Shown here: in pieces, positions 1-61,232 of the stretch | Layout: the number at the start of each line of letters is the position of its first letter | How positions within the stretch are numbered: the first letter of the stretch is position 1 | NCBI GenBank assembly: GCA_027006175.1 | Contig: JALTKS010000053.1 | Location: 1 to 61,232, forward strand | DNA: 61,232 nucleotides | Direction of reading: 5' to 3' | From: Gammaproteobacteria bacterium | GTDB taxonomy: Bacteria > Pseudomonadota > Gammaproteobacteria > AKS1 | Program-made: the position numbers and the translations under genes | Notes under the pieces: model-generated | What the model was told of the DNA's origin: nothing | The model's database searches: none | Seen by the model: only the letters and a program-made list of their open reading frames with translations

Positions 1-35
1 GCTTTTGATATGTTACAATCTGCCGCCAGATTTTA

Positions 36-126
36 GGAGAAGTGTCCGAGCGGTTGAAGGAGCACGCCTGGAAAGTGTGTATACGTTTATAGCGTATCAA
101 GGGTTCGAATCCCTTCTTCTCCGCCA
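36..126 (+). tRNA. tRNA-Ser (anticodon GGA)
   Basis: This is a class II tRNA with a long variable arm. The 7-bp acceptor arm pairs GGAGAAG (36-42) with CTTCTCC before the discriminator G, and CCA is encoded at 124-126. The anticodon stem CACGC/GTGTG encloses the loop CTGGAAA, which puts anticodon GGA at 70-72. The T arm carries the usual GGTTCGAATCC. The long variable arm and the GGA anticodon identify serine. Confidence 0.96.
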
Positions 127-129
127 TTT

Positions 130-1611
130 TTATTTTTTGACAGCACGTTGTACCTCAATCGCCTTGCCTACTAACTGAATCAAGACCTTGAATCGCTTAT
201 ACGACCTTTCATCGAGTTGGCAATCTTTTGTATGACGATCCGCATAAAACATGCCAATCGGTTTTTGATCGACAAATACGGAACCTGCAAAAAAAGAATC
301 CGTACGGATTATTTCCTTAAAATTCTCAGGAACTAATTTTAAGTACTTATCTTTATTGTCGTCATTAAGCCAAATGCTTTGCGCCTTTTTCATGACATGG
401 GTAAACAAATTAACCGGCACCAATATTATTTTGAACTGATTAAATTCAGGATCATTATCTGTTCCTGTCATATATCTGGCTTTAAGCTCATCATGTTCAA
501 CACCTTCCAGCATAGCAAACACAACTCGGTTTAAGCCTAAGCCATCATGCATCGCTCGCATAACCAACGTCATTAAAGTACTCAGATCAATCAATGAGGC
601 GGCTGAACGAATATTTTCTACCAAATCATTATAGACACCCAGTTGAGGCATCAAACAAAAATGATGTTGTTCATGATCATCCTGTTTGATAATCGGATTA
701 CCTTCACAATCCAGATCAAATTCCGGGATTCTTGGTAATAATGCAGCAGCAGGAATAACCTGATACCACTCAGATTCGCGTGCGGCTGAAATTGCATTCT
801 GGTGAATAATCGACGTCGTTCTATCATGGCCTAACTCAAGGTATTCAGAAATACTCTGTGTACATTCCATCATTTCAGGTGAGTACCAACCATTTTCAGC
901 AAGTCTTGCTAATTGGCAGGCAAGCATCACACCATAAACACGGGGGTTAGTTGCTTTATCTGCCATTAATGAGTCAACAACCAGCTCTGGCAGTTTCCAC
1001 TTTACAGCTAAAGCGTGACTTAACTGTTTTAAACTAAATCCAAGCACCAGGTACTGAGCTTCATCTGCTGACATATCATCATTTGCGATCACGTCACGAA
1101 TCTGGTTTATTTCATCACCACCGTTTAACAAAATAGCCATGGCACCAATGTTATGCATAAACCCTGCTACAAATGATTCCTTCGGCACCATATCCGCCCT
1201 TCTGCACGCCCAGTCATACGCCTGATAACCAGCATGAAATGCACGGCAAGCAACATGTATATAGGCACGCATATGCTCATCTTCAGCAGGTAGTGTTAAC
1301 AAGGTCATTTTATCGGGAAGGCTTTTTATCTTTTCCAGGCCAATCATCATTGTGGCGCTTTCAAGGGTCGTGACTTCTGATGACAATCGTCCACGAGGCA
1401 GTGAATTTGCCCAACGTAGCATTGTTAAGACCGTTCCAGGGTCATGCAACATACTGTCACAAAAGCGATCTACAGACATGCCTGTGGTTGACTTCATGGC
1501 CACGACACTTTTAGAGGTAACATCAAGAATGGGAAACTTGATGTCCGCAAGCAAATCAACCCAACCATTTAAGTCGCGTTTGTTGTCATTTTTAGCCGTT
1601 ACTGTGCTCAT
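130..1611 (-). CDS. HDOD domain protein with C-terminal GAF-like domain
   Basis: This 493-residue cytosolic protein has an HDOD domain at about residues 20-260 and a GAF-like domain at about 330-490. The HDOD part shows the family pattern, including the segment LPRGRLSSEVTTLESA and a later AGFMHNIGA. HDOD proteins are signalling scaffolds related to HD hydrolases but usually lack the catalytic metal site, and GAF domains bind small ligands. It is divergent from motAB, which hints at a role in motility or surface behaviour, but that link is only positional. The start ATG at 1611 has a weak Shine-Dalgarno sequence. No signal peptide or membrane segment is seen. Confidence 0.85.
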   Translation of the reverse strand: MSTVTAKNDNKRDLNGWVDLLADIKFPILDVTSKSVVAMKSTTGMSVDRFCDSMLHDPGTVLTMLRWANSLPRGRLSSEVTTLESATMMIGLEKIKSLPDKMTLLTLPAEDEHMRAYIHVACRAFHAGYQAYDWACRRADMVPKESFVAGFMHNIGAMAILLNGGDEINQIRDVIANDDMSADEAQYLVLGFSLKQLSHALAVKWKLPELVVDSLMADKATNPRVYGVMLACQLARLAENGWYSPEMMECTQSISEYLELGHDRTTSIIHQNAISAARESEWYQVIPAAALLPRIPEFDLDCEGNPIIKQDDHEQHHFCLMPQLGVYNDLVENIRSAASLIDLSTLMTLVMRAMHDGLGLNRVVFAMLEGVEHDELKARYMTGTDNDPEFNQFKIILVPVNLFTHVMKKAQSIWLNDDNKDKYLKLVPENFKEIIRTDSFFAGSVFVDQKPIGMFYADRHTKDCQLDERSYKRFKVLIQLVGKAIEVQRAVKK

Positions 1612-1733
1612 TTAAAGTCTTTAATTTAACCATATCCTTGCTTGTCCTTATGACATCGACCAAAAACCTGATTTCCTTAGTCTTCTTTTAATCATTTAAA
1701 CGAAAATATTCGTAAAATATATTATAAATTTAT

Positions 1734-1760
1734 TCAAGATTGCCTGAAACAAACCGATAG
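1734..1760 (+). promoter_or_regulatory. Sigma-28 (FliA)-like promoter of motAB
   Basis: TCAAGATT (1734-1741) and ACCGATAG (1753-1760) are separated by 11 bp. This fits the FliA consensus TAAAGTTT-N11-GCCGATAA at 6 of 8 positions in each half. It lies about 40 bp upstream of the motA start, and motAB genes are class III FliA targets in related bacteria. Confidence 0.5.
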
Positions 1761-1797
1761 CTTCGATTAAGTAGTTATTAATAGATTCGGAGTGTGT

Positions 1798-2658
1798 ATG
1801 TTTCTTATTATCGGCGCCATTGTCGTCTTGGGTTCAGTTGCAGGTGGCTTTGTTCTATCTCATGGTAATCTTGCTGCACTTTGGCAACCCTTTGAAATAT
1901 TGATCATTTGTGGCGCAGCATTTGGCGCATTTCTAATCTCAAACCCAATGAAAGTAGTAAAAGGTGCTTTTGGTGGCGCAATGGGTCTACTCAAAGGGGC
2001 CAAATATGGCAAGAAAGAATACATGGAATTACTTTCACTGATGTTCGATATTTTTGCCACTGTTCGAAAAGAAGGCATGATGGCGATAGAAGAACATATC
2101 GAAGAACCCAGTGATAGCGCAATTTTTAGTAAATACCCTAAAATAATTAAAGATCACCATGCCCTCGATTTTATCTGTGATTATTTACGCATTATCGTTG
2201 GTGGGAATATGAATCCATTTGAAATTGAAAACCTCATGGATATTGAGCTAGAAACCCATCACCATGAGGCAGAACAACCTTCTGCTGCGGTGACACGTGT
2301 TTCTGATGCAATGCCAGGTTTTGGTATTGTTGCTGCCGTACTGGGTATCGTTATCACCATGGCATCAATTAGTGAGCCACCTGATGTTATTGGTGCACAT
2401 GTGGGTGCCGCACTGGTTGGTACTTTCTTCGGTATCTTATTTGCGTATGGGTTTATTGGTCCAATGGCAACGGCGATGGAACACAGAGCAGCTGATGAAG
2501 CCAAGTTTCTTGAATGCATCAAGGTCTGCATTCTTTCTACTCTGAATGGTTACAGCCCTCAAATTGCCGTTGAGTTTGGTCGTAAAACCTTATTCAGCTC
2601 AGATCGACCCAGTTTCAGTGAACTGGAAGAATACCTGAAGGAACAAAAAGCCTCGTAA
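1798..2658 (+). CDS. motA: Flagellar motor stator protein MotA
   Basis: MotA is the proton-channel subunit of the flagellar stator and pairs with MotB in the inner membrane. The protein has four hydrophobic segments, a cytoplasmic loop with the conserved Arg/Glu-containing stretch VRKEGMMAIEEH, and the conserved prolines in DAMPGFGIVAAVLG and FIGPMATAME. The ATG at 1798 gives 286 residues and is preferred over the upstream GTG at 1792, because CGGAG at 1788-1792 sits five bases before it. It is followed 15 bp later by motB in one operon. The stator genes lie apart from any other flagellar gene in this window. Confidence 0.95.
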   Translation: MFLIIGAIVVLGSVAGGFVLSHGNLAALWQPFEILIICGAAFGAFLISNPMKVVKGAFGGAMGLLKGAKYGKKEYMELLSLMFDIFATVRKEGMMAIEEHIEEPSDSAIFSKYPKIIKDHHALDFICDYLRIIVGGNMNPFEIENLMDIELETHHHEAEQPSAAVTRVSDAMPGFGIVAAVLGIVITMASISEPPDVIGAHVGAALVGTFFGILFAYGFIGPMATAMEHRAADEAKFLECIKVCILSTLNGYSPQIAVEFGRKTLFSSDRPSFSELEEYLKEQKAS

Positions 2659-2673
2659 CCAGGTTGCCGGTCC

Positions 2674-3873
2674 ATGGAAGATAAAAAACAACCGATTATT
2701 GTTAAACGCATTAAGAAAGGTGGTCATGGTCACCATGGTGGCGCGTGGAAGGTTGCATTTGCTGATTTCGCTGTCGCCATGATGGCGTTCTTCATGGTTA
2801 TGTGGCTACTTGGCTCCGTTCCAACTGAAACACTAGGCGGCATTTCCGATTACTTTGAAAACGTCAGCTTAACTGAGGGACAGGCTCTCGTTCCCAGTGC
2901 CGGAATGAATGGACCCGGTGGAGCCAGTACCAGCATGATCGATGCCGGTGGCATGATGGATATATCTAAAGGTGACGGCGATAAAATCAACCAGAAAAAC
3001 AAATCTGATGATGAAACCATCGTTGAGGATGACAGCGAAAGTGAATCCGTTAAAGCAGCAATGAAGGCAGAGCAAGCAGAAAAGCAACGACTTAACGAAT
3101 TAATGAAAGATATGGTCGATGCGATTGGTAAAAATAAAGCATTATCCCCTTTCAAGGATCAATTGCTACTTCAGGTGACAGCGGAAGGATTACAAATCCA
3201 GATCGTTGATAAAGATAATAAATCTATGTTCGACAGTGGTGGTGCCAATATTAAAAATCATATGCGTGAAATATTGTATGAAATAGCCGGTTTTCTGGAA
3301 ACAGTACCGAACAAGATTAGTGTGAGTGGGCACACCGATGCTTCTACATTCACTGGCCGAGAGGATTATAGTAACTGGGAGCTTTCTGCTGATCGTGCTA
3401 ATTCAGCCAGGCGCGCGCTAGAAGAAGGCGGTCTTTCCAGAGATCAAATTGGTCGTGTTGAAGGACTCGCCGCATCAAGGTTATTCACTAAAGAAGATCC
3501 GTTTAATGAATCCAATCGTCGTATTAGCATTCTTGTGATGAACAAAAAGACCGAAAATTCTATATTAGGTACTGACTATTCTGCGTTGGAAGAAAGCAAG
3601 GAGCCCACTCAAATTAATGAAGAGCCCAAACAACCTGAGCCATTACAATTACAGCCTATTCATACTCCTATGAATGCGCTGCCACCCATTCCTGAAAAAG
3701 TAAAAGCATCAGCCCCAAGCCCAGGCAAAAAACCAAAACAGGATAATAACGTACTTAATGCCAGACCTAATGAAGAACCCGAGCCTATTGATGAGAACCA
3801 GAATACTACACCCAATGGCACTATCTCGCTTCCACCGGTTATTAATCTTAATTTAATACCCGATGCTCAATGA
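2674..3873 (+). CDS. motB: Flagellar motor stator protein MotB
   Basis: MotB anchors the stator to peptidoglycan and supplies the proton-carrying aspartate. A basic, His/Gly-rich N-terminus precedes one membrane helix. The helix begins VAFADFAVAMMAFF, and D31 matches the essential Asp32 of E. coli. Residues 60-150 form a low-complexity linker. An OmpA-like peptidoglycan-binding domain follows at about 165-300, with GHTDAS and the NRRISILVM motif. The last 90 residues are a proline-rich tail of unknown role. The 3' end overlaps the convergent macro-domain gene by 7 bp. Confidence 0.95.
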   Translation: MEDKKQPIIVKRIKKGGHGHHGGAWKVAFADFAVAMMAFFMVMWLLGSVPTETLGGISDYFENVSLTEGQALVPSAGMNGPGGASTSMIDAGGMMDISKGDGDKINQKNKSDDETIVEDDSESESVKAAMKAEQAEKQRLNELMKDMVDAIGKNKALSPFKDQLLLQVTAEGLQIQIVDKDNKSMFDSGGANIKNHMREILYEIAGFLETVPNKISVSGHTDASTFTGREDYSNWELSADRANSARRALEEGGLSRDQIGRVEGLAASRLFTKEDPFNESNRRISILVMNKKTENSILGTDYSALEESKEPTQINEEPKQPEPLQLQPIHTPMNALPPIPEKVKASAPSPGKKPKQDNNVLNARPNEEPEPIDENQNTTPNGTISLPPVINLNLIPDAQ

Positions 3874-4553
3874 AACCAATCATCAATATCCTTGTTGTCA
3901 TCCTTTAGCAATTCCTCTTCATTAATTTCTATCGCTACTGCATCATCTGTTTCAAGTAAGGCTTGCTTCGCTGCTCTAGGTTCAGTATCAAAATAGCCAG
4001 CAAAAACATCAAAATCATCCATGCCAACACACAACCAGATGTCCTTAATTCTATTTTCATCATTTGAATGCAAATATCGTTTCATCACATTAGCAAAAGC
4101 GAGGGCACATATTTCTTTAGGCACACAATAAACACCGGTGCTTATCATCGGGAATGCCACAGAGTTTATAGAAACAGGATTGTTATCATCTTGGTTTGCT
4201 TGTTCCGCAATGGTTAAAACATTTTGAATCGTGTGTTCCAGTTTTTCTAACTCATTACCGCTTCCCATTACAGGACCCACAGCATGAATAACCGCAGCAA
4301 AGTCTAATAATCCTGCTGTTGTAATAACTGCATCAGAGGTTGCCAATACCCCTTCTCGTTCAACCAAGGCATCACATTCTTTATCCAGCCTATCTCCCGC
4401 CATTCTTGAAATAATTTCAGCGAGTCCACCACCATGAGACAAACCTTTATTGGCGGGGTTCACAATGACATCAACCGGCGTAGCAAAAATATCTCTCACA
4501 GCAATGGTGAAAGTGACCTTGTCACCCACTCTCAATATCGGTAATTCAGGCAT
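3867..4553 (-). CDS. Macro domain protein (ADP-ribose binding)
   Basis: Macro domains bind or hydrolyse ADP-ribose and its derivatives. The family signatures are visible: VIVNPANKGLSHGGGLA at about residues 29-45, where the Asn and Gly-rich loop contact the ribose, and FPMISTGVYCVPKE, the phosphate-binding loop. At 228 residues it is longer than a bare macro domain. The extra part is an acidic C-terminal tail ending DDNKDIDDWFH. The start ATG is at 4553. It is a single gene convergent with motB and has no ADP-ribosyltransferase neighbour, so its substrate cannot be inferred. Confidence 0.88.
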   Translation of the reverse strand: MPELPILRVGDKVTFTIAVRDIFATPVDVIVNPANKGLSHGGGLAEIISRMAGDRLDKECDALVEREGVLATSDAVITTAGLLDFAAVIHAVGPVMGSGNELEKLEHTIQNVLTIAEQANQDDNNPVSINSVAFPMISTGVYCVPKEICALAFANVMKRYLHSNDENRIKDIWLCVGMDDFDVFAGYFDTEPRAAKQALLETDDAVAIEINEEELLKDDNKDIDDWFH

Positions 4554-4707
4554 AATCTGATTTTTTTCAGTTTTTTTATAATAATTATCTCTATCTTATT
4601 GATTTAAAAACTTTATTCAAGCAGATAACAAGTATTTGCGGCTTATAATTGCTAAAATTGGAATAGAAAACCATTCTTTATGGTCAGAGAGACTATTGAA
4701 ATAGTTA

Positions 4708-6138
4708 TTGGTGCAGACATTGCTACGTTATTTATTATTCGTCATTTTATCGTTGTCACTATCCGGCTGTGAGAAACAACAGAGCCTGTTAGAGCAAATA
4801 AAGCATGATGGTGTGCTGCTTGTTGCTACGCGTAATAGCCCAACAACATATTATGAAGGTCCTGATGGTGCAACGGGCTTTGAGTACGATCTCGTTAGCC
4901 GTTTTGCTAAAGAGTTAAATGTTAAGGTTAAAATCATAACCCCCTCTAATTTAGCCGACACTCTCTCATTAGTCGCACAGAACCAGGTTCATTTTGCCGC
5001 AGCAGGATTAACGATTACTGAATCACGAAAAGATTGGGTTAGATTTACTCCTGCTTATCAAACGATTACCCAACAATTAGTTTATAGAATGGGATCTGAC
5101 AATAAACGTCCCCGAAAACTTGCCGATTTAGTCGGAAAACATATCGAAGTGGTTGCCGATAGTAGCCATGTTGAACAACTGGAAGAGTTGCAGGCATCGC
5201 AACCTGAATTAGAGTGGATTGAAAATCCGGAACTGGATAGTGGCGAATTGCTTAATCTGGTCTGGGAACAAGTCATCGACTTTAGTATTGCCGATTCAAA
5301 TGAAGTGAAACTGAGTAAACGTTTTTATCCCGAACTGAAAGCAGCCTTCGACATAAGTCCACCTCAAGAACTCGCATGGGCATTTCCAATCAGTAAAGAT
5401 AATAGTCTCTACGATGCAGCAACCAATTTTATTAAAATGATGAAAGCCAGTGGCGAGCTAAATGTATTGCTGGATCGTTACTATGGACACATTGAACGAT
5501 TTAATTTTGCAGGCACACGCACCTATCTTCGCCATATACATAAACGGCTTCCCAAATACCGGGAATTCTTTGAAAAGGCCGCAGAGAAAAATAAACTGGA
5601 TTGGCGTTTACTCGCAGCCATTGGCTACCAGGAGTCTCATTGGAACCCTGAAGCCAGATCCCCTACCGGTGTACGTGGCATTATGATGTTAACCTTGCCA
5701 ACGGCTGAATATCTTGGCATTAAAAACCGTACTGATCCTGAACAAAGCATTACAGGTGGTGCTGAATATATTAAAAAGTTAATCAATCGCATTCCCAAGC
5801 AAATTAAAGAACCGGATCGCACCTGGTTCGCACTTGCCGCTTATAACGTGGGACTTGGCCATTTAGAAGATGCCCGTGTGATCACACAGAAACGAGGTGG
5901 CAACCCAAATGTATGGCGTGACGTGAAAGAAAACTTACCTTTATTAAGTCGACGCAAATGGTACAAACAAACTAAACACGGTTATGCTCGTGGCCGTGAA
6001 CCTGTTCGTTATGTGGAATATATTCGTAGTTATTATGATCTGCTGGTATGGTATAGCGCACAATTAGATGAACGAGTGACAGCAGAGACGCCTGAAAAGA
6101 ATACTGAAACAATTGATATAACATCACCTGCGCTTTAA
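4708..6138 (+). CDS. mltF: Membrane-bound lytic murein transglycosylase MltF
   Basis: MltF cleaves peptidoglycan glycan strands to 1,6-anhydro ends. It is an outer-membrane lipoprotein with a lipobox at LSLSGC. A periplasmic solute-binding-protein-like domain covers about residues 30-265. A family 1 SLT domain follows at about 285-430. Its catalytic glutamate lies in AIGYQESHWNPEA and the substrate motif in SPTGVRGIMMLT. The start is uncertain: TTG at 4708, GTG at 4711 and TTG at 4720 are in frame and none has a clear ribosome-binding site. It converges with the response regulator gene, with only seven bases between the stop codons. Confidence 0.93.
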   Translation: MVQTLLRYLLFVILSLSLSGCEKQQSLLEQIKHDGVLLVATRNSPTTYYEGPDGATGFEYDLVSRFAKELNVKVKIITPSNLADTLSLVAQNQVHFAAAGLTITESRKDWVRFTPAYQTITQQLVYRMGSDNKRPRKLADLVGKHIEVVADSSHVEQLEELQASQPELEWIENPELDSGELLNLVWEQVIDFSIADSNEVKLSKRFYPELKAAFDISPPQELAWAFPISKDNSLYDAATNFIKMMKASGELNVLLDRYYGHIERFNFAGTRTYLRHIHKRLPKYREFFEKAAEKNKLDWRLLAAIGYQESHWNPEARSPTGVRGIMMLTLPTAEYLGIKNRTDPEQSITGGAEYIKKLINRIPKQIKEPDRTWFALAAYNVGLGHLEDARVITQKRGGNPNVWRDVKENLPLLSRRKWYKQTKHGYARGREPVRYVEYIRSYYDLLVWYSAQLDERVTAETPEKNTETIDITSPAL

Positions 6139-6145
6139 AGCTCAA

Positions 6146-6739
6146 CTAAATCAAGTCTTGTGGTAACTCCAGGACCGATTTAATTTTCAACTTGCTCATT
6201 ATATGTTGCCGATGAACTTCAACCGTTCGCGGACTAATATTTAATAATCTGGCAATTTCTTTATTACTCAATGATTTTGCCAGCATACTCATTACTTCAT
6301 GTTCACGTGGCGTCAATGATGATAACCTTTTGCCCATCGAATCATCTGCTAATGCTTTGGATCCTGCATTCCTGTTTTTTTCTAATGCAAAATGAATACT
6401 TTTCAGTAAGGCATCACCTTCATACGGCTTTTCCAGAAAATCAACGGCACCCGCTTTCATTGCTTCAACTGCAATATTGACATTACCGTAACCCGTAATA
6501 AAAATGATGGGTAATGTTGAGCCCCTCTTATTTAATTCCTTTTGTAATTCAAGACCACTCATTTGAGGCATATTGACATCAAGAACGATACAGCCTTTAT
6601 GTGATGATTTATATGCTTCAATAAATTCCAATGGATTAGAAAATGTTTCAGATTTCAACCCTGATGAATCCATTAAAACTTTAATTAAATCCAATGAACG
6701 TCGCTCATCATCCACAATATAAACTATCTGATCACTCAT
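6146..6739 (-). CDS. FixJ/NarL-type response regulator
   Basis: This two-domain transcription factor has an N-terminal receiver with the acidic pair D10/D11, phospho-acceptor D54 in IVLDVNMPQMSG and K104 in FLEKPYEG. A C-terminal LuxR/FixJ helix-turn-helix spans about residues 135-197 (LTPREHEVMSML and NKEIARLLNISPRTVEVHR). It belongs to the FixJ/TtrR group, which usually pairs with a PAS-type histidine kinase, but no kinase is encoded in this window, so its signal is unknown. The protein ends soon after the HTH at 197 residues, normal for the family. Confidence 0.92.
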   Translation of the reverse strand: MSDQIVYIVDDERRSLDLIKVLMDSSGLKSETFSNPLEFIEAYKSSHKGCIVLDVNMPQMSGLELQKELNKRGSTLPIIFITGYGNVNIAVEAMKAGAVDFLEKPYEGDALLKSIHFALEKNRNAGSKALADDSMGKRLSSLTPREHEVMSMLAKSLSNKEIARLLNISPRTVEVHRQHIMSKLKIKSVLELPQDLI

Positions 6740-7129
6740 AATACTGAGATATTCCTGATTATTATTTTTTATTTAATTCTACCGAGCCAGCAATATAAAT
6801 CGGCAAATATTATTATTTCTTAAATCAAACTGTCTAAAACAAAATTAACAATAATTTCAGTCTCAACTAAAACCATGCTTTATAAAAAATTCAGTTGGTG
6901 AGATATTTAAAGAGATTAAATTATTTGAAATACAACGTTCTTCACCATTATTATTTTTGACTTTGTCAAAATTTATTAGTCTAATTTAATGGTAAATAGA
7001 AACGAAACGCAATGTTTACAAATACTTACGTAGTTAGGAAATAAATCGAAAAGAAGGCGTTTCAAGCTTATTGCTTAAAATATACTCACATAGTACTAAT
7101 GGGCTATTTAAGCTAAATCATTACTTTAA
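6740..7129. other. AT-rich intergenic region without a recognisable gene
   Basis: This stretch of about 390 bases is very AT-rich and has stops in all frames. It presumably holds the promoter of the response regulator gene. A TACGTA palindrome near 7027 and TAGTACTA near 7092 are visible but cannot be tied to a known factor. No tRNA, terminator or repeat array was seen. Confidence 0.6.
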
Positions 7130-7243
7130 TTAATCTACATAACCATAAAAACCTGTAATCTTGGCCTTTTTAGCTGGTTTTGCTGGTGAAGTATTCATTT
7201 TACAAGAAACGGGTAATAACAATGCATCAACATAAAATTTCAT
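7130..7243 (-). CDS. Candidate 37-residue small protein downstream of tadA
   Basis: An ATG (complement of 7241-7243) opens eight bases after the tadA stop codon and reads 37 codons to TAA at 7130-7132. The product begins MKFYVDALLLPVSCKM, has a Lys/Pro/Ala middle (SPAKPAKKAKI) and ends TGFYGYVD. A weak TAGG stands seven bases before the ATG. I do not recognise a family. The position suggests translation coupled to tadA, but an ORF of this length can occur by chance. Confidence 0.22.
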   Translation of the reverse strand: MKFYVDALLLPVSCKMNTSPAKPAKKAKITGFYGYVD

Positions 7244-7251
7244 TTATAAGC

Positions 7252-7707
7252 CTATCGCCGCTTACGAAAAAAATTCTTCAATAACTGACTGCTTGCCTCC
7301 GCCATAATGCCACCCTGTATTTCAACATGATGGTTTAATTTGCGATCTTTACTAATACTATAAATACTCTCAACGGCGCCGGCACGTGGATCGGTTGCAG
7401 CATAAACAACTCGCTTAATGCGTGCATGGGTAATTGCCCCCATGCACATTAAACAAGGTTCAAGCGTGACATAGAGTGTTGTATCGGGAAGACGATAATT
7501 TTTCAACAACATCGATGCCGCACGAATCACCTGTATCTCTGCATGTGCTGTTGGATCATGTTTAGCAATAGGCTGATTCCAGCCTTCGGCGATAATATCA
7601 CCCGCTTTAACCATTACCGCACCAACTGGTACTTCACCTTCCTGCTCAGCTTGTTTCGCCAAGGCTATGGCACGTTGCATAAATCTGCTGTCGTCTTCTA
7701 TTCCCAC
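7252..7707 (-). CDS. tadA: tRNA-specific adenosine deaminase TadA
   Basis: TadA converts adenosine 34 to inosine in the anticodon of tRNA-Arg(ACG), which allows wobble decoding. The zinc deaminase motifs are intact: HAE in [11 protein letters not shown], with the catalytic glutamate, and PCLMC in [12 protein letters not shown]. The 151-residue length is normal. The GTG start at 7707 overlaps the end of guaA by 10 bp, which implies translational coupling. An internal ATG at codon 10 is the alternative. It is the third gene of a guaB-guaA-tadA operon. Confidence 0.95.
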
Positions 7708-9272
7708 TCAATCGTTGCCGGTGGCTTACTTGAGATATCATATGCAACACGTGAAATACCGGTCACTTCATTAATAATACGGCTGGAAACGGTTTCCAGA
7801 AATTCGTAAGGTAAATGTGCCCAACGTGCTGTCATGAAATCAATCGTTTCAACGGCACGCAGAGAAACCACGTACTGGTAACGACGACCATCACCCGTTA
7901 CACCAACTGATTTAACGGGCAAGAAAACCGTAAATGCCTGACTGACTTTTTCATACAGGTCATTAGCATGCAGTTCTTCAATAAAAATATTATCGGCGAG
8001 ACGTAAAATATCGGCGTATTCTTTTTTCACTTCACCGAGAATGCGTACACCCAGCCCGGGTCCCGGAAAAGGATGGCGATAAACCATGTCATAAGGTAAA
8101 CCAAGTTCAACACCGAGCTTACGGACTTCATCTTTGAATAATTCACGTAAGGGTTCGCAAAGTTTCAGTTTCATGTAGTCTGGTAGTCCACCGACATTAT
8201 GGTGCGACTTGATTAAATGCGCCTTACCTGTTTTTGCGCCGGCTGATTCAATGACATCCGGATAAATTGTACCTTGTGCAAGCCATTTGGCATTCTGTAA
8301 CTTACTGGATTCTTCTTCGAAAATATCTACAAACAAATTACCAATGATTTTACGTTTTACCTCAGGATCTTCCTGACCTGCGAGGGCGGCAAGGAAGCGG
8401 TCTTCTGCATCAACACGAATGACTTTTACACCCATGTGTTCGGCAAAGGTAGCCATGACCTGATCACCTTCGTTTAAACGCAGCAAACCATTATCAACAA
8501 ACACACAGGTTAATTTTTTACCAATGGCTTTGTGCAACAATGCCGCAACCACCGATGAATCAACACCACCCGATAAGCCTAAAATAACCTCATCATCACC
8601 CACTGTTTTGCGAATGGTTTCAATTGCATCATTGGCAATATTGTCGGCGGTCCATAATCCATCACAGCCACAAATATCATGTACGAAGCGATTTATGATG
8701 CGTTCACCTTGATGCGTGTGGGTCACTTCAGGATGGAATTGCAAGCCATAGAAACGGCGCGACTCGTCCGCCATGCCTGCAATAGGTGCGCTTTCTGTTG
8801 AGCACATCAATACAAAGCTATCGGGTAACTCAACGACCTTATCACCATGACTCATCCAGACATCGAGTAAACCGTAACCTTCTTTGGTTTCATGATCTTC
8901 AATGTCTTTTAATAATTCAGTATGACCACGCGCTCTTACTTGTGCGTAACCATATTCATGGGTCAGCGCCGATTCTACCCGACCACCTAATTGCGCCGCC
9001 ATGGTTTGCATGCCGTAACAAATGCCCAGTACCGGCACCCCCATTTCAAATACACAATCATGCGCACGCGGTGATTCACCCTCGGTAACTGTTTCAGGAC
9101 CACCTGAAAGAATAATGCCTTTGGGATTAAATCCGGTAATGGCTGAAGCATCCACATCGTAGGGATAAATTTCACTGTAAACACCCGCTTCACGCACGCG
9201 GCGCGCAATCAATTGTGTGTATTGCGAACCAAAATCTAGAATTAAAATACGATCAGCGTGTATATTCGACAT
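7698..9272 (-). CDS. guaA: GMP synthase (glutamine-hydrolysing)
   Basis: GuaA aminates XMP to GMP, the last step of guanine nucleotide synthesis. The N-terminal class I glutamine amidotransferase has the nucleophile Cys in GICYGMQ and His/Glu in [10 protein letters not shown]. The ATP pyrophosphatase domain carries the P-loop [11 protein letters not shown]. The C-terminal dimerisation domain ends with the conserved KPPATIEWE. At 524 residues it matches the E. coli enzyme. AGG lies eight bases before the ATG. The gene follows guaB by 32 bp and overlaps tadA. Confidence 0.98.
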
Positions 9273-9304
9273 GAAGTAACCTGTATGAACCCAAAAATAG
9301 TGGT

Positions 9305-10765
9305 TTAGCTTGAACGATAGTTCGGCGCTTCTTTAGTAATAGTCACATCATGAACATGACTTTCACTCATTCCGGCACTGGTTACCCGTACAAACTCTGG
9401 TTTGGTACGCATTTCATCCATGTTGGCACAGCCTGTGTAGCCCATACTGGCTCGAATACCACCGACCATTTGATGCAGAATAGCCAATACAGTCCCCTTG
9501 TAAGGAACACGCCCTTCAATCCCTTCTGGTACCAGTTTGTCTTGATCTGAACTTTCCTGGAAGTATCGGTCACTGGAGCCTTCTTTTTGTGCCATTGCGC
9601 CCAACGAGCCCATGCCACGATAAGATTTATAAGAACGACCTTGATAAAGTTCCACCTCACCCGGTGCTTCTTCTGTTCCGGCAAAGATACTTCCCATCAT
9701 CACGCTGTATGCACCGGCAGCAAGCGCCTTAGCGACATCACCCGAGAAACGTACCCCACCATCGGCAATCAGTGGTATACCGTCTTTTGCAAGAGCTCTC
9801 GCCACATTACTCACAGCCGTGATTTGTGGTACCCCAATACCGGTCACAATACGCGTGGTACAGATTGACCCTGGACCAATACCCACTTTCACCGCATCAG
9901 CACCGGCATCACGCAAGGCCTCTGCGGCGGCGGCCGTGGCAATATTACCGCCAATCACCTGTACATCGGGGTAATTCTGTTTAACCCAACGCACTTTATC
10001 AATAACCCCTTGAGAGTGACCATGTGCCGTGTCAACAACAATCACATCCACACCCGCTTCAACCAGTAAAGTAGCACGCTCATCTTCAATCGCGGTACCA
10101 ACTGCGGCACCTACGCGCAGGCTACCTTGATCATCCTTACACGCCAGCGGCTTTTCAGTGGCTTTTTGAATATCTTTCACTGTAATGAGACCACGAAGTT
10201 CGAAGTTTGAATTAACCACCAACAGCCGTTCGATACGGTGTTTTTGTAGCAAGCTGATAATTTCTTCTTTATCTGCCCCTTCATCAACGGTTACCAGCTT
10301 ATCTTTTGGTGTCATCACTTCTGATACGGGGGCGCCATAACGGGTTTCAAAGCGAATATCGCGGTTGGTTACAATACCAACCAAATTACCATTATCGATA
10401 ACTGGCACACCTGAAATCTTGTTTTTTCGAGTTAAATCAAGCAGTTCACCAATCGTCATCGAAGGAGGAACCGTAATAGGGTCTTTAATTACCCCACTTT
10501 CAAACTTTTTAACCTGATAAACCTCGGCTGCTTGCTGCTCAGCGGTTAAATTCTTATGAATAATGCCCATCCCCCCTTCCTGAGCCATGGCTATCGCCAG
10601 ACGGGCTTCAGTGACCGTATCCATGGCTGCTGAGACCAAGGGCATATTCAAGGTAATATCGCGTGTCAGACGCGTTGCCAGGCTAACTTCCTTGGGCAAT
10701 ACAGTAGAGTGTGCAGGCAGGAGTAAAACGTCGTCAAAAGTGAGGGCTTCTTCAATAATCCGCAT
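9305..10765 (-). CDS. guaB: IMP dehydrogenase
   Basis: GuaB oxidises IMP to XMP with NAD+, the committed step to GMP. The TIM barrel begins [14 protein letters not shown], and tandem CBS domains are inserted at about residues 95-205. The catalytic Cys loop is [13 protein letters not shown], and the flap carries the conserved GRVPYKG. The 486-residue length is standard. GGAAG stands seven bases before the ATG. It is the first gene of guaB-guaA-tadA and is divergent from the SoxK-like gene across a 217-bp promoter region. Confidence 0.98.
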
Positions 10766-10818
10766 ACGAGGCTTCCATTTGTCGGGCTGGCCAGAAGTAG
10801 CCAGTTAATTAGCAGATA

Positions 10819-10847
10819 ATTATAGAGATTGACGAGGGCGGGGTAAA
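10819..10847 (-). promoter_or_regulatory. Probable sigma-70 promoter of guaB
   Basis: On the minus strand, TTTACC (10842-10847) and a perfect TATAAT (10819-10824) are separated by 17 bp, about 55 bp upstream of the guaB start. Confidence 0.45.
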
Positions 10848-10982
10848 CTAGATAGCCTATGTAAATGGTCAGAACATGTGAGATTGCTATCGACTCAGGC
10901 CAAATATAAGCATATATTTAACCGACAGCATGAATTATATAAATTAATACAATAACAATGCACTTCCGGAGGAGAATTACCC

Positions 10983-11282
10983 ATGAAGAAAATTGCACTA
11001 ATCGTCGCCGCTGCTAGTTTAGCTATCTCAGGCGCTACACTTGCCGCAGGTCCTAGTAAAAAAGACGTTGCAGCGGCGATTCAAGCCGCGGTTAAATCTG
11101 TAGAAGCCGCTAAAAAGGTTCGAGGCGAGTGGCGTGACAGCTACAAAATCCTGGGTAAAGCTAAAAAAGCCTACCACAAGGGTGATATGAAAAAGGCGAT
11201 GAAATTAGCTAAAAAAGTAGAACGTCAAGGTAAAATGGGTAAAGCACAGGCAATTGCTGAAAAGAACGCAACATTTAAATAA
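10983..11282 (+). CDS. SoxXA-binding protein-like (SoxK-like) small exported protein
   Basis: This 99-residue protein has a cleavable signal peptide (MKKIALIVAAASLAISGATLAA) and a Lys/Ala-rich helical mature part. The segment GEWRDSYKILGKAKKAY, followed by MKLAKKVERQGKMG and a final AIAEK, matches the SoxK pattern as I remember it. SoxK helps the SoxXA cytochrome in periplasmic thiosulfate oxidation. A strong GGAGGAG sits eight bases before the ATG and a hairpin terminator follows, so it is a single-gene unit. No sox genes are adjacent. Exported protein is certain; SoxK family membership is likely. Confidence 0.7.
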   Translation: MKKIALIVAAASLAISGATLAAGPSKKDVAAAIQAAVKSVEAAKKVRGEWRDSYKILGKAKKAYHKGDMKKAMKLAKKVERQGKMGKAQAIAEKNATFK

Positions 11283-11304
11283 ATCTATTCTACTTGAATT
11301 GAAG

Positions 11305-11334
11305 AAAAGGTCGGCACATGTGTCGGCCTTTTTT
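11305..11334 (+). terminator. Rho-independent terminator of the SoxK-like gene
   Basis: An 11-bp stem (AAGGTCGGCAC with GTGTCGGCCTT, two G-U wobbles) with a very short loop is followed by a run of T residues, just after the SoxK-like stop codon. Confidence 0.8.
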
Positions 11335-11378
11335 AATTAGGGTTCTATGCTTGCCCCAAGCAGGCTATTATCCTGTCT

Positions 11379-12734
11379 ATGGATGATTACGAAATAGAAC
11401 AACCGCAACGTGAAATTTTTTCCGTTTCACAGCTAACCAGCGGCGTACGCCAAACGCTAGAACAAAATTTCCCCCTCACATGGGTTGAAGGTGAGATTTC
11501 CAACCTTGCTACCCCTGCTTCCGGGCACATTTATTTCTCATTAAAAGATCCTAATGCACAAGTACGTTGTGCCATGTTCAAAATGCGCCGACGCTTACTC
11601 GATTTTGAACCTGAAAATGGTATGCAAGTCCTGGTTCGTGCCAAGGTCGGTTTATATGAGGCTCGTGGTGACTTCCAACTCATTATTGAACACATGGAAG
11701 AAGCAGGCGATGGTGCTATGCGCCGCGAATATGAAGCACTTAAACGCCGCTTACGAGATGAAGGTTTGTTTGAATCAAAACATAAACAAGCTATTCCCAG
11801 ATTACCAACGCAAATCGGTATTATTACCTCACCAACCGGTGCAGCAATTCACGATATGCTGACTGTTCTGAAACGCCGTTTCCCCAGTATTCCGGTATTA
11901 ATTTATCCCGTTCCAGTACAGGGCGATGTTGCGGCAAAGCAAATCTCCAAAATGATTCATCTTGCTAACACACGTAATGAATGTGATGTGCTTATTATCG
12001 GTCGGGGTGGCGGTTCTCTTGAAGACCTGTGGGCATTTAATAATGAGCACCTGGCACATACCATCTTTAAAAGTGAGATCCCGATTGTCAGTGCCGTTGG
12101 TCATGAGGTTGATTTTAGTATCGCTGACTTTGTTGCCGATGTACGCGCACCGACTCCCTCTGCTGCGGCTGAATTACTCAGCCCGGATCGTAATGAATGG
12201 TTACAGAAACTACGTTCCATCAATGGCAGACTCATCTCCAGTATGCAAAACCGACTCAGTCAAAATGCGCAGCGTTTAGATTGGTTGGCGCAGCGTGTTA
12301 GTTCGCCACAACAACGCTTAGAACGCGCAACGCTACGAACAAAAGAATTGCAACAACGGTTATTCCTGGCACAGAAAAACCAGTTACAGCAGCACCGTAA
12401 TCAATTACATGTATTACAGTCATCCTTGCTACGCCATGCCCCTCAGCAACGTATTGCCGCGTATCAACAACAAAGCACCTTATTGAAAAACAGATTAGTA
12501 CAATCTATGCAATCAACTCTGCAACGCCAGAATGAACGGCTATCATTATTAATTAATACACTTGATGCAGTCAGCCCGCTTGCCACACTTGGGCGGGGTT
12601 ACTCTATTACCCGTTGTGCCGAAACAGGGGAACTCATTCGTGATGCCGCTGCCATAAAGAAAGGGATGCTGGTTGAAACACGTTTGGAAAAAGGTCGTCT
12701 ACTATGTCGGGTCGAAAAGAGTCAAAGCAAGTAA
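11379..12734 (+). CDS. xseA: Exodeoxyribonuclease VII large subunit
   Basis: XseA is the catalytic subunit of the nuclease that degrades single-stranded DNA to short oligonucleotides. The N-terminal OB-fold begins SVSQLTSGVRQTLEQNFP and includes GHIYFSLKD. The catalytic domain carries IGIITSPTGAA, RGGGSLEDLWAFN and SAVGHEVDFSIADFVAD, where the conserved Asp/Arg residues lie. A long coiled coil (about residues 270-390) and the C-terminal GRGYSI motif complete it. At 451 residues it is a normal length. Its stop overlaps the next start as TAATG. Confidence 0.97.
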   Translation: MDDYEIEQPQREIFSVSQLTSGVRQTLEQNFPLTWVEGEISNLATPASGHIYFSLKDPNAQVRCAMFKMRRRLLDFEPENGMQVLVRAKVGLYEARGDFQLIIEHMEEAGDGAMRREYEALKRRLRDEGLFESKHKQAIPRLPTQIGIITSPTGAAIHDMLTVLKRRFPSIPVLIYPVPVQGDVAAKQISKMIHLANTRNECDVLIIGRGGGSLEDLWAFNNEHLAHTIFKSEIPIVSAVGHEVDFSIADFVADVRAPTPSAAAELLSPDRNEWLQKLRSINGRLISSMQNRLSQNAQRLDWLAQRVSSPQQRLERATLRTKELQQRLFLAQKNQLQQHRNQLHVLQSSLLRHAPQQRIAAYQQQSTLLKNRLVQSMQSTLQRQNERLSLLINTLDAVSPLATLGRGYSITRCAETGELIRDAAAIKKGMLVETRLEKGRLLCRVEKSQSK

Positions 12735-13594
12735 TGAATATGTTTAAAGTGCCAATACTGATTTTATTGCTTGGTTTAAGCAGCTTAGTGACTGCGCTTC
12801 CCCAAAATAATGCAATACCCGGTGGTGTTGCGATTATCAAGTTGAGTAAATCTGATAACCATAAACGTCCGGTGGTAACGTATAATAAACGCCGTGTCAT
12901 GGTGGTTCGCAATAATGATAACTGGCTCGCCATTGTTGGTATTGGCTTAACCGCCAAAACCGGGCGGCATTTCATCAAAATTAAATCGCAAGGTGAAATC
13001 CCTTACAGCAAGTCTTTTACAGTTAAACCGAAAAAATACAAAACCCAACACCTTAATATTACCAATAAACGTAAAGTAAACCCTTATGCGAAGGATCTAG
13101 ACCGGATCCGCGCTGACAAAAAAGAAATTATCAGCGCACTTAAGCACTGGAGTGATAACGACACCATTACTCCTGATTTTATTCTGCCAGTAAAAGGTAT
13201 TTTTACCAGCCCTTTTGGTTTACGTCGCTTCTTTAATAACCAGCCACGCAAACCTCATAGTGGTCTTGATATTGCTGCGGCACAAGGCACTGCATTGGTC
13301 TCCCCTGCGGATGGAACCGTTATAGAAACAGGTGATTATTTCTTTAATGGCAACTCTGTGATGATCGATCATGGGCAAGGCCTGGTCACCATGTATTCAC
13401 ACATGAATGAGATTAACGTCAAACCTGGTCAGGTTTTAAAACGTGGTGAGAAATTTGGCACGGTAGGACAAACAGGTCGTGTAACGGGTGCGCATCTCCA
13501 TTGGACTGTTAGCTTGAACAACCAGCGAGTCGATCCAACCTTGTTTCTTAAACCACCAACAACGGCGCCGGGCAATCCAGCACTTCAGAAATAG
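12734..13594 (+). CDS. M23 family metallopeptidase (LytM-type), exported
   Basis: The protein has a signal sequence (MNMFKVPILILLLGLSSLVTA), an N-terminal domain of unknown fold at about residues 25-110, and a C-terminal M23 domain. The zinc ligands are intact: the first His and Asp in KPHSGLDIAA, and HLHW. M23 enzymes cut peptidoglycan cross-links or activate amidases. The start at 12734 is chosen because its A is shared with the xseA stop (TAATG); an upstream in-frame ATG at 12704 would lie inside xseA. The 3' end overlaps the convergent M48 gene by 47 bp. Confidence 0.92.
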   Translation: MNMFKVPILILLLGLSSLVTALPQNNAIPGGVAIIKLSKSDNHKRPVVTYNKRRVMVVRNNDNWLAIVGIGLTAKTGRHFIKIKSQGEIPYSKSFTVKPKKYKTQHLNITNKRKVNPYAKDLDRIRADKKEIISALKHWSDNDTITPDFILPVKGIFTSPFGLRRFFNNQPRKPHSGLDIAAAQGTALVSPADGTVIETGDYFFNGNSVMIDHGQGLVTMYSHMNEINVKPGQVLKRGEKFGTVGQTGRVTGAHLHWTVSLNNQRVDPTLFLKPPTTAPGNPALQK

Positions 13595-15452
13595 CACGAT
13601 ATAACTCGGCTTCCTTCACACTTACTTTTCCATCCGCCGTGATACACGCTGCACAGGCCTTTAATAAATCATTCTTCTCAAGCGGAACGAGATTCATAAG
13701 ACTATTCAATGCCGCTTCAAGCTTTGCAAAGTTAATATCATCTTCCGGTATCAAAGAAAGCGACAAACCTGATAAATGTTCTTTTGCTGCATCAAAGGCT
13801 TGCTGATCTGTTAAATTATTTTGCGTATCAATTTGAGCCATTACTGACAACAATAAACTTATCTCAGAAATCAGTTTGTTTTTTGACACATACTGCCTTG
13901 CACCGGCAGACTTTCTGGTGAACACACGATCAAGATGATGAAAAACCAGTTTCTTGAGTATCCATTCAAACAAACTAATACGACCATCGAGTTCTATGAG
14001 CCTTTCAACAATACTCTTGAACAAATCATATTGTGGAATCGATAATTGACGCAACGAAGGTAAAGCCAGTTCTATCAACGGTAATCGCATTTCTATGCTT
14101 AATTGTTCTCTGATATCAAGCAATCTTGCTACTTGTTGTGGCACACCCGAATCTGCATTGTACTCAATGTGTGATAACTGCCTTTTATATATTTCCATAT
14201 CATCAGCATCAATCAATAAGGTATAAATAACCGCGCGTGCTCCATAGGGATCACGCACCGCTTCTGCAAAAGCGGCAGGCAAATCATTCAATAATTTAAC
14301 CGCCGCTTGAAGATGAACTTGTTCTGCTTGCCCCGTTTGCCTTAATTGCTCGGCACCTGCAAGAACAACCGCTGCGGTTGCCGCAATCGTGCGTTTCTTC
14401 TCTTCCAGTTCATCCCTGGCCTTATTATCAACCTCAGCGGGTTTAGGTTTCGGTTTGTTCGCAATAAAAACCCCATCCCAGGATGGCTTAACACGTTTAA
14501 TTCGTTCTTCTAATGGCGGGTGTGTTGCAAATAACCCAGAGAAAAACCCACTCATTCCTGCGCCAAACAAACAATGGCTTATTTCTGAGGCTTCTGGGTT
14601 TTCAATGTTTGAGCCGTATTCGCTCGCACCAATATTAATTAATGCACCGGCGATCCCATCAGGGTTTCGCGTAAACTGAACTGCTGAGGCATCAGCTAAA
14701 AATTCACGCTGGCGACTCACTGCGGCTTTTATCATATTGCCAAAAAAAGTACCGGCAAAACCAATCACCATTAAGCCTAAACCAAGACCGACTATGCCAC
14801 CACCATTCTTACGACTGTGCGCGCCTGACCGCATCATGTAATAACCTATAATGCCAAGCACCAAAATCCCATGCAGGATACCAATTAAACGAATATTTAA
14901 TCGCATATCACCGTTATGGATATGACTGAACTCATGTGCAATAACACCTTGTAATTGCTCACGGTCAAGCGTTTCTATTGTTCCTTGCGTTACACCTATA
15001 ACCGCATCACTGGATGTAAAACCTGCTGCAAAGGCATTAATGCCAGACTCTTCTAGCAAATAAACCGGCGGAACTGGTGTGCCCGATGCAATTGCCATTT
15101 CTTCAACCACATTGAGTACTTTTTGTTGATCTGGATTATTACTGCCATGTGATAATAATTTACCACCAAGCATTTCAGCAACAGATGCTCCGCCTGATGA
15201 CAAACTACTTATTTTGTAAACACTGCCAATAAAAATAACCGATAAAACAACAATGCTCACCGCACCAATGATTTGCCAATCAATTATAATAGTTGCTCCC
15301 GTTGAACGTTGAATACCCTCACTAAAAAAACCAAAGGCAAACATCACCAACAAATTAGTCATGACAATCAAAGAAACAACGGCTAGACCGAACAAGAAAA
15401 CCAGATTACGCGTACTGGTACGCGCTTGCTGTTGATGTTGAAAAAAATTCAT
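13548..15452 (-). CDS. M48 family (HtpX-like) membrane metalloprotease with C-terminal TerB-like region
   Basis: This 634-residue inner-membrane protease has two N-terminal membrane helices (about 16-40 and 60-80) and the zinc site H173-E-F-S-H177. Two further helices follow (about 190-240), and the third ligand is the Glu in REFLADASAVQFT. Classical HtpX is about 290 residues. The extra 330 end in a TerB-like segment, CAACITADGKVSVKEAEL, and a final LDCPAPLLVV. HtpX-type proteases remove damaged membrane proteins. It lies 24 bp after lemA, a common pairing. The last 16 codons overlap the convergent M23 gene. Confidence 0.9.
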   Translation of the reverse strand: MNFFQHQQQARTSTRNLVFLFGLAVVSLIVMTNLLVMFAFGFFSEGIQRSTGATIIIDWQIIGAVSIVVLSVIFIGSVYKISSLSSGGASVAEMLGGKLLSHGSNNPDQQKVLNVVEEMAIASGTPVPPVYLLEESGINAFAAGFTSSDAVIGVTQGTIETLDREQLQGVIAHEFSHIHNGDMRLNIRLIGILHGILVLGIIGYYMMRSGAHSRKNGGGIVGLGLGLMVIGFAGTFFGNMIKAAVSRQREFLADASAVQFTRNPDGIAGALINIGASEYGSNIENPEASEISHCLFGAGMSGFFSGLFATHPPLEERIKRVKPSWDGVFIANKPKPKPAEVDNKARDELEEKKRTIAATAAVVLAGAEQLRQTGQAEQVHLQAAVKLLNDLPAAFAEAVRDPYGARAVIYTLLIDADDMEIYKRQLSHIEYNADSGVPQQVARLLDIREQLSIEMRLPLIELALPSLRQLSIPQYDLFKSIVERLIELDGRISLFEWILKKLVFHHLDRVFTRKSAGARQYVSKNKLISEISLLLSVMAQIDTQNNLTDQQAFDAAKEHLSGLSLSLIPEDDINFAKLEAALNSLMNLVPLEKNDLLKACAACITADGKVSVKEAELYRAISEVLDCPAPLLVV

Positions 15453-15476
15453 GCGGCTCTGCTTATTTGTGAAGCA

Positions 15477-16073
15477 TTAAAAAGAAACTTTCGGTGCTTC
15501 CTGAATAGCTTCACTGTCTTCAAACTCAAGTAAACTCGCATCTTGCGCATGCCCGAATGGCCCTGCGACCATGTTTTGAGGGAAGGACTGCTTATAAGTA
15601 TTATAAGCCATGATTTGGTCATTAAATGACTGTCTTGCGAAGGCCACTTTATTTTCAGTTGTCGATAGTTCTTCACTCAACTGCATCATGTTCTGATTTG
15701 CTTTGATATCCGGGTAGGCTTCCATGAGCATATTAAACTTGCCCATCGCCCCGGTTAAATTTGCTTCTGCGCCAACCAGGTTTTTCATTGCTTCGGCATC
15801 ACCCGGATTATTCGCTAATGCATCCAGACCTGATGAGGCACTGTTACGTGCGGCAATCACTGCTTCCAGGGTTTCACGCTCGTGCTTCATGTAACCTTTG
15901 GCGGTTTCAATTAAGTTGGGGATAAGATCGTAACGACGCTTTAACTGAATTTCTATTTGTGAAAATGCATTTTCATAGCGATTTTTTAAGGTAACAAGCT
16001 GGTTAAAAATACCTATAAAATAAAAAACGATAAACGCAATAACAACCAACGTGATAATAGTTGAGATTTCCAT
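15477..16073 (-). CDS. LemA family protein
   Basis: LemA proteins are small membrane-anchored helical proteins of uncertain function, often encoded beside M48 or HtpX-type proteases, as here. An N-terminal hydrophobic helix is followed by the signature [20 protein letters not shown] and [20 protein letters not shown]. The ATG at 16073 is preferred over GTG at 16082, because AAGGTGG stands five bases upstream of it. That gives 198 residues. The C-terminal 30 residues are acidic and not part of the core family. Confidence 0.93.
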
Positions 16074-16150
16074 TCCGACCACCTTAATTTTTGTTAATTA
16101 ACACAGATATGGTGACAATCATAATTATTTCAAGCATAGAAAAATCCGGT

Positions 16151-17977
16151 TTAACCATTGTCTTCATCTGGGGGAACAACTTTCATAATTTCTTCAATCG
16201 TTGTCATGCCCTTGGCAACTTTATTCGCGCCTGAGATACGTAGTCGCATCATCCCCTGCTTAACAGCCAATTTTCTTATTTCTTCACTGCTTGTTTCTTT
16301 ACCTACTTGTTTTCTTAGGTTTTGATCAAAGATAATAAGTTCATAAATACCCATTCGCCCCAAATAGCCTGTATGGCGACATTCTTCGCACCCCACCGCC
16401 TTGTGAAAATTCATTGTTCCCGACACTGTCCAGGGTGCAATCAAACCTTTCCAGATAGCATCATCAATCTCGGTTGGTTCTTTACAATGTGGACATAAGG
16501 TTCGCACCAGTCGTTGTGCCATCACACCGACCAATGTGGCATTGATCATGTAAGCAGGAATACCAATTTCTCGTAACCGTGGAATTGCTGCCGAAGCATC
16601 GTTGGTATGCAATGTTGATAAAACCAAATGCCCGGTTAGCGCTGCCTGTATTGCCATTTCCGCGGTTTCTTTATCTCGAATTTCGCCGACCATAATAATA
16701 TCTGGATCTTGACGTAATAGCGTGCGAATACCTGCAGCAAAGTCAACGCCAATATTAGACTGCACCTGCATCTGATTAAAATCAGGCACAACCATTTCAA
16801 TCGGATCTTCAACCGTGCAAACATTCACTTCCGATTTTGCTAACGATTTTAATGTGGAATAAAGTGTCGTAGTTTTACCTGATCCTGTTGGCCCTGTAAC
16901 CAGAATAATGCCATGAGGATGGGTGATCATGTGTTTCCAGTCAGCCACATTCTTTTTACTAAAACCGAGCGCATTGTAATCTTTAACTAATACGCTTGGA
17001 TCAAAAATACGCATTACCAGCTTTTCACCAAATGCTGTTGGCATGGTTGATAGCCGTAGTTCTATTTCATCACCCTCTGGGGTTTTACTTTTAATACGCC
17101 CATCTTGTGGTCGACGTTTTTCAACAACGTCCATCCGCCCTAACACTTTAATACGACTAATCACCACAATCAGAACCGGTGTCGGCATTTCATAAACATT
17201 ATGCATCACACCATCAATACGAAAACGAATATTACTCATATCACGTCGCGGCTCGAGATGAATATCACTCGCGCGTTGATCAAAAGCGTATTGCAACAAC
17301 CAATCTACAATATGAACAACAGATTGATCGTTGGCATCAAGTCGCCCACTCTTGCCAAGCTCAACTAATTGTTCAAAGTTAGTAACTCCAGGAATATCTT
17401 CGCCCTGATCATCACTGGCTTTACGTATCGAATGACTAACACTATAAAACTCACCCAAAAACTTTGTAATATCTGTTGGATTCGAGACAACCCGTTTAAT
17501 AAACAAACCGGTAACATGGCTCAGTTCATTTTCCCAACTGCGCACATGTGGTTCTGCGGTTGCCACCGTTAAACTTGTTGCATCAACCTCAACCGGTAAA
17601 ATTTTATAGCGTTTTGCATATGCTGACGACATTGTTTCCGTCACTGTGCCAACATCTACTTTGAGCGGATCAATACGCAAATACGGAAGTGACGTATTAA
17701 AGGCAAGCCACTCAGTGAGTGTTTCAAGATCAAGCTTCGAGCCTGGTCTGGCAAGATCATCCCACTCTTGTTGGGCAATAATTGTTAGTGGGTGAATCTC
17801 TATTGTAGAATTTCGTGCCGGAACTAAAAAATTTTCAAGAATGCTTTTATCAAGACGGCCTTCTTCAACCAGCTGCTCAATAACTTCTCGCAAGCCGAGT
17901 TGGCGATCCTGATTTATTTCACTGCCCTGAAATTGTCTCATAGTATTGATGCTAGCATGGATTATCACAAATATCAT
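16151..17977 (-). CDS. GspE/PilB-type secretion or pilus assembly ATPase
   Basis: This 608-residue hexameric ATPase drives type II secretion or type IV pilus extension. An N-terminal MshEN/GspE-N region (about 30-190) is followed by the core, which has Walker A GPTGSGKTT, the Asp box CTVEDPIE, Walker B DPDIIMVGEIRD and the His box LSTLHTND. A tetracysteine zinc motif (CPHCKEP and CEECRHTGY) is intact. Twelve codons downstream is an alternative start, ATG at 17941. No pseudopilin or secretin gene is adjacent, so whether it serves T2SS or pili is undecided. It is divergent from the phosphatase/Mla operon. Confidence 0.92.
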   Translation of the reverse strand: MIFVIIHASINTMRQFQGSEINQDRQLGLREVIEQLVEEGRLDKSILENFLVPARNSTIEIHPLTIIAQQEWDDLARPGSKLDLETLTEWLAFNTSLPYLRIDPLKVDVGTVTETMSSAYAKRYKILPVEVDATSLTVATAEPHVRSWENELSHVTGLFIKRVVSNPTDITKFLGEFYSVSHSIRKASDDQGEDIPGVTNFEQLVELGKSGRLDANDQSVVHIVDWLLQYAFDQRASDIHLEPRRDMSNIRFRIDGVMHNVYEMPTPVLIVVISRIKVLGRMDVVEKRRPQDGRIKSKTPEGDEIELRLSTMPTAFGEKLVMRIFDPSVLVKDYNALGFSKKNVADWKHMITHPHGIILVTGPTGSGKTTTLYSTLKSLAKSEVNVCTVEDPIEMVVPDFNQMQVQSNIGVDFAAGIRTLLRQDPDIIMVGEIRDKETAEMAIQAALTGHLVLSTLHTNDASAAIPRLREIGIPAYMINATLVGVMAQRLVRTLCPHCKEPTEIDDAIWKGLIAPWTVSGTMNFHKAVGCEECRHTGYLGRMGIYELIIFDQNLRKQVGKETSSEEIRKLAVKQGMMRLRISGANKVAKGMTTIEEIMKVVPPDEDNG

Positions 17978-18069
17978 ATAGCCTTATGAATTTACTGATA
18001 AATCTATCACAATAATATAAGATAAATTGAATGATTGAAGCACAATACAAATCTGGGCATGATTAAGAT

Positions 18070-19752
18070 ATGAAACAACCTGAAGATATTGCTCAACAAG
18101 CAGCGACGTTAGACCAGCATTTGGCGTTAGTCGCTCGTATGACCCAGGAGTTCACTACTTCACTGGATATTGAAGACACATTAAATAATGCCATCACGCA
18201 AATGATGGAATATATGCATGCTGAAGCAGCATCCATCTTTCTATTAGAAAACGATGATACAGAATTAGTCTGCCGTACTTGTGCAGGCCCTATTCAACTG
18301 ACCGGCCTTCGTCTTGCAGCAGATCATGGCATCATCGGCAACACCGTCAAACAAAATGCAGTTCAAATGGTGCTTGATGTCAGTACCGATCCTGATTTCA
18401 CCGCACAAGTTGATGAACAAACCGGATTTACCACTCGCTCAATTCTCTGTGCGCCGTTAACGGTTAAGGACAAAAAACTCGGAGCCATTGAATTAATCAA
18501 TAAAAAATCTGAAGACGGCTTATTTGTTGGAGATGATCAACATATCCTCACCGCCCTGGCTGCTTCTGCTGCCCTGGCTATTCATAATGCAGCAATGGCA
18601 TCAGCACTTATTGAGCAGGAACGCATTCAACATGAGTTAGAACTTGCGCGCGAAATTCAATCCAACCTGCTACCGGTTGCACAGGCAGATGATTATCCTG
18701 TTCATGGATATAACCTGCCCATGCGTGAAGTCTCTGGTGATTTTTATGATTATTTCACCCTGCCTGATGGCAGAATTGTGTTTAATCTTGCCGATGTTTC
18801 CGGTAAAGGCATGAATGCGTCACTGCTTATGGCGAAAACCAGTAGCCTGTTTCACTGCCTTGGTAAAACCCAAACTTCACCAGGGCAGTTAATGAGCATG
18901 ATTAATAATGAAGTGCATGAAAACAGTACTCGCGGCATGTTTGTAACCATGGTTGGCGGTATCTTTGATCCTGCCGATGGCACAATAATTCTGGCCAATG
19001 CCGGCCATCAACCACCGATGCTGCAATATGCAGAGGGGCATTTTGAAGAGATTATTGGTCAATCACCTCCTCTTGGGATTGTGCCTGACGTCGAATTTCC
19101 CGAAACCACGCTCAATTTGAAGGATGGCACACTCTATATATATACAGACGGCGTCACTGAATCACAACAAGATGGCAAAATGCTCGGTGAAGAAGGCTTT
19201 CAGGCCATGATTACAGCTCACCGGGATAAACCCGTAACGGCTCGCATCACTGCCATGTTTGAAAGCCTGCAACGTGAAGGTCGGGAATTGCATGATGATG
19301 TGACTGTTTTAGTCATTGAAAATAAGCCTCAAGCACCTTCTTTATCGCTAAAAGTTCCTGCAAAAGCTAATCATCTCAAGCAGTTACGTGATAAGGCACG
19401 AGAAGTTGTGCTTGCTGCCGGTAGCGGCAAAGAGCAAGCTGACAGTATCATACTTGCCATTAGCGAAGCCGCAAGCAACATCATTCAGCATGCTTACAAA
19501 GACAATGAAGGTGATATTGAACTCAATATTCACATAGACAGCCATATTAGCCCCCATCAACTGGTTATCACCCTACGAGACTACGCTGAAACGATTGATA
19601 TCAATGAAATTCGTTCTCGTGCATTAGATGATGTACGTCCGGGCGGTCTGGGAGTACACTTTATGAAGCAGCTTATGGATAATCTAGTCTATACTGTACC
19701 TGAAGACGGGCGTGGAAACCGTCTCGAAATGAGAATAACAATTAATGAATAA
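18070..19752 (+). CDS. GAF / SpoIIE-type PP2C phosphatase / HATPase (SpoIIAB-like kinase) fusion
   Basis: This 560-residue cytosolic protein carries both enzymatic halves of a partner switch. A GAF sensor domain covers about 25-175 and a helical linker 178-198. The SpoIIE/RsbU phosphatase spans about 200-416 with its metal-binding acidic residues in place: GDFYD (D224), ADVSGKG (D242), YTDGV (D360), DDVTVL. The GHKL ATPase spans about 428-558 with N-box SEAASNIIQHAY (E466, N470) and the lid RPGGLGVHFM. The usual DxG motif reads DYAET (D504), so kinase activity is uncertain. The gene overlaps the STAS gene by 8 bp and heads the Mla-type transporter operon, so the STAS protein is the obvious substrate. 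Confidence 0.93.
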   Translation: MKQPEDIAQQAATLDQHLALVARMTQEFTTSLDIEDTLNNAITQMMEYMHAEAASIFLLENDDTELVCRTCAGPIQLTGLRLAADHGIIGNTVKQNAVQMVLDVSTDPDFTAQVDEQTGFTTRSILCAPLTVKDKKLGAIELINKKSEDGLFVGDDQHILTALAASAALAIHNAAMASALIEQERIQHELELAREIQSNLLPVAQADDYPVHGYNLPMREVSGDFYDYFTLPDGRIVFNLADVSGKGMNASLLMAKTSSLFHCLGKTQTSPGQLMSMINNEVHENSTRGMFVTMVGGIFDPADGTIILANAGHQPPMLQYAEGHFEEIIGQSPPLGIVPDVEFPETTLNLKDGTLYIYTDGVTESQQDGKMLGEEGFQAMITAHRDKPVTARITAMFESLQREGRELHDDVTVLVIENKPQAPSLSLKVPAKANHLKQLRDKAREVVLAAGSGKEQADSIILAISEAASNIIQHAYKDNEGDIELNIHIDSHISPHQLVITLRDYAETIDINEIRSRALDDVRPGGLGVHFMKQLMDNLVYTVPEDGRGNRLEMRITINE

Positions 19753-20098
19753 CAATAGCGACAGTCCGGTGAAATTTGAAATTGATGATGAACAAGGGTA
19801 TCTAGTTGTCCGCTTTGAAGGCGAGATAGATCTCTATGGTACACCGCATGCACGCGAGGTCATCCTCAACTGCATTAAATCAAAACGCAATACCGTGATT
19901 GATCTTTCTGCGGTTAGTTATATTGATAGTTCAGGCGTTGCAAGTTTAGTAGAAGGTTATCAACTTGCCAAGAATGACAAACTGGAATTCGGTCTGGTGA
20001 ATATCAGCGATGCTGTTCTAAGCGTGTTACAACTGGCACACCTTGATAAAGTCTTTACCATTCACGCCTCACTCGATGAACGAATACAGGCCTCTTGA
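19745..20098 (+). CDS. STAS domain protein (anti-sigma-factor-antagonist type; MlaB position)
   Basis: This 117-residue single-domain STAS protein resembles SpoIIAA/RsbV. Its conserved loop SYIDSSGVASLVEG contains S63, aligned with the phosphorylated serine of SpoIIAA (Ser58). In E. coli the equivalent mla gene, mlaB, encodes a STAS subunit that binds the MlaF ATPase; from memory its loop reads DTGG and is not known to be phosphorylated. The gene overlaps the phosphatase/kinase gene by 8 bp and the permease gene by 4 bp (TTGA). This fits a protein that is both a partner-switch substrate and a transporter subunit, which is inference. Confidence 0.92.
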   Translation: MNNNSDSPVKFEIDDEQGYLVVRFEGEIDLYGTPHAREVILNCIKSKRNTVIDLSAVSYIDSSGVASLVEGYQLAKNDKLEFGLVNISDAVLSVLQLAHLDKVFTIHASLDERIQAS

Positions 20099-20901
20099 TT
20101 GATAAAATAGTGTTAAGAACCTTTACAGAAAAGCTCGGCAAAACCACCCTTCGCGGTGTCGAAGAATTAGGTTACTCGATCGCCTTATTAGTTGAATCAT
20201 TTTACTGGCTTTTATTTGGATTCCGCCGCCGACAGGCGGTTAAACTGCCGCCCATCTTTGCACAAATGATGCATATTGGGATACAAGCGCTACCCATCGT
20301 CACCATTCTCGCTTTCGCCATTGGCATGATGCTTGCCATTCAGGGGATCGCAACACTCAAAACATTTGGCGCGGAATCACAAGTTGTACTTGGTATCGCT
20401 TTATCAGTAACCCGGGAATTCTCACCACTCATCATTGGTATTCTTGTCGCGGGTCGCTCAGGTTCCGCATTGGCTGCGCGCATTGGTACCATGCAAATAG
20501 CCCAAGAAATCGATGCGCTACGAGTTATTGGTATTAGCCCCGTTCGGTATTTAGTAACGCCGGCAATGGTTGCTATGTTAATCATGTTACCGTCACTGAC
20601 TTTCTTTGCTGATCTTGTTGCCTTACTCGGTGGTGGTGTTTATAGCTCACTTGAACTTGGTATGAGTTTACAAGCTTATGCTGACAGAACCATTGAAGTG
20701 CTTAAAGTAGAAGACATAACTCAGGGTTTATATAAAAGCCTGGTCTTCGCTGTGATTATTACCCTGGTTAGTTTCGTCAATGGCTTTTCTGTCACCGCAG
20801 GTGCTGAAGGTGTTGGTAAAGCCACTACACGTTCAGTTGTTTTATCCATTACTTACATCATTATCGCTGATATGGTGTTTACTTTCTTCTTAACACACTA
20901 A
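20095..20901 (+). CDS. mlaE: MlaE-family ABC transporter permease
   Basis: This inner-membrane permease of an MCE-type phospholipid transporter has 268 residues. An amphipathic N-terminus precedes several hydrophobic helices. The family core is seen in VAGRSGSALAARIGTMQIAQEIDALRV (read in parts) and in the helix PAMVAMLIMLPSLTFFADL. The start is a TTG at 20095 overlapping the STAS stop codon as TTGA, which implies tight coupling of expression. It is followed 2 bp later by the ATPase gene. The MlaE symbol is by family; the substrate here is not proven. Confidence 0.93.
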   Translation: MIDKIVLRTFTEKLGKTTLRGVEELGYSIALLVESFYWLLFGFRRRQAVKLPPIFAQMMHIGIQALPIVTILAFAIGMMLAIQGIATLKTFGAESQVVLGIALSVTREFSPLIIGILVAGRSGSALAARIGTMQIAQEIDALRVIGISPVRYLVTPAMVAMLIMLPSLTFFADLVALLGGGVYSSLELGMSLQAYADRTIEVLKVEDITQGLYKSLVFAVIITLVSFVNGFSVTAGAEGVGKATTRSVVLSITYIIIADMVFTFFLTH

Positions 20902-20903
20902 CC

Positions 20904-21719
20904 ATGACGAACCAGACTGAAACACAAGCAAGTGCAGCCATCAAGGTAGAAGATCTTGTTACGCACTATGGTAGCACTAGAATACTCGATCATGTAAACA
21001 TGCAGGTTAACACGGGTGAGATCATGGTCATCATGGGAGGCAGTGGTTCAGGTAAAAGTACCCTGCTTCGATATATGCTGGGTTTGCATCAAGCGACTAG
21101 TGGTAGCATTAAGTTACTCGGTCACGATATTACAAAAATCAGTTCACAGGAAATGGATGACCTGCGTAAGAACATGGGCGTTTCTTTTCAAGGTGGTGCT
21201 CTGTTTAACTCCATGACCGTTGGTCAGAATGTTTGCCTGCCCTTGCATGAGCATACCACCCTTGATGAAAACACCATTCAAATTATGGGGCGCATGAAAC
21301 TCTCCGTGGTTAATTTAGGTGGTTTTGATGATCTTATGCCAGCACAACTTTCTGGTGGTATGATCAAACGTGCAGCACTCGCTCGTGCCATTGTAATGGA
21401 TCCTAAATTACTCTTTTTTGATGAACCTTCAGCTGGGCTTGACCCCGTTGCTGCTGCAGAACTGGACGATCTTATTTTACGTATCCGTAAAGCACTTAAC
21501 ACCACGATTGTGGTTGTTACGCATGACCTGGACAGTACCTTTCGTATTGCTGATCGCATTACGGTACTTGATAAAGGTAAAATTTTAATGATCGGCACAG
21601 TAGAAGAAGTTAGAAACTCGGACAACGAACGCATTCAAAGTTTATTAAATCGTGAAGCACGGCATGTTGAAATCAATGCTGATGAATATCTAAAAGAACT
21701 CACCGGACAAAAAGAGTGA
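20904..21719 (+). CDS. mlaF: MlaF-family ABC transporter ATP-binding protein
   Basis: This 271-residue cytoplasmic ATPase powers the MCE transporter. All ABC motifs are intact: Walker A GGSGSGKST, the Q-loop in SFQGGALFNSMT, the signature LSGGMIKRAALARA, Walker B LLFFDEPSAGLDP and the switch His in VVVTHDLDS. The residues after the signature (GGMIKR) are typical of MlaF. In E. coli MlaF binds the STAS protein MlaB, and here a STAS gene lies two genes upstream. It is followed 6 bp later by the MCE gene. Confidence 0.95.
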   Translation: MTNQTETQASAAIKVEDLVTHYGSTRILDHVNMQVNTGEIMVIMGGSGSGKSTLLRYMLGLHQATSGSIKLLGHDITKISSQEMDDLRKNMGVSFQGGALFNSMTVGQNVCLPLHEHTTLDENTIQIMGRMKLSVVNLGGFDDLMPAQLSGGMIKRAALARAIVMDPKLLFFDEPSAGLDPVAAAELDDLILRIRKALNTTIVVVTHDLDSTFRIADRITVLDKGKILMIGTVEEVRNSDNERIQSLLNREARHVEINADEYLKELTGQKE

Positions 21720-21725
21720 ACACTT

Positions 21726-22616
21726 ATGAAACATGAAAATACCAATTATCTTGTTGTTGGCAGTTTTGTACTGGCTGTTATTATTGCCTTGATTATTAGC
21801 CTGACACTCATTACTGGCCGTGGTGGCGAGACAAAAAAATATCATGTTTTTTATGACAGTGTCGCAGGGCTTAAATATGGCACACTTGTTTCCTACGAGG
21901 GCTACCAACTTGGTCAAGTTGAATCTGTTGACCCTGTTCAACATCAAGGCGAAACCATTTACAAAGTCACCTTTGCTATCAGAGAAGACTGGAAAGTACC
22001 AAACGACAGTGTTGCACAAATAATTTCCTCCGGTTTATTGGGTGGTATTTCTATCAACATCAAAGAAGGTGTTAGTAAAACCCCACTAAAAGAAGGCGAG
22101 ACATTACAGGGTCAGGAAGGTGCCGATCTATTTGCTGCCGTAGGCGGTGCTGCGGGTGACATTAAATTATTAATTGGCGATGTACGTAAATTTGTTGGCA
22201 CATTAAACAAAGAAGCCGGTTTAATTGATGATGCCAAACAACTAATGCAACGTCTTGACAACAGTGCAGCCAACCTGGAAAAAATGTTGAGTCCTCAAAA
22301 TGCCGAAAGCATCAATGAAGCAATTGAAAGTTTAAGTGCACTCTCTCAAAAACTGGATAAAACACTCACCGAAGTCGATCAAGTCGTCCACTCATCCAGC
22401 GGTTTAATAGAAGAAAATCGCGCAGACCTGAAACGCTCTATCCGTTTAATGAGTGCCAGCCTTGAAACTGTTTCACAGCATATTGAAACAATTACCTACA
22501 ATCTGGAAGGCACTAGCCGTAACATGAATGAATTTAGTCGGCAGATACGTGAAAATCCTGGATTATTATTGGGTAGCACACCACCGAAAGACAAAGCCGC
22601 GGCAGGAGCAAAATAA
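21726..22616 (+). CDS. MCE/MlaD-family periplasmic lipid-binding protein
   Basis: This 296-residue protein is anchored by one N-terminal helix (NYLVVGSFVLAVIIALIISL). An MCE domain follows at about 38-120 (VFYDSVAGLKYGTLVSYEGY, then SSGLLGGISINI). The rest is a long alpha-helical region of about 150 residues, far beyond that of the 183-residue E. coli MlaD. Long helical tails in MCE proteins can form a tube or needle across the periplasm. It is the substrate-channelling subunit of the transporter encoded just upstream. Confidence 0.92.
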   Translation: MKHENTNYLVVGSFVLAVIIALIISLTLITGRGGETKKYHVFYDSVAGLKYGTLVSYEGYQLGQVESVDPVQHQGETIYKVTFAIREDWKVPNDSVAQIISSGLLGGISINIKEGVSKTPLKEGETLQGQEGADLFAAVGGAAGDIKLLIGDVRKFVGTLNKEAGLIDDAKQLMQRLDNSAANLEKMLSPQNAESINEAIESLSALSQKLDKTLTEVDQVVHSSSGLIEENRADLKRSIRLMSASLETVSQHIETITYNLEGTSRNMNEFSRQIRENPGLLLGSTPPKDKAAAGAK

Positions 22617-22618
22617 CA

Positions 22619-23233
22619 ATGAACAATATCACTTCACGCCTAATTAAAATTTCCATCGCAACATTACTGTTAAGCTTGCTCAGTGCCTGTGCTGCACCAC
22701 CGCCCGTTCCCGAAGACAACTATTACCAATTACCCAACACCACACTCACGCCATTAGCTAATACGTTAACAAGCGATCTTGCGATAAAACGCCTTGCTTC
22801 AGATGGCCTGCATGGTGAACGTGCCCTACTATTCAGTAAAGCAGGACAAGCATTACAATTAAAGCAATATCACTACCACCACTGGAGTGATACACCACCA
22901 CGTATGCTACAAGAATACTTCATCAGTGCACTACGAAAAGCCAATGTTGCTAACACTGTTATCAACTACGATCCGGGGCAGCGCACTGCACTCACCCTCT
23001 CCGGAAAAATACGCCACTTTGAACAAATAGGGCGCGGTAATAAAAATGAAGTCCTGGTTGAACTTGAACTACAACTCCACGACAAACACCATAAGATCGT
23101 TCATCTAAAAGACTATCGCGTTTCACAAATAGCTAAAAGTGGTAAACCACATGACCTTGTCAATGCTTACGGTGAGGCTTTAAACAAAATCGTTACGGAT
23201 TTTATTCACGATTGGTCAAAAATAAATGGCTAA
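22619..23233 (+). CDS. ABC-type transport auxiliary lipoprotein (PqiC-like)
   Basis: This 204-residue lipoprotein has a clear lipobox (LLSLLSACAAPP). The mature part resembles the ABC_trans_aux/PqiC family, with an early YYQL motif, LAIKRLASDGLHGERALLF and a central YHHWSDTPPRMLQEYF. Such lipoproteins probably receive the lipid channel at the outer membrane. The start codon lies 2 bp after the MCE stop, so it completes the operon of six genes. A receptor lipoprotein of this type is more typical of Pqi-like or Mce-like systems than of E. coli Mla. Confidence 0.88.
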   Translation: MNNITSRLIKISIATLLLSLLSACAAPPPVPEDNYYQLPNTTLTPLANTLTSDLAIKRLASDGLHGERALLFSKAGQALQLKQYHYHHWSDTPPRMLQEYFISALRKANVANTVINYDPGQRTALTLSGKIRHFEQIGRGNKNEVLVELELQLHDKHHKIVHLKDYRVSQIAKSGKPHDLVNAYGEALNKIVTDFIHDWSKING

Positions 23234-23284
23234 AACATTTACTGCTAGAACCAGTTTTCTTGTTCATGCCCCAGGAGTTGTAAA

Positions 23285-23863
23285 ATGAATTCAGTTATTA
23301 ATGGTGTTGACTACGGCCCCTTAGCACTACTGCTGGGTCGGTGGGTAGGTAATAAAGGCCTGGATACAGCACCCGATTCGGATGCCAATCCTGATAAAAC
23401 AGGCTTTACAGACGAAATAAATTTCACCGTATCCGGTCCTGCAGAAAATGCCGAAGAACAACAACTGGTCACAATAAGGTACCATCATGTTGTTAGAAAA
23501 CTGGAAAACGGACTGATATTTCATGACCAAATAGGTCATTGGATCTATGAACATGATAGCAACATCATCATGCATTCATTAAGTATTCCAAGAGCAGTTT
23601 GTTTACTTGCTGGTGGAAAATATCAAGAAAAAGAAGGAGAAAGTCTTTTTAATGTTGAAGCCAAACAGGGAAGTGATACTTTTGGCATTATACAATCACC
23701 CTTCATGCTTGAAAAAGCAAAGACCACCGCATTCCGTATGGCGCTATCCGTTAAAGATGACACCCTTTCATACAATGAAATAACATCATTAGAAATATAT
23801 GGAAAAACATTCGAACATTCTGACAGTAGCGTGTTGCATCGAGTGACATACGATCAAGATTAA
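23285..23863 (+). CDS. Nitrobindin-like heme-binding beta-barrel protein
   Basis: This 192-residue soluble protein has no signal peptide. The opening LALLLGRWVGNKGLD matches the G-x-W-x-G start of the nitrobindin/THAP4 ten-stranded barrel. Later strands include GLIFHDQIGHWIYE and SLSIPRAVCLLAGG. Members bind heme and may sense or isomerise nitrogen-oxide species. An AGGAG lies seven bases before the ATG. It follows the lipoprotein gene by 51 bp and may or may not be part of that operon. Family assignment rests on pattern only. Confidence 0.65.
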   Translation: MNSVINGVDYGPLALLLGRWVGNKGLDTAPDSDANPDKTGFTDEINFTVSGPAENAEEQQLVTIRYHHVVRKLENGLIFHDQIGHWIYEHDSNIIMHSLSIPRAVCLLAGGKYQEKEGESLFNVEAKQGSDTFGIIQSPFMLEKAKTTAFRMALSVKDDTLSYNEITSLEIYGKTFEHSDSSVLHRVTYDQD

Positions 23864-23876
23864 CAGCGTAGCTTAG

Positions 23877-23905
23877 TTGATTGGTTAAGAAGAAAGCAAT
23901 AGACT
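23877..23905 (+). promoter_or_regulatory. Possible sigma-70 promoter of the rhodanese gene
   Basis: TTGATT (23877-23882) and TAGACT (23900-23905) are separated by 17 bp, about 56 bp before the rhodanese start. The -10 differs from consensus at two positions. Confidence 0.35.
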
Positions 23906-23961
23906 AGGGTAACTAGATAAAACACTTAGCGAATTTTAAACACAGTATAAGGCTATACTCA

Positions 23962-24873
23962 ATGAGATACCGCCGCGTTTTACTTTTCATTTTTTTACTA
24001 TTTTCACTGCAAGCCTACGCACTACCTGTTCCTCCTAGTGTGAGTGCAGAATGGTTAATTAAAAATATTAACCAACCTAATCTGGCTATCATTGAAGTCT
24101 CGAATAAAGTTGATTTCACCTTCAATGGTCATATTCCTGGTAGTACTGTTACCAATAAGAGTGCCTGGCGTTTTGTTGATACCGATGGTGCACTCGTGCG
24201 TTTACCCATTGATACCCTCGCTAAAAAAATTCGTCAATTAGGTATCAATGATGATGATGGCGTGGTTATTTATTACAAAGGTAATGATACGGATGAAATT
24301 CTGGGTGCCGTTTACCTCTATTGGTTATTTCACTTACTGGGCCACACTAACGTTGGCGTACTGGATGAAGGTTGGGTCGGATGGCTCAATGCCAAGGGCC
24401 CTGTCGCGGATGACAGTGAACCACCTCAAGTGGGCGACTTTGTTGCACGCCCCTTATTAGCGCTGGAAATATCAACCGATGAACTTAATAATATTCGCCA
24501 ACATTATTTTCTGGTTGATGGGCGCCCTGCCACTCATTTTCAGGGCCTTACCAAGTTTCAGGCAAACCCACGCTATGGCCGCATTCCTGGTAGTTTTAGC
24601 CAACCCTGGCAAGACTATATGCGTAAAACGGATGAAGGCCGCTTCTATGCCAGGGCGCCCAAGATACCTGAATTACTCGCCCGTATGAAAATAGATAAAG
24701 ATCGTCCCATCTTGCTTACCTGTCTGGGCGGAACGGGTTCTGCCTTTAACTATGCTATGTTCTATGCAGCAGGCTATCGTAATATGAGGGTTGATGATGC
24801 CGCACTAAGACGGTGGAATGAACGCTTACTACCATTAGAAAATACGAACCTTAAAAAGAACAAGGATAAATAA
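23962..24873 (+). CDS. Exported tandem rhodanese (thiosulfate sulfurtransferase type)
   Basis: This 303-residue periplasmic protein has a signal peptide ending near AYA-LP (residue 20). It has two rhodanese domains. The C-terminal one carries the active-site loop TCLGGTGSA with Cys254, the residue that accepts the sulfane sulfur. The first domain has IYYKGNDTDE at the corresponding place and no Cys, so it is structural, as is usual in tandem rhodaneses. It lies 83 bp upstream of the YeeE transporter in the same direction, so it could mobilise sulfur for import or handle a product of thiosulfate oxidation. Confidence 0.9.
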   Translation: MRYRRVLLFIFLLFSLQAYALPVPPSVSAEWLIKNINQPNLAIIEVSNKVDFTFNGHIPGSTVTNKSAWRFVDTDGALVRLPIDTLAKKIRQLGINDDDGVVIYYKGNDTDEILGAVYLYWLFHLLGHTNVGVLDEGWVGWLNAKGPVADDSEPPQVGDFVARPLLALEISTDELNNIRQHYFLVDGRPATHFQGLTKFQANPRYGRIPGSFSQPWQDYMRKTDEGRFYARAPKIPELLARMKIDKDRPILLTCLGGTGSAFNYAMFYAAGYRNMRVDDAALRRWNERLLPLENTNLKKNKDK

Positions 24874-24893
24874 GCCTAAATATCCCTGAACAT

Positions 24894-24925
24894 TTGACCT
24901 GTGTGCAAGGCATAGGTTCTAGACT
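24894..24925 (+). promoter_or_regulatory. MerR-type promoter/operator of yeeE
   Basis: TTGACC (24894-24899) and TAGACT (24920-24925) are separated by 20 bp, longer than the usual 17 bp. The spacer contains the dyad ACCT (24897-24900)-N13-AGGT (24914-24917), the size and position of CueR/ZntR-type operators. The same arrangement is found upstream of the beta-propeller gene. Confidence 0.5.
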
Positions 24926-24956
24926 CTGACTAGCACCATAGAACAAGGAGAATGTG

Positions 24957-26072
24957 ATGGAAGATGCAGCGATTTGGTACATGATCTTATCCGGTTTCTT
25001 ACTGGCAATTGTTCTGGGTATTTCCGTTCACAAAACCAATTTCTGCACCATGGGCGCTATTTCCGATTGGGTCAATATGGGTGACAAAGGCAGAATGTAC
25101 GCATGGCTACTGGCCATTACTATTGCCATGTCTGGCGTGCTCATACTTGAACAATTAGGTGTTATTAGTCTTGATATGACTATGCCCCCTTACCGTACAT
25201 CCAACTTTGCATGGATTCGATATTTATTAGGCGGCTTGATTTTCGGTGTTGGCATGACGCTCGCGGGTGGTTGCGTCAACAAAACATTGATTCGTATTGG
25301 CGGCGGTAACATGAAGTCGCTCTTTGTTCTTTTCATCGGTGGTATATTTGCCTACCTAATGACAAAAACCGATTTCTATCATTATGGTTTTCATATATGG
25401 ATGAATCCACTTACCATTGACTTACAAAATTATGGCATTAATAACCAACAAATCACTACGTTAATTGGTAGTGGACTCGGTGTAGCCGATACTAATTGGT
25501 TTCAGCCTCTTGCTGCTGCATTAATTATTTTAAGTTTATTATTTTTTATCTTCCGTTCTTCAGACTTTAGAAGTCGCTTCGATAATTTCTTAGGTGGTGC
25601 AATCGTTGGCCTGATTGTTGTTGCTGGCTGGTATGTCACAGCGGGTCCACTGGGACAAGAAGCACTTGAAGCAGCCAGTTTTATGGATGACCCACCTTCT
25701 GGTGTTGGAGCTATGTCATTTACTTTTGTGAATCCAATGGGTGAAACACTTTATTATGTATTACATCCATTAGAAATATCGCTCATTACATTTGGTGTCG
25801 CAATTCTACTTGGTGTCATTGTCGGATCATTCTTATATGGCTTAGTCACAGGAAATTTACGCTTTGAATGGTTTACCTCCATCAAGGATTTCATTCGTCA
25901 CCTTATTGGTGCTGCATTGATGGGTATCGGTGGTGTATTGGCAATGGGCTGTACTTTTGGCCAAGGGATTACTGGATTCTCTACCCTTGCTCTGGGATCG
26001 CTGATTGCATTTAGTTCTTTCATTATTGGCAGTGCCATTACCATGAAAATTGAATACTCTCGCTTGGGATAA
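24957..26072 (+). CDS. YeeE/YedE-family sulfur-compound transporter
   Basis: This inner-membrane protein of 371 residues is largely hydrophobic. YeeE/TsuA proteins take up thiosulfate by passing it along conserved cysteines. Those are present: Cys30 in HKTNFCTMGAISDW, Cys106 in LAGGCVNKTLIRIGGGN and Cys332 in AMGCTFGQGITGFS. The ATG at 24957 is chosen because AAGGAG stands six bases upstream; a GTG three bases earlier is too close. It lies between an exported rhodanese and a beta-propeller protein. A 12-bp perfect hairpin follows at 26136-26163. Confidence 0.9.
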   Translation: MEDAAIWYMILSGFLLAIVLGISVHKTNFCTMGAISDWVNMGDKGRMYAWLLAITIAMSGVLILEQLGVISLDMTMPPYRTSNFAWIRYLLGGLIFGVGMTLAGGCVNKTLIRIGGGNMKSLFVLFIGGIFAYLMTKTDFYHYGFHIWMNPLTIDLQNYGINNQQITTLIGSGLGVADTNWFQPLAAALIILSLLFFIFRSSDFRSRFDNFLGGAIVGLIVVAGWYVTAGPLGQEALEAASFMDDPPSGVGAMSFTFVNPMGETLYYVLHPLEISLITFGVAILLGVIVGSFLYGLVTGNLRFEWFTSIKDFIRHLIGAALMGIGGVLAMGCTFGQGITGFSTLALGSLIAFSSFIIGSAITMKIEYSRLG

Positions 26073-26135
26073 CAACCTAATGACTTTATCAATGTGTTGA
26101 ATAAAGCACATAAAGTCTTCTTATAAAAAGCATCG

Positions 26136-26163
26136 GCATGTAAGTACAACCGTACTTACATGC
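26136..26163. repeat. Perfect 12-bp inverted repeat downstream of yeeE
   Basis: GCATGTAAGTAC (26136-26147) and its exact complement GTACTTACATGC (26152-26163) flank the loop AACC. There is no T-tract, only TTGATATAT, so it may be a weak terminator, an mRNA-stabilising hairpin or a protein-binding site. Confidence 0.7.
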
Positions 26164-26213
26164 TTGATATATCCCTTTATTAAGAGAATCTATAAATTAA
26201 TTTAAATCCCCTC

Positions 26214-26245
26214 TTGACCTTACCCTAACACATAGGTTTTACACT
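26214..26245 (+). promoter_or_regulatory. MerR-type promoter/operator of the beta-propeller gene
   Basis: TTGACC (26214-26219) and TACACT (26240-26245) are 20 bp apart, with ACCT (26217-26220)-N13-AGGT (26234-26237) inside the spacer. The blocks TTGACCT, CATAGGTT and ACTCT are identical in sequence and spacing to those upstream of yeeE. Confidence 0.5.
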
Positions 26246-26289
26246 CTAGTTACGAGGTGAAAGATTAATTAAATAGTGAGGTGATCATC

Positions 26290-27540
26290 ATGAACAGACT
26301 AAAATTATTATTACTCAGTAGCACTGCCTTTCTTGTTCCCGTTGCATCGCTTGCTAGCCCTACTATCTATATTCCACTGGGTTCTGCCAATGAGATAATG
26401 ATTGTTGATGGCGCAACGGATAAAGAGATTGGCAAAATAACCGGTTTCAAAAATGTTCATGGGCTTTCATTAACGCCTAACGGTGAATACCTCGTTGCCG
26501 GTTCTAATGATGAAATGATCAATGGCAAAGCCAAAAAGTCTGTTCATGGCAAGAAACCAGCCAAAGAAGATAAGCATAAAACTCCCGCTCCTGTTATGGC
26601 AAAACCTAAGGGAATGTCTGAAGCAGAACATAAAAGCCATCATGCTGCACCTGCGCCAAAACCTGAGTCCAAAGGGCACACTGATTCGAAAGCAGATGAG
26701 CATTCTGACATGAAAGGGGCTAAAAATGCAGGCATGAAACGACCTAAGGGTGTTTCTGAAGCAGAGCATAAAAAACACCATGCTGCCTCCTCTGGTGGGC
26801 TACTACCTGCTGTTGGCACCAGCAGTGTTTCATTCATTCGCGTTGCTGATAATACAATTGAATCCAGTACACCCGTACGCGGTGCGGCACACCACACTTT
26901 TGTGGCACCAGATGGTAAATATTCTGTCTCAACCCATACCTCTGCCGGTGTTATTAGTTTAATTGATTTAGCCACCAAGAAAATATTCCGAAATATTTAC
27001 ACTGGGCCAAAACCTAACTATGTTGCATTCACTCAAGATGGCGAAAATATGTATGTCAGTAATGCTGGCAATAACACCTTGAGCGTCATTGATACTAAAA
27101 ACTGGATCGTGAGCCAAAATATTATTGTTGGTAAAGGCCCCGAACATATTGTTATGTCGCCTGATGAAAAATTTGTTTATACCAACAATGGCCGTGACGG
27201 TACTGTTTCAAAAGTGTCACTTGCTAAACGCAAAGTTGTAAAGACATTTACCATTGGCAATAATCCTCACGGTATCGATATCTCTGCTGACGGAAAAACA
27301 TTGTATGCAACTGCAAAGAAAGGTAATAAATTGGTTGCATTGAATATCGCAACGGGAAAAGTTCGTACATTAAAATTAAGCCCGGCTCCCTATCACCTGA
27401 CCGTTATTAGTGAAACTGGGAAAATATATGTGTCCAGTCGTAAAAAACCTCTTATCTGGGTAGTTGATGAAAAAACGCTTAAAGTAACGAATAAAATCAA
27501 GGTTCGTGGCGAAGGACACCAAATCGTCGTTGTAGATTAA
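26290..27540 (+). CDS. Exported YVTN-type beta-propeller protein with His-rich insert
   Basis: This 416-residue periplasmic protein has a signal peptide (cleavage near SLA-SP, residue 22). Propeller repeats are typified by PDGKYSVSTH, QDGENMYVSNAGNNTLSVID, PDEKFVYTNNGRDGTV and ADGKTLYATAKKGNKL. Between the first and second blades, residues about 80-172 form a Lys/His/Ala-rich insert. It holds two copies of a 16-residue unit, (K/R)PKG(M/V)SEAEHK(S/K)HHAA, at 105-120 and 151-166, likely to bind metal. The ATG at 26290 is preferred, with GAGGTGA five bases upstream. It lies downstream of yeeE with its own promoter and a strong terminator. Confidence 0.85.
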   Translation: MNRLKLLLLSSTAFLVPVASLASPTIYIPLGSANEIMIVDGATDKEIGKITGFKNVHGLSLTPNGEYLVAGSNDEMINGKAKKSVHGKKPAKEDKHKTPAPVMAKPKGMSEAEHKSHHAAPAPKPESKGHTDSKADEHSDMKGAKNAGMKRPKGVSEAEHKKHHAASSGGLLPAVGTSSVSFIRVADNTIESSTPVRGAAHHTFVAPDGKYSVSTHTSAGVISLIDLATKKIFRNIYTGPKPNYVAFTQDGENMYVSNAGNNTLSVIDTKNWIVSQNIIVGKGPEHIVMSPDEKFVYTNNGRDGTVSKVSLAKRKVVKTFTIGNNPHGIDISADGKTLYATAKKGNKLVALNIATGKVRTLKLSPAPYHLTVISETGKIYVSSRKKPLIWVVDEKTLKVTNKIKVRGEGHQIVVVD

Positions 27541-27560
27541 AGACAAGATTTATTCCACCC

Positions 27561-27596
27561 AAAAGCTGTCTGTAACAATCGTTGCAGGCAGCCTTT
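27561..27596 (+). terminator. Terminator of the beta-propeller gene
   Basis: A 16-bp stem (AAAAGCTGTCTGTAAC with GTTGCAGGCAGCCTTT, three wobble pairs) with loop AATC starts 20 bp after the stop codon. The T-tract is short, so efficiency is uncertain. Confidence 0.7.
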
Positions 27597-27687
27597 CCTC
27601 AGGGTATGGATATAAAATAAAACTGGCATCCATTACGATGAGAACGTAAGATATTCCCTTTGTTATACGATTTAAGGGTAAGCATTT

Positions 27688-28117
27688 ATGAAGAAGTTCT
27701 CTATTCTCGCTTTCATCGTTTTATTTCTCTCTGGCCGCACTGCCATCTCAACACAATAGAATTTAATGAATCTAATGGACACATACACCTTTAATGCTTC
27801 ACCTGAGGTCGTTTATGCGGGTGCAGTTGAACTCTTTAAACAAGATAAAATCCCGCTAAAGAACACAGGGTTCACTAAGTCACTACACACATATACGTTA
27901 TAGCGTTGAAGTTAGTCGCGTTGGAAAAAATCAATCCATTCTTCGTGTCTATAAAGAATCGTCAGCTGATAAAAAGAAAGCAGTTTATGTTGGTAAGATA
28001 GTCGGCGATGAAATACTGACTGCAGACAAAGTTCGTAATATCCCCTTTGAATATAGAGTTCTTGAAATAGTTAACCCTGCAGCAGCAAAACGTATGCAAG
28101 CCCGTGCAGCGAAGTAA
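27688..28117 (+). pseudogene. Broken gene for a small exported protein
   Basis: An ATG at 27688 starts a signal-like peptide (MKKFSILAFIVLFLSG) that meets TAG at 27757-27759. The frame continues in coding style (TYTFNASPEVVYAGAVELFK) to about 27890. There it must shift by +1 to read YSVEVSRVGKNQSILRVY and further to KRMQARAAK and TAA at 28115-28117. One nonsense codon and one frameshift therefore separate three pieces of what looks like a single protein of about 140 residues. The family is not recognised. Two lesions make sequencing error less likely but do not exclude it. Confidence 0.6.
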
Positions 28118-28124
28118 TTATTTT

Positions 28125-28475
28125 TCAATCCGGTAATATATAAGCAGTTGTATCCATGGATGGATAACTTTCATCAACGAACTTAAATACACTCCAACCT
28201 ACCTTGAGCATATCGTTATTATTGAGGCTTTTAGTGCTTACCTGAATATCATTCACAAATGTATTATTGGTACTACCTAAATCACGTACTTTATAGGTGA
28301 CGTGATCGGGGAAATGTTCATCCTGATTTTTTTCAATAACTGCATGTTCATTACTAACGGCCAGATCATCAATATGCACATCATTATCAGCTGCTCTGCC
28401 TATGCGTAGCATATCGCCTTTTATATCAAAATGCTGACTGCCTACGCCATCAACCATTAATATTAATTTTGCCAT
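28125..28475 (-). CDS. FHA domain protein
   Basis: This 116-residue protein is a single forkhead-associated domain, which binds phosphothreonine peptides. The conserved residues are visible in MLRIGRAADNDVHI, in SNEHAVI, and in RDLGSTNNTFVND. It ends the kinase-phosphatase-FHA run (about 12 bp after the PP2C gene), so it is a plausible phospho-reader for targets of the neighbouring Ser/Thr kinase. No secretion or membrane signal is present, and the domain covers nearly the whole protein. Confidence 0.92.
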   Translation of the reverse strand: MAKLILMVDGVGSQHFDIKGDMLRIGRAADNDVHIDDLAVSNEHAVIEKNQDEHFPDHVTYKVRDLGSTNNTFVNDIQVSTKSLNNNDMLKVGWSVFKFVDESYPSMDTTAYILPD

Positions 28476-28487
28476 GTTAACGCTCCT

Positions 28488-29240
28488 CTAACTGATTCTT
28501 TTAATCAATACGACTGAAATATTATCCTGACCGCCCGCATCATTAGCCGCACCGACTAATTGTTTTACTGCTTTTGAAAGCTCTATGGTGTTATTTAGTA
28601 TGTCTGCGATAACATCATCGTCAATATAACTACTGAGTCCATCTGAGCATAATAAATAAATATCCTCTGCCTGTGTTGCTTGCATTGTTACTTCTGGTTC
28701 GACACATCGTTCGACACCGAGCGTTCTGGTTAATACATTACGGTATGCCATATTTTTACCAACGATACCCGTTGCACATAACTCCTGCGCCATGGAATGA
28801 TCCAGGGTAAGTTGATGTAACGCCCCCTGCCGAAGACGATAGCAACGTGAATCACCAACATGAGCAATACAAAGGTTCTCATCATGAGCCAATGCCATCA
28901 CCAATGTTGTTCCCATGCGACCGATTTCAGCATTCTTGCTACGAACACTAAAAATGGCATTGTTTGCATCTGCCACGGCGTCCATTACTCGCCAGACCAT
29001 TCGTGCACTTTCTGCGCCCCACGATTCACTGTCTTTATTGATCTTACGACAGACTGTTTCACGTGTATGCTCAACCGCTAAGCGACTCGCAATTTCACCA
29101 CCCGCAAAACCACCTACACCATCTGCAACAATGGCGAGAGCAGAATTTTCATCCTCACTTAAATACCAATCGATACTATCCTCATTGTTCTCACGCACGA
29201 GTCCAATATCGGTTTCTCCATGTATTTTAAATTGGCTCAT
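28488..29240 (-). CDS. PP2C-family Ser/Thr protein phosphatase
   Basis: This 250-residue cytosolic phosphatase opens with TDIGLVRENNEDS. The metal-binding aspartates are present in IVADGVGGFAGGE, in LLCSDGLSSYIDD and in the last DNISVVLI; GDSRCYRLR is also conserved. PP2C enzymes of this type reverse the action of the adjacent Hanks-type kinase. The gene lies 11 bp downstream of the kinase gene and 12 bp upstream of the FHA gene, so all three are probably co-transcribed. No regulatory domain is attached. Confidence 0.95.
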   Translation of the reverse strand: MSQFKIHGETDIGLVRENNEDSIDWYLSEDENSALAIVADGVGGFAGGEIASRLAVEHTRETVCRKINKDSESWGAESARMVWRVMDAVADANNAIFSVRSKNAEIGRMGTTLVMALAHDENLCIAHVGDSRCYRLRQGALHQLTLDHSMAQELCATGIVGKNMAYRNVLTRTLGVERCVEPEVTMQATQAEDIYLLCSDGLSSYIDDDVIADILNNTIELSKAVKQLVGAANDAGGQDNISVVLIKRIS

Positions 29241-29251
29241 CTTTAATATCC

Positions 29252-31504
29252 TTAGGCCTTTGCCAGGGCATCAGCCATCTCTTGTGCCGAGGCATAACGT
29301 TTTTCCGGTTTTTTCTGTAATGCCTTATTAATAATTCTAACTATTCTGGCAGGTAATTCCGGACGTAGTTCACGGATACTGCGATGCTTTTTATTGGTAA
29401 TTTGATAAGCAAGACTCGGTAAACTGTCACCTTTGAATGGCAACTCACTCGTGAGTAATTGATATAAGCTAACACCCAAACTAAAAATATCCGCTCTGCC
29501 ATCAACCTTGCCATCCGTCAGTTGCTCGGGTGCCATGTAACTTGGGCTACCTAGAACCGTTCCCGTACGTGTCGTGGTTGTGTCGGTAACACGAGCAATC
29601 CCAAAGTCACTGACTTTGATACGCGCTTCATCCTCGTTATAAAGTAAATTGCCGGGCTTAATGTCCCGGTGCACAATACCTTGCCTATGTGCATAATCAA
29701 TTGCTTGTGCGGCTTGTCCAACAAGCCGATAAACCGTATCGCAATCTAACCTTTCAGCTTCGCTTGTGTATTCACTTAGTGGTTTACCGGGGACGTAATC
29801 CATTGCGATAAAAGCGAGATCCTGCTCGTCACCAATATCAAAAACGGTAACTATATTCGGATGGTTCAATCTACCGGCAGCTTCAGCCTCACGGAAAAAT
29901 CGTGTTTTGATTGCATCTGCTTCTCGACCACTAAACTGTTTAAGGTTAATCGTTTTTACGGCCACATCACGCACAATTTTTGGATCATGTCCTAAATAAA
30001 CAATACCCATTGCGCCTCGCCCCAGTTCGCGGCGTAATTCATAGCGACCTAAAACAGGATGCTCCAGACCCATTTCTGGCATCACCAAGGTACTTGCACC
30101 ATTAAATGTACTTTTTACGGGAGAAGTCTTGCTCTGTACATCTGCCAGAGTTTTTAAACGTTTGCCAATATCACGATAGCCTTTCTTCATTCGAGATAAG
30201 CGGCTAAATAACCTGAATGCTTTGTCGTAACGGCGTTGTCGTTCATATTCAATGCCGATGGTGTACAACAATTCATAAACATCATCTTGTGGTTGACAGC
30301 GTAATAATACATCTGCAGCTTCATCATACTCCGCTGTTTCAACTTGTTTTTTACCTAGCAGCAATAAAGCACCGTCTTTTTCTTCAACAAGTTTATTGAG
30401 TTTTTGCTCGTAACACAGCGCTAAAGACATCAAGCTATGTCCAAGAATAATAAATGCCATTAGGATTGTGAGTGGCAACCATAATTGAGCAATCAACATT
30501 AATCCTATTTGCCCTGCCATAATGGTTGCGATAAACATACCGCTCACTAATATTCCCGTCGTAAAACGAATCGTGGGCAGAATAATAAATAAGTAAAAAA
30601 CAATGATAAAAACTGTGCTTGCAAACACAAGGTAGGCCCATGCTGGCACATGAACGCTTTGCCCATTCAACATCGCTGACATAACACGTGCCAGTGATTC
30701 CATTTGTGCCAAACTACTTTGACCTATTACAACAACCTTGTTATGAAACTGGCGTAATGATTCACCTCGACCAAATTCAGTACTATTAAAATACGGAATA
30801 TCTGTTTTTACCGACGAGGGAATATAAATTCTGCCATCCGGTCCGGTAAGCAAATATTCTCTGTTGACACTTAGTCCGACTCCTTCTTTCCAATATATTC
30901 GCTGATTCTTGTTCGCCTCGCTATACACTCGTAGCATTAAATCCGCGATAGGTAATCGCCCTTGCAACCACACTAAATTATGTTGTTGATCTGATAATTT
31001 ACCCAGAGGCACATACAAGGTGTTTTTACGTAACTTACTGTCTGAACCGATTTGTGGAGGGTGTCTTAAAAGTGACGTGAATAATGAGGGTTCATAAGAG
31101 GGATCAACCGGCGCAATCCGTTTTGCTGTACTGAATACAATCGCATCACTATCAAATGAGCCTGGCACAATACCCGCTGGAATCGATAGTTGACGCAGGC
31201 CTTTACGTAGTTTGCTATCAAGTGGCAGGCCAATAAAAGCAACACCTTTGGGGCTTTCAGCCACAACCCGCTCAAGGAACCGTTTAGATTGGCTGCCACT
31301 GATGTCATACGGTAACTCAATCATCACCACATTAGCGGTATCATCTGATGCTTTTTGAAGATACGAAGCCCACGTAAACCAGTGGTTATCAAGCCACTCG
31401 GAAAATGGCTGCGCCAGGGGTGTTAGTAAAACAATCGCCAGCAATAACACCATGCCTCGCGCATTGCTAAGAAAGCGACAAATGCTTGACCAAATCATCC
31501 TCAT
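29252..31504 (-). CDS. CHASE2-domain Ser/Thr protein kinase
   Basis: This 750-residue membrane kinase has an N-terminal helix and a periplasmic CHASE2 sensor (about 40-285). Three membrane helices follow (about 290-375), then a short TPR-like region (about 385-450) and a C-terminal Hanks kinase domain (about 490-748). The kinase motifs are complete: glycine loop LGRGAMGIVYLG, VAVKTI, catalytic loop HRDIKPGNLL, DFGIARV and APEQ. Placing the kinase at the C-terminus, with CHASE2 outside, suits sensing of a periplasmic signal. It starts the kinase-PP2C-FHA operon. A second in-frame ATG lies two codons downstream. Confidence 0.94.
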   Translation of the reverse strand: MRMIWSSICRFLSNARGMVLLLAIVLLTPLAQPFSEWLDNHWFTWASYLQKASDDTANVVMIELPYDISGSQSKRFLERVVAESPKGVAFIGLPLDSKLRKGLRQLSIPAGIVPGSFDSDAIVFSTAKRIAPVDPSYEPSLFTSLLRHPPQIGSDSKLRKNTLYVPLGKLSDQQHNLVWLQGRLPIADLMLRVYSEANKNQRIYWKEGVGLSVNREYLLTGPDGRIYIPSSVKTDIPYFNSTEFGRGESLRQFHNKVVVIGQSSLAQMESLARVMSAMLNGQSVHVPAWAYLVFASTVFIIVFYLFIILPTIRFTTGILVSGMFIATIMAGQIGLMLIAQLWLPLTILMAFIILGHSLMSLALCYEQKLNKLVEEKDGALLLLGKKQVETAEYDEAADVLLRCQPQDDVYELLYTIGIEYERQRRYDKAFRLFSRLSRMKKGYRDIGKRLKTLADVQSKTSPVKSTFNGASTLVMPEMGLEHPVLGRYELRRELGRGAMGIVYLGHDPKIVRDVAVKTINLKQFSGREADAIKTRFFREAEAAGRLNHPNIVTVFDIGDEQDLAFIAMDYVPGKPLSEYTSEAERLDCDTVYRLVGQAAQAIDYAHRQGIVHRDIKPGNLLYNEDEARIKVSDFGIARVTDTTTTRTGTVLGSPSYMAPEQLTDGKVDGRADIFSLGVSLYQLLTSELPFKGDSLPSLAYQITNKKHRSIRELRPELPARIVRIINKALQKKPEKRYASAQEMADALAKA

Positions 31505-31613
31505 AATGCGTCTCTTTAATCGTTAACCGTACTCTATGTCTATCTTAGACGAGGAAACATGGTCTATTTAACAAAAATGACCATTCGGGCAATAAATTGA
31601 GGATTAATTAAGC

Positions 31614-31640
31614 AAAAAGAGCAGATTGACCACTCTTTTT
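31614..31640 (-). terminator. Probable terminator after der
   Basis: On the minus strand AAAAAGAG and CTCTTTTT form an 8-bp stem around an 11-base loop just beyond the der stop codon, ending in a T run. The stem is AT-rich, so the call is moderate. Confidence 0.5.
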
Positions 31641-31641
31641 A

Positions 31642-33030
31642 CTATTTTCGAGGGTGTTTCTGGAAACGTTTCTTTTTGTGCTCCTGGCGCGGAGTCAGTT
31701 TATTGCGGCGCCCTTCAAATGGGTTATCACCACTCTTGAATTCAACCCTTACCGGCGTACCATGCAAGTCCAACACCTTTCTAAACGTGTTTGTTAAATA
31801 ACGCGTGTAACTTTCAGGAATGCTTTTGGTTTGCTTGCCATGCACCACAATAATGGGCGGGTTGCGTCCACCTTGGTGTGCATATTTTAACTTAATACGT
31901 CTCCCACGGATAACTGGCGGTGAATGCGCGACTACTGCATCTTCAAGAATACGTGTTAAACGCGGTGTGGAAATATTAATCATCGCTGATTTATAGGCTT
32001 TGTTGATGGCAGCAAATAATGTCCCTACACCTGTACCATGCAATGCAGAAATAAAATGAATATCAGCAAAGTCAATGAAGGCAAGACGACGATCAAGCTC
32101 ATCTTTAATGCGACTGCGTTCGTGCGACTCCAGACCATCCCACTTATTCACTGCAATCACTAATGCACGCCCTTGATCTAACGCATAACCTAACAAGCTG
32201 ACATCTTGCTCGGTGATACCTTCATGGGCATCAAAAATAACCAGTACAACATTCGAGGCACTGATTGATTGCAGGGTTTTAATAATACTGAATTTCTCTA
32301 CAACCTCATTAACCTTACTGCGACGACGTACACCGGCCGTATCAATCAAAGTATATTCTTTACCTCGACGTTCAAAAGGAATACTGATGCTGTCACGTGT
32401 CGTACCAGGCATATCATAAACCAGTACCCGCTCCTCACCGAGAATACGATTCACTAATGTTGATTTACCCACATTAGGACGACCCACCATGGCAATACGA
32501 ATGCCTTGATCGTCATCGGGCTCTTCTTCTTCCTCTTCTTGTTCGGGAAGCATCTCGATAATAACATCTTCAAGCGTGCCCATACCGCGACCATGCGCTG
32601 CCGAGATGGCATGTGGTTCACCAATACCCAAGGCATAAAACTCTGCCGTGAGCATATCAATATTCGCACCGTCACTTTTATTCATGGCAAGGATGACTTT
32701 CTTGCCTAGACGACGAATATGTGAGGCAATCGTTTCATCACCCGAGGTCATTCCATCGCGTGCATCAACAAGTAAAATAACAATATCCGACTCATCAACG
32801 GCCTGCATTGCCTGACCTGCCATTAACTCGTCTATTCCTTCATCACCACTTAGACCACCAGTATCGATCAGGATCATGTCACGCTCGCCAAAACGCGCCG
32901 TGCCATATTTTCGATCACGGGTCATGCCCGGCTGATCAGCAACAATTGCATCTCGGGTTCGAGTAAGCCGATTAAATAGTGTGGACTTGCCGACATTAGG
33001 TCGACCGACAAGTGCGAGGACAGGTTTCAT
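31642..33030 (-). CDS. der: Ribosome biogenesis GTPase Der (EngA)
   Basis: Der is an essential GTPase with two G domains that helps assemble the 50S subunit. Both P-loops read GRPNVGKST (about residues 8 and 185). The G3 motifs are DTGG and DTAG, and the G4 motifs are MNKSD and VNKWD. The KH-like C-terminal domain contains [18 protein letters not shown] and ends in a basic tail. At 462 residues it is a normal length. It is the last gene of the long rlmN-to-der operon and is followed by a probable terminator. Confidence 0.98.
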
Positions 33031-33041
33031 CGTTTAAGCCG

Positions 33042-34235
33042 TTATCCGCCAACTTGTAACGCGGTCAGTGTGCCAGAACTACTGCTGATATAAACCATAT
33101 TACCTTCAACAACCGGGGCGGCAACAATAGGGCTACTTCCGACACGGATTCGTGCTGCGATAGCACCACTATCACGTTTAAGGAAATGGACGTAACCTTC
33201 CAGATCTGCAACAACAACATAATTACCAATAGCGGCAGGCGCGGTTAATTTTCGTGCACGTAAATCTGCATTTTTCCAGAATGAAGAACCACTACGACGT
33301 TCCAACGACCAGACTTCGCTATTTTCGTCCGTCACATAGAGTCGTTCTTTATCTGCACCGAGCCCCGCATGTGAAGACATTTTACGATTCCAGAGACCAC
33401 GACCATTTTCTAATGCAATGGTAGCGACATTTCCCTGAAAGGTAGCAACATGAATAACGCCATCAGCAACAATGGGATCGGCATCAATATCAACAATACG
33501 TTCAAGATCAGAGCGACCACGTGGTATAGCGATACGTGTTTCCCATAATAGCTCGCCATTCTTTAATCTTATCGCCACCATTTTGCCATTTGATAAACCG
33601 GCAATGACGCCACCCGCATAAATGACTGCTGAACTTGTACCTCTTAATGTCAGCACAGGTACGCTACTATCATAAATCCAGATTCGTTTACCTGTTGCTG
33701 ATTCATAAGCAAAAATTCGACCATCAATACTACGTGCAACAGCAACACCATCAGCGGCACTTGGTGAAGCTAAAATTTCACTAGATGCCAGTGTTCTCCA
33801 ACGTTCTTTTCCGGTTTCACGATCTAATGCTATTAATTCTGCATCAGCAGAACCCAATAAAACCAAGCCATCACCAACACCTGGACCACCACGAAGACGT
33901 GCCTCTGTATTGACTTCCCATATCAAGCTGCCTGTTTTCGCATCGTAAGCAGATACTTTGCCGTTGACACCTGCCGCAAAGATACGGTCACCATCCACTG
34001 TAGGTTGTAAACGAACATAAAGCTTTTTCGCATCACTACCAACATTTGCTGACCAACGCTCCGTAACATTCAGTGTAGTTTTAAAGTTTTTTAACTCTTT
34101 AGGTTTTTCAGTGACGTCATCATCTTCCAGATAACTACGCACTGTATTTGAAATACTCTCACCCATAGAGGAACAACCACTAAGCCATAATAATGAGGTC
34201 AGGATAAGAACATTGACTAACCAACGAAAATTCAT
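33042..34235 (-). CDS. bamB: Outer membrane protein assembly factor BamB
   Basis: BamB is a lipoprotein of the BAM complex that inserts beta-barrel proteins in the outer membrane. The lipobox is LLWLSGCSS. The mature part is an eight-bladed PQQ-type propeller with repeats such as YDAKTGSLIWEVNTEA, LDRETGKERWRT and YESATGKRIWIYD. The 397-residue length is normal. It sits between yfgM and der, the classical gammaproteobacterial order. Its start overlaps the yfgM stop by four bases (ATGA). Confidence 0.97.
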   Translation of the reverse strand: MNFRWLVNVLILTSLLWLSGCSSMGESISNTVRSYLEDDDVTEKPKELKNFKTTLNVTERWSANVGSDAKKLYVRLQPTVDGDRIFAAGVNGKVSAYDAKTGSLIWEVNTEARLRGGPGVGDGLVLLGSADAELIALDRETGKERWRTLASSEILASPSAADGVAVARSIDGRIFAYESATGKRIWIYDSSVPVLTLRGTSSAVIYAGGVIAGLSNGKMVAIRLKNGELLWETRIAIPRGRSDLERIVDIDADPIVADGVIHVATFQGNVATIALENGRGLWNRKMSSHAGLGADKERLYVTDENSEVWSLERRSGSSFWKNADLRARKLTAPAAIGNYVVVADLEGYVHFLKRDSGAIAARIRVGSSPIVAAPVVEGNMVYISSSSGTLTALQVGG

Positions 34236-34891
34236 TTAACCATCTCCGATTGTGCAACCGATGTTGTACGCGTATCTGCTAACTTGGCATTGATGATTTC
34301 ACGACTAGCCGAAGAAAGTCCGTTACTTTGCAATGCCTTTTCATACGCGCTGTTCGCCGCTGGTTTATCACCTTTCGCAAGTAAGGCATCACCACGAAGT
34401 TCTGCGTAAACACCGGCATAACCACCAGGCTTCTTAACTTCTAACAAAGATAAGGCTGCATCATATTCTTTATCATTAATAAGCAATGCGGCTAAGCGTA
34501 CTCGGGCTGTGTGCTTAATCTGAGCCTGTTTACTATTATCCAATACCCATTGTAGATTTTTCCTTGCCGCAGCGGAGTCATTATCATCAACTGCTTTTTT
34601 AGCCATCGCCAAAGACACTAAAGAAGCGTAAGGGGTAGAAGCATAATCAGAGATAAATTGTTGTTGCAGTTTTTCAATAGCTTCATTGTTATTTGACTTT
34701 AAACCAAGTTGAAACTCACCATACAAAGCCGATGCTTCTGCCGCATTGGCTTCTTTGTAGTCGTTCCAGCCACGCCAACCAAACAAGGCAACAACACCAA
34801 TCACTAGCCCGGCAATGACCGCCATACCATTTTCTTTCCACCAACCTTTAATGGCTTCTACTTGTTGCTCTTCTGTTAAATTTTCTGACAC
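34232..34891 (-). CDS. yfgM: YfgM-like tetratricopeptide protein (SecYEG-associated)
   Basis: This 219-residue protein has a short cytoplasmic N-terminus (EEQQVEAIKGWWKENG), one membrane helix (MAVIAGLVIGVVALFGWRGW) and periplasmic TPR helices. In E. coli YfgM contacts SecYEG and the chaperone PpiD. The conserved N-terminal motif and its fixed place between hisS and bamB support the name. It overlaps bamB by four bases and follows hisS by two, so the three are translationally linked. Confidence 0.92.
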   Translation of the reverse strand: MSENLTEEQQVEAIKGWWKENGMAVIAGLVIGVVALFGWRGWNDYKEANAAEASALYGEFQLGLKSNNNEAIEKLQQQFISDYASTPYASLVSLAMAKKAVDDNDSAAARKNLQWVLDNSKQAQIKHTARVRLAALLINDKEYDAALSLLEVKKPGGYAGVYAELRGDALLAKGDKPAANSAYEKALQSNGLSSASREIINAKLADTRTTSVAQSEMVK

Positions 34892-34893
34892 GT

Positions 34894-36168
34894 TTACCCC
34901 CGAACTATCTTGTTCAATTCTTCAACTAATTCAGATTGCTGAACAGTTTGTTGTTCTGATTTCTCACGTAAGTTTTTAAGTGAAACTGTACCATTTTTAA
35001 TTTCATCTTCACCGATAATAATGGCGTATTGTGCATTACTTTTATCTGCTCGTTTGAACTGGCTCTTGAAACTGCCTCCATTGCAATTCAATACCAATTT
35101 TAAACCCGCAACCTCATTACGCAGTTGTTCAGCCAACTGGAAACCCAACTTCTCAGCTTCAGTACCAAACATCACTAAATAGGCATGTGTTGATTGCTGT
35201 GGGAAATCAACGCCGTTATCTTCTAACAAGGCAATCAAACGCTCGAGACCCATCGCAAAACCGGATGCAGGAACAGGCTTTCCGCCAAGTTGTTCAACCA
35301 GGCCATCGAAGCGACCACCGGCGCAGACCGTACCCTGTGCGCCCAACTGATCTGTGACCCATTCAAAAACTGTTTTACAGTAATAATCCAGACCACGTAC
35401 CAAACGAGGATTGATGGTGTATTCCACACCGGCTGCATCCAATAATTCACGCAAACGTTCAAAATGCTGTTTGGAATCATCATCCAGATAATCCATCAGC
35501 TTTGGTGCATTTTCATTCAGTGCTTGCATGGCTGGATTTTTACTATCCAGAATCCGCATTGGGTTAGTTGATAAACGCCGTTGACTGTCTTCATCAAGCG
35601 ATGCTTGATGCTCTGTATAGTACTCAACTAATTTTTTACGATAATTCACACGCGCTTCACTACTACCCAGTGAATTAAGCTCTAACTTAATATCATTCAA
35701 GCCCAGTGCAGGCCAAAGTCGTGCAGTCATACAAATAAGTTCAGCATCAATATCAGGCCCTGCCATACCAAAGGTTTCAACACCTATTTGATGAAACTGG
35801 CGGTAACGACCTTTTTGAGGACGCTCATGTCGAAACATTGGACCTTTGTACCAAAGTTTTTGTGTTTGATTGTGCAACAAACCATTTTCCATACAGGCAC
35901 GTACACAACTCGCAGTACCTTCTGGTCGTAAGGTTAAACCATCACCGTTCCTGTCTTGGAAGCTATACATTTCTTTTTCAACGATATCGGTAACTTCACC
36001 AATAGAACGACAGAACAAATCGGTCATTTCGACAATCGGCATACGAATTTCATCGTAGCCATATGCGACTAGTAAATCAGCAATCGTCTTCTCAACATGT
36101 TGCCAGCGCGGTGTCTGTTCCGGAAGTGTGTCATGCATACCCCGGATCGCCTGGATCTTCTTAGCCAA
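34894..36168 (-). CDS. hisS: Histidyl-tRNA synthetase
   Basis: HisS charges tRNA-His. This is a class II synthetase: motif 1 lies near [18 protein letters not shown], motif 2 is [21 protein letters not shown] (read in parts), the His-specific motifs are [14 protein letters not shown] and AGGRFDGL, and motif 3 is [10 protein letters not shown]. The C-terminal anticodon-binding domain is present. At 424 residues it equals the E. coli enzyme. It lies 12 bp after ispG in the same operon. Confidence 0.98.
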
Positions 36169-36180
36169 CTTACTCTACCT

Positions 36181-37311
36181 CTAACCAGCCGTTTTAACGG
36201 CTACGTTTAATTTATCACTGTGTTGTTCTACTTCACTGCGGTTAGCAATAAACTCACGAACAACACGTTCAATCTCATCAACCAGATCAGCATCTTCTAC
36301 TTTGTGATCAGGCTTACCGTTAATATATAAAAGATTAGGTGAACCACCGGTTAAGCCCACGTTTACTTCACGCGCTTCACCAGGGCCGTTAACAACACAG
36401 CCAATAATAGCGACATCAATCGGTTCAATAATATCTTCAAAGCGTTGGTCAAGTGCATTAACTGTTTCAATCACATTGAATTCCTGGCGTGAGCAGGAAG
36501 GACAAGCAATCAAGTTCACGCCCTTGCTTCGAATATGAAGGCTTTTAAGAATATCAAAACCTACTTTTATTTCTTCAACCGGATCGGCCGCCAATGAAAC
36601 ACGAATGGTATCGCCAATGCCATCATTTAATAACATGCCTAAACCAATCGCCGATTTTACTGCTCCCGCACGAGCAGCACCCGCTTCAGTAATACCGAGG
36701 TGTAGTGGCTGTTCTATTTGAGCCGCTAGTTGGCGATAAGCAGCAACCGTTGTATGAACATCTGATGCCTTCATACTGATTTTGTATTCCTGAAAATCGA
36801 GCTTGTCGAGAATATCGATATGACGCATTGCCGATTCAACCAATGCTTCCGGGGTTGGTTCACCGTATTTCTTTTGTAAATCTTTTTCTAATGAACCCGC
36901 ATTGACGCCAATACGAATTGGAATACCATGATCACGCGCACTATCAACAACGGCACGAACACGATCTTCACGTCCGATATTACCCGGATTAATTCGTAAA
37001 CAATCTGCGCCTAATTCTGCAACACGTAATGCTATTTTGTAATCAAAGTGGATATCTGTGATCAATGGTATGCTGACTTGCTGTCTGATTTTTGCGAAGG
37101 CTTCTGCTGCATCCATACTCGGAATTGAAACACGTACAATATCCGCGCCAGCACGCACAAGTGCATCAAGCTGTGCGACCGTGGCATCTACATCACAGGT
37201 TTCCGTGTTGGTCATACTCTGAACAGACACAGGGGCATCACCGCCAACCGCGACATTGCCCACCATAATTTGTTTCGACTTACGTCGTTTTATGTCAACT
37301 TTAAAACTCAT
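36181..37311 (-). CDS. ispG: 4-hydroxy-3-methylbut-2-enyl diphosphate synthase (IspG/GcpE)
   Basis: IspG catalyses the penultimate step of the MEP isoprenoid pathway using a [4Fe-4S] cluster. The N-terminal TIM barrel starts [20 protein letters not shown], and the cluster cysteines appear in ACPSCSR and [11 protein letters not shown]. At 376 residues it is normal. It follows rodZ by 6 bp. Its need for Fe-S clusters fits the nearby ISC operon, though the two are separately transcribed. Confidence 0.98.
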
Positions 37312-37317
37312 TTTTCA

Positions 37318-38181
37318 CTATTCTCCTGCCGCCTCAATGCTGAAACGGGCAAGATTGCCTCGTATATGCTTTTCGATATCAATCAGCTCGCCATTGTACT
37401 CGATTCTGACCCCTTTCGCGTTACCCAAAAACACTTTAAATGGAGGATTGCCAATTACGCGTTTTTCCTTACCTGCGCGCAATAAGTCATAAATCAAGCG
37501 CTTACCACTACTATCTTGAATATCAACCCAACTATCACTACTGAGATTTAACACGATCTCATTTTTAGGCGCTTCGACGGGCTCCGGGATGACTTCTGGT
37601 TTGGGCTTTGTTTCAGGCTCTACGTCTGCCTTAGGCTCAGTCTCAACGACTAATTCTGGTACAGGTTCAGCTTGTTCAGTAATTGATGGTAATTTGTCAG
37701 GTTCCGCTAATTCTGGCAGAACCAATTCAGGCGCAGCACTTTCAACATCATCTTGCGAAGAGAACCACGTTGATGGCTCAAAGTTTTGGCTTTGAAACCA
37801 GGAAATAATCCCTGCAAATAATACCAAAACAATGAGTACGGATGCGATCCTGATGAGTAACCGACTATATGAAGGTCCTGGTTTACGAATGGCACTTGCT
37901 ACTATGGTTGGACTTTCGACTTGAATCTGATTATATGCCGCCAATAAGGGCTCAACAGGGATTTTTAATAAGCGGGCATAATTTCGAATATAGCCTGTCA
38001 CATAAATAGGTACAGCAAGATGTTCATAGTCTTCTTCTTCAAGTGCAATAATAATATCGATACCCAACTTAAGCTCTCTCGCAACATCTTCACGTGAAAG
38101 GTTCAATGCTCCACGCGCAGTTGAAAAACGCTTTCCAAATGAAAACGCAGCTTGTTGTTCGATATTATTGTCGTCACTCAT
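37318..38181 (-). CDS. rodZ: Cytoskeleton protein RodZ
   Basis: RodZ links MreB filaments to the cell-wall elongation machinery. The N-terminal Xre-type helix-turn-helix covers about 18-80 (RGALNLSREDVARELKLG), a membrane helix about 112-130 and a Pro/Glu-rich periplasmic linker about 155-210. A C-terminal beta domain follows at about 215-280 (SWVDIQDSSGKRL and GNPPFKVFLGNAKGVRI). It overlaps pilF by four bases (ATGA). The 287-residue length is slightly shorter than E. coli RodZ (337). Confidence 0.94.
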   Translation of the reverse strand: MSDDNNIEQQAAFSFGKRFSTARGALNLSREDVARELKLGIDIIIALEEEDYEHLAVPIYVTGYIRNYARLLKIPVEPLLAAYNQIQVESPTIVASAIRKPGPSYSRLLIRIASVLIVLVLFAGIISWFQSQNFEPSTWFSSQDDVESAAPELVLPELAEPDKLPSITEQAEPVPELVVETEPKADVEPETKPKPEVIPEPVEAPKNEIVLNLSSDSWVDIQDSSGKRLIYDLLRAGKEKRVIGNPPFKVFLGNAKGVRIEYNGELIDIEKHIRGNLARFSIEAAGE

Positions 38182-38978
38182 CGCCGTTCTGTCTTCAGTA
38201 ACTCTTTAGCTTCGTCCGAGTCTGGAAATTTCCGCTGCAGAATCAATGCGTATTTAGCCAGGGCATTTTTATCTCCCAGGACTCTTTCGATCTTCACGCC
38301 CAGTAATAAACTTTGTGATGTATGTCGACCCAATGCATAGAAGCGCTGAATATAACCTCTGGCTTGCAAGAAACGCTGCGCATCATAATTTATTTTTGCC
38401 ATTTGATATAAAGCGGTTGGTCTATTTGGGTGACTCTTGAGTAAGTTTCTGAAATAGTTTTCTGCTCTTTCAGGCTTACCCGCTCGCATCGCGCATAAAC
38501 CTGCATTAAGTCGTACCAAATCATGTGAACGGTACAAGGGGTTGGTCAGCGCTTTTCTGAATTTTTTATCGGCACGCTCATATTCTTTTTTACGACAAAG
38601 AAATGCGGCATAAGCATTGTATGCATCTGAATACTGCGGATTAATGTCAATCGCTCGCTCAAAATGTCGAACGGCCGCTTGTGGTTTATTTAATCTATCG
38701 TACAACAAGGCAATCGCATAATGTCCATTCGGCAAATTATCATCTATCTCGAGTGCTTTACGGAACTTGCGTAAGGCATACTCATAATTTCCCTGTTGAA
38801 AATAACCAACACCTAATTTTACATTTGTTTCTGCAAGACGATTGCCTTTCGGGGCCACAATCAGCTCTGCTTCATCATCAACACCTGTAACCGTCCCTCC
38901 GCCACCGCTTGTTGAACATGCGCTGACCAGAAAAACTACAGAAAAAATAAAACCTGTTTGTACTAATTTTTTTATCAT
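38178..38978 (-). CDS. pilF: Type IV pilus biogenesis lipoprotein PilF/PilW
   Basis: PilF is an outer-membrane lipoprotein with TPR repeats that localises and multimerises the PilQ secretin. A lipobox (VFLVSACSTSG) precedes about six TPR units, e.g. NLPNGHYAIALLYDRLNKPQ and RHFERAIDINPQYSDAYN. The 266-residue length and the position between rlmN and rodZ match the family. It implies that the organism makes type IV pili, consistent with pilU in this window. Confidence 0.94.
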   Translation of the reverse strand: MIKKLVQTGFIFSVVFLVSACSTSGGGGTVTGVDDEAELIVAPKGNRLAETNVKLGVGYFQQGNYEYALRKFRKALEIDDNLPNGHYAIALLYDRLNKPQAAVRHFERAIDINPQYSDAYNAYAAFLCRKKEYERADKKFRKALTNPLYRSHDLVRLNAGLCAMRAGKPERAENYFRNLLKSHPNRPTALYQMAKINYDAQRFLQARGYIQRFYALGRHTSQSLLLGVKIERVLGDKNALAKYALILQRKFPDSDEAKELLKTERR

Positions 38979-38980
38979 TA

Positions 38981-40096
38981 TTACTTGGCTCCTGCCTGCA
39001 GTTGCACACGCTTTTGTGTGCGCCTGGTTTTATCTTGTACACGCCCAGCTAATTGACCGCAGGCGGCATCAATATCATCACCGCGTGTTTTACGGGTGAT
39101 TGTAATCAAACCATTTTTAATCAAGATATCTCTAAATTTATTAATAGCTGTTTGTGATGAGCGTTCATATTGCGTTTCATCAAAGGGGTTAAAAGGAATT
39201 AAGTTTACTTTTGAAGGTACATTTTTTAATAGTTTGACTAATTCATGTGCATGTTCAGGTTTATCATTAATGTCTTTCAACATAACGTATTCAACCGTAA
39301 GGTAACGATGCTTTTTCCCGTCAAAATAACGTTTACATACATCCAGTGTTTCTTTAATGGGGTATTTCTTGTTCAGTGGTACAAGTACATCGCGTAACGC
39401 ATTATTAGGTGCATGTAAGGATAAGGCGAGACTGACATCAATCGTGTCACGAAGTCGTTCTAACGCAGGCACGACACCCGCTGTACTTAACGTTACACGA
39501 CGTTTAGAAATGCCGTATGCAAAATCGTCCATCATAATGTTCATGGCGGCAATAACATTATCGAAATTCAATAACGGCTCGCCCATGCCCATCATGACAA
39601 CATTCGTCACAACACGCTCACCTTCATCATCAAAACCCAGTGCATGATTAGCGACTAATACCTGACTAATAATTTCACCGGTCGATAAGTTTCTATTAAA
39701 GCCCTGTCGACCCGTTGCGCAGAAACTGCACTCCAGTGCACAACCAATTTGGGAAGACACACATAATGTGCCACGAGATCCTTCAGGAATAAAAACCGTT
39801 TCAATACTGTTGCCAGAATCCAGTCGCAGTAACCATTTACGCGTGCCATCATCGGATTTTTGATCAACCAGAACCTCCGGTAATCTTACTTCCGCCATTT
39901 GCTGTAATTTTTCACGCAATGATTTACTCAGATTGGTCATCTCATTGAGATCGATAACTCGATGTTGATGGATCCATTTCAACACCTGTGTAGCACGAAA
40001 AGCCTTCTCCCCAATACTGGTGAAGAAAGCTTCCATTCCGGCTCGATCTAGATCAAGCAAATTCATTTTATCTGACAGTTCCGGCATAGCGGCCAC
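38981..40096 (-). CDS. rlmN: Dual-specificity 23S rRNA/tRNA methyltransferase RlmN
   Basis: RlmN is a radical SAM enzyme that methylates A2503 of 23S rRNA and A37 of some tRNAs. The CxxxCxxC cluster motif lies in [27 protein letters not shown] is conserved, and the methyl-carrying Cys is in DIDAACGQL. At 371 residues it is normal. It begins the rlmN-pilF-rodZ-ispG-hisS-yfgM-bamB-der operon. A terminator separates it from the upstream iscX. Confidence 0.97.
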
Positions 40097-40143
40097 GTGT
40101 TTGCCTTCGCAAACTCCATCGTCTCCAAATATAGTAACAATAA

Positions 40144-40172
40144 CATAAAAACCCGCGAAGATACGCGGGTTT
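40144..40172 (-). terminator. Terminator at the end of the ISC operon
   Basis: A perfect 9-bp stem AAACCCGCG/CGCGGGTTT with loop AAGATA is followed on the minus strand by TTTTT. It lies downstream of iscX and upstream of rlmN. Confidence 0.82.
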
Positions 40173-40250
40173 ACGAGGTAAAATGGATCGCTATTCTAGC
40201 CTCAGCGCAGGCCTTGAGCAATCACTGAAAACGATGATTTTAAGTGATGC

Positions 40251-40451
40251 TTAATAGCGTTCGTCAATCCATGCCATTTGTATCGCTTCGAGGATTTTTT
40301 CGCCAGAGCGATCGGGATCATCATCAAAATCTTCCAATTCACAAACCCATTCATGTAAATCAGTAAATCTGACGGTACGGGGATCGACATCGGGAAAGGT
40401 TTCATCCAGTTCGATAGCGATGTCGAGGGTATCGGTCCAAATCAAGCTCAT
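40251..40451 (-). CDS. iscX: Fe-S cluster assembly accessory protein IscX
   Basis: IscX is a small acidic protein that binds IscS and iron and tunes cluster assembly. The 66-residue product has the family signature [17 protein letters not shown] and continues with [15 protein letters not shown] and AIQMAWIDE. The ATG at 40451 is preferred over a GTG three codons upstream. It is the last gene of the ISC operon, 127 bp after fdx, and is followed by a terminator. Confidence 0.95.
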
Positions 40452-40578
40452 AATAGTCACTCTTTGATTAGTCGAAACAATTCAATTTGGCGCATATTAG
40501 CCCATGCTATGAGACATTTTCAAGCCTAAAATGCTTGGTAACCCTATGATTATTAGGAAATTAGCCCCAGAGGCAATA

Positions 40579-40917
40579 TTAATGGTTCTCAGACACCATA
40601 TTTATTGTGTACTTGGGTATTTCAACCACTAAATCAGCATCGGCGACCACCGCCTGGCAACTTAGGCGCGAATCTGGCTCAAGACCCCATGCTTTATCAA
40701 GCATATCATCTTCAAGTTCGGTTGATTCTTCGAGTGAGTCAAAACCTTCACGGACAATGACGTGACAGGTGGTGCAAGCACAGGATTTTTCACAAGCATG
40801 CTCAATATCCACACCACCCTTGAGCACTGCATCAATAATGGTCGTCCCTGACTCGGCTTCTATCACCGCACCATCTGGACAGATTTCTTCATGAGGTAGA
40901 ACAATAATCTGTGGCAT
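40579..40917 (-). CDS. fdx: ISC-type [2Fe-2S] ferredoxin
   Basis: This adrenodoxin-type ferredoxin donates electrons during cluster assembly on IscU. The cluster ligands are seen in CEKSCACTTCHVIV and the later Cys in RLSCQAVV. The 112-residue length (ATG at 40917) is normal. It follows hscA by 12 bp. Confidence 0.96.
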   Translation of the reverse strand: MPQIIVLPHEEICPDGAVIEAESGTTIIDAVLKGGVDIEHACEKSCACTTCHVIVREGFDSLEESTELEDDMLDKAWGLEPDSRLSCQAVVADADLVVEIPKYTINMVSENH

Positions 40918-40929
40918 CAAACTTTTCCG

Positions 40930-42789
40930 TTACTCAAATTCGTCTAGGGTGTGACCACTTAAGGCCTTATTAATACTGGCATCCATTCGTTTGGCGGCAA
41001 AATCACTGGTGGCTTTATCGGCCACATCTATCGCGTACTTTATTTTTGCTGCCGACTCATTCTCGCGCGCCTGTTTCAGTCCTTCAAGACTCGCCGCTAT
41101 TGTCGCACGTTCTTCGTCATTTAACAGTGCATCGCCATCTTCTGCTAATGCGGCATTAATCGCTTCAAGTACACGATCTGCTTCAACTTGTTGTTCGCGA
41201 AGTTTTCTTGCATCAACATCATCTTGCGCATGTTCAACATTTTCTCTCAACATGCGTTCAATTTCATTGTCTTCAAGACCATAAGATGGCTTCACTTGAA
41301 CACTTGCTTCGACACCACTGGTTTGTTCTTTTGCAGTGACTTCCAGTAAACCATCGGCATCAACCTGGAATGTAACCAGAATACGTGCGGCACCGGCAAC
41401 CATTGGCGGGATATCACGTAATTCAAAGCGTGCGAGTGAGCGACAATCATCAACCAGTTCACGCTCGCCCTGCAAAACATGCACCGCCATGGCGGTTTGA
41501 CCATCTTTAAAGGTTGTAAATTCCTGTGCACGGGCAACCGGAATAGTCGTATTACGAGGGATTACTTTTTCAACCAATCCACCCATGGTTTCAATGCCCA
41601 ACGACAAGGGGTTCACATCGAGCAGTAACATCTCATCGTCAGGTTTATTACCCACCAATGCATCGGCCTGTATTGCTGCACCCACGGCAACTACTTTATC
41701 CGGATCAATATCAACCAGTGGTGGTTTTGAGAAGAACTCAGCGACTTTTTCTCGTACACGTGGCACGCGGGTAGAACCACCGACCATGACCACATCGTTA
41801 ATTTCTTCTACTGAGACACCGGCATCACGCATTGCTCTACGGCATGGTAATAAGGTTTTCTTAATCAGGCCATCAATCAGCGCATTGAATTTTTCAGCAT
41901 CAATCAAACCTGTCCATGCCTTGCCAGCTGCAAGCTCAACACTTAGTTCAACAGAATCATTATTCGTTAATGCTTCCTTTGCACGTCGTGCTTCATTCAT
42001 CATGCGACGTTGCAAATAGGCATCATCCAATTCAACACCCGCCTCTTGTGCCATCCAGTTAGCGATAGCACGATCCATATCATCGCCTCCCAAGGCTGAA
42101 TCACCGGCTGTCGCCAGCACTTCAAAAACACCGCGATTAAGACGTAAAATAGAAATATCAAAGGTACCACCACCAAGATCGTAAATGGCATGAACACCTT
42201 CTGAACCGCTATCAAGTCCATAAGCAACCGCCGCCGCAGTTGGCTCATTTAATAAACGTAATACGTTTAAATCAGCTAATCGCGCAGCATCTTTGGTTGC
42301 CTGACGTTGTGCATCATCAAAATAGGCAGGCACAGTGATCACAACACCTTGTAATTCCCCCCCCAAACTTTCTTCCGCGCGTTGTTTTAAATTAGCAAGA
42401 ATCTGTGAAGACACTTCAACGGCACTGACATCACCGGCAATGGTACGAATGCGTGGGACTGATTCTGTTTCAATAAATTCGTAACCGTGAGCATCGGCTT
42501 TCACATCATCCAGACCACGACCCATGAAACGTTTTACCGAACTAATCGTATTATGTGGATCCGTTGCTGCCGCCTGTTGTGCTGCACTGCCTACAACAAT
42601 ATTATCTTTTTGGTATTGCACAACCGAGGGTAATAAATGCTGCCCATCGTGATCAGCAAGCGTTAAGGCTTCGCCGCTCTTAACCGTTGCAACCAGTGAG
42701 TTAGTGGTACCCAGATCAATGCCCGCCGCTAATCGATGCTGATGCGGTGCGGTGGCTTCGCCAGGTTCAGATATTTGTAACAACGCCAT
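40930..42789 (-). CDS. hscA: Fe-S cluster chaperone HscA (Hsp70)
   Basis: HscA is the specialised Hsp70 that, with HscB, promotes transfer of clusters from IscU by binding its LPPVK motif. The ATPase domain has [31 protein letters not shown] and [12 protein letters not shown]. The substrate-binding part begins [14 protein letters not shown]. At 619 residues it is a normal length. It lies between hscB and fdx in the ISC operon. Confidence 0.97.
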
Positions 42790-42807
42790 ACAAGTGTCCG
42801 ATAATAA

Positions 42808-43335
42808 TTAAAGTAATGCTTCTTCGCGATCTTCTGCTTCTTCACGAAGTCGGTATAAAAACTGTAACTGTAATGTCAGCCCTTCTGCTTTCTTAAGGCT
42901 ATCTTCTGTATTATCACTGAAACAGGTCTGGCATTGTGAAATTAAATTACGGATCTGACTTTCTATATCCGCGCTAAAGCTTTCAAGTGATGCCAGTGGA
43001 TCAGAGGCATCCATAATATCATCCAGTGCTTCGCGTAATTCCATTTGCTGCATCAAAAAAGCCGTATCCATAACGGTATTTGATTCACTGTGTGTATCAA
43101 CATTATTTAAATTCAGTAAATACTGCGCACGTTTAAGCGGATCTTTTAGTACTTGATAAGCCTCGTTAATCATTGAGGCCTGTTGCATAGAAAGACGTCG
43201 ATCTCTATCTGTCGCATTGGTAAATTTATCTGGATGAGCGCTACGTTGTAAGTCCTGGTAACGCTCAGATAGCGAGGAAATATCTACTTCAAAGCTGACT
43301 GGTAGAGCAAATAATTCGAAATAATTTCGATCCAT
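42808..43335 (-). CDS. hscB: Co-chaperone HscB (J-protein)
   Basis: HscB stimulates HscA and delivers IscU to it. The N-terminal J domain has YFELFALPVSFEVD and the HPD triad in SAHPDKFTNATD. The helical C-terminal domain binds IscU. The 175-residue form starts at ATG 43335, just after AAAGG. Neighbours are iscA and hscA. Confidence 0.96.
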   Translation of the reverse strand: MDRNYFELFALPVSFEVDISSLSERYQDLQRSAHPDKFTNATDRDRRLSMQQASMINEAYQVLKDPLKRAQYLLNLNNVDTHSESNTVMDTAFLMQQMELREALDDIMDASDPLASLESFSADIESQIRNLISQCQTCFSDNTEDSLKKAEGLTLQLQFLYRLREEAEDREEALL

Positions 43336-43367
43336 CAACCTTTACCACTATCACTTTTAATCACCGA

Positions 43368-43691
43368 CTAAACGGTGAAGCTTTCGCCACAACCACACAT
43401 GTCTTTTACATTCGGGTTGTTAAATTGAAAGCCTTCATTAAGACCTTCTTTGGCATAATCCAACTCAGTACCATCAAGATAAATCAGGCTCTTGGGATCA
43501 ACAATAATTTTAATCCCATTCACTTCAAATACAGTGTCTTCTTCTTGTGTTTCATCAACAAACTCAAGAACGTAAGCCATACCCGAACAGCCGGTGGTTT
43601 TTACGCCAAGACGCAAACCAATACCCGAGCCACGATTATCTAAAAAATGTTGCACACGTTCTGCGGCACTTTCTGTCAAAGAAATCGACAT
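43368..43691 (-). CDS. iscA: Iron-sulfur cluster assembly protein IscA
   Basis: IscA is an A-type carrier that receives clusters and passes them to apoproteins. The three cysteines are present in [13 protein letters not shown] and CGCGESF. The 107 residues match the E. coli length. AAGGA lies nine bases before the ATG. It sits between iscU and hscB. Confidence 0.97.
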
Positions 43692-43703
43692 CGCAAACAG
43701 TCC

Positions 43704-44081
43704 TTACTGTTTATCCTGAAAATCTTTAATCGCTGCTTTAATAGCGTCTTCCGCCAAAACAGAACAATGTACTTTTACCGGCGGTAACGCTAGCTCTTCA
43801 GCAATGTCAGAGTTTTTAATTTCTGATGCTTCATCCAGGGTTTTGCCTTTGACCCATTCTGTTAACAATGAGCTTGAAGCAATTGCCGAACCACAACCAT
43901 AGGTTTTAAATTTAGCGTCTTCAATAACGCCATCATCACTGACTTTGATTTGTAGTTTCATTACATCGCCACATGCGGGTGCACCGACCATGCCTGTGCC
44001 AACATCTTTGTCTTCTTTATCCATGGTGCCCACGTTACGAGGGTTTTCGTAGTGGTCCATTACTTTATCGCTATATGCCAT
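43704..44081 (-). CDS. iscU: Fe-S cluster scaffold IscU
   Basis: IscU is the scaffold on which new clusters are built. The three ligand cysteines are in GAPACGDVMKL, TYGCGSAIASSS and VHCSVLAEDA, and the HscA recognition motif LPPVK is intact. AGGAGA lies eight bases before the ATG. The 125-residue product follows iscS by 34 bp. Confidence 0.98.
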   Translation of the reverse strand: MAYSDKVMDHYENPRNVGTMDKEDKDVGTGMVGAPACGDVMKLQIKVSDDGVIEDAKFKTYGCGSAIASSSLLTEWVKGKTLDEASEIKNSDIAEELALPPVKVHCSVLAEDAIKAAIKDFQDKQ

Positions 44082-44115
44082 GATTCTTTCTCCTGCTTAA
44101 ACAGAATAACTTAAA

Positions 44116-45330
44116 TTAATGTGCTGCCCACTTCACTGAATCAAGATCGATGCCTTCTTTGAACATATCCCATAATGGAGAAAGTTCACGTAGCTTATCG
44201 ATACTGTTGTGAAGTAGTTTAATGGTGTAGTCGATTTCTTCTTCGGTAGTAAAACGACCGATAGTGAAACGAATCGAGCTATGCGCCAACTCATCATTGC
44301 GGCCAATCGCACGCAATACATAAGATGGCTCTAGACTTGCTGAGGTACAGGCTGAACCAGATGATACGGCAAGATCTTTAATTGCCATAATTAACGATTC
44401 GCCCTCAACATAGTTGAAACTGATGTTTAGGTTACCGGTAATACGTTTATCCATATCACCATTAACATAGGTTTCTTCAATATCTTTTAAACCGTCGTAT
44501 AAACGATCACGTAAAGCGGCGAAACGAACATTTTCAGTTGCCATTTCTTCTTTAGCAATACGGAAGGCTTCGCCCATGCCAACGATTTGGTGAACAGGTA
44601 AGGTACCTGAACGTAAACCACGCTCATGTCCACCACCGTGTATTTGCGCTTCAAGACGCACACGCGGTTTTCGACGAACAAAAAGTGCGCCCATGCCTTT
44701 CGGCCCGTAAATTTTATGTGCCGAGAATGACATTAAATCAACTTTGCTATTAGCAAGATCAATATCTACTTTACCCGCACTTTGTGCCGCATCAACGTGG
44801 AAAATAATGCCGCGTGCACGGGTTAATTCAGCCATGGTGTCGATGTCCTGAATAACACCAATTTCATTATTTACATGCATGATAGAAACCAGAATCGTAT
44901 CTTCACGCATGGCACTTTCAAGTTTTGCCAAATCAATTAGGCCATTGGTTTCAGGATCCAGGTAAGTCACCTCAAAACCTTCACGTTCTAACTGGCGGCA
45001 ACTATCCAGCACGGCTTTATGTTCTGTCTTACAGGTAATGATGTGTTTACCCTTCTTCTGATAGAAGTGTGCTGCACCTTTAATTGCCAGATTATCTGAT
45101 TCTGTCGCACCGGAAGTCCAAATAATTTCTTTTGGATCACAATTCACTAAATCTGCAACCTGTTTGCGAGCAAGTTCAACCGCTTCATCTGCTGACCAAC
45201 CAAATGAGTGCGAACGTGATGCCGGATTACCAAAATTCCCATCCATCGTCAGACATTGCATCATTTTTTCTGCAACACGAGGGTCAACAGGTGTTGTTGC
45301 AGAATAATCAAGGTAAATAGGTAGCTTCAT
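44116..45330 (-). CDS. iscS: Cysteine desulfurase IscS
   Basis: IscS is a PLP enzyme that extracts sulfur from cysteine for clusters, thiolated tRNA and other cofactors. The PLP lysine lies in [12 protein letters not shown] and the catalytic Cys in [14 protein letters not shown]. Starting at ATG 45330, with GGAG nine bases upstream, the protein has 404 residues, the same as E. coli; a TTG five codons earlier is unlikely. It follows iscR by 40 bp. Confidence 0.98.
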
Positions 45331-45370
45331 TACTACTGGCTCCAATTAAATAATGTTCAATATAAATTCG

Positions 45371-45841
45371 TTAGCTGTTCGTTGCTGCTGCCGGAGGGGT
45401 AATTTCACTCACCATTTGACGTTCAACAACCTCTTGTACTTCACGGCGATTAACAAGATCGGCTAGTGTTATACCACTAAGGAAGTCATAAATGCGTTGA
45501 CTTAGATCAGTCCAGAGTTCATGGGTCAGACAAGGCTGATCATCTTGGCAGTTAGCCAGTCCACCACAGCGTGTTGCATCCACTTTTTCATCAATGGCGG
45601 TGATGACATCGGCAACCGCAATTTCTGATGCTTCACGGCTGAGCCGGTAACCGCCACCTGGGCCTCGCGCACTCACAACGAGTTCTTGTTTACGCAAACG
45701 CGAGAACAATTGCTCAAGATAGGACAGAGAAATGCCCTGACGGCGTGAAATATCAGCAAGCGTAATCGGCCCATCTCCAAAATGAATGGCCAAATCAAGC
45801 ATTGCCGTGACCGCGTAGCGACCTTTTGTAGTTAATCTCAT
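45371..45841 (-). CDS. iscR: Fe-S sensing repressor IscR
   Basis: IscR is an Rrf2-family regulator that binds a [2Fe-2S] cluster and represses its own operon when clusters are plentiful. The winged helix is N-terminal ([19 protein letters not shown]). The cluster ligands Cys92, Cys98, Cys104 and His107 are in [20 protein letters not shown], identical in number to E. coli. GGAAGGT precedes the ATG. The upstream region carries a near-perfect IscR type 1 site over the promoter. Confidence 0.98.
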
Positions 45842-45881
45842 TGCGAATACCTTCCGAAACTAGTAATATTAGCTTGTGCTA

Positions 45882-45909
45882 ATTCTACATACCTGAGTAT
45901 TTTAGTCAA
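45882..45909 (-). promoter_or_regulatory. Promoter of the ISC operon
   Basis: On the minus strand TTGACT (45904-45909) and TAGAAT (45882-45887) are separated by 16 bp. The elements lie about 40-70 bp upstream of iscR and overlap the IscR site. Confidence 0.65.
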
Positions 45910-45913
45910 GTAT
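45889..45913. promoter_or_regulatory. IscR type 1 binding site
   Basis: The 25-bp sequence begins ATACCTGAGTAT and ends TAGTCAAGTAT. It fits the E. coli type 1 consensus (ATASYYGACTR, WWW, YAGTCRRSTAT) at 24 of 25 positions, differing only at position 9. It covers the -35 element, so bound [2Fe-2S]-IscR would block transcription. Confidence 0.85.
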
Positions 45914-45993
45914 TAACTGCGTAACAAATTCTTGCCCGCTGTATCGTCCCTATTAAAGTATTCCTTGAGTTATTTAGGCTAAAACAATCTGTT

Positions 45994-46836
45994 TTATTCT
46001 GGATCTTGCTTCGATTTATCTGCCTCTGTTTCAGGCAAATGTTCTTCACTTTCAATATGTTCTGGCTCATCCTCTTGACTAATTTTGCAAGGACCAAGCT
46101 CAGGCAAGTTCAAATCAGCAATCTCCATACCAAGACCTTTTAATGCCTTACACATGGTTTCCATCTTATTATCCATGGCATGAATATGGTCAAGCATGGC
46201 ATTCACCGCATTTGCCACCGGATCTGGCATATCACCATCAGAAGTTCCGTAGGCATCAAAGCCAATTTTCTCGGCAAAAGCCTTACGTTTCTCATGGTCT
46301 CCACTGTTTTTACTCGCACTGGCTCGCGTTTTCACCAGATGGCCGGGAATCCCCACCACCGTCGCTTCTGCGGGCACGTCTTTCACAACCACCGCATTCG
46401 AACCAACGCGTGCGCCCGTTCCCACAGTGATAGGTCCAAGTACCTTGGCACCTGCCCCGACAACCACGTTATTACCTAAAGTGGGATGACGCTTGCCCTT
46501 ATTCCAGCTTGTGCCACCCAAGGTCACGCCATGATACAGCGTACAATCATCGCCAATCTCGGCAGTTTCACCAATCACAACGCCCATACCATGATCAATA
46601 AAGAAGCGTCTGCCTATGCATGCGCCAGGGTGAATTTCGATACCGGAGAACCAACGCATAATGGTCGACAACCAGCGCGCAAGCCAACGCAAACCCCATT
46701 TCCAGAGATTATGGCTAAATCGGTGCATTAGTAAGGCATGAAAACCGGGATAAGAAGTAATAACATCAAACGCGTTCCTTGCAGCAGGATCGCGATCAAA
46801 AACACAGTTCAAATCTTCTTTAAAATGCTTAAACAT
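45994..46836 (-). CDS. cysE: Serine O-acetyltransferase CysE
   Basis: CysE makes O-acetylserine, the carbon precursor of cysteine. The start at 46836 gives 280 residues and begins [21 protein letters not shown], the usual N-terminus. An in-frame upstream start would overlap trmJ and is rejected. The left-handed beta-helix carries [20 protein letters not shown] and [14 protein letters not shown]. An acidic C-terminal extension of about 40 residues follows. Cysteine supply beside the ISC operon is functionally coherent. Confidence 0.95.
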
Positions 46837-46882
46837 CAATGTTATTCCCGGTTCTAATCTGCATATTGTAAACCATTCCAGC

Positions 46883-47599
46883 TTATTTACGACCAAACTT
46901 CTGCGTTGCAGTCAAAATTCCGCGTAAAATATTCACTTCTGTTTGTTCTAGCCTCGCCCTATTAAATAAGCGTTTTAGACGCCGCATCAATAAACGTGGT
47001 TTATCGGGATCCAGAAAATCAATCTCGACCAACGTCTCTTCAAGGTGTTGGTGAAAGCGCTCTAATTCATCCGATGTGGCTATTTCGCTATCGTCTTCTG
47101 CCTTAGCTGTGCCTGCTCCTGCCGCTAAATTAACCTCGTAACAAAGTACCTGTACTGCCGCAGCAATATTCAGTGAACTAAAGTCCTGATTACAGGGAAT
47201 ATGCACCAGCGCATTACAAGCCTCTAGCTCGGCATTGGTTAAACCCGAATGCTCACGCCCAAACACAATCGCGACGGGTGACTGTGCTGATTCTGTTACC
47301 ACTTGCTGTGCCATTTCACGTGGTTCGACTATTGGCCAGGGTAAGCTGCGTAAACGTGCGCTGGCACCAAAGACCAACGTACAGCCATCAATCGCCTCTG
47401 CAAGAGAACCGCAGACTTTGGCGCCTTGCAACAAATCATCGGCACCCGAGGCACGCGCCGTGGCATCCGCATGAGGAAATGTCGCCGGTTCAACCAGTAC
47501 CAGCTCACTTAAGCCCATATTTTTCATTGCCCGTGCCGCCGCCCCGATGTTGCCGGGATGGCTGGTATTAACAAGCACAATGCGAATATTTATCTTCAT
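46883..47599 (-). CDS. trmJ: tRNA (Cm32/Um32) methyltransferase TrmJ
   Basis: TrmJ 2'-O-methylates position 32 of several tRNAs. It is a SPOUT enzyme: [31 protein letters not shown] and the knot region [19 protein letters not shown] are conserved. At 238 residues it is normal. It is divergent from suhB and lies 46 bp upstream of cysE, the common order in gammaproteobacteria. Confidence 0.96.
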
Positions 47600-47734
47600 G
47601 GCGCGCAGCTTACCCGATCATTAGGGTTAATGCTTGTGATTTCAATGCGCTATCGCTACAATTGCGCCACTCGTCAGCCAGTGTGGCTTGCACGACATAG
47701 CTCTTTCTTCAATTTGCGAATACTGGAAACCAGC

Positions 47735-48535
47735 ATGGAACCAATGCTCAATATTGCCGTGCGCGCTGCGCGCGAAGCCGGAAAAGTCATCACCTATCAC
47801 CTTGATAGAATTGATAGCCTTAAAGTCACGTCGAAAGCACGTAATGATTTCGTTAGCGAGGTCGATCGTAAAGCGGAAGAAGTGATCATCCAGACTATTC
47901 GCAAAGCCTACCCTGACCATGCCGTTCTTGCAGAAGAATCGGGTGCATCAGGTGACAATGAATATGAGTGGATTATTGACCCGCTCGATGGCACCACCAA
48001 TTTCTTGCATGGCTTTCCACAGTTTGCTGTCTCTATTGCGCTGAAACACAAAAGTCGTCTTACCCAAGCCGTTGTTTACGACCCGCTCAGTCAGGATCTC
48101 TACACCGCCTCACGCGGTGGTGGCGCGATGCTCAATGATCGCCGTATTCGTGTTACCAATGCCAAGGGTCTGGAAGGTTCTTTACTTGGTACCGGATTCC
48201 CCTTCAAGCAACAACACCACCTTGATATGTATCTGGATACCTTCAAGGCATTATTCCCTAACACCAGCGGAATTCGTCGCGCCGGCTCTGCCGCACTCGA
48301 TCTGGCCTATGTGGCATCTGGACGTTTAGATGGTTTTTGGGAACTGGGATTACAACCCTGGGATATGGCAGCAGGTGTGCTCTTAATTCAGGAAGCCGGT
48401 GGCATTGTTGGTGACTTTTCTGGTGGTCATGATTTTATGGAACGCGGCAATATTGTTGCAGGTAACCCAAAAATCTTTAAAGCTATTTTGTCCGGTATTC
48501 GTCCGCACTTAAACGAAGAATTCCTCAAACCTTAA
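47735..48535 (+). CDS. suhB: Inositol-1-monophosphatase family protein SuhB
   Basis: SuhB is a magnesium phosphatase on inositol monophosphate that also takes part in rRNA antitermination. Metal ligands are in LAEESG, IIDPLDGTTNFLHGFP and ELGLQPWDMAAG. The ATG at 47735 (MEPMLNIAVRAAREAG) gives 267 residues as in E. coli; the open frame extends 59 codons further upstream but that part is not family-like. It is divergent from trmJ. Confidence 0.96.
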   Translation: MEPMLNIAVRAAREAGKVITYHLDRIDSLKVTSKARNDFVSEVDRKAEEVIIQTIRKAYPDHAVLAEESGASGDNEYEWIIDPLDGTTNFLHGFPQFAVSIALKHKSRLTQAVVYDPLSQDLYTASRGGGAMLNDRRIRVTNAKGLEGSLLGTGFPFKQQHHLDMYLDTFKALFPNTSGIRRAGSAALDLAYVASGRLDGFWELGLQPWDMAAGVLLIQEAGGIVGDFSGGHDFMERGNIVAGNPKIFKAILSGIRPHLNEEFLKP

Positions 48536-48569
48536 ATAAGCTCATTACAAGTCATATCATGAAGTTATG

Positions 48570-48587
48570 AACACAATATATTGTGTT
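48570..48587. repeat. AT-rich palindrome after suhB
   Basis: AACACAATA/TATTGTGTT is a perfect 18-bp palindrome, followed by TTC. It may be a weak terminator of suhB or a regulator site for the small gene downstream. Confidence 0.5.
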
Positions 48588-48637
48588 TTCACGTAGGTAT
48601 TATTCCCTCAAAGTGTGATCGAGTTCCCATACTAGTC

Positions 48638-48664
48638 TCAAGTTTTGTCATGGTTGTCCGACAT
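48638..48664 (+). promoter_or_regulatory. Possible sigma-28-like promoter upstream of the small gene and pilU
   Basis: TCAAGTTT (48638-48645, 7 of 8 to consensus) and TCCGACAT (48657-48664, 5 of 8) are 11 bp apart, the same spacing as the motAB promoter. It ends 37 bp upstream of the 78-residue ORF. Confidence 0.3.
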
Positions 48665-48701
48665 AGTAACCAGAGACTGAGGAAATTTACGGGGCGTAAG
48701 T

Positions 48702-48938
48702 ATGTCAAAACAATTCAATCTAAAAGAACTGGGCGATACTAATCATAGCCATGGCAGTAAGGCACTGGAAATGATTATGCGTGATGTGATTGATGGCATG
48801 GAAGATCTTGCTAATCTGGCAGGCTATACCCCTCAGCCTGGCAGTAGTTTTGAAATACTCGAAATCACACCAGAAGAATACGAGCCGCTGGACACAACGG
48901 GTAATCCCAGCGCCGAAATCATTCCGCTTAAAAAGTAA
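48702..48938 (+). CDS. Small acidic protein of unknown function
   Basis: This 78-residue protein starts MSKQFNLKELGDTNHSHG. It has a helical, Met/Asp-rich middle (ALEMIMRDVIDGMEDLANLA), then a Pro/Glu-rich end (ITPEEYEPLDTTGNPSAEI). GGGG lies seven bases before the ATG. No signal peptide, membrane segment or known motif is visible. It is 71 bp upstream of pilU in the same direction and could share its transcript, which would suggest a surface-motility role, but that is only context. Confidence 0.7.
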   Translation: MSKQFNLKELGDTNHSHGSKALEMIMRDVIDGMEDLANLAGYTPQPGSSFEILEITPEEYEPLDTTGNPSAEIIPLKK

Positions 48939-49009
48939 ACCTCTCGCTTTCTATATCCCCCTGTTCATGTATGATAATTCCTCAACATGGATGAAGGGGA
49001 GGAAGACAG

Positions 49010-50089
49010 ATGAATCTGCTGTCGAAATTACTAAAAAAAATGAAAGATATTGGTGCCTCAGATTTATTTCTGAGCTCTGAATGTACACCCACGTTTCGCA
49101 TCAACGGCAAACTACAACCCTACAATGACGCTGAGGCACTTTTACCTAAAGGTGCCACGGACAAGATGTGTCAATTAATCATGGTGGAAAAGCATCGCGA
49201 GAAGTTTGATACCGAAAAAGAAATGAACATGGCTTTTAGTCTTCCCGGTATTGGTCGCTTTCGGGTCAATATATTTCGCCAACGTGGTGATATTGCTTTA
49301 GTGATTCGCGCTATTGCGGATGAAGTGCCTGACTTTGATGACCTCAATATTCCCCATGCATTAAAAGATCTGGTTATGTTGCAACGCGGTTTGGTATTAA
49401 TCGTTGGTCCTGCGGGCAGTGGTAAATCCACCACGCTAGCGTCAATGCTCGACTACCGAAACCAGAATGACCTCGCGCATATTATTACTATTGAAGATCC
49501 GATTGAACATTATTTAAAACATAAAAAGTCCGTCATTCACCAACGTGAAATTGGTATTGATACCCATTCATACGAAGATGCACTGTGTAATGCCATGCGT
49601 CAGTCACCTGATGTACTGGTGCTGGGTGAGATCAGAGATCGCAATACGCTTGAACATGCGATTGAGTATGCCGATACAGGGCATTTATGTTTAGCTACCT
49701 TCCATGCTCATAATTCAATGCAGGCGCTGGAACGTATTATGAATATGTATCCTCAAGATCAGCGCGAGCACATCATGCTTGGGCTTTCCATGAATCTTGA
49801 AGCGATCTTTTCTCAAAAGTTATTGCCCGATACCAATAATGGCCGCGTCCCTGCATGGGAGTTACTCAGAAAAAGTGCTCGTGTTAGCGATTTACTTCGC
49901 CGTGGAGAGTTTCCCGAATTACGTGAAGTCATCGAAAAAGATGTTAACAACGGTATGCAAACATTGGATCAAAGTCTTTATGACTTATATCAATCCGGTC
50001 AAGTTACTGCTGAAACAGCATTACAATTTGCTGACTCTGTCGGTAATTTACGTTTGCAAATGCGCCTCACGCAGCAAGCGGGGCAATAA
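49010..50089 (+). CDS. pilU: Type IV pilus retraction ATPase PilU
   Basis: PilU is a hexameric ATPase that assists PilT in pilus retraction. It opens MNLLSKLLKKMKDIGASDLFLSS (read in parts) and has Walker A GPAGSGKST, the Asp box TIEDPIEH, Walker B PDVLVLGEIRD and the His box ATFHAHN. Its end, GMQTLDQSLYDLYQSGQ then FADSVGNLRL, matches PilU better than PilT. At 359 residues it is typical. No pilT is adjacent here. A bidirectional terminator follows. Confidence 0.88.
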   Translation: MNLLSKLLKKMKDIGASDLFLSSECTPTFRINGKLQPYNDAEALLPKGATDKMCQLIMVEKHREKFDTEKEMNMAFSLPGIGRFRVNIFRQRGDIALVIRAIADEVPDFDDLNIPHALKDLVMLQRGLVLIVGPAGSGKSTTLASMLDYRNQNDLAHIITIEDPIEHYLKHKKSVIHQREIGIDTHSYEDALCNAMRQSPDVLVLGEIRDRNTLEHAIEYADTGHLCLATFHAHNSMQALERIMNMYPQDQREHIMLGLSMNLEAIFSQKLLPDTNNGRVPAWELLRKSARVSDLLRRGEFPELREVIEKDVNNGMQTLDQSLYDLYQSGQVTAETALQFADSVGNLRLQMRLTQQAGQ

Positions 50090-50126
50090 AAAAGCGCTGT
50101 CACTTTTCAGTGACAGCGCTCTTTAT
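50087..50126. terminator. Bidirectional terminator between pilU and secDF
   Basis: AGCGCTGTCACT (50093-50104) and its exact complement (50109-50120) form a 12-bp stem around TTTC. An A run precedes and T-rich sequence follows, so it can terminate both convergent genes. Confidence 0.88.
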
Positions 50127-50137
50127 CAAATAAAATT

Positions 50138-52966
50138 CTAAACTTGCGAGCCGTCTGCATTCACCCCTTCAGGTTTAACTTGCATCAAATCAGCTTTATT
50201 GATGCCCAATGATAATGCACTGTTACTCGCCACATAGATCGATGAATACGTGCCCACAATCACACCCACCAGTAATGCGGTTGCAAAACCATGAATCAAC
50301 TCACCACCCAGGACAAACAAGGCAATCAATACCAGCATCGTGGTCAACGATGTAATGATCGTACGTGAGATAGTTTCATTAATAGAAATATTCACTACTT
50401 CTAATGGTTCCATCTTGCGTAAACGCCGGAAGTTCTCACGAATACGGTCATAGATAACGATGGTATCGTTAAGTGAATAACCAATCACCGCTAAAATTGC
50501 TGCTAACACCGTTAAATCGAATTCAAGTTGTAACACCGAGAAGAAACCCAGTGTGATTAAGACATCATGGAACAATGCCGCTACCGCACCCACTGAATAC
50601 TGCCACTGGAAACGCAAGAAAATATAAACAAAGATAAAGGCAAGTGCATACAGAATTGAATATGTGCCCTGTTCTGCCAACTCTTCACCAACTTGTGGTC
50701 CGACATATTCAACACGACGAATTTCAAGCTGATCATCACTAATACCCTGTAACGTCTTCAGTACACTGGCGCTCAACTCAGAACTTTTTACACCTTCCTG
50801 TGGTGCCATACGAATCAAGACATCACGCGAGGTACCAAAATGTTGTACTTGTGCATCCGGGTATTTCACTGCTAATGCTTTACGAACGCCGGCCAATTCA
50901 ACGGGATTCTGGTAACCCATTTCAATTACTGCGCCACCGGTAAAATCAACACCGAAGTTCAACCCTTTCGTGACCAATGAGCCAACTGAACCAATCACGA
51001 GTAAAAGCGAAAACATAATCGCTAACTGTCGTTTACCCATGAAGTTAAGTTTGTCGGAGAAAACTTTCTTCACAGAACCAATTGACAGTCCGGTCAGGTT
51101 CTTACGTCCCCACATTAAATTAGCCACAGCACGTGTACCCATAATGGCGGTAAACATGGAGGTGATAATCCCGATAGATAAGGTAATCGCAAAACCCTTA
51201 ATCGGTCCGGTTCCGAAAACAAATAACACCACGGCTGCAATCAAGGTGGTAATGTTTGCATCGGCGATGGTTGAAAAGGCCTTATCATAACCAGCTGAAA
51301 TACTTGCCTGCGGTGAATTACCAACCCGTAATTCTTCTCGAATACGCTCAAAAATAAGCACGTTGGCATCCACTGCCATACCAACCGTCAAAACAATACC
51401 GGCAATACCTGGCAAAGTTAGCGTTGCTTGTAATAATGACAGTACCGCAACAATCAAGATCAAGTTAAGCGCCAAAGCAATGTTCGCTATCATGCCAAAA
51501 CCACGATACCAAACCAGCATAAATGCAAGCACCAACACAAAACCAATAATCACTGATTCAAAACCTTTATCAATATTGTCTTGTCCTAGTGATGGACCGA
51601 TGGTGCGTTCTTCAACAATATCAACCGGTGTGGCTAGTGAACCCGCTCGTAATAACAACGCTAATTGACTTGCTTCGCTGATACTATCCAGACCCGTTGT
51701 CTGGAAACGTTTACTAAAGGGTTCAAGAATATTCGCAATACTGATGACTTCTTCAATCTTGGTGCGCTTACGCACTTCCTTGCCATCGATATTAACGCGT
51801 TCAGTCTTTGTCTCGATATAAACCACGGCCATGGGTTTGCCCACATTAGCCTTGGTAAATTTATACATACGTTTGGCACCGATATCATCCAGTGTCACAC
51901 TCACTTGCGGACTACCATTACGTTGATCAATGCCAGAAGAGGCATTTGTGATCATATCACCTGTCACGATAATGCGTTTTTTCAGTAGCACCGGATTACC
52001 ATCACGTTCCCTGTAGAGACGCGAACCTGCCGGAACTCGACCGGCTAATGCCGCTTGCACATCACCTTTACCATCGACAGCTCGATATTCTAATGTGGCG
52101 GTGGCACCTAAAACATCAACGGCTTGCTGAGGATCTTGTAAACCCGGTAACTGAATAACAATACGTGATTCACCTTGTTGTTGAATCACTGGCTCAGCGA
52201 CACCAATTTCATTGACGCGGTTACGCAGAGTTGACAGATTTTGTTGCATGGCAAATTTCTTCACCGTTAGCTGCTCGTCCTTACTCAACCTTGCCGTTAA
52301 ATAAAACTCACCATCACGCTCTAACTCTTTAAATGTAAGTGTTTTATATTCATCATTTAGTACATCAAGCCCTTTGGCACGTTTATCTGCATCACGGAAC
52401 TTTATTTCTACCCCACCATTTTCAGTCTCTGTAGCCGCAACACGGTAAGCACGCAGATAACGAATTTTTTCAGAACGCAGTGTTGTCGTAACATCACTAA
52501 CATAGCGCTCTTCTGCCAAACGAACCGCCGCTCCCATATCCACTTCCATCAGGAAGTAAACTCCACCACGCAAATCCAGGCCTAAATACATCGGTAAAGC
52601 ATTCAGCGACTGCAACCACTGTGGTGTTGAAGGAACCAGATTCAACGCGACTGCATATTTGTTTTTTGTTCCCTGTGAAGCAAATTTATCCTTAAGTAAA
52701 TCCTTTGCTTTAAGCTGCGTTTCATTTTCATCAAAACGCACAATCACGCGATTGTTTTTAGCTTCAACATTCAGATATTGAATCGATTGCGCTTCAAGAA
52801 AATCTTTCACTTCATCGCCAAGTGTTTCTTCCAGCGTAATGCCTGCTTTAGCAGGACTAATCTGAACAGCAGGTTGCCCCGGATAAATATTCGGCACAGC
52901 GTAAAGTGTGCCAATTATCAGCACGAATAAAATAAGCAGATACTTCCACAGAGGATATTGGTTCAT
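50138..52966 (-). CDS. secDF: Fused protein-export membrane protein SecDF
   Basis: SecD and SecF use the proton gradient to pull secreted proteins through SecYEG. Here one 942-residue frame covers both. The SecD half is residues 1 to about 630 (YLGLDLRGGVYFLMEVD; TM4 GMAVDANVLIFERIREE). The SecF half is about 632-942 (LNFGVDFTGG and SLNDTIVIYDRIRENFRR). The join is at about residues 622-640, in the loop after the last SecD helix, with no extra domain. Most gammaproteobacteria have two genes, so this is unusual. It follows yajC in the queA-tgt-yajC operon. Confidence 0.95.
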   Translation of the reverse strand: MNQYPLWKYLLILFVLIIGTLYAVPNIYPGQPAVQISPAKAGITLEETLGDEVKDFLEAQSIQYLNVEAKNNRVIVRFDENETQLKAKDLLKDKFASQGTKNKYAVALNLVPSTPQWLQSLNALPMYLGLDLRGGVYFLMEVDMGAAVRLAEERYVSDVTTTLRSEKIRYLRAYRVAATETENGGVEIKFRDADKRAKGLDVLNDEYKTLTFKELERDGEFYLTARLSKDEQLTVKKFAMQQNLSTLRNRVNEIGVAEPVIQQQGESRIVIQLPGLQDPQQAVDVLGATATLEYRAVDGKGDVQAALAGRVPAGSRLYRERDGNPVLLKKRIIVTGDMITNASSGIDQRNGSPQVSVTLDDIGAKRMYKFTKANVGKPMAVVYIETKTERVNIDGKEVRKRTKIEEVISIANILEPFSKRFQTTGLDSISEASQLALLLRAGSLATPVDIVEERTIGPSLGQDNIDKGFESVIIGFVLVLAFMLVWYRGFGMIANIALALNLILIVAVLSLLQATLTLPGIAGIVLTVGMAVDANVLIFERIREELRVGNSPQASISAGYDKAFSTIADANITTLIAAVVLFVFGTGPIKGFAITLSIGIITSMFTAIMGTRAVANLMWGRKNLTGLSIGSVKKVFSDKLNFMGKRQLAIMFSLLLVIGSVGSLVTKGLNFGVDFTGGAVIEMGYQNPVELAGVRKALAVKYPDAQVQHFGTSRDVLIRMAPQEGVKSSELSASVLKTLQGISDDQLEIRRVEYVGPQVGEELAEQGTYSILYALAFIFVYIFLRFQWQYSVGAVAALFHDVLITLGFFSVLQLEFDLTVLAAILAVIGYSLNDTIVIYDRIRENFRRLRKMEPLEVVNISINETISRTIITSLTTMLVLIALFVLGGELIHGFATALLVGVIVGTYSSIYVASNSALSLGINKADLMQVKPEGVNADGSQV

Positions 52967-52996
52967 GGTGTCGCTTCGTTATAGTAGGTTTAAAAC

Positions 52997-53326
52997 TTAT
53001 AGATTTTTTATGGTGCCTTTAGGCAGTGTTGATGAAATCGCCTGGCGCTGCATACGTATAACAAGGTTATCCGCAATTTCTACTTCAACATTTTCTTCAG
53101 AAACCGATTTCAGCTTGCCGTAAATACCACCGTTGGTCACAACTTCATCACCCTTACTTAATTCAGACACCATCTTGCGGTGTTCTTTGGCGCGTTTGGT
53201 CTGAGGGCGAATTAATAAAAAATAAAACACGGCGAAAATAGCCACCATAATAAATAATTGTTCTGCTCCACCACCTTGTGGTGCAGCTGCGCCTTCTGCC
53301 ATGGCTTGCTCAATAAAGAAACTCAT
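52997..53326 (-). CDS. yajC: Preprotein translocase subunit YajC
   Basis: YajC is a small single-helix protein that accompanies SecDF. The membrane helix LFIMVAIFAVFYFLLIRPQ and the following QTKRAKEHRKMVSELSKGDEV (read in parts) are characteristic. At 109 residues it is normal. AAGGG lies eight bases before the ATG. It is 30 bp upstream of secDF. Confidence 0.97.
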   Translation of the reverse strand: MSFFIEQAMAEGAAAPQGGGAEQLFIMVAIFAVFYFLLIRPQTKRAKEHRKMVSELSKGDEVVTNGGIYGKLKSVSEENVEVEIADNLVIRMQRQAISSTLPKGTIKNL

Positions 53327-53389
53327 TTTGATACCCTTCTATAATTAGTGATGTAAATTTGCGCGCTATTATGACACAGCCGTTAAGGT

Positions 53390-54505
<1,116 letters not shown>

Positions 54506-54525
54506 TCATTATGAATACCCTGCAT

Positions 54526-55554
54526 CTAGGATGACTGGGCAATAAACATCGCATCACCATAACTAAAAAAACGATATTTCTCTGCAACAGCATGCTGATA
54601 AGCACCCAGTATAAATTCACGTCCAGCAAAGGCGCTGACGAGCATTAATAAGGTTGATTCTGATAAATGGAAGTTTGTTAAAATAGCGTCGACCACCTGA
54701 AACTGATAACCGGGGTAAATGAAAATATCTGTCTCACCGGCATACGGTTCTAATTGACCACTGCGCCCCGCCGTTTCTAATGAGCGTACACTGGTTGTAC
54801 CAATCGCAATCACTCGTCCACCACGCGCTTTAGTTTGTTGTACCGCATCAACAGTTGCCTGACTCACTTCAAGGTATTCGCTGTGCATTTCATGATCACG
54901 AATATCATCCGTACGAACAGGTTGATAAGTACCAGCCCCCACATGCAAGGTGACCTCGGTCGTTTCGACACCCAAGCTTTGAATTTGTGCCAATATTTCA
55001 GCATCAAAATGTAACCCTGCTGTTGGTGCTGCAACCGCACCCAATTTTGAAGCATAAACCGTTTGGTAACGTTCTTGATCAAGCTGATTATCTTGACGAC
55101 TAATATAAGGTGGCAACGGCATATGTCCGACATGGTCAATTACCGTCATGGCATTGTTTTCATCGGGGAAACGTAACCGAAATAATGCCCCCTGCCGTTC
55201 CAGCATTTCTATCTCGACACCGTTCTCCAGCACAATTTTACTGCCTGGTTTAGGTGATTTGCTGGCACGAATATTAGCTAGCACTTCCTGCTGATTAACA
55301 ACCCGTTCGATTAATATTTCGACCTTGCCTCCGGTTGCCTTGCGACCTAACAACCGGGCAGGAATAACGCGCGTATTATTAAAGACGAGCAAATCACCTT
55401 TATTCAAAAATGTCACAAAATCAGTGAATTTTTTATCCTCAATTTGCCGGGAAGGCGGGTCGAGACACAATAAACGGCTAGCATTACGTTCAGCCGCAGG
55501 CTGTTGGGCAATTAACTCGTCAGGAAGGTCAAAATTAAAATCGGAACGTTGCAT
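54526..55554 (-). CDS. queA: S-adenosylmethionine:tRNA ribosyltransferase-isomerase QueA
   Basis: QueA adds the cyclopentendiol group to preQ1-modified tRNA in queuosine synthesis. The family start [19 protein letters not shown] places the ATG at 55554 (342 residues); the frame is open further upstream but that part is not conserved. [24 protein letters not shown] and [17 protein letters not shown] are visible. It is the first gene of queA-tgt-yajC-secDF. Confidence 0.96.
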
Positions 55555-55662
55555 GCGCGAGATTCTAGCAAACTGGCTGCCCAGACACCCGAAAAAATGC
55601 ATTTAAGCTGAAAATGGCTTGAGCAAAATGCTCAATGCTATACACTACGCCACTCTTCCAAT

Positions 55663-55749
55663 GCCAGAGTGATGAAATTGGTAGACATGAGGGATTCAAA
55701 ATCCCTTGTTCGCAAGAACGTGCCGGTTCGAGTCCGGCCTCTGGTACCA
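55663..55749 (+). tRNA. tRNA-Leu (anticodon CAA)
   Basis: This class II tRNA has acceptor arm GCCAGAG/CTCTGGT, with one G-U pair at the end. The anticodon stem is AGGGA/TCCCT with loop TTCAAAA, so the anticodon CAA is at 55697-55699. It has a long variable arm, T arm GGTTCGAGTCC and encoded CCA (55747-55749). It resembles E. coli tRNA-Leu(CAA). Confidence 0.96.
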
Positions 55750-55853
55750 TATTTCTTCATTTTGTAAGAGCACATTCAGGTGCTCTTACAATTTGAAAAT
55801 TCACTTTTAGACTCAGTTTTAAAAACCCGCTTTGTTGTTTTTTTAAACAAAAA

Positions 55854-55883
55854 TTTACAAACCATTGAATAAGCCTATATAAT
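55854..55883 (+). promoter_or_regulatory. Promoter of the histone H1-like gene
   Basis: TTTACA (55854-55859) and a perfect TATAAT (55878-55883) are separated by 18 bp, about 30 bp before the start codon. Confidence 0.55.
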
Positions 55884-55914
55884 CATTTTTTTATTTAAAT
55901 AAATGGAAAATAAA

Positions 55915-56373
55915 ATGGCTAAAAAAGCAAAAAAATCTGTCGCAAAAAGTGCCTCAGTTGAGAAAGTAATTGAGAATGCAATGGCTGCAATCGCAACTGC
56001 AAACAGTGATGGCGAAAAAGCCGTTGCCGCCCTTTCAAAAGTTGCTAAAAAGTTAACGGCTGAAGGCAAACGTTTAAGTAAGAAACGCGCTACATTAACA
56101 AAACGCAAAAAAGCAGCTACTGCGAAAGTCAAAAAAGACGGTTCTGCAGATGCTAAAAAACTGCTTAAAACAACCATTAAAGAGCTTAACGCTATTAAGA
56201 AAGATGCCGCTAAGTCATCAGCAGCTAAAGCAGCTAACAGTGCTGAACTAAAAGGCCTGAAAGCATCAACCAAGCGTACTAAAGCCTATCTCACTGTACT
56301 TGCTAAAGCAGATAAGGTTTTAAATAAACCCAAGAAAAAGAGACGTAAGAAACGCGCTAAAAAAGCAGCATAA
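55915..56373 (+). CDS. Histone H1-like lysine/alanine-rich protein
   Basis: This 152-residue protein is very rich in Lys and Ala and ends in the basic tail KPKKKRRKKRAKKAA. The middle is predicted helical (VEKVIENAMAAIATANSDGE, then KKLLKTTIKELNAIKK). It resembles H1-like or AlgP/BpH1-type DNA-binding proteins in composition. I infer nucleoid binding; no fold is proven. The ATG at 55915 is preferred, with GGA eight bases upstream; another in-frame ATG lies at 55903. It has its own promoter and terminator, so it is monocistronic. Confidence 0.75.
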   Translation: MAKKAKKSVAKSASVEKVIENAMAAIATANSDGEKAVAALSKVAKKLTAEGKRLSKKRATLTKRKKAATAKVKKDGSADAKKLLKTTIKELNAIKKDAAKSSAAKAANSAELKGLKASTKRTKAYLTVLAKADKVLNKPKKKRRKKRAKKAA

Positions 56374-56392
56374 GTAATATTTCTTACGAATG

Positions 56393-56420
56393 AAAACGCC
56401 CCATTATTGGGGCGTTTTTG
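56393..56420 (+). terminator. Terminator of the histone-like gene
   Basis: AAAACGCCCCA and its exact complement TGGGGCGTTTT flank the loop TTAT and run into a T tract 20 bp after the stop codon. Confidence 0.92.
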
Positions 56421-56534
56421 TTTCTGTAAAATACTGCAATTTGCACTATTGCAGTTCTTCCTCGAGTGGTGAATACTGGGGTATCGAACAGGCTCGTATT
56501 CTCGTTTTTAACATCATTTCAGAAGGAAGAATTA

Positions 56535-59087
56535 ATGAGAGGCACACGCTTTTCACTTGAAGTTCAGGCTATCATTCCAGAACGCCTCGAGCGTCTCTCC
56601 GAACTCACCAGTGACCTGCTTTATAGTTGGGATCGTGAAGCAAGAAGCCTGTTTTATCGGCTCGATAATGATCTATGGGAAAGCTGCGGACACAACCCCA
56701 AGGTGTTCCTGCGCAGAATTAATCAGGAAAAGCTCAATCATGCTGCCGAAGACCGTATTTTCATGCAGGACTTTAATCGTGTTTTATCGAGTTACGATAG
56801 CTATCTTGAGGAAGACACCAATAGTGATGTTAATGACTACCTGGACCCCAATAATGATTTAGTTGCCTATTTTTGTGCTGAATTTGGTCTACATGAAAGT
56901 TTCCCAATTTACTCCGGTGGTTTGGGTATTTTGGCGGGCGATCACTGTAAAGCAGCCAGTGATCTTAATGTGCCCTTTATTGCTATTGGTCTGCTCTACC
57001 GACAAGGCTATTTCACCCAAACCATTGATAGTAATGGTCAACAACAGGCGCTCTACAATACAACTGACTTTAATGATTTACCCGTGGAACCTGCCAAAGA
57101 CGAACAAGGCAATGAAATTCATGTTCACGTTGAATTACCAGAGCGAAATTTAGAGATAAAAGTCTGGCGTGCACGTGCCGGTCATATCAACCTTTATCTG
57201 CTGGATACCGATCTACCTTCCAATAGTGATGAAGACCGTGCGATCACCTATCAATTATACGGTGGTGATATCAATACCCGTATCCAACAGGAAATCGTGC
57301 TTGGTATTGGTGGTGTTCGTGCTATTCGTGCTCTCGGCCTGGATCCAACGGTTTGGCATATTAACGAAGGCCATGCTGCATTCAGTATTATTGAGCGCTG
57401 TCGTGAACATGTTGTCAGTGGTACAAACTTTGGGAGTGCACTAGAAATTACAGCCGCAGGTACCGTATTTACAACACATACGCCTGTTCCTGCTGGACAT
57501 GATATTTTTGAACACAGCATGATCACAGAATACTTCGCTTCGTTCTCGAAACAACTTGGTATTGATATGCCACGTTTTCTGGAATTGGGTGCCAGCCCAC
57601 TGCATGCCAAAGGCTTTAATCAAACTGCCCTCGCCCTGCGTGGTTCTCGTTACCATAATGGTGTAAGTCGTATTCATGGCAGTGTTGCCTCAAACATGGA
57701 AGGCTATATCTGGCCACAAGTACCGGAAGAAGAAAACCCCATGCGCTATGTGACGAATGGCGTACACATGCAAACCTTTTTGGCACGTGAATGGGTGGCG
57801 TTATTTGATATGCGTTTTGGCGGTGGCTGGCGTAACGAGTTACTCAATCAGGAATTTTGGGAACAAATTGATGATATTCCAAATCAAACTTTCTGGAGTC
57901 TTCGGCAAACATTAAAAACAGCTATGCTCAAAGATGTGCGAGCACGGGTGTTACACCAATATACTCGAAATGGTGCCAGCGCCATACAAATAGAAAAAAA
58001 TCTGCAATTTCTGGAGCCGGCTCGTAATGACATTCTTACTATTGGTTTTGCTCGGCGCTTTGCAACCTATAAACGAGCCGCATTACTGTTTGCCAACCCT
58101 GAACGTCTTGAGCGTTTGATTAATGATATCGATCGCCCTGTCATGTTTGTTTTTGCGGGTAAAGCACATCCAAAAGATGAACCTGGTCAAGATTTAATCC
58201 GTACCATTTACGAGTTCTCACAACGCCCTGAATACGCCGGTAAAATTGTCATGGTTGAAGGCTATGACATGTCATTAGCACGTAAACTGGTTTCCGGTGT
58301 TGATGTATGGCTAAACACGCCTGAATACCCACTTGAAGCCAGTGGTACCTCTGGTGAAAAAGCCGGCATCAACGGCGTTATTAATTTAAGTGTACTCGAT
58401 GGTTGGTGGGGTGAAGGTTATAACGGGGAAAATGGCTGGGCCATTTCGCCACATGAACCTGACTTTGATTCTCACTACCGTTATCACGAAGAAGCTAACG
58501 AACTACTCGATATTTTAGAGAAACAGGTTGTGCCCTGTTATTACAAACGTGATGGCCACGGTTACTCTGAAGACTGGATTAAAATGTCCAAGGCATCAAT
58601 GAAGTCTCTGATACCCAGTTATAATTCCCAACGCATGGTCATGGATTACGTGCGTGATTTTTATTCGCCTGCGAGTAAACATTGTCCACTCATAAAATGT
58701 GACAACCACCATCTTGCCGATGAACTCTCTAACTGGAAAAATCACATAGCAGCCAACTGGGAAGGGGTAAGCATACGCAGGCTCGATACAACCGAATGCA
58801 CTATTAGTTCTGGCGAAACCATGGTGATTGAGCTCGCTATTAACCTGAATGGTCTTAGCGTCAGTGATATTATTGTTGAATGCCTGGTAAGTGCCGATAA
58901 AGAAACAAAACACGTACATGAAACGCTACGCTTCCGAGCCAATCGTAATATTGATAGTGGCGAAACACTTTACCGTCTTGAATTTAATCCCAGCCTGTCG
59001 GGCTTACAGTACTACCGGATTCGAACCTATCCATGGCATCAGCATTTATGTCACCGGTTTGAAACCGGGAAGATGATTTGGTTGTAA
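56535..59087 (+). CDS. glgP: Alpha-glucan (glycogen/maltodextrin) phosphorylase
   Basis: This 850-residue PLP enzyme releases glucose-1-phosphate from glycogen or maltodextrins. It belongs to the short alpha-glucan phosphorylase type, with a DUF3417-like N-terminus (IPERLERLSELTSDLLYSW). Core motifs are VAYFCAEFGLHESFPIYSGG, VWHINEGHAAF, FTTHTPVPAGHD and GTSGEKAGINGVINLSVLDG (each read in parts), the last bearing the PLP lysine. A C-terminal beta domain follows from about 740. AAGGA is about seven bases before ATG 56535. It is upstream of an ankyrin gene, with malQ convergent. Confidence 0.93.
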   Translation: MRGTRFSLEVQAIIPERLERLSELTSDLLYSWDREARSLFYRLDNDLWESCGHNPKVFLRRINQEKLNHAAEDRIFMQDFNRVLSSYDSYLEEDTNSDVNDYLDPNNDLVAYFCAEFGLHESFPIYSGGLGILAGDHCKAASDLNVPFIAIGLLYRQGYFTQTIDSNGQQQALYNTTDFNDLPVEPAKDEQGNEIHVHVELPERNLEIKVWRARAGHINLYLLDTDLPSNSDEDRAITYQLYGGDINTRIQQEIVLGIGGVRAIRALGLDPTVWHINEGHAAFSIIERCREHVVSGTNFGSALEITAAGTVFTTHTPVPAGHDIFEHSMITEYFASFSKQLGIDMPRFLELGASPLHAKGFNQTALALRGSRYHNGVSRIHGSVASNMEGYIWPQVPEEENPMRYVTNGVHMQTFLAREWVALFDMRFGGGWRNELLNQEFWEQIDDIPNQTFWSLRQTLKTAMLKDVRARVLHQYTRNGASAIQIEKNLQFLEPARNDILTIGFARRFATYKRAALLFANPERLERLINDIDRPVMFVFAGKAHPKDEPGQDLIRTIYEFSQRPEYAGKIVMVEGYDMSLARKLVSGVDVWLNTPEYPLEASGTSGEKAGINGVINLSVLDGWWGEGYNGENGWAISPHEPDFDSHYRYHEEANELLDILEKQVVPCYYKRDGHGYSEDWIKMSKASMKSLIPSYNSQRMVMDYVRDFYSPASKHCPLIKCDNHHLADELSNWKNHIAANWEGVSIRRLDTTECTISSGETMVIELAINLNGLSVSDIIVECLVSADKETKHVHETLRFRANRNIDSGETLYRLEFNPSLSGLQYYRIRTYPWHQHLCHRFETGKMIWL

Positions 59088-59091
59088 TTCA

Positions 59092-59685
59092 ATGAGCCCA
59101 ACGAGATCAACCTTGCTCGCGACACTGGTCGCCGCTATTGTATTCGTCACTTATATAAAGGTGAGTAACCCTTATCGCGAATTTAGCACGCAGAAATATT
59201 GGCAATCCGCAACAATTGAATCCGTCAATGAAATACCTGATGAAGCATTAAAGCCTGGCAATAGAAATGGTGGTGTTTTAATGTGGGCCGCCATTGCATC
59301 CAATAACCCTGACATACTTTCTGCTTTGGTTGAGCGTGGCGCTGATATCAATGAATCAGACGGCATATTTAAAGGCACCCCTCTTACTGGGGCTGCCAGT
59401 TATAGTACTAACGTCGAGGTTATCGATAGATTAATAGCGCTTGGCGCGGATATAAATAAAAAAGTTCATAATAACGAAGATGCGTTAATGATTGCTGCAA
59501 GGCAAAGTAAAACGCCCGCCATTATTGAACGTCTTGTCTTTCATGGTGCAGATGTCTACAGAAGGAATGCTAGGGGTGAAACTGCTTACGACATTGCCAG
59601 ACGTGGAAAAAACAAAGTCACAATGAGAATATTAAGCAAGTTAATGAAAAACAAAGCTGTAAAACCAAGCCCAGATACTCTATAA
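59092..59685 (+). CDS. Membrane-anchored ankyrin repeat protein
   Basis: This 197-residue protein has an N-terminal hydrophobic helix (LLATLVAAIVFVTYI) and three to four ankyrin repeats. Units include NGGVLMWAAIASNNPDILSA, LVERGADINESDG, LIALGADINKK and LVFHGADVYRRNARGETAYD. The repeats lie outside the cytoplasm if the helix is a signal anchor. It begins four bases after the phosphorylase stop, suggesting coupled expression. The role is unknown; it may bind a protein partner. Its 3' end overlaps malQ by 6 bp. Confidence 0.85.
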   Translation: MSPTRSTLLATLVAAIVFVTYIKVSNPYREFSTQKYWQSATIESVNEIPDEALKPGNRNGGVLMWAAIASNNPDILSALVERGADINESDGIFKGTPLTGAASYSTNVEVIDRLIALGADINKKVHNNEDALMIAARQSKTPAIIERLVFHGADVYRRNARGETAYDIARRGKNKVTMRILSKLMKNKAVKPSPDTL

Positions 59686-61143
59686 CTTTACACACCTTCC
59701 ATACAGTTCATTCATCTTTAATAAGTCCCCCGACAAGCTCTCTGGCACTTGTGACCAGGAAAACTGCCAGCTCCAGTTGCCATCTTTAACACCTGGAACA
59801 TTCATTCTTGCTTCACTGCCAAGTGCGAGTAAATCTTGCATCGGTATAATTGCAGTTTGTGCCACCGATACCAACGTTGCCCTGACTAATGCCATTGGCA
59901 TATCATGATCAGAACAGCCTAAATAATCCGTCACTCTTTGGCGGCTTTCATCACTCAAACTACGATACCAACCTAATGTTGTATCGTTATCATGTGTGCC
60001 CGAGTAAGCGACATAATCTTTTTCATGCTGATGGGGAAGGTAGGCATTATTAAAATCATCTTCAAAACCAAATTGAACAATTTTCATGCCGGGTAAATTA
60101 AATTGGTGACGAAGTTTTGTGACCTTATCGGTGATAACCCCCAAATCCTCGGCAACCAGCGGCAATTCACCAAAATGTTTTAAGAAACTTTTAAACAATG
60201 CTTCTCCGGGTGCTTTAACCCACTTGCCTTTCTCTGCAGTTTTCTGGCTAGCTTTAATTTCCCAGTAGGCTTCAAGACCACGGAAATGGTCAATACGAAT
60301 AATGTCATAAAGAGCCAGTTGTCGCTGCATACGTTGTCGCCACCATGCAAAGTCATCTTTCTGCATTACTGACCAATTATAAAGCGGATTGCCCCAGCGC
60401 TGTCCTGTTTTTGAAAAATAGTCAGGTGGTACACCCGCTACCAATTTAGCTTGACCATTTTTTAATAAATGAAATGCCTCACGATTAGTCCAGACATCAA
60501 CACTGTCGTGTGACACAAAGATAGGTAAATCACCGAAGATATGAATGCCCTTCTTCGCCGCATACTCACGCAATACTTGCCATTGTCTGCCAACAACAAA
60601 TTGCGAAAAACGAAGGACATCCATTTCCTCACTCTGCTGTTGCCTGATTGTCTGTAGCGCTTTGTCGCTTCTATCTCGTAAGGCTTTCGGCCACTGAAAC
60701 CATGCCGCTTTTTTTTGTGTTGATTTGATCGCTTCATACAAAACATAATCATCTAGCCAATATGACTCTGTGCTGCAAAACTTTTTATAACGGCGCTTAT
60801 CTGCAGCAGAAGCATTATCGAGAAAATATTGGTAAGCCGTTGCCAAGGTTGTATTCGATAAACGACTCATATCTTGTGGTAACCAGTTCCACTGTTTTAA
60901 AACAAACGAACTAATAAATTGCGTATCCAGAGCAAACGAAGAACTGGTTGTATAAGGCGAACCCGCATCATCGGCAGGATTTAAAGGTAAAACCTGCCAC
61001 AAACTAAAACCGGACACCGCCAAAAAATCAACAAAGTGATAGGCTTCAGGACCAAAATCGCCATACGGCAATGATGTTGGATGACACAATACGCCTGATT
61101 GACGTTCCGCAAAGGCTTTAAACTTTTTTTTCACCGCCATCAT
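59680..61143 (-). CDS. malQ: 4-alpha-glucanotransferase (amylomaltase) MalQ
   Basis: MalQ transfers maltosyl units between glucans and releases glucose. This GH77 enzyme opens RQSGVLCHPTSLPYGDFGPEAY. It has FGDLPIFVSHDSVDVW, the nucleophile region IIRIDHFRGLEAYWEI, the acid/base Glu in LVAEDLGVIT and the third acid in SGTHDNDTTLGWY. At 487 residues it is normal for the bacterial short form. AGGG lies five bases before the ATG. Its start immediately follows the stop of the upstream partial gene (TGAATG), so they are coupled. Confidence 0.95.
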   Translation of the reverse strand: MMAVKKKFKAFAERQSGVLCHPTSLPYGDFGPEAYHFVDFLAVSGFSLWQVLPLNPADDAGSPYTTSSSFALDTQFISSFVLKQWNWLPQDMSRLSNTTLATAYQYFLDNASAADKRRYKKFCSTESYWLDDYVLYEAIKSTQKKAAWFQWPKALRDRSDKALQTIRQQQSEEMDVLRFSQFVVGRQWQVLREYAAKKGIHIFGDLPIFVSHDSVDVWTNREAFHLLKNGQAKLVAGVPPDYFSKTGQRWGNPLYNWSVMQKDDFAWWRQRMQRQLALYDIIRIDHFRGLEAYWEIKASQKTAEKGKWVKAPGEALFKSFLKHFGELPLVAEDLGVITDKVTKLRHQFNLPGMKIVQFGFEDDFNNAYLPHQHEKDYVAYSGTHDNDTTLGWYRSLSDESRQRVTDYLGCSDHDMPMALVRATLVSVAQTAIIPMQDLLALGSEARMNVPGVKDGNWSWQFSWSQVPESLSGDLLKMNELYGRCVKL

Positions 61144-61232
61144 TCATGCCCTCGCCGCATCGCACCGCCACCTTCAGGATTACCCTGTCCATGAGTAAAT
61201 ACGTGTGACAATGCTTCAGGTGGTTCCACGCC
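61144..61232 (-). CDS. C-terminal end of an unidentified gene upstream of malQ (partial)
   Basis: The last 29 codons of a minus-strand frame end at TGA (61144-61146), directly before the malQ ATG. The visible tail reads HVFTHGQGNPEGGGAMRRGHE and is Gly/His-rich. I do not recognise it. Direct coupling to malQ suggests another glycogen or maltodextrin gene, but that is context only. Confidence 0.5.

Follow-up and report, generated by a model that had tools for sequence, protein, structure and literature searches.

Positions 18070 to 23233 of the window (the whole 61,232-nucleotide stretch of DNA that was analyzed) contain six open reading frames on the + strand, and ORF calling and Pfam profile searches recover the gene content given in the initial annotation, with every domain surpassing its curated Pfam cut-off. 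The first gene (18070..19752) encodes a 560-aa fusion of a GAF domain (47.5 bits), a SpoIIE (PPM) phosphatase domain (151.6 bits), and a HATPase_c_2 kinase domain (75.9 bits), with invariant metal-binding Asp and kinase motif residues. The second (19745..20098) encodes a 117-aa STAS protein (72.3 bits), which also matches the NCBIfam ant_ant_sig model, aligns with SpoIIAA and TM1442, and has a DSSG loop with a predicted phospho-acceptor, Ser62. These are followed by genes for an MlaE permease (20110..20901; 235.4 bits), an MlaF ATPase whose C-terminal extension retains Tyr262 and Leu266 (20904..21719; ABC_tran, 113.7 bits), a 296-aa MCE protein with a long tail (21726..22616; MlaD/MCE, 49.3 bits), and a 204-aa PqiC-like lipoprotein (22619..23233; ABC_trans_aux, 42.3 bits).

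The STAS gene had been described as overlapping both of its neighbors. It does overlap the phosphatase-kinase gene (19745-19752), but overlap with the permease gene requires the TTG start codon at 20095, which opens the longest MlaE frame and is missing from a same-genus relative. The GTG at 20110 is present in both genomes and is the likely start, leaving an 11-nt gap. A promoter and terminator scan returned no more matches than did shuffled sequence.

The operon combines MlaE and MlaF with a PqiC-like lipoprotein and a long MCE protein and lacks MlaA and MlaC, which is the gene set of the Mla-Pqi chimeric (Mpc) transporters. The same four genes occur in the same order in a single operon, MpcEFDA, in Brucella abortus, where the transporter includes a STAS domain, as it probably does here (PMC12436622). 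The two differ in that Brucella MpcE is an MlaE with STAS fused to its N terminus, whereas STAS is a separate SpoIIAA-like protein of 117 aa here, and in that the available text describes no dedicated kinase or phosphatase for Mpc, whereas a phosphatase-kinase gene precedes the STAS gene here (PMC12436622). Within our class-level sample, the Mpc-type sister transporters that form the next MlaE group also have STAS fused to MlaE, which argues that the STAS protein belongs to the transporter.

The best PDB matches of the ATPase are MlaF structures, and the operon resembles E. coli MlaFEDB in encoding MlaE and MlaF homologues and in retaining the C-terminal Tyr and Leu of MlaF (PMC5016091, PMC7367683). 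The MlaF tail motif, YLxRLT, is conserved among operons; in E. coli, the corresponding stretch inserts where MlaF meets MlaB (PMC5016091, PMC7367683). As proof of STAS binding, the tail is weakened by its persistence at some loci with no adjacent STAS gene (the motif is intact at L214 and altered at L110) and in MlaB-less Veillonella, for which a published study modeled a shorter MlaF tail.

The STAS loop reads D61-S62-S63-G64, and the DSSG is kept in all 112 nonredundant operons. The initial annotation was right about a SpoIIAA-type loop but placed the acceptor one residue off, at Ser63: in PDB alignments, it is the first serine, Ser62, that aligns with Ser58 of SpoIIAA and Thr52 of E. coli MlaB. 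Because SpoIIAA reads DSSG, its 1tid variant reads DASG, and the swapped position aligns with Ser62, this residue is the homologous site and, by homology, the predicted phospho-acceptor.

The strongest matches of the protein are to anti-sigma factor antagonists (NCBIfam ant_ant_sig, 77 bits), and it lies outside the NCBIfam MlaB family (mlaB_1, 28 bits; cut-off, 90); none of the class genomes, 369 in all, yielded an mlaB_1 match above that cut-off. In a published census, Mla components were counted with the NF033618 family standing for MlaB; the STAS protein falls far below the cut-off of that family, so such proteins may be undercounted. E. coli MlaB is a minimal STAS protein with a D[S/T]AG loop and no known kinase or phosphatase (PMC5016091, PMC7367683), whereas the operon protein has DSSG, a longer C terminus, and both enzymes encoded alongside it. 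The two are alike in that the phosphorylatable residue follows the loop Asp and in that the STAS partner is expected on the MlaF helical domain (PMC5016091, PMC7367683). Canonical MlaBs (32 compared with the 112 operons) are without the SpoIIAA-type DSSG, and the corresponding serine is invariant in them as well (32/32), so that we dropped serine conservation as proof of phosphorylation.

The catalytic residues of the putative enzymes are conserved as well. In the HATPase domain, the N-box Glu/Asn, the G1 Asp, and the G2 Gly are invariant in 112 of 112 nonredundant operons, and the match to the RsbW model (57 bits) is under the equivalog cut-off of that model. The metal-binding Asp set of the SpoIIE domain (D224, D242, D360, D409, and D410) is invariant where aligned. 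The sensor attached to SpoIIE is either GAF or HDOD, and the phosphatase and kinase are either fused or split, with gene order maintained; the kinase gene adjoins the STAS gene in every complete operon. A PPM phosphatase, a HATPase serine kinase, and a STAS substrate with its acceptor in a DSSG/DSTG loop are the components of the SpoIIE-SpoIIAB-SpoIIAA and RsbU-RsbW-RsbV switches, whose output is a sigma factor, whereas the genes linked to this switch encode a lipid ABC transporter.

Modeling of the STAS-HATPase interface, which had been proposed as a check, favors docking of the STAS protein on the kinase: AlphaFold2 predicts the in-frame HATPase-STAS read-through with a pTM of 0.80 and a pLDDT of 86. 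An open frame joining HATPase and STAS occurs at locus L132. The in-frame STAS-MlaE-MlaF read-through from L081, modeled from a 12-row alignment, reached a pTM of 0.48 with MlaF badly folded. Mean-field DCA over the 112 nonredundant operons (effective number, 82 to 101) yielded top STAS-MlaF and STAS-HATPase couplings at z scores of about 5 to 7, not separated from STAS-MlaE pairs or likely phylogenetic noise, and we therefore claim no contacts from them.

The gene order SpoIIE-HATPase, STAS, MlaE recurs widely. In the class sample of 369 genomes, 44 loci of this MlaE subfamily were testable, and 41 of them, spanning about 26 families, have HATPase and STAS genes immediately upstream. Among named loci the arrangement holds in 75 of 76, with carriers in Rhodospirillales, Azonexus, Dokdonella, and Myxococcota or Nitrospirota MAGs. 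Named carrier strains include Azonexus hydrophilus (L183), Insolitispirillum peregrinum (L144), and Terasakiella pusilla (L169). A second type of transporter operon is also linked: at L063, L065, L074, and L076, genes for GAF-SpoIIE, HATPase, and STAS precede a canonical Mla operon (an MlaE that is approximately 33% identical, a short MlaD, MlaA, and MlaC), and at L080 the order is HDOD-SpoIIE, HATPase, STAS, MlaF, MlaE, MlaD, MlaA, and MlaC. New operons came from just 6 of the 398 genomes drawn across the phylum and were likewise few in order-level searches, indicating a patchy distribution. The linkage of switch and transporter is far beyond chance. Together with the second operon type, the exchange of sensors, and the STAS-MlaE fusions, it lends strong support to the functional link that had been suggested.

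We consider it likely that the operon encodes an Mpc-like lipid transporter together with a dedicated partner switch, and that this switch targets the STAS subunit, which would fill the role of MlaB, by phosphorylation. The STAS protein would be phosphorylated by the HATPase domain on Ser62, a site predicted from sequence, and the phosphate would be stripped by the SpoIIE domain under the control of the attached sensor (GAF here, HDOD elsewhere). The unphosphorylated STAS protein would then dock on the MlaF helical domain and support assembly or ATPase activity, and a STAS protein that is phosphorylated, or held by the kinase, would fail to do so, shutting transport off. We infer that the STAS protein is phosphorylated, that it binds MlaF in this system, and what kind of signal is sensed; that phosphorylation would be the off state follows by analogy from the T52E substitution in E. 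coli MlaB, which weakens MlaF binding (PMC5016091, PMC7367683). The kinase and phosphatase probably turn a lipid pump on and off by phosphorylating one subunit.

We favor the MlaF/MlaE transporter over a sigma factor as the output of the switch. A switch acting on a sigma factor, an anti-sigma factor, or another HATPase-bound regulator, with the transporter as a passenger or only transcriptionally coregulated, would fit the best scores of the STAS protein, the one class-sample locus with the switch but without the transporter (L069), and the three with the transporter but without HATPase and STAS (L108, L110, and L214). However, neither the operon nor the other loci read gene by gene showed a sigma or anti-sigma gene, the switch is linked to MlaE at 41 of 44 loci and accompanies two types of transporter, and the sister transporters carry STAS-MlaE fusions. 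Such an output, which the initial annotation had offered as its alternative, becomes unlikely.

Two further explanations keep the transporter as the partner of the STAS protein. Were the sign reversed, with phosphorylated STAS activating MlaF, the kinase would be the on switch and the phosphatase the off switch; in Bordetella, it is phosphorylated BtrV that binds its partner (PMC8256260), the acceptor serine is invariant across operons, and E. coli MlaB T52A still binds MlaF but abolishes ATPase activity (PMC5016091, PMC7367683). The effect of T52E and the phosphorylation of SiaC, which blocks effector binding (PMC8457831), point the other way, and we regard reversal as quite unlikely. Very unlikely, in our judgment, is a STAS protein that serves as a constitutive, structural MlaB-like subunit, with the enzymes acting on another protein or on STAS stability or amount and no acute gating of the ATPase. 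Such a role would agree with the dependence of E. coli MlaF on MlaB to assemble and remain stable (PMC5016091, PMC7367683) and with the invariant serine of MlaBs that have no linked kinase, but it sits poorly with the constant adjacency of STAS and kinase genes, with a DSSG that canonical MlaBs lack, and with the docking predicted by AlphaFold2.

Phosphorylation of the conserved MlaB Thr was proposed by Thong (2016) and Kolich (2020) without naming the enzymes, and Kolich et al. stated that experimental evidence was absent (PMC5016091, PMC7367683). The literature searched contained no description of a switch-transporter operon. In these operons, a candidate kinase and phosphatase and candidate signal domains are linked genetically to the transporter; they would fill the long-standing gap left by the missing enzymes of the proposed control step and make the question directly testable. 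A precedent for the logic is SiaABCD of Pseudomonas aeruginosa, in which a phosphatase and a kinase determine whether a small protein, itself a direct activator of an enzyme, is phosphorylated; there, the effector is a diguanylate cyclase, the acceptor is Thr68 of SiaC, and phosphorylation prevents binding (PMC8457831). On balance, we expect that partner switches with interchangeable GAF and HDOD sensors, widespread in Proteobacteria and present in some MAGs of other phyla, control lipid traffic posttranslationally through the phospho-state of an MlaF-binding STAS protein. If so, the reach of partner switching would extend past transcription and c-di-GMP synthesis to an ABC transporter that it controls directly, and envelope lipid traffic could be tuned by bacteria without new transcription.

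Profile searches of the source genome detected a canonical MlaB, on contig C56. A separate MlaB serving this transporter had been named as evidence against the idea, but this one sits within its own mlaFEDB operon and so does not refute it. The same genome has a second phosphatase-kinase fusion adjoining a STAS gene, on contig C8, which differs in having a receiver domain as input (receiver-SpoIIE-HATPase), a DSSA loop, and, in place of a transporter, a chemoreceptor-like gene as its neighbor.

Domain searches place six codirectional genes on the forward strand between 18070 and 23233, as the initial annotation had claimed: a GAF-SpoIIE-HATPase_c_2 fusion, a STAS protein, MlaE, an MlaF-type ATPase, a long-tailed MCE protein, and an ABC_trans_aux (PqiC-like) lipoprotein. 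The STAS gene had been held to overlap both of its neighbors. It does overlap the phosphatase gene, by 8 nt, but overlap with mlaE requires a start at TTG 20095, a codon absent from a same-genus relative (L053); the GTG at 20110 is common to both, and a start there leaves 11 nt between the STAS and MlaE genes. Among named relatives, the closest to this MlaE is the one from a Sulfuriflexus MAG, at 93% identity. Upstream of the operon lies a divergent gene for TfpB, a type IV pilus ATPase; the downstream THAP4-like heme-binding gene (23285) was not found in the fetched relative loci, some of which end short of it.

Relatives of the phosphatase-kinase were recovered by sequence search from 78 of 369 genomes of the class, and in approximately 30 of the 40 loci inspected, a sensor-SpoIIE, HATPase, STAS, and MlaE occur in this order, with MlaF, a long MCE protein, and the lipoprotein coming next in most cases. 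The reverse search, in which a profile built from the operon MlaEs was run on the class sample, split cleanly, with 46 matches at ~1e-98 or better and all others at 4e-69 or worse. MlaEs beyond the 46 are mostly 370 to 440 aa in length, and both of the two scanned contain a fused STAS domain, a trait resembling MpcE, the permease of the Brucella abortus Mla-Pqi hybrid transporter Mpc, of which STAS is described as physically a part (PMC12436622). With duplicate fetches taken out by hand, 44 of the 46 loci were testable, and HATPase and STAS lie immediately upstream of MlaE in 41 of these, spanning ~26 families. The same holds for 75 of the 76 testable loci among 80 named loci, which derive from Gammaproteobacteria, Rhodospirillales, Rhodocyclaceae/Azonexus, Dokdonella, and Tahibacter, along with a few MAGs labeled Myxococcota, Nitrospirota, and Marinimicrobia, whose assignments are open to mis-binning. 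Given the 8 STAS matches in the 2.47-Mb source genome, we estimate that a given gene would lie beside STAS by chance in roughly one percent of cases or fewer.

The linkage is strong but not obligate. In two genomes (G302 and G066), the transporter is retained but has no HATPase and STAS beside it, and a canonical MlaB is encoded elsewhere in both. At L214, where the STAS/kinase module is absent, a 370-aa HD-domain protein (L214:5018-6127) occupies the place of the switch and abuts the mlaE start; in that genome, the module sits instead on a canonical Mla operon (L076). The switch is present and the transporter absent in L069, HATPase and STAS have no adjoining SpoIIE in L216 and L217, and SpoIIE is divergent in L207. 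STAS was not found within 1.5 kb in L225, a locus from the phylum draw, and the operon is missing from the complete same-genus genome G132. A DUF1841 gene, confirmed by Pfam in L216 and judged similar by eye in L108, L110, L125, and L069, is situated directly upstream of the transporter, HATPase, or GAF-SpoIIE gene at these five loci.

The module also heads other operons, indicating that its attachment extends from the Mpc-like pathway to the canonical Mla one. In L063, L065, L074, and L076, the module (GAF-SpoIIE, HATPase, and STAS) is upstream of a distinct MlaE (~33% identical), followed by a short MlaD and, where inspected, MlaA and MlaC; MlaF is convergent at these loci. In L080, the order is HDOD-SpoIIE, HATPase, STAS, MlaF, MlaE, MlaD, MlaA, and MlaC; for L076 and L080, Pfam searches verified both MlaA and MlaC. 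The sensor on SpoIIE alternates between GAF and HDOD, and the phosphatase and kinase are fused in some loci and separate in others. An alphaproteobacterial MAG (L132:5249-5977) encodes HATPase and STAS in a single unbroken reading frame, either because kinase and substrate are fused or because of a sequencing error. GAF-SpoIIE occurs without a neighboring kinase or STAS in L068, L070, L071 (a short contig), L073, and L079, mostly in genomes having the HDOD-SpoIIE version elsewhere, and receiver-SpoIIE occurs in tandem in L128. These further phosphatases may provide extra inputs, possibly to the same switch.

Among 112 nonredundant operons, the STAS loop D61-S62-S63-G64 is present in all 112, the kinase never varies at its Glu, Asn, Asp, and central G2 Gly, and Tyr262 and Leu266 of MlaF are invariant where present; in 142 sequences, the aspartates of the phosphatase show no substitution wherever they align. 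Ser63 was initially named as the phosphorylation site, but the known SpoIIAA acceptor, Ser58, aligns with Ser62 (wild type, DSSG; alanine variant, DASG). The serine at this position is likewise invariant in 32 canonical MlaBs, so its conservation is no proof of phosphorylation; the residue that follows is Ala in 29 of the 32, and DSSG therefore marks the switch type.

An AlphaFold2 model of the HATPase-STAS read-through from L066, whose two genes share a reading frame, was built on a paired alignment of 24 rows and has a pLDDT of 86 and a pTM of 0.80, with the linker as the sole disordered part. Two similar-sized domains of undefined mutual position would, by our estimate, yield a pTM of ~0.5, and HATPase and STAS are therefore predicted to dock. 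The STAS-MlaE-MlaF read-through modeled poorly (pTM of 0.48), and in mean-field direct coupling analysis the top STAS-MlaF couplings did not stand out from likely phylogenetic noise, so the STAS-MlaF interface is assigned by homology: Tyr261, Leu265, and Leu266 of the E. coli MlaF C-terminal extension insert at the MlaF-MlaB interface (PMC7367683), and the first two are retained here as Tyr262 and Leu266.

The best model is a kinase/phosphatase/STAS cycle acting on MlaF, in which HATPase would phosphorylate STAS on Ser62, SpoIIE, controlled by its sensor, would reverse this, and unphosphorylated STAS would serve as the MlaB-like partner of MlaF. This sign is drawn by analogy from E. coli MlaB, in which T52E weakens MlaF binding (PMC7367683) and T52A abolishes ATPase activity (PMC5016091, PMC7367683), and from SiaC/SiaD, in which phosphorylation blocks effector binding (PMC8457831). 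By analogy with BtrV, which provides a precedent (PMC8256260), the reverse polarity is possible. MlaB phosphorylation has been proposed without naming the enzymes (Thong 2016, PMC5016091; Kolich 2020, PMC7367683), and full-text searches (MlaE with SpoIIE, MlaB with partner switching, and similar) returned no description of the arrangement, although most subscription papers were beyond reach and absence is no proof. Every part is already known; what is new is their coupling into a partner switch proposed to gate a transporter.

Only two MlaE genes were found in the source genome, one in this operon and a canonical one on contig C56, whose operon (mlaF-mlaE-mlaD-mlaB) encodes its own MlaB with a DSAG loop; each transporter is therefore equipped with its own STAS gene. 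Contig C8 carries another, separate partner switch, comprising a receiver-SpoIIE-HATPase (562 aa) and a STAS protein with a DSSA loop (L020:943-2937), which adjoins a chemoreceptor-like gene. Three MlaC homologues lie on contigs C51, C112, and C96 (L229-L231), with no MlaE gene in the fetched flanks. On the reverse strand of the window (28491-31504), a PP2C phosphatase gene adjoins one whose 750-aa product contains a Ser/Thr kinase domain. L053 has a comparable pair, accompanied by an FHA-like gene and convergent to the Mla operon; FHA-like genes are likewise located close to the switch in L216 and, together with PP2C, in L069.

Follow-up and report, generated by a model that had tools for sequence, protein, structure and literature searches.

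Activators of the MerR family act on promoters with 19–20-bp spacers, which they switch on by untwisting the promoter (PMC10028694). CueR and HmrR recognize the boxes ACCTTCCC-5-TGGAAGGT or ACCTTCCAG-3-CTGGAAGG within a 19-bp spacer (PMC1526738). The residue that determines metal selectivity is reported to be Ser in sensors of the monovalent ions Cu(I)/Ag(I) and Cys in sensors of divalent metals (PMC11591864). Among sulfur importers, described examples of SoxT are paired with a sulfur-responsive repressor (PMC11582611). Here, we analysed a window of 61,232 nucleotides from a gammaproteobacterial genome, in which a sulfur transporter gene (yeeE) and a gene for a predicted exported propeller very probably belong to a small regulon for metal stress, controlled by the MerR activator encoded on contig C118, at a distance from both. 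The scheme is that of known MerR systems; the operator type, the regulator subfamily and the content of the regulon are new.

The features of the locus are listed in Table 1. According to the original prediction, both start regions carry the same MerR-type promoter. The 34-mers at 24894–24927 and 26214–26247 (both +) fitted the proposed pattern, TTGACCT-N10-CATAGGTT-N-TA-N-ACTCT, with no mismatch; the claimed agreement between them (24 of 34 positions) was reproduced on recounting, as was a gap of exactly 20 bp between TTGACC and TAGACT (yeeE) or TACACT (propeller). The ACCT-N13-AGGT dyads predicted in the spacer were present in and around it at both genes; the inner dyad is good at yeeE (ACCTGTG/CATAGGT), and the propeller gene (ACCTTAC/CATAGGT) keeps just the outer ACCT/AGGT. 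Shuffling the window 100 times with its dinucleotide composition kept produced no match to the 34-mer pattern. Both sites were exact fits to a 17-base core, TTGACCT-N13-AGGTTNTANACT, and the propeller site had three mismatches to the refined pattern used below, reflecting its degenerate left inner half-site. Transcription is predicted to start at about 24932 (yeeE) and 26252 (propeller); the leaders would then measure about 25 nt and 38 nt, respectively, and be followed by well-placed Shine-Dalgarno sequences. The stretch between the two genes showed strong folding (z = −6.3), and its hairpin, which has no good T-run on the + strand, may fit yeeE and the propeller gene being separate transcription units. 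Lacking an operator of its own, the rhodanese gene upstream of yeeE probably lies outside the regulon.

Table 1 Positions of promoter elements and genes around yeeE and the propeller gene in the window
Feature	Position	Strand	Remark
Rhodanese-domain protein, directly upstream of yeeE	23962..24873	+	No operator of its own
yeeE promoter, −35 box TTGACC	24894..24899	+	Sequence inspection, motif match
yeeE promoter, MerR-type dyad ACCT-N13-AGGT (ACCTGTG...CATAGGT)	24897..24917	+	
yeeE promoter, −10 box TAGACT, 20 bp from −35	24920..24925	+	
yeeE/tsuA-type sulfur (thiosulfate) transporter, Pfam Sulf_transp PF04143	24957..26072	+	ATG after AAGGAG; GTG 24954 also possible
Perfect 12-bp hairpin GCATGTAAGTAC-AACC-GTACTTACATGC, between yeeE and the propeller gene	26136..26163	.	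Folding
Propeller promoter, −35 box TTGACC	26214..26219	+	Sequence inspection, motif match
Propeller promoter, MerR-type dyad ACCT-N13-AGGT, left inner half degenerate	26217..26237	+	
Propeller promoter, −10 box TACACT, 20 bp from −35	26240..26245	+	
Exported seven-bladed YVTN-type propeller (predicted), His/Met/Lys-rich disordered loop at residues ~75–176	26290..27540	+	

The whole genome (2.47 Mb, 99.9% complete) was scanned with these patterns. Allowing up to three mismatches, the 34-mer had a single extra site, at C118:3407–3440 (−), with three mismatches. The exact core occurred three times, before yeeE, the propeller gene and a merR gene on C118; the next best matches had three mismatches, the same level as a reversed-pattern control. 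Thus, with only three exact copies in the genome, the operator is not a dispersed repeat. The third core site (C118:3409–3440, −; TTGACCTGTGCCTAAGGTACAGGTTGTACACT) ends 46 bp upstream of merR, and a sigma70 spacer of 20 bp with the dyad inside it, at the same offset, was present at all three genes. The scan supplied one further target together with the MerR regulator that had been predicted to lie outside the window. This merR (L008 2950–3363, −) was also found independently by a Pfam search, and its product has both the HTH and the C-terminal MerR-DNA-bind regions (PF13411, 75 bits; PF09278, 52 bits; PF00376, 46 bits). It is followed by genes for a Thioredoxin_3 protein of 74 aa and then a P-type ATPase of 874 aa, which carries YHS and HMBD domains, two of each. 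The ATPase sequence contains CPC, N(X)6YN(X)4P and M(X)2SS, which we take to be the signatures of the Cu(I) class P1B-1. It scored 593 bits against the copper ATPase model TIGR01511 (cutoff 397), consistent with a Cu(I) P1B-1 pump.

Other MerR-type loci were present in the same genome. On contig C72, a mercury-type operator TCCGTAC-TATG-GTACGGA (L011, ~6036, −) stands beside a small mer-type locus with its own MerR, next to an ArsR-like gene and GAPDH. An operon on contig C71 that encodes a DsbD-like protein, a beta-lactamase-fold protein and a MerR is preceded by two MerR-type 19-bp promoters in tandem (L010 1559–1589 and 1666–1696); these have a GAGC(T/C)GACTC dyad and resemble those of ZntR/CadR. 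No convincing CueR box was identified in the genome, where matches to the classical box were at the control level (8 vs 11).

We investigated whether operator and regulator occur together in relatives. Among the four genomes of the order, both were present in the studied genome and in G003, and neither in G001 and G002 (G001–G003 were called members of the same genus). In G003, operators lie upstream of merR and of a cyclopropane-fatty-acid (CFA) synthase gene. The G003 merR exists in two near-identical copies on contigs C157 and C187, 93% and 92% identical to the query. Across the class, relatives of the C118 MerR were detected at E ≤ 1e-30 in 59 of 369 genomes, and the refined operator TTGACCTRTG-N7-YAYAGGTTNTANACT, with up to two mismatches, in 34 of the same 369, from 26 genera; the reversed pattern gave no hit in any genome. 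Operator and MerR were found together in 30 of the 34 site-bearing genomes, against 59 of 369 overall (odds ratio 79, Fisher p = 1.7e-23, a significance inflated by shared ancestry); the other four had no MerR match at this threshold. In the 72 sites collected, positions left free in the spacer by the search pattern retained 0.8–1.0 bit of conservation, and C preceded TTGACC, outside the pattern, in 84%. Such conservation beyond the pattern supports a real binding site. The six outer dyad pairs showed 75–100% pairing, most of these positions being fixed by the pattern. The consensus CTTGACCTRTG…CAYAGGTTNTANACT with a 20-bp spacer is unlike the published CueR, HmrR, ZntR and MerR signals.

The propeller was examined by structure prediction. 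Outside the loop it has eight histidines (57, 201, 202, 216, 286, 327, 369 and 410), all invariant in 10 of 10 homologues. In its model (four sequences; 222 residues at a pLDDT of at least 90), seven of the eight appear to lie at the start of the innermost strand in six blades, with HH in one blade and a single His in five, apparently forming a ring at the hub. Seven is also the number of histidines in the CuZ site of N2O reductase. At the aligned repeat positions, the ordinary YVTN propeller 1l0q holds residues other than His. VIA-align grouped the model with the YVTN S-layer propeller (Z 42.6, 292 residues, rmsd 1.5). Many N2O reductases were also matched, at Z ~36 (293–297 residues, rmsd 1.9–2.8), among other propellers. 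Against the L-NosZ equivalog model the protein reached only 85 bits (cutoff 700), and it is therefore not claimed to be an N2O reductase.

Comparison of the promoters in relatives gave opposite outcomes for the two genes. For the propeller, the operator was kept before orthologues: those of G060 and G196, 68% identical, have their own operator; G083 combines operator, propeller, merR, trx and ATPase in one run; and the operator also precedes the orthologues in L070, from an Ectothiorhodospiraceae MAG, and in L063. In G360, it lies 551 bp upstream of the propeller gene with another small ORF in between. Propeller genes without an operator of their own adjoin a pump, merR, cytochrome c or DUF302 gene (G001, G046, G113, G186, G199, G229 and G292). 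For yeeE, the expected conservation failed: the site was absent from all 21 homologous genes in 18 genomes with up to four mismatches allowed, so the case for functional selection on the yeeE site comes from this one genome. Since the operator is kept at propeller orthologues and missing from yeeE relatives, we regard the propeller as a long-standing member of the regulon and yeeE as a late addition, which looks specific to this lineage. The protein is a full-length Sulf_transp family member that aligns with the TsuA structure 6leo and falls short of the TsuA equivalog (98.5 vs 400 bits). Its gene is one of three paralogues in the genome and is distinct from the paralogue common to relatives. 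In the literature searched, mostly outside subscription journals, there was no paper on a MerR-controlled yeeE, or on YeeE or TsuA together with copper.

The commonest operator target in relatives was merR itself with the YHS/HMBD pump; cultured species such as Marinobacter halodurans (L066) and Halomonas elongata (L064) are among those whose merR has the operator. CFA synthase came second, in seven genomes (G003, G060, G196, G134, G292, G329 and G012; loci L017, L104, L111, L120, L133, L136 and L143), usually within 150 bp of the site, the distance in G329 being 357 bp. Pfam scores were obtained directly for five of these synthases, and that of G196 was assigned by eye as the near-identical neighbour of the one in G060. 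This recurrence implies membrane remodelling under metal stress. Further targets were porin/cytochrome operons and genes for outer-membrane efflux and YHS proteins. Those encoding 6-phosphogluconate dehydrogenase, transaldolase, patatin and a Rieske protein were each seen in single lineages. The 6-phosphogluconate dehydrogenase genes start about 650–740 bp from the site and are hence weaker cases. At L109, L113, L121 and L124 (G060, G196 and G188), the operator lies at a distance upstream of 6-phosphogluconate dehydrogenase/G6PD-like genes, near transaldolase. This arrangement suggests that the response of these lineages may include NADPH supply. A putative multicopper oxidase after a G012 site (L142) and the G6PD-like second pentose-phosphate gene were named by eye only. 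The same literature, again mostly outside subscription journals, yielded no relevant paper on CFA synthase in a MerR copper regulon or on a YHS pump with MerR.

We next considered which metal the regulator senses. Cys80 was invariant in 35 of 35 distinct homologues of the C118 MerR and Cys129 was present in 34 of them, with no third conserved Cys; Met118 occurred in 26. The protein scored far below the equivalog cutoffs for CueR (TIGR02044, 69 vs 147 bits), ZntR (75 vs 168), CadR-PbrR (70 vs 151) and mercury MerR (77 vs 151). It lacks the CueR residues, Ser77 and the Cys112/Cys120 pair, having Cys80 instead and Cys129 alone in the C-terminal loop, and its promoters differ from the CueR type (19-bp spacer, ACCTTCC-type box) in their 20-bp spacer and ACCTRTG-type box. 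The three-Cys site of the divalent sensors was likewise incomplete, the middle Cys being absent. Among the signals initially suggested (a metal, a sulfur species or redox stress), metal stress of the Cu(I)/Ag(I) type was best supported, by the class of the pump; sulfur and general redox stress were not. Judged from gene content, Cu(I)/Ag(I) is the probable inducer. The same regulon could instead respond to a divalent soft metal (Cd, Hg, Pb or Zn), a reading that we consider less likely. Cys80 aligns with CadR Cys77; Cys at this position is described as a mark of divalent sensors (PMC11591864), and its invariance here speaks for such a metal. The 20-bp spacer is also of the ZntR type (PMC1526738), and the NCBIfam models of ZntR and MerR scored slightly above that of CueR. 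Against it stand the missing middle Cys, with only Cys80 and Cys129 invariant or nearly so, and the adjoining pump, which is of the Cu(I) class by both its motifs and TIGR01511. The efflux and YHS targets in relatives also fit copper handling, although they are no proof.

Starting from the sites and their exclusivity, the co-occurrence of regulator and operator, and the linkage of operator, propeller, MerR and ATPase, we infer the following course of binding, activation and metal response, including the roles of YeeE and the propeller. The C118 operon, encoding MerR, the thioredoxin-like protein and the YHS/HMBD ATPase, would be driven by the same operator as yeeE and the propeller gene. An apo MerR dimer on ACCTRTG-N7-CAYAGGT, within the overlong spacer, would hold promoter activity low. 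Once the invariant or nearly invariant Cys80/Cys129 bound a thiophilic metal, most probably Cu(I) or Ag(I), the spacer would be untwisted and all three promoters turned on together, so that merR would be positively autoregulated. The ATPase would export the metal from the cytoplasm, the propeller might act on copper beyond the inner membrane, by binding or processing it, and YeeE may import sulfur (thiosulfate or sulfane sulfur) for repair of thiols and Fe-S clusters under copper stress.

Other explanations of the shared sites were weighed against control by the C118 protein. The two window sites might have arisen by local duplication, the promoter having been copied between the genes and the yeeE copy being incidental; they are only 1.3 kb apart and no yeeE relative has the site. 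However, the free spacer bases differ, the yeeE site shares slightly more positions with the merR site (26 of 34) than with the propeller site (24 of 34), and a copied promoter would still put yeeE in the regulon, so that we consider this explanation very improbable. There is an equally slim prospect that another MerR of the genome (C71, C72 or C79) serves the sites: all are MerR-type, and outer ACCT/AGGT arms are common with CueR-like operators. Yet the C72 protein has its own mer operator, the C71 protein has two ZntR/CadR-like sites adjoining its operon, and the C79 gene follows ihfA with no such site nearby, and it is the C118 family whose distribution in the class follows that of the operator. 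A resemblance by chance, or a repeat spread over the genome, is practically negligible given the empty shuffles, the three exact copies, all before plausible targets, and the reversed control without a hit in 369 genomes.

Regulation by the C118 MerR would link a sulfur importer, as well as a propeller with a histidine hub and of unknown function, to the response to metal stress, so that a role open to testing could be assigned to each. The system also lends itself to testing the accepted residue rule for mono- and divalent MerR sensors: the invariant Cys points to a divalent metal, and the controlled genes point to copper. In many uncultured gammaproteobacteria, the operator can serve to find additional genes of the response. 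In its widest and still tentative form, our proposal is that a widespread, undescribed gammaproteobacterial MerR subfamily might rely on two Cys residues for sensing Cu(I)/Ag(I), against the Ser-monovalent/Cys-divalent rule, and might use its own 20-bp ACCTRTG operator to run a pump, CFA synthase, NADPH-making pentose-phosphate enzymes, a sulfur importer and an exported propeller with a seven-His hub like the copper cluster site of N2O reductase.

Finally, we compared this system with those already described. The likeness of the dyads to CueR, ZntR and MerR operators, as originally proposed, held for the MerR-type architecture; the operator itself is not that of CueR, ZntR or the mercury MerR. 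It matched none of the published boxes examined, and one of the further sub-branches in a larger survey (PMC5045206) may list it without functional annotation. For sulfur import, the described SoxT examples work with a sulfur-responsive repressor (PMC11582611), whereas a metal-responsive MerR is proposed for yeeE in the window. The Tn501-type mercury MerR shares the overlong promoter with a dyad, and the separate mer-type locus of this genome has the canonical TCCGTAC-4-GTACGGA. With ZntR/zntA and CadR/PbrR, the system shares the 20-bp spacer, as in ZntR, and the Cys at the divalent-sensor position of the dimerization helix, but its dyad is unlike ACTCTGGAGTCGACTCCAGAGT (PMC1526738), its model scores are far below the cutoffs and its pump is of the copper class by motifs. 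With CueR/HmrR, as in E. coli CueR acting on copA and cueO, it shares the outer ACCT-N13-AGGT, dispersed chromosomal targets and a MerR activator that has a Cu(I)-type P1B ATPase among these targets. It differs from them in the operator, ACCTRTG-N7-CAYAGGT in 20 bp, and in the sensing residues, where Ser77/Cys112/Cys120 of CueR are replaced by Cys80, no middle Cys and Cys129. Beyond the CueR/HmrR scheme, it adds the YHS and HMBD domains on the ATPase, an operator before merR itself, and the propeller, CFA synthase and yeeE as targets.
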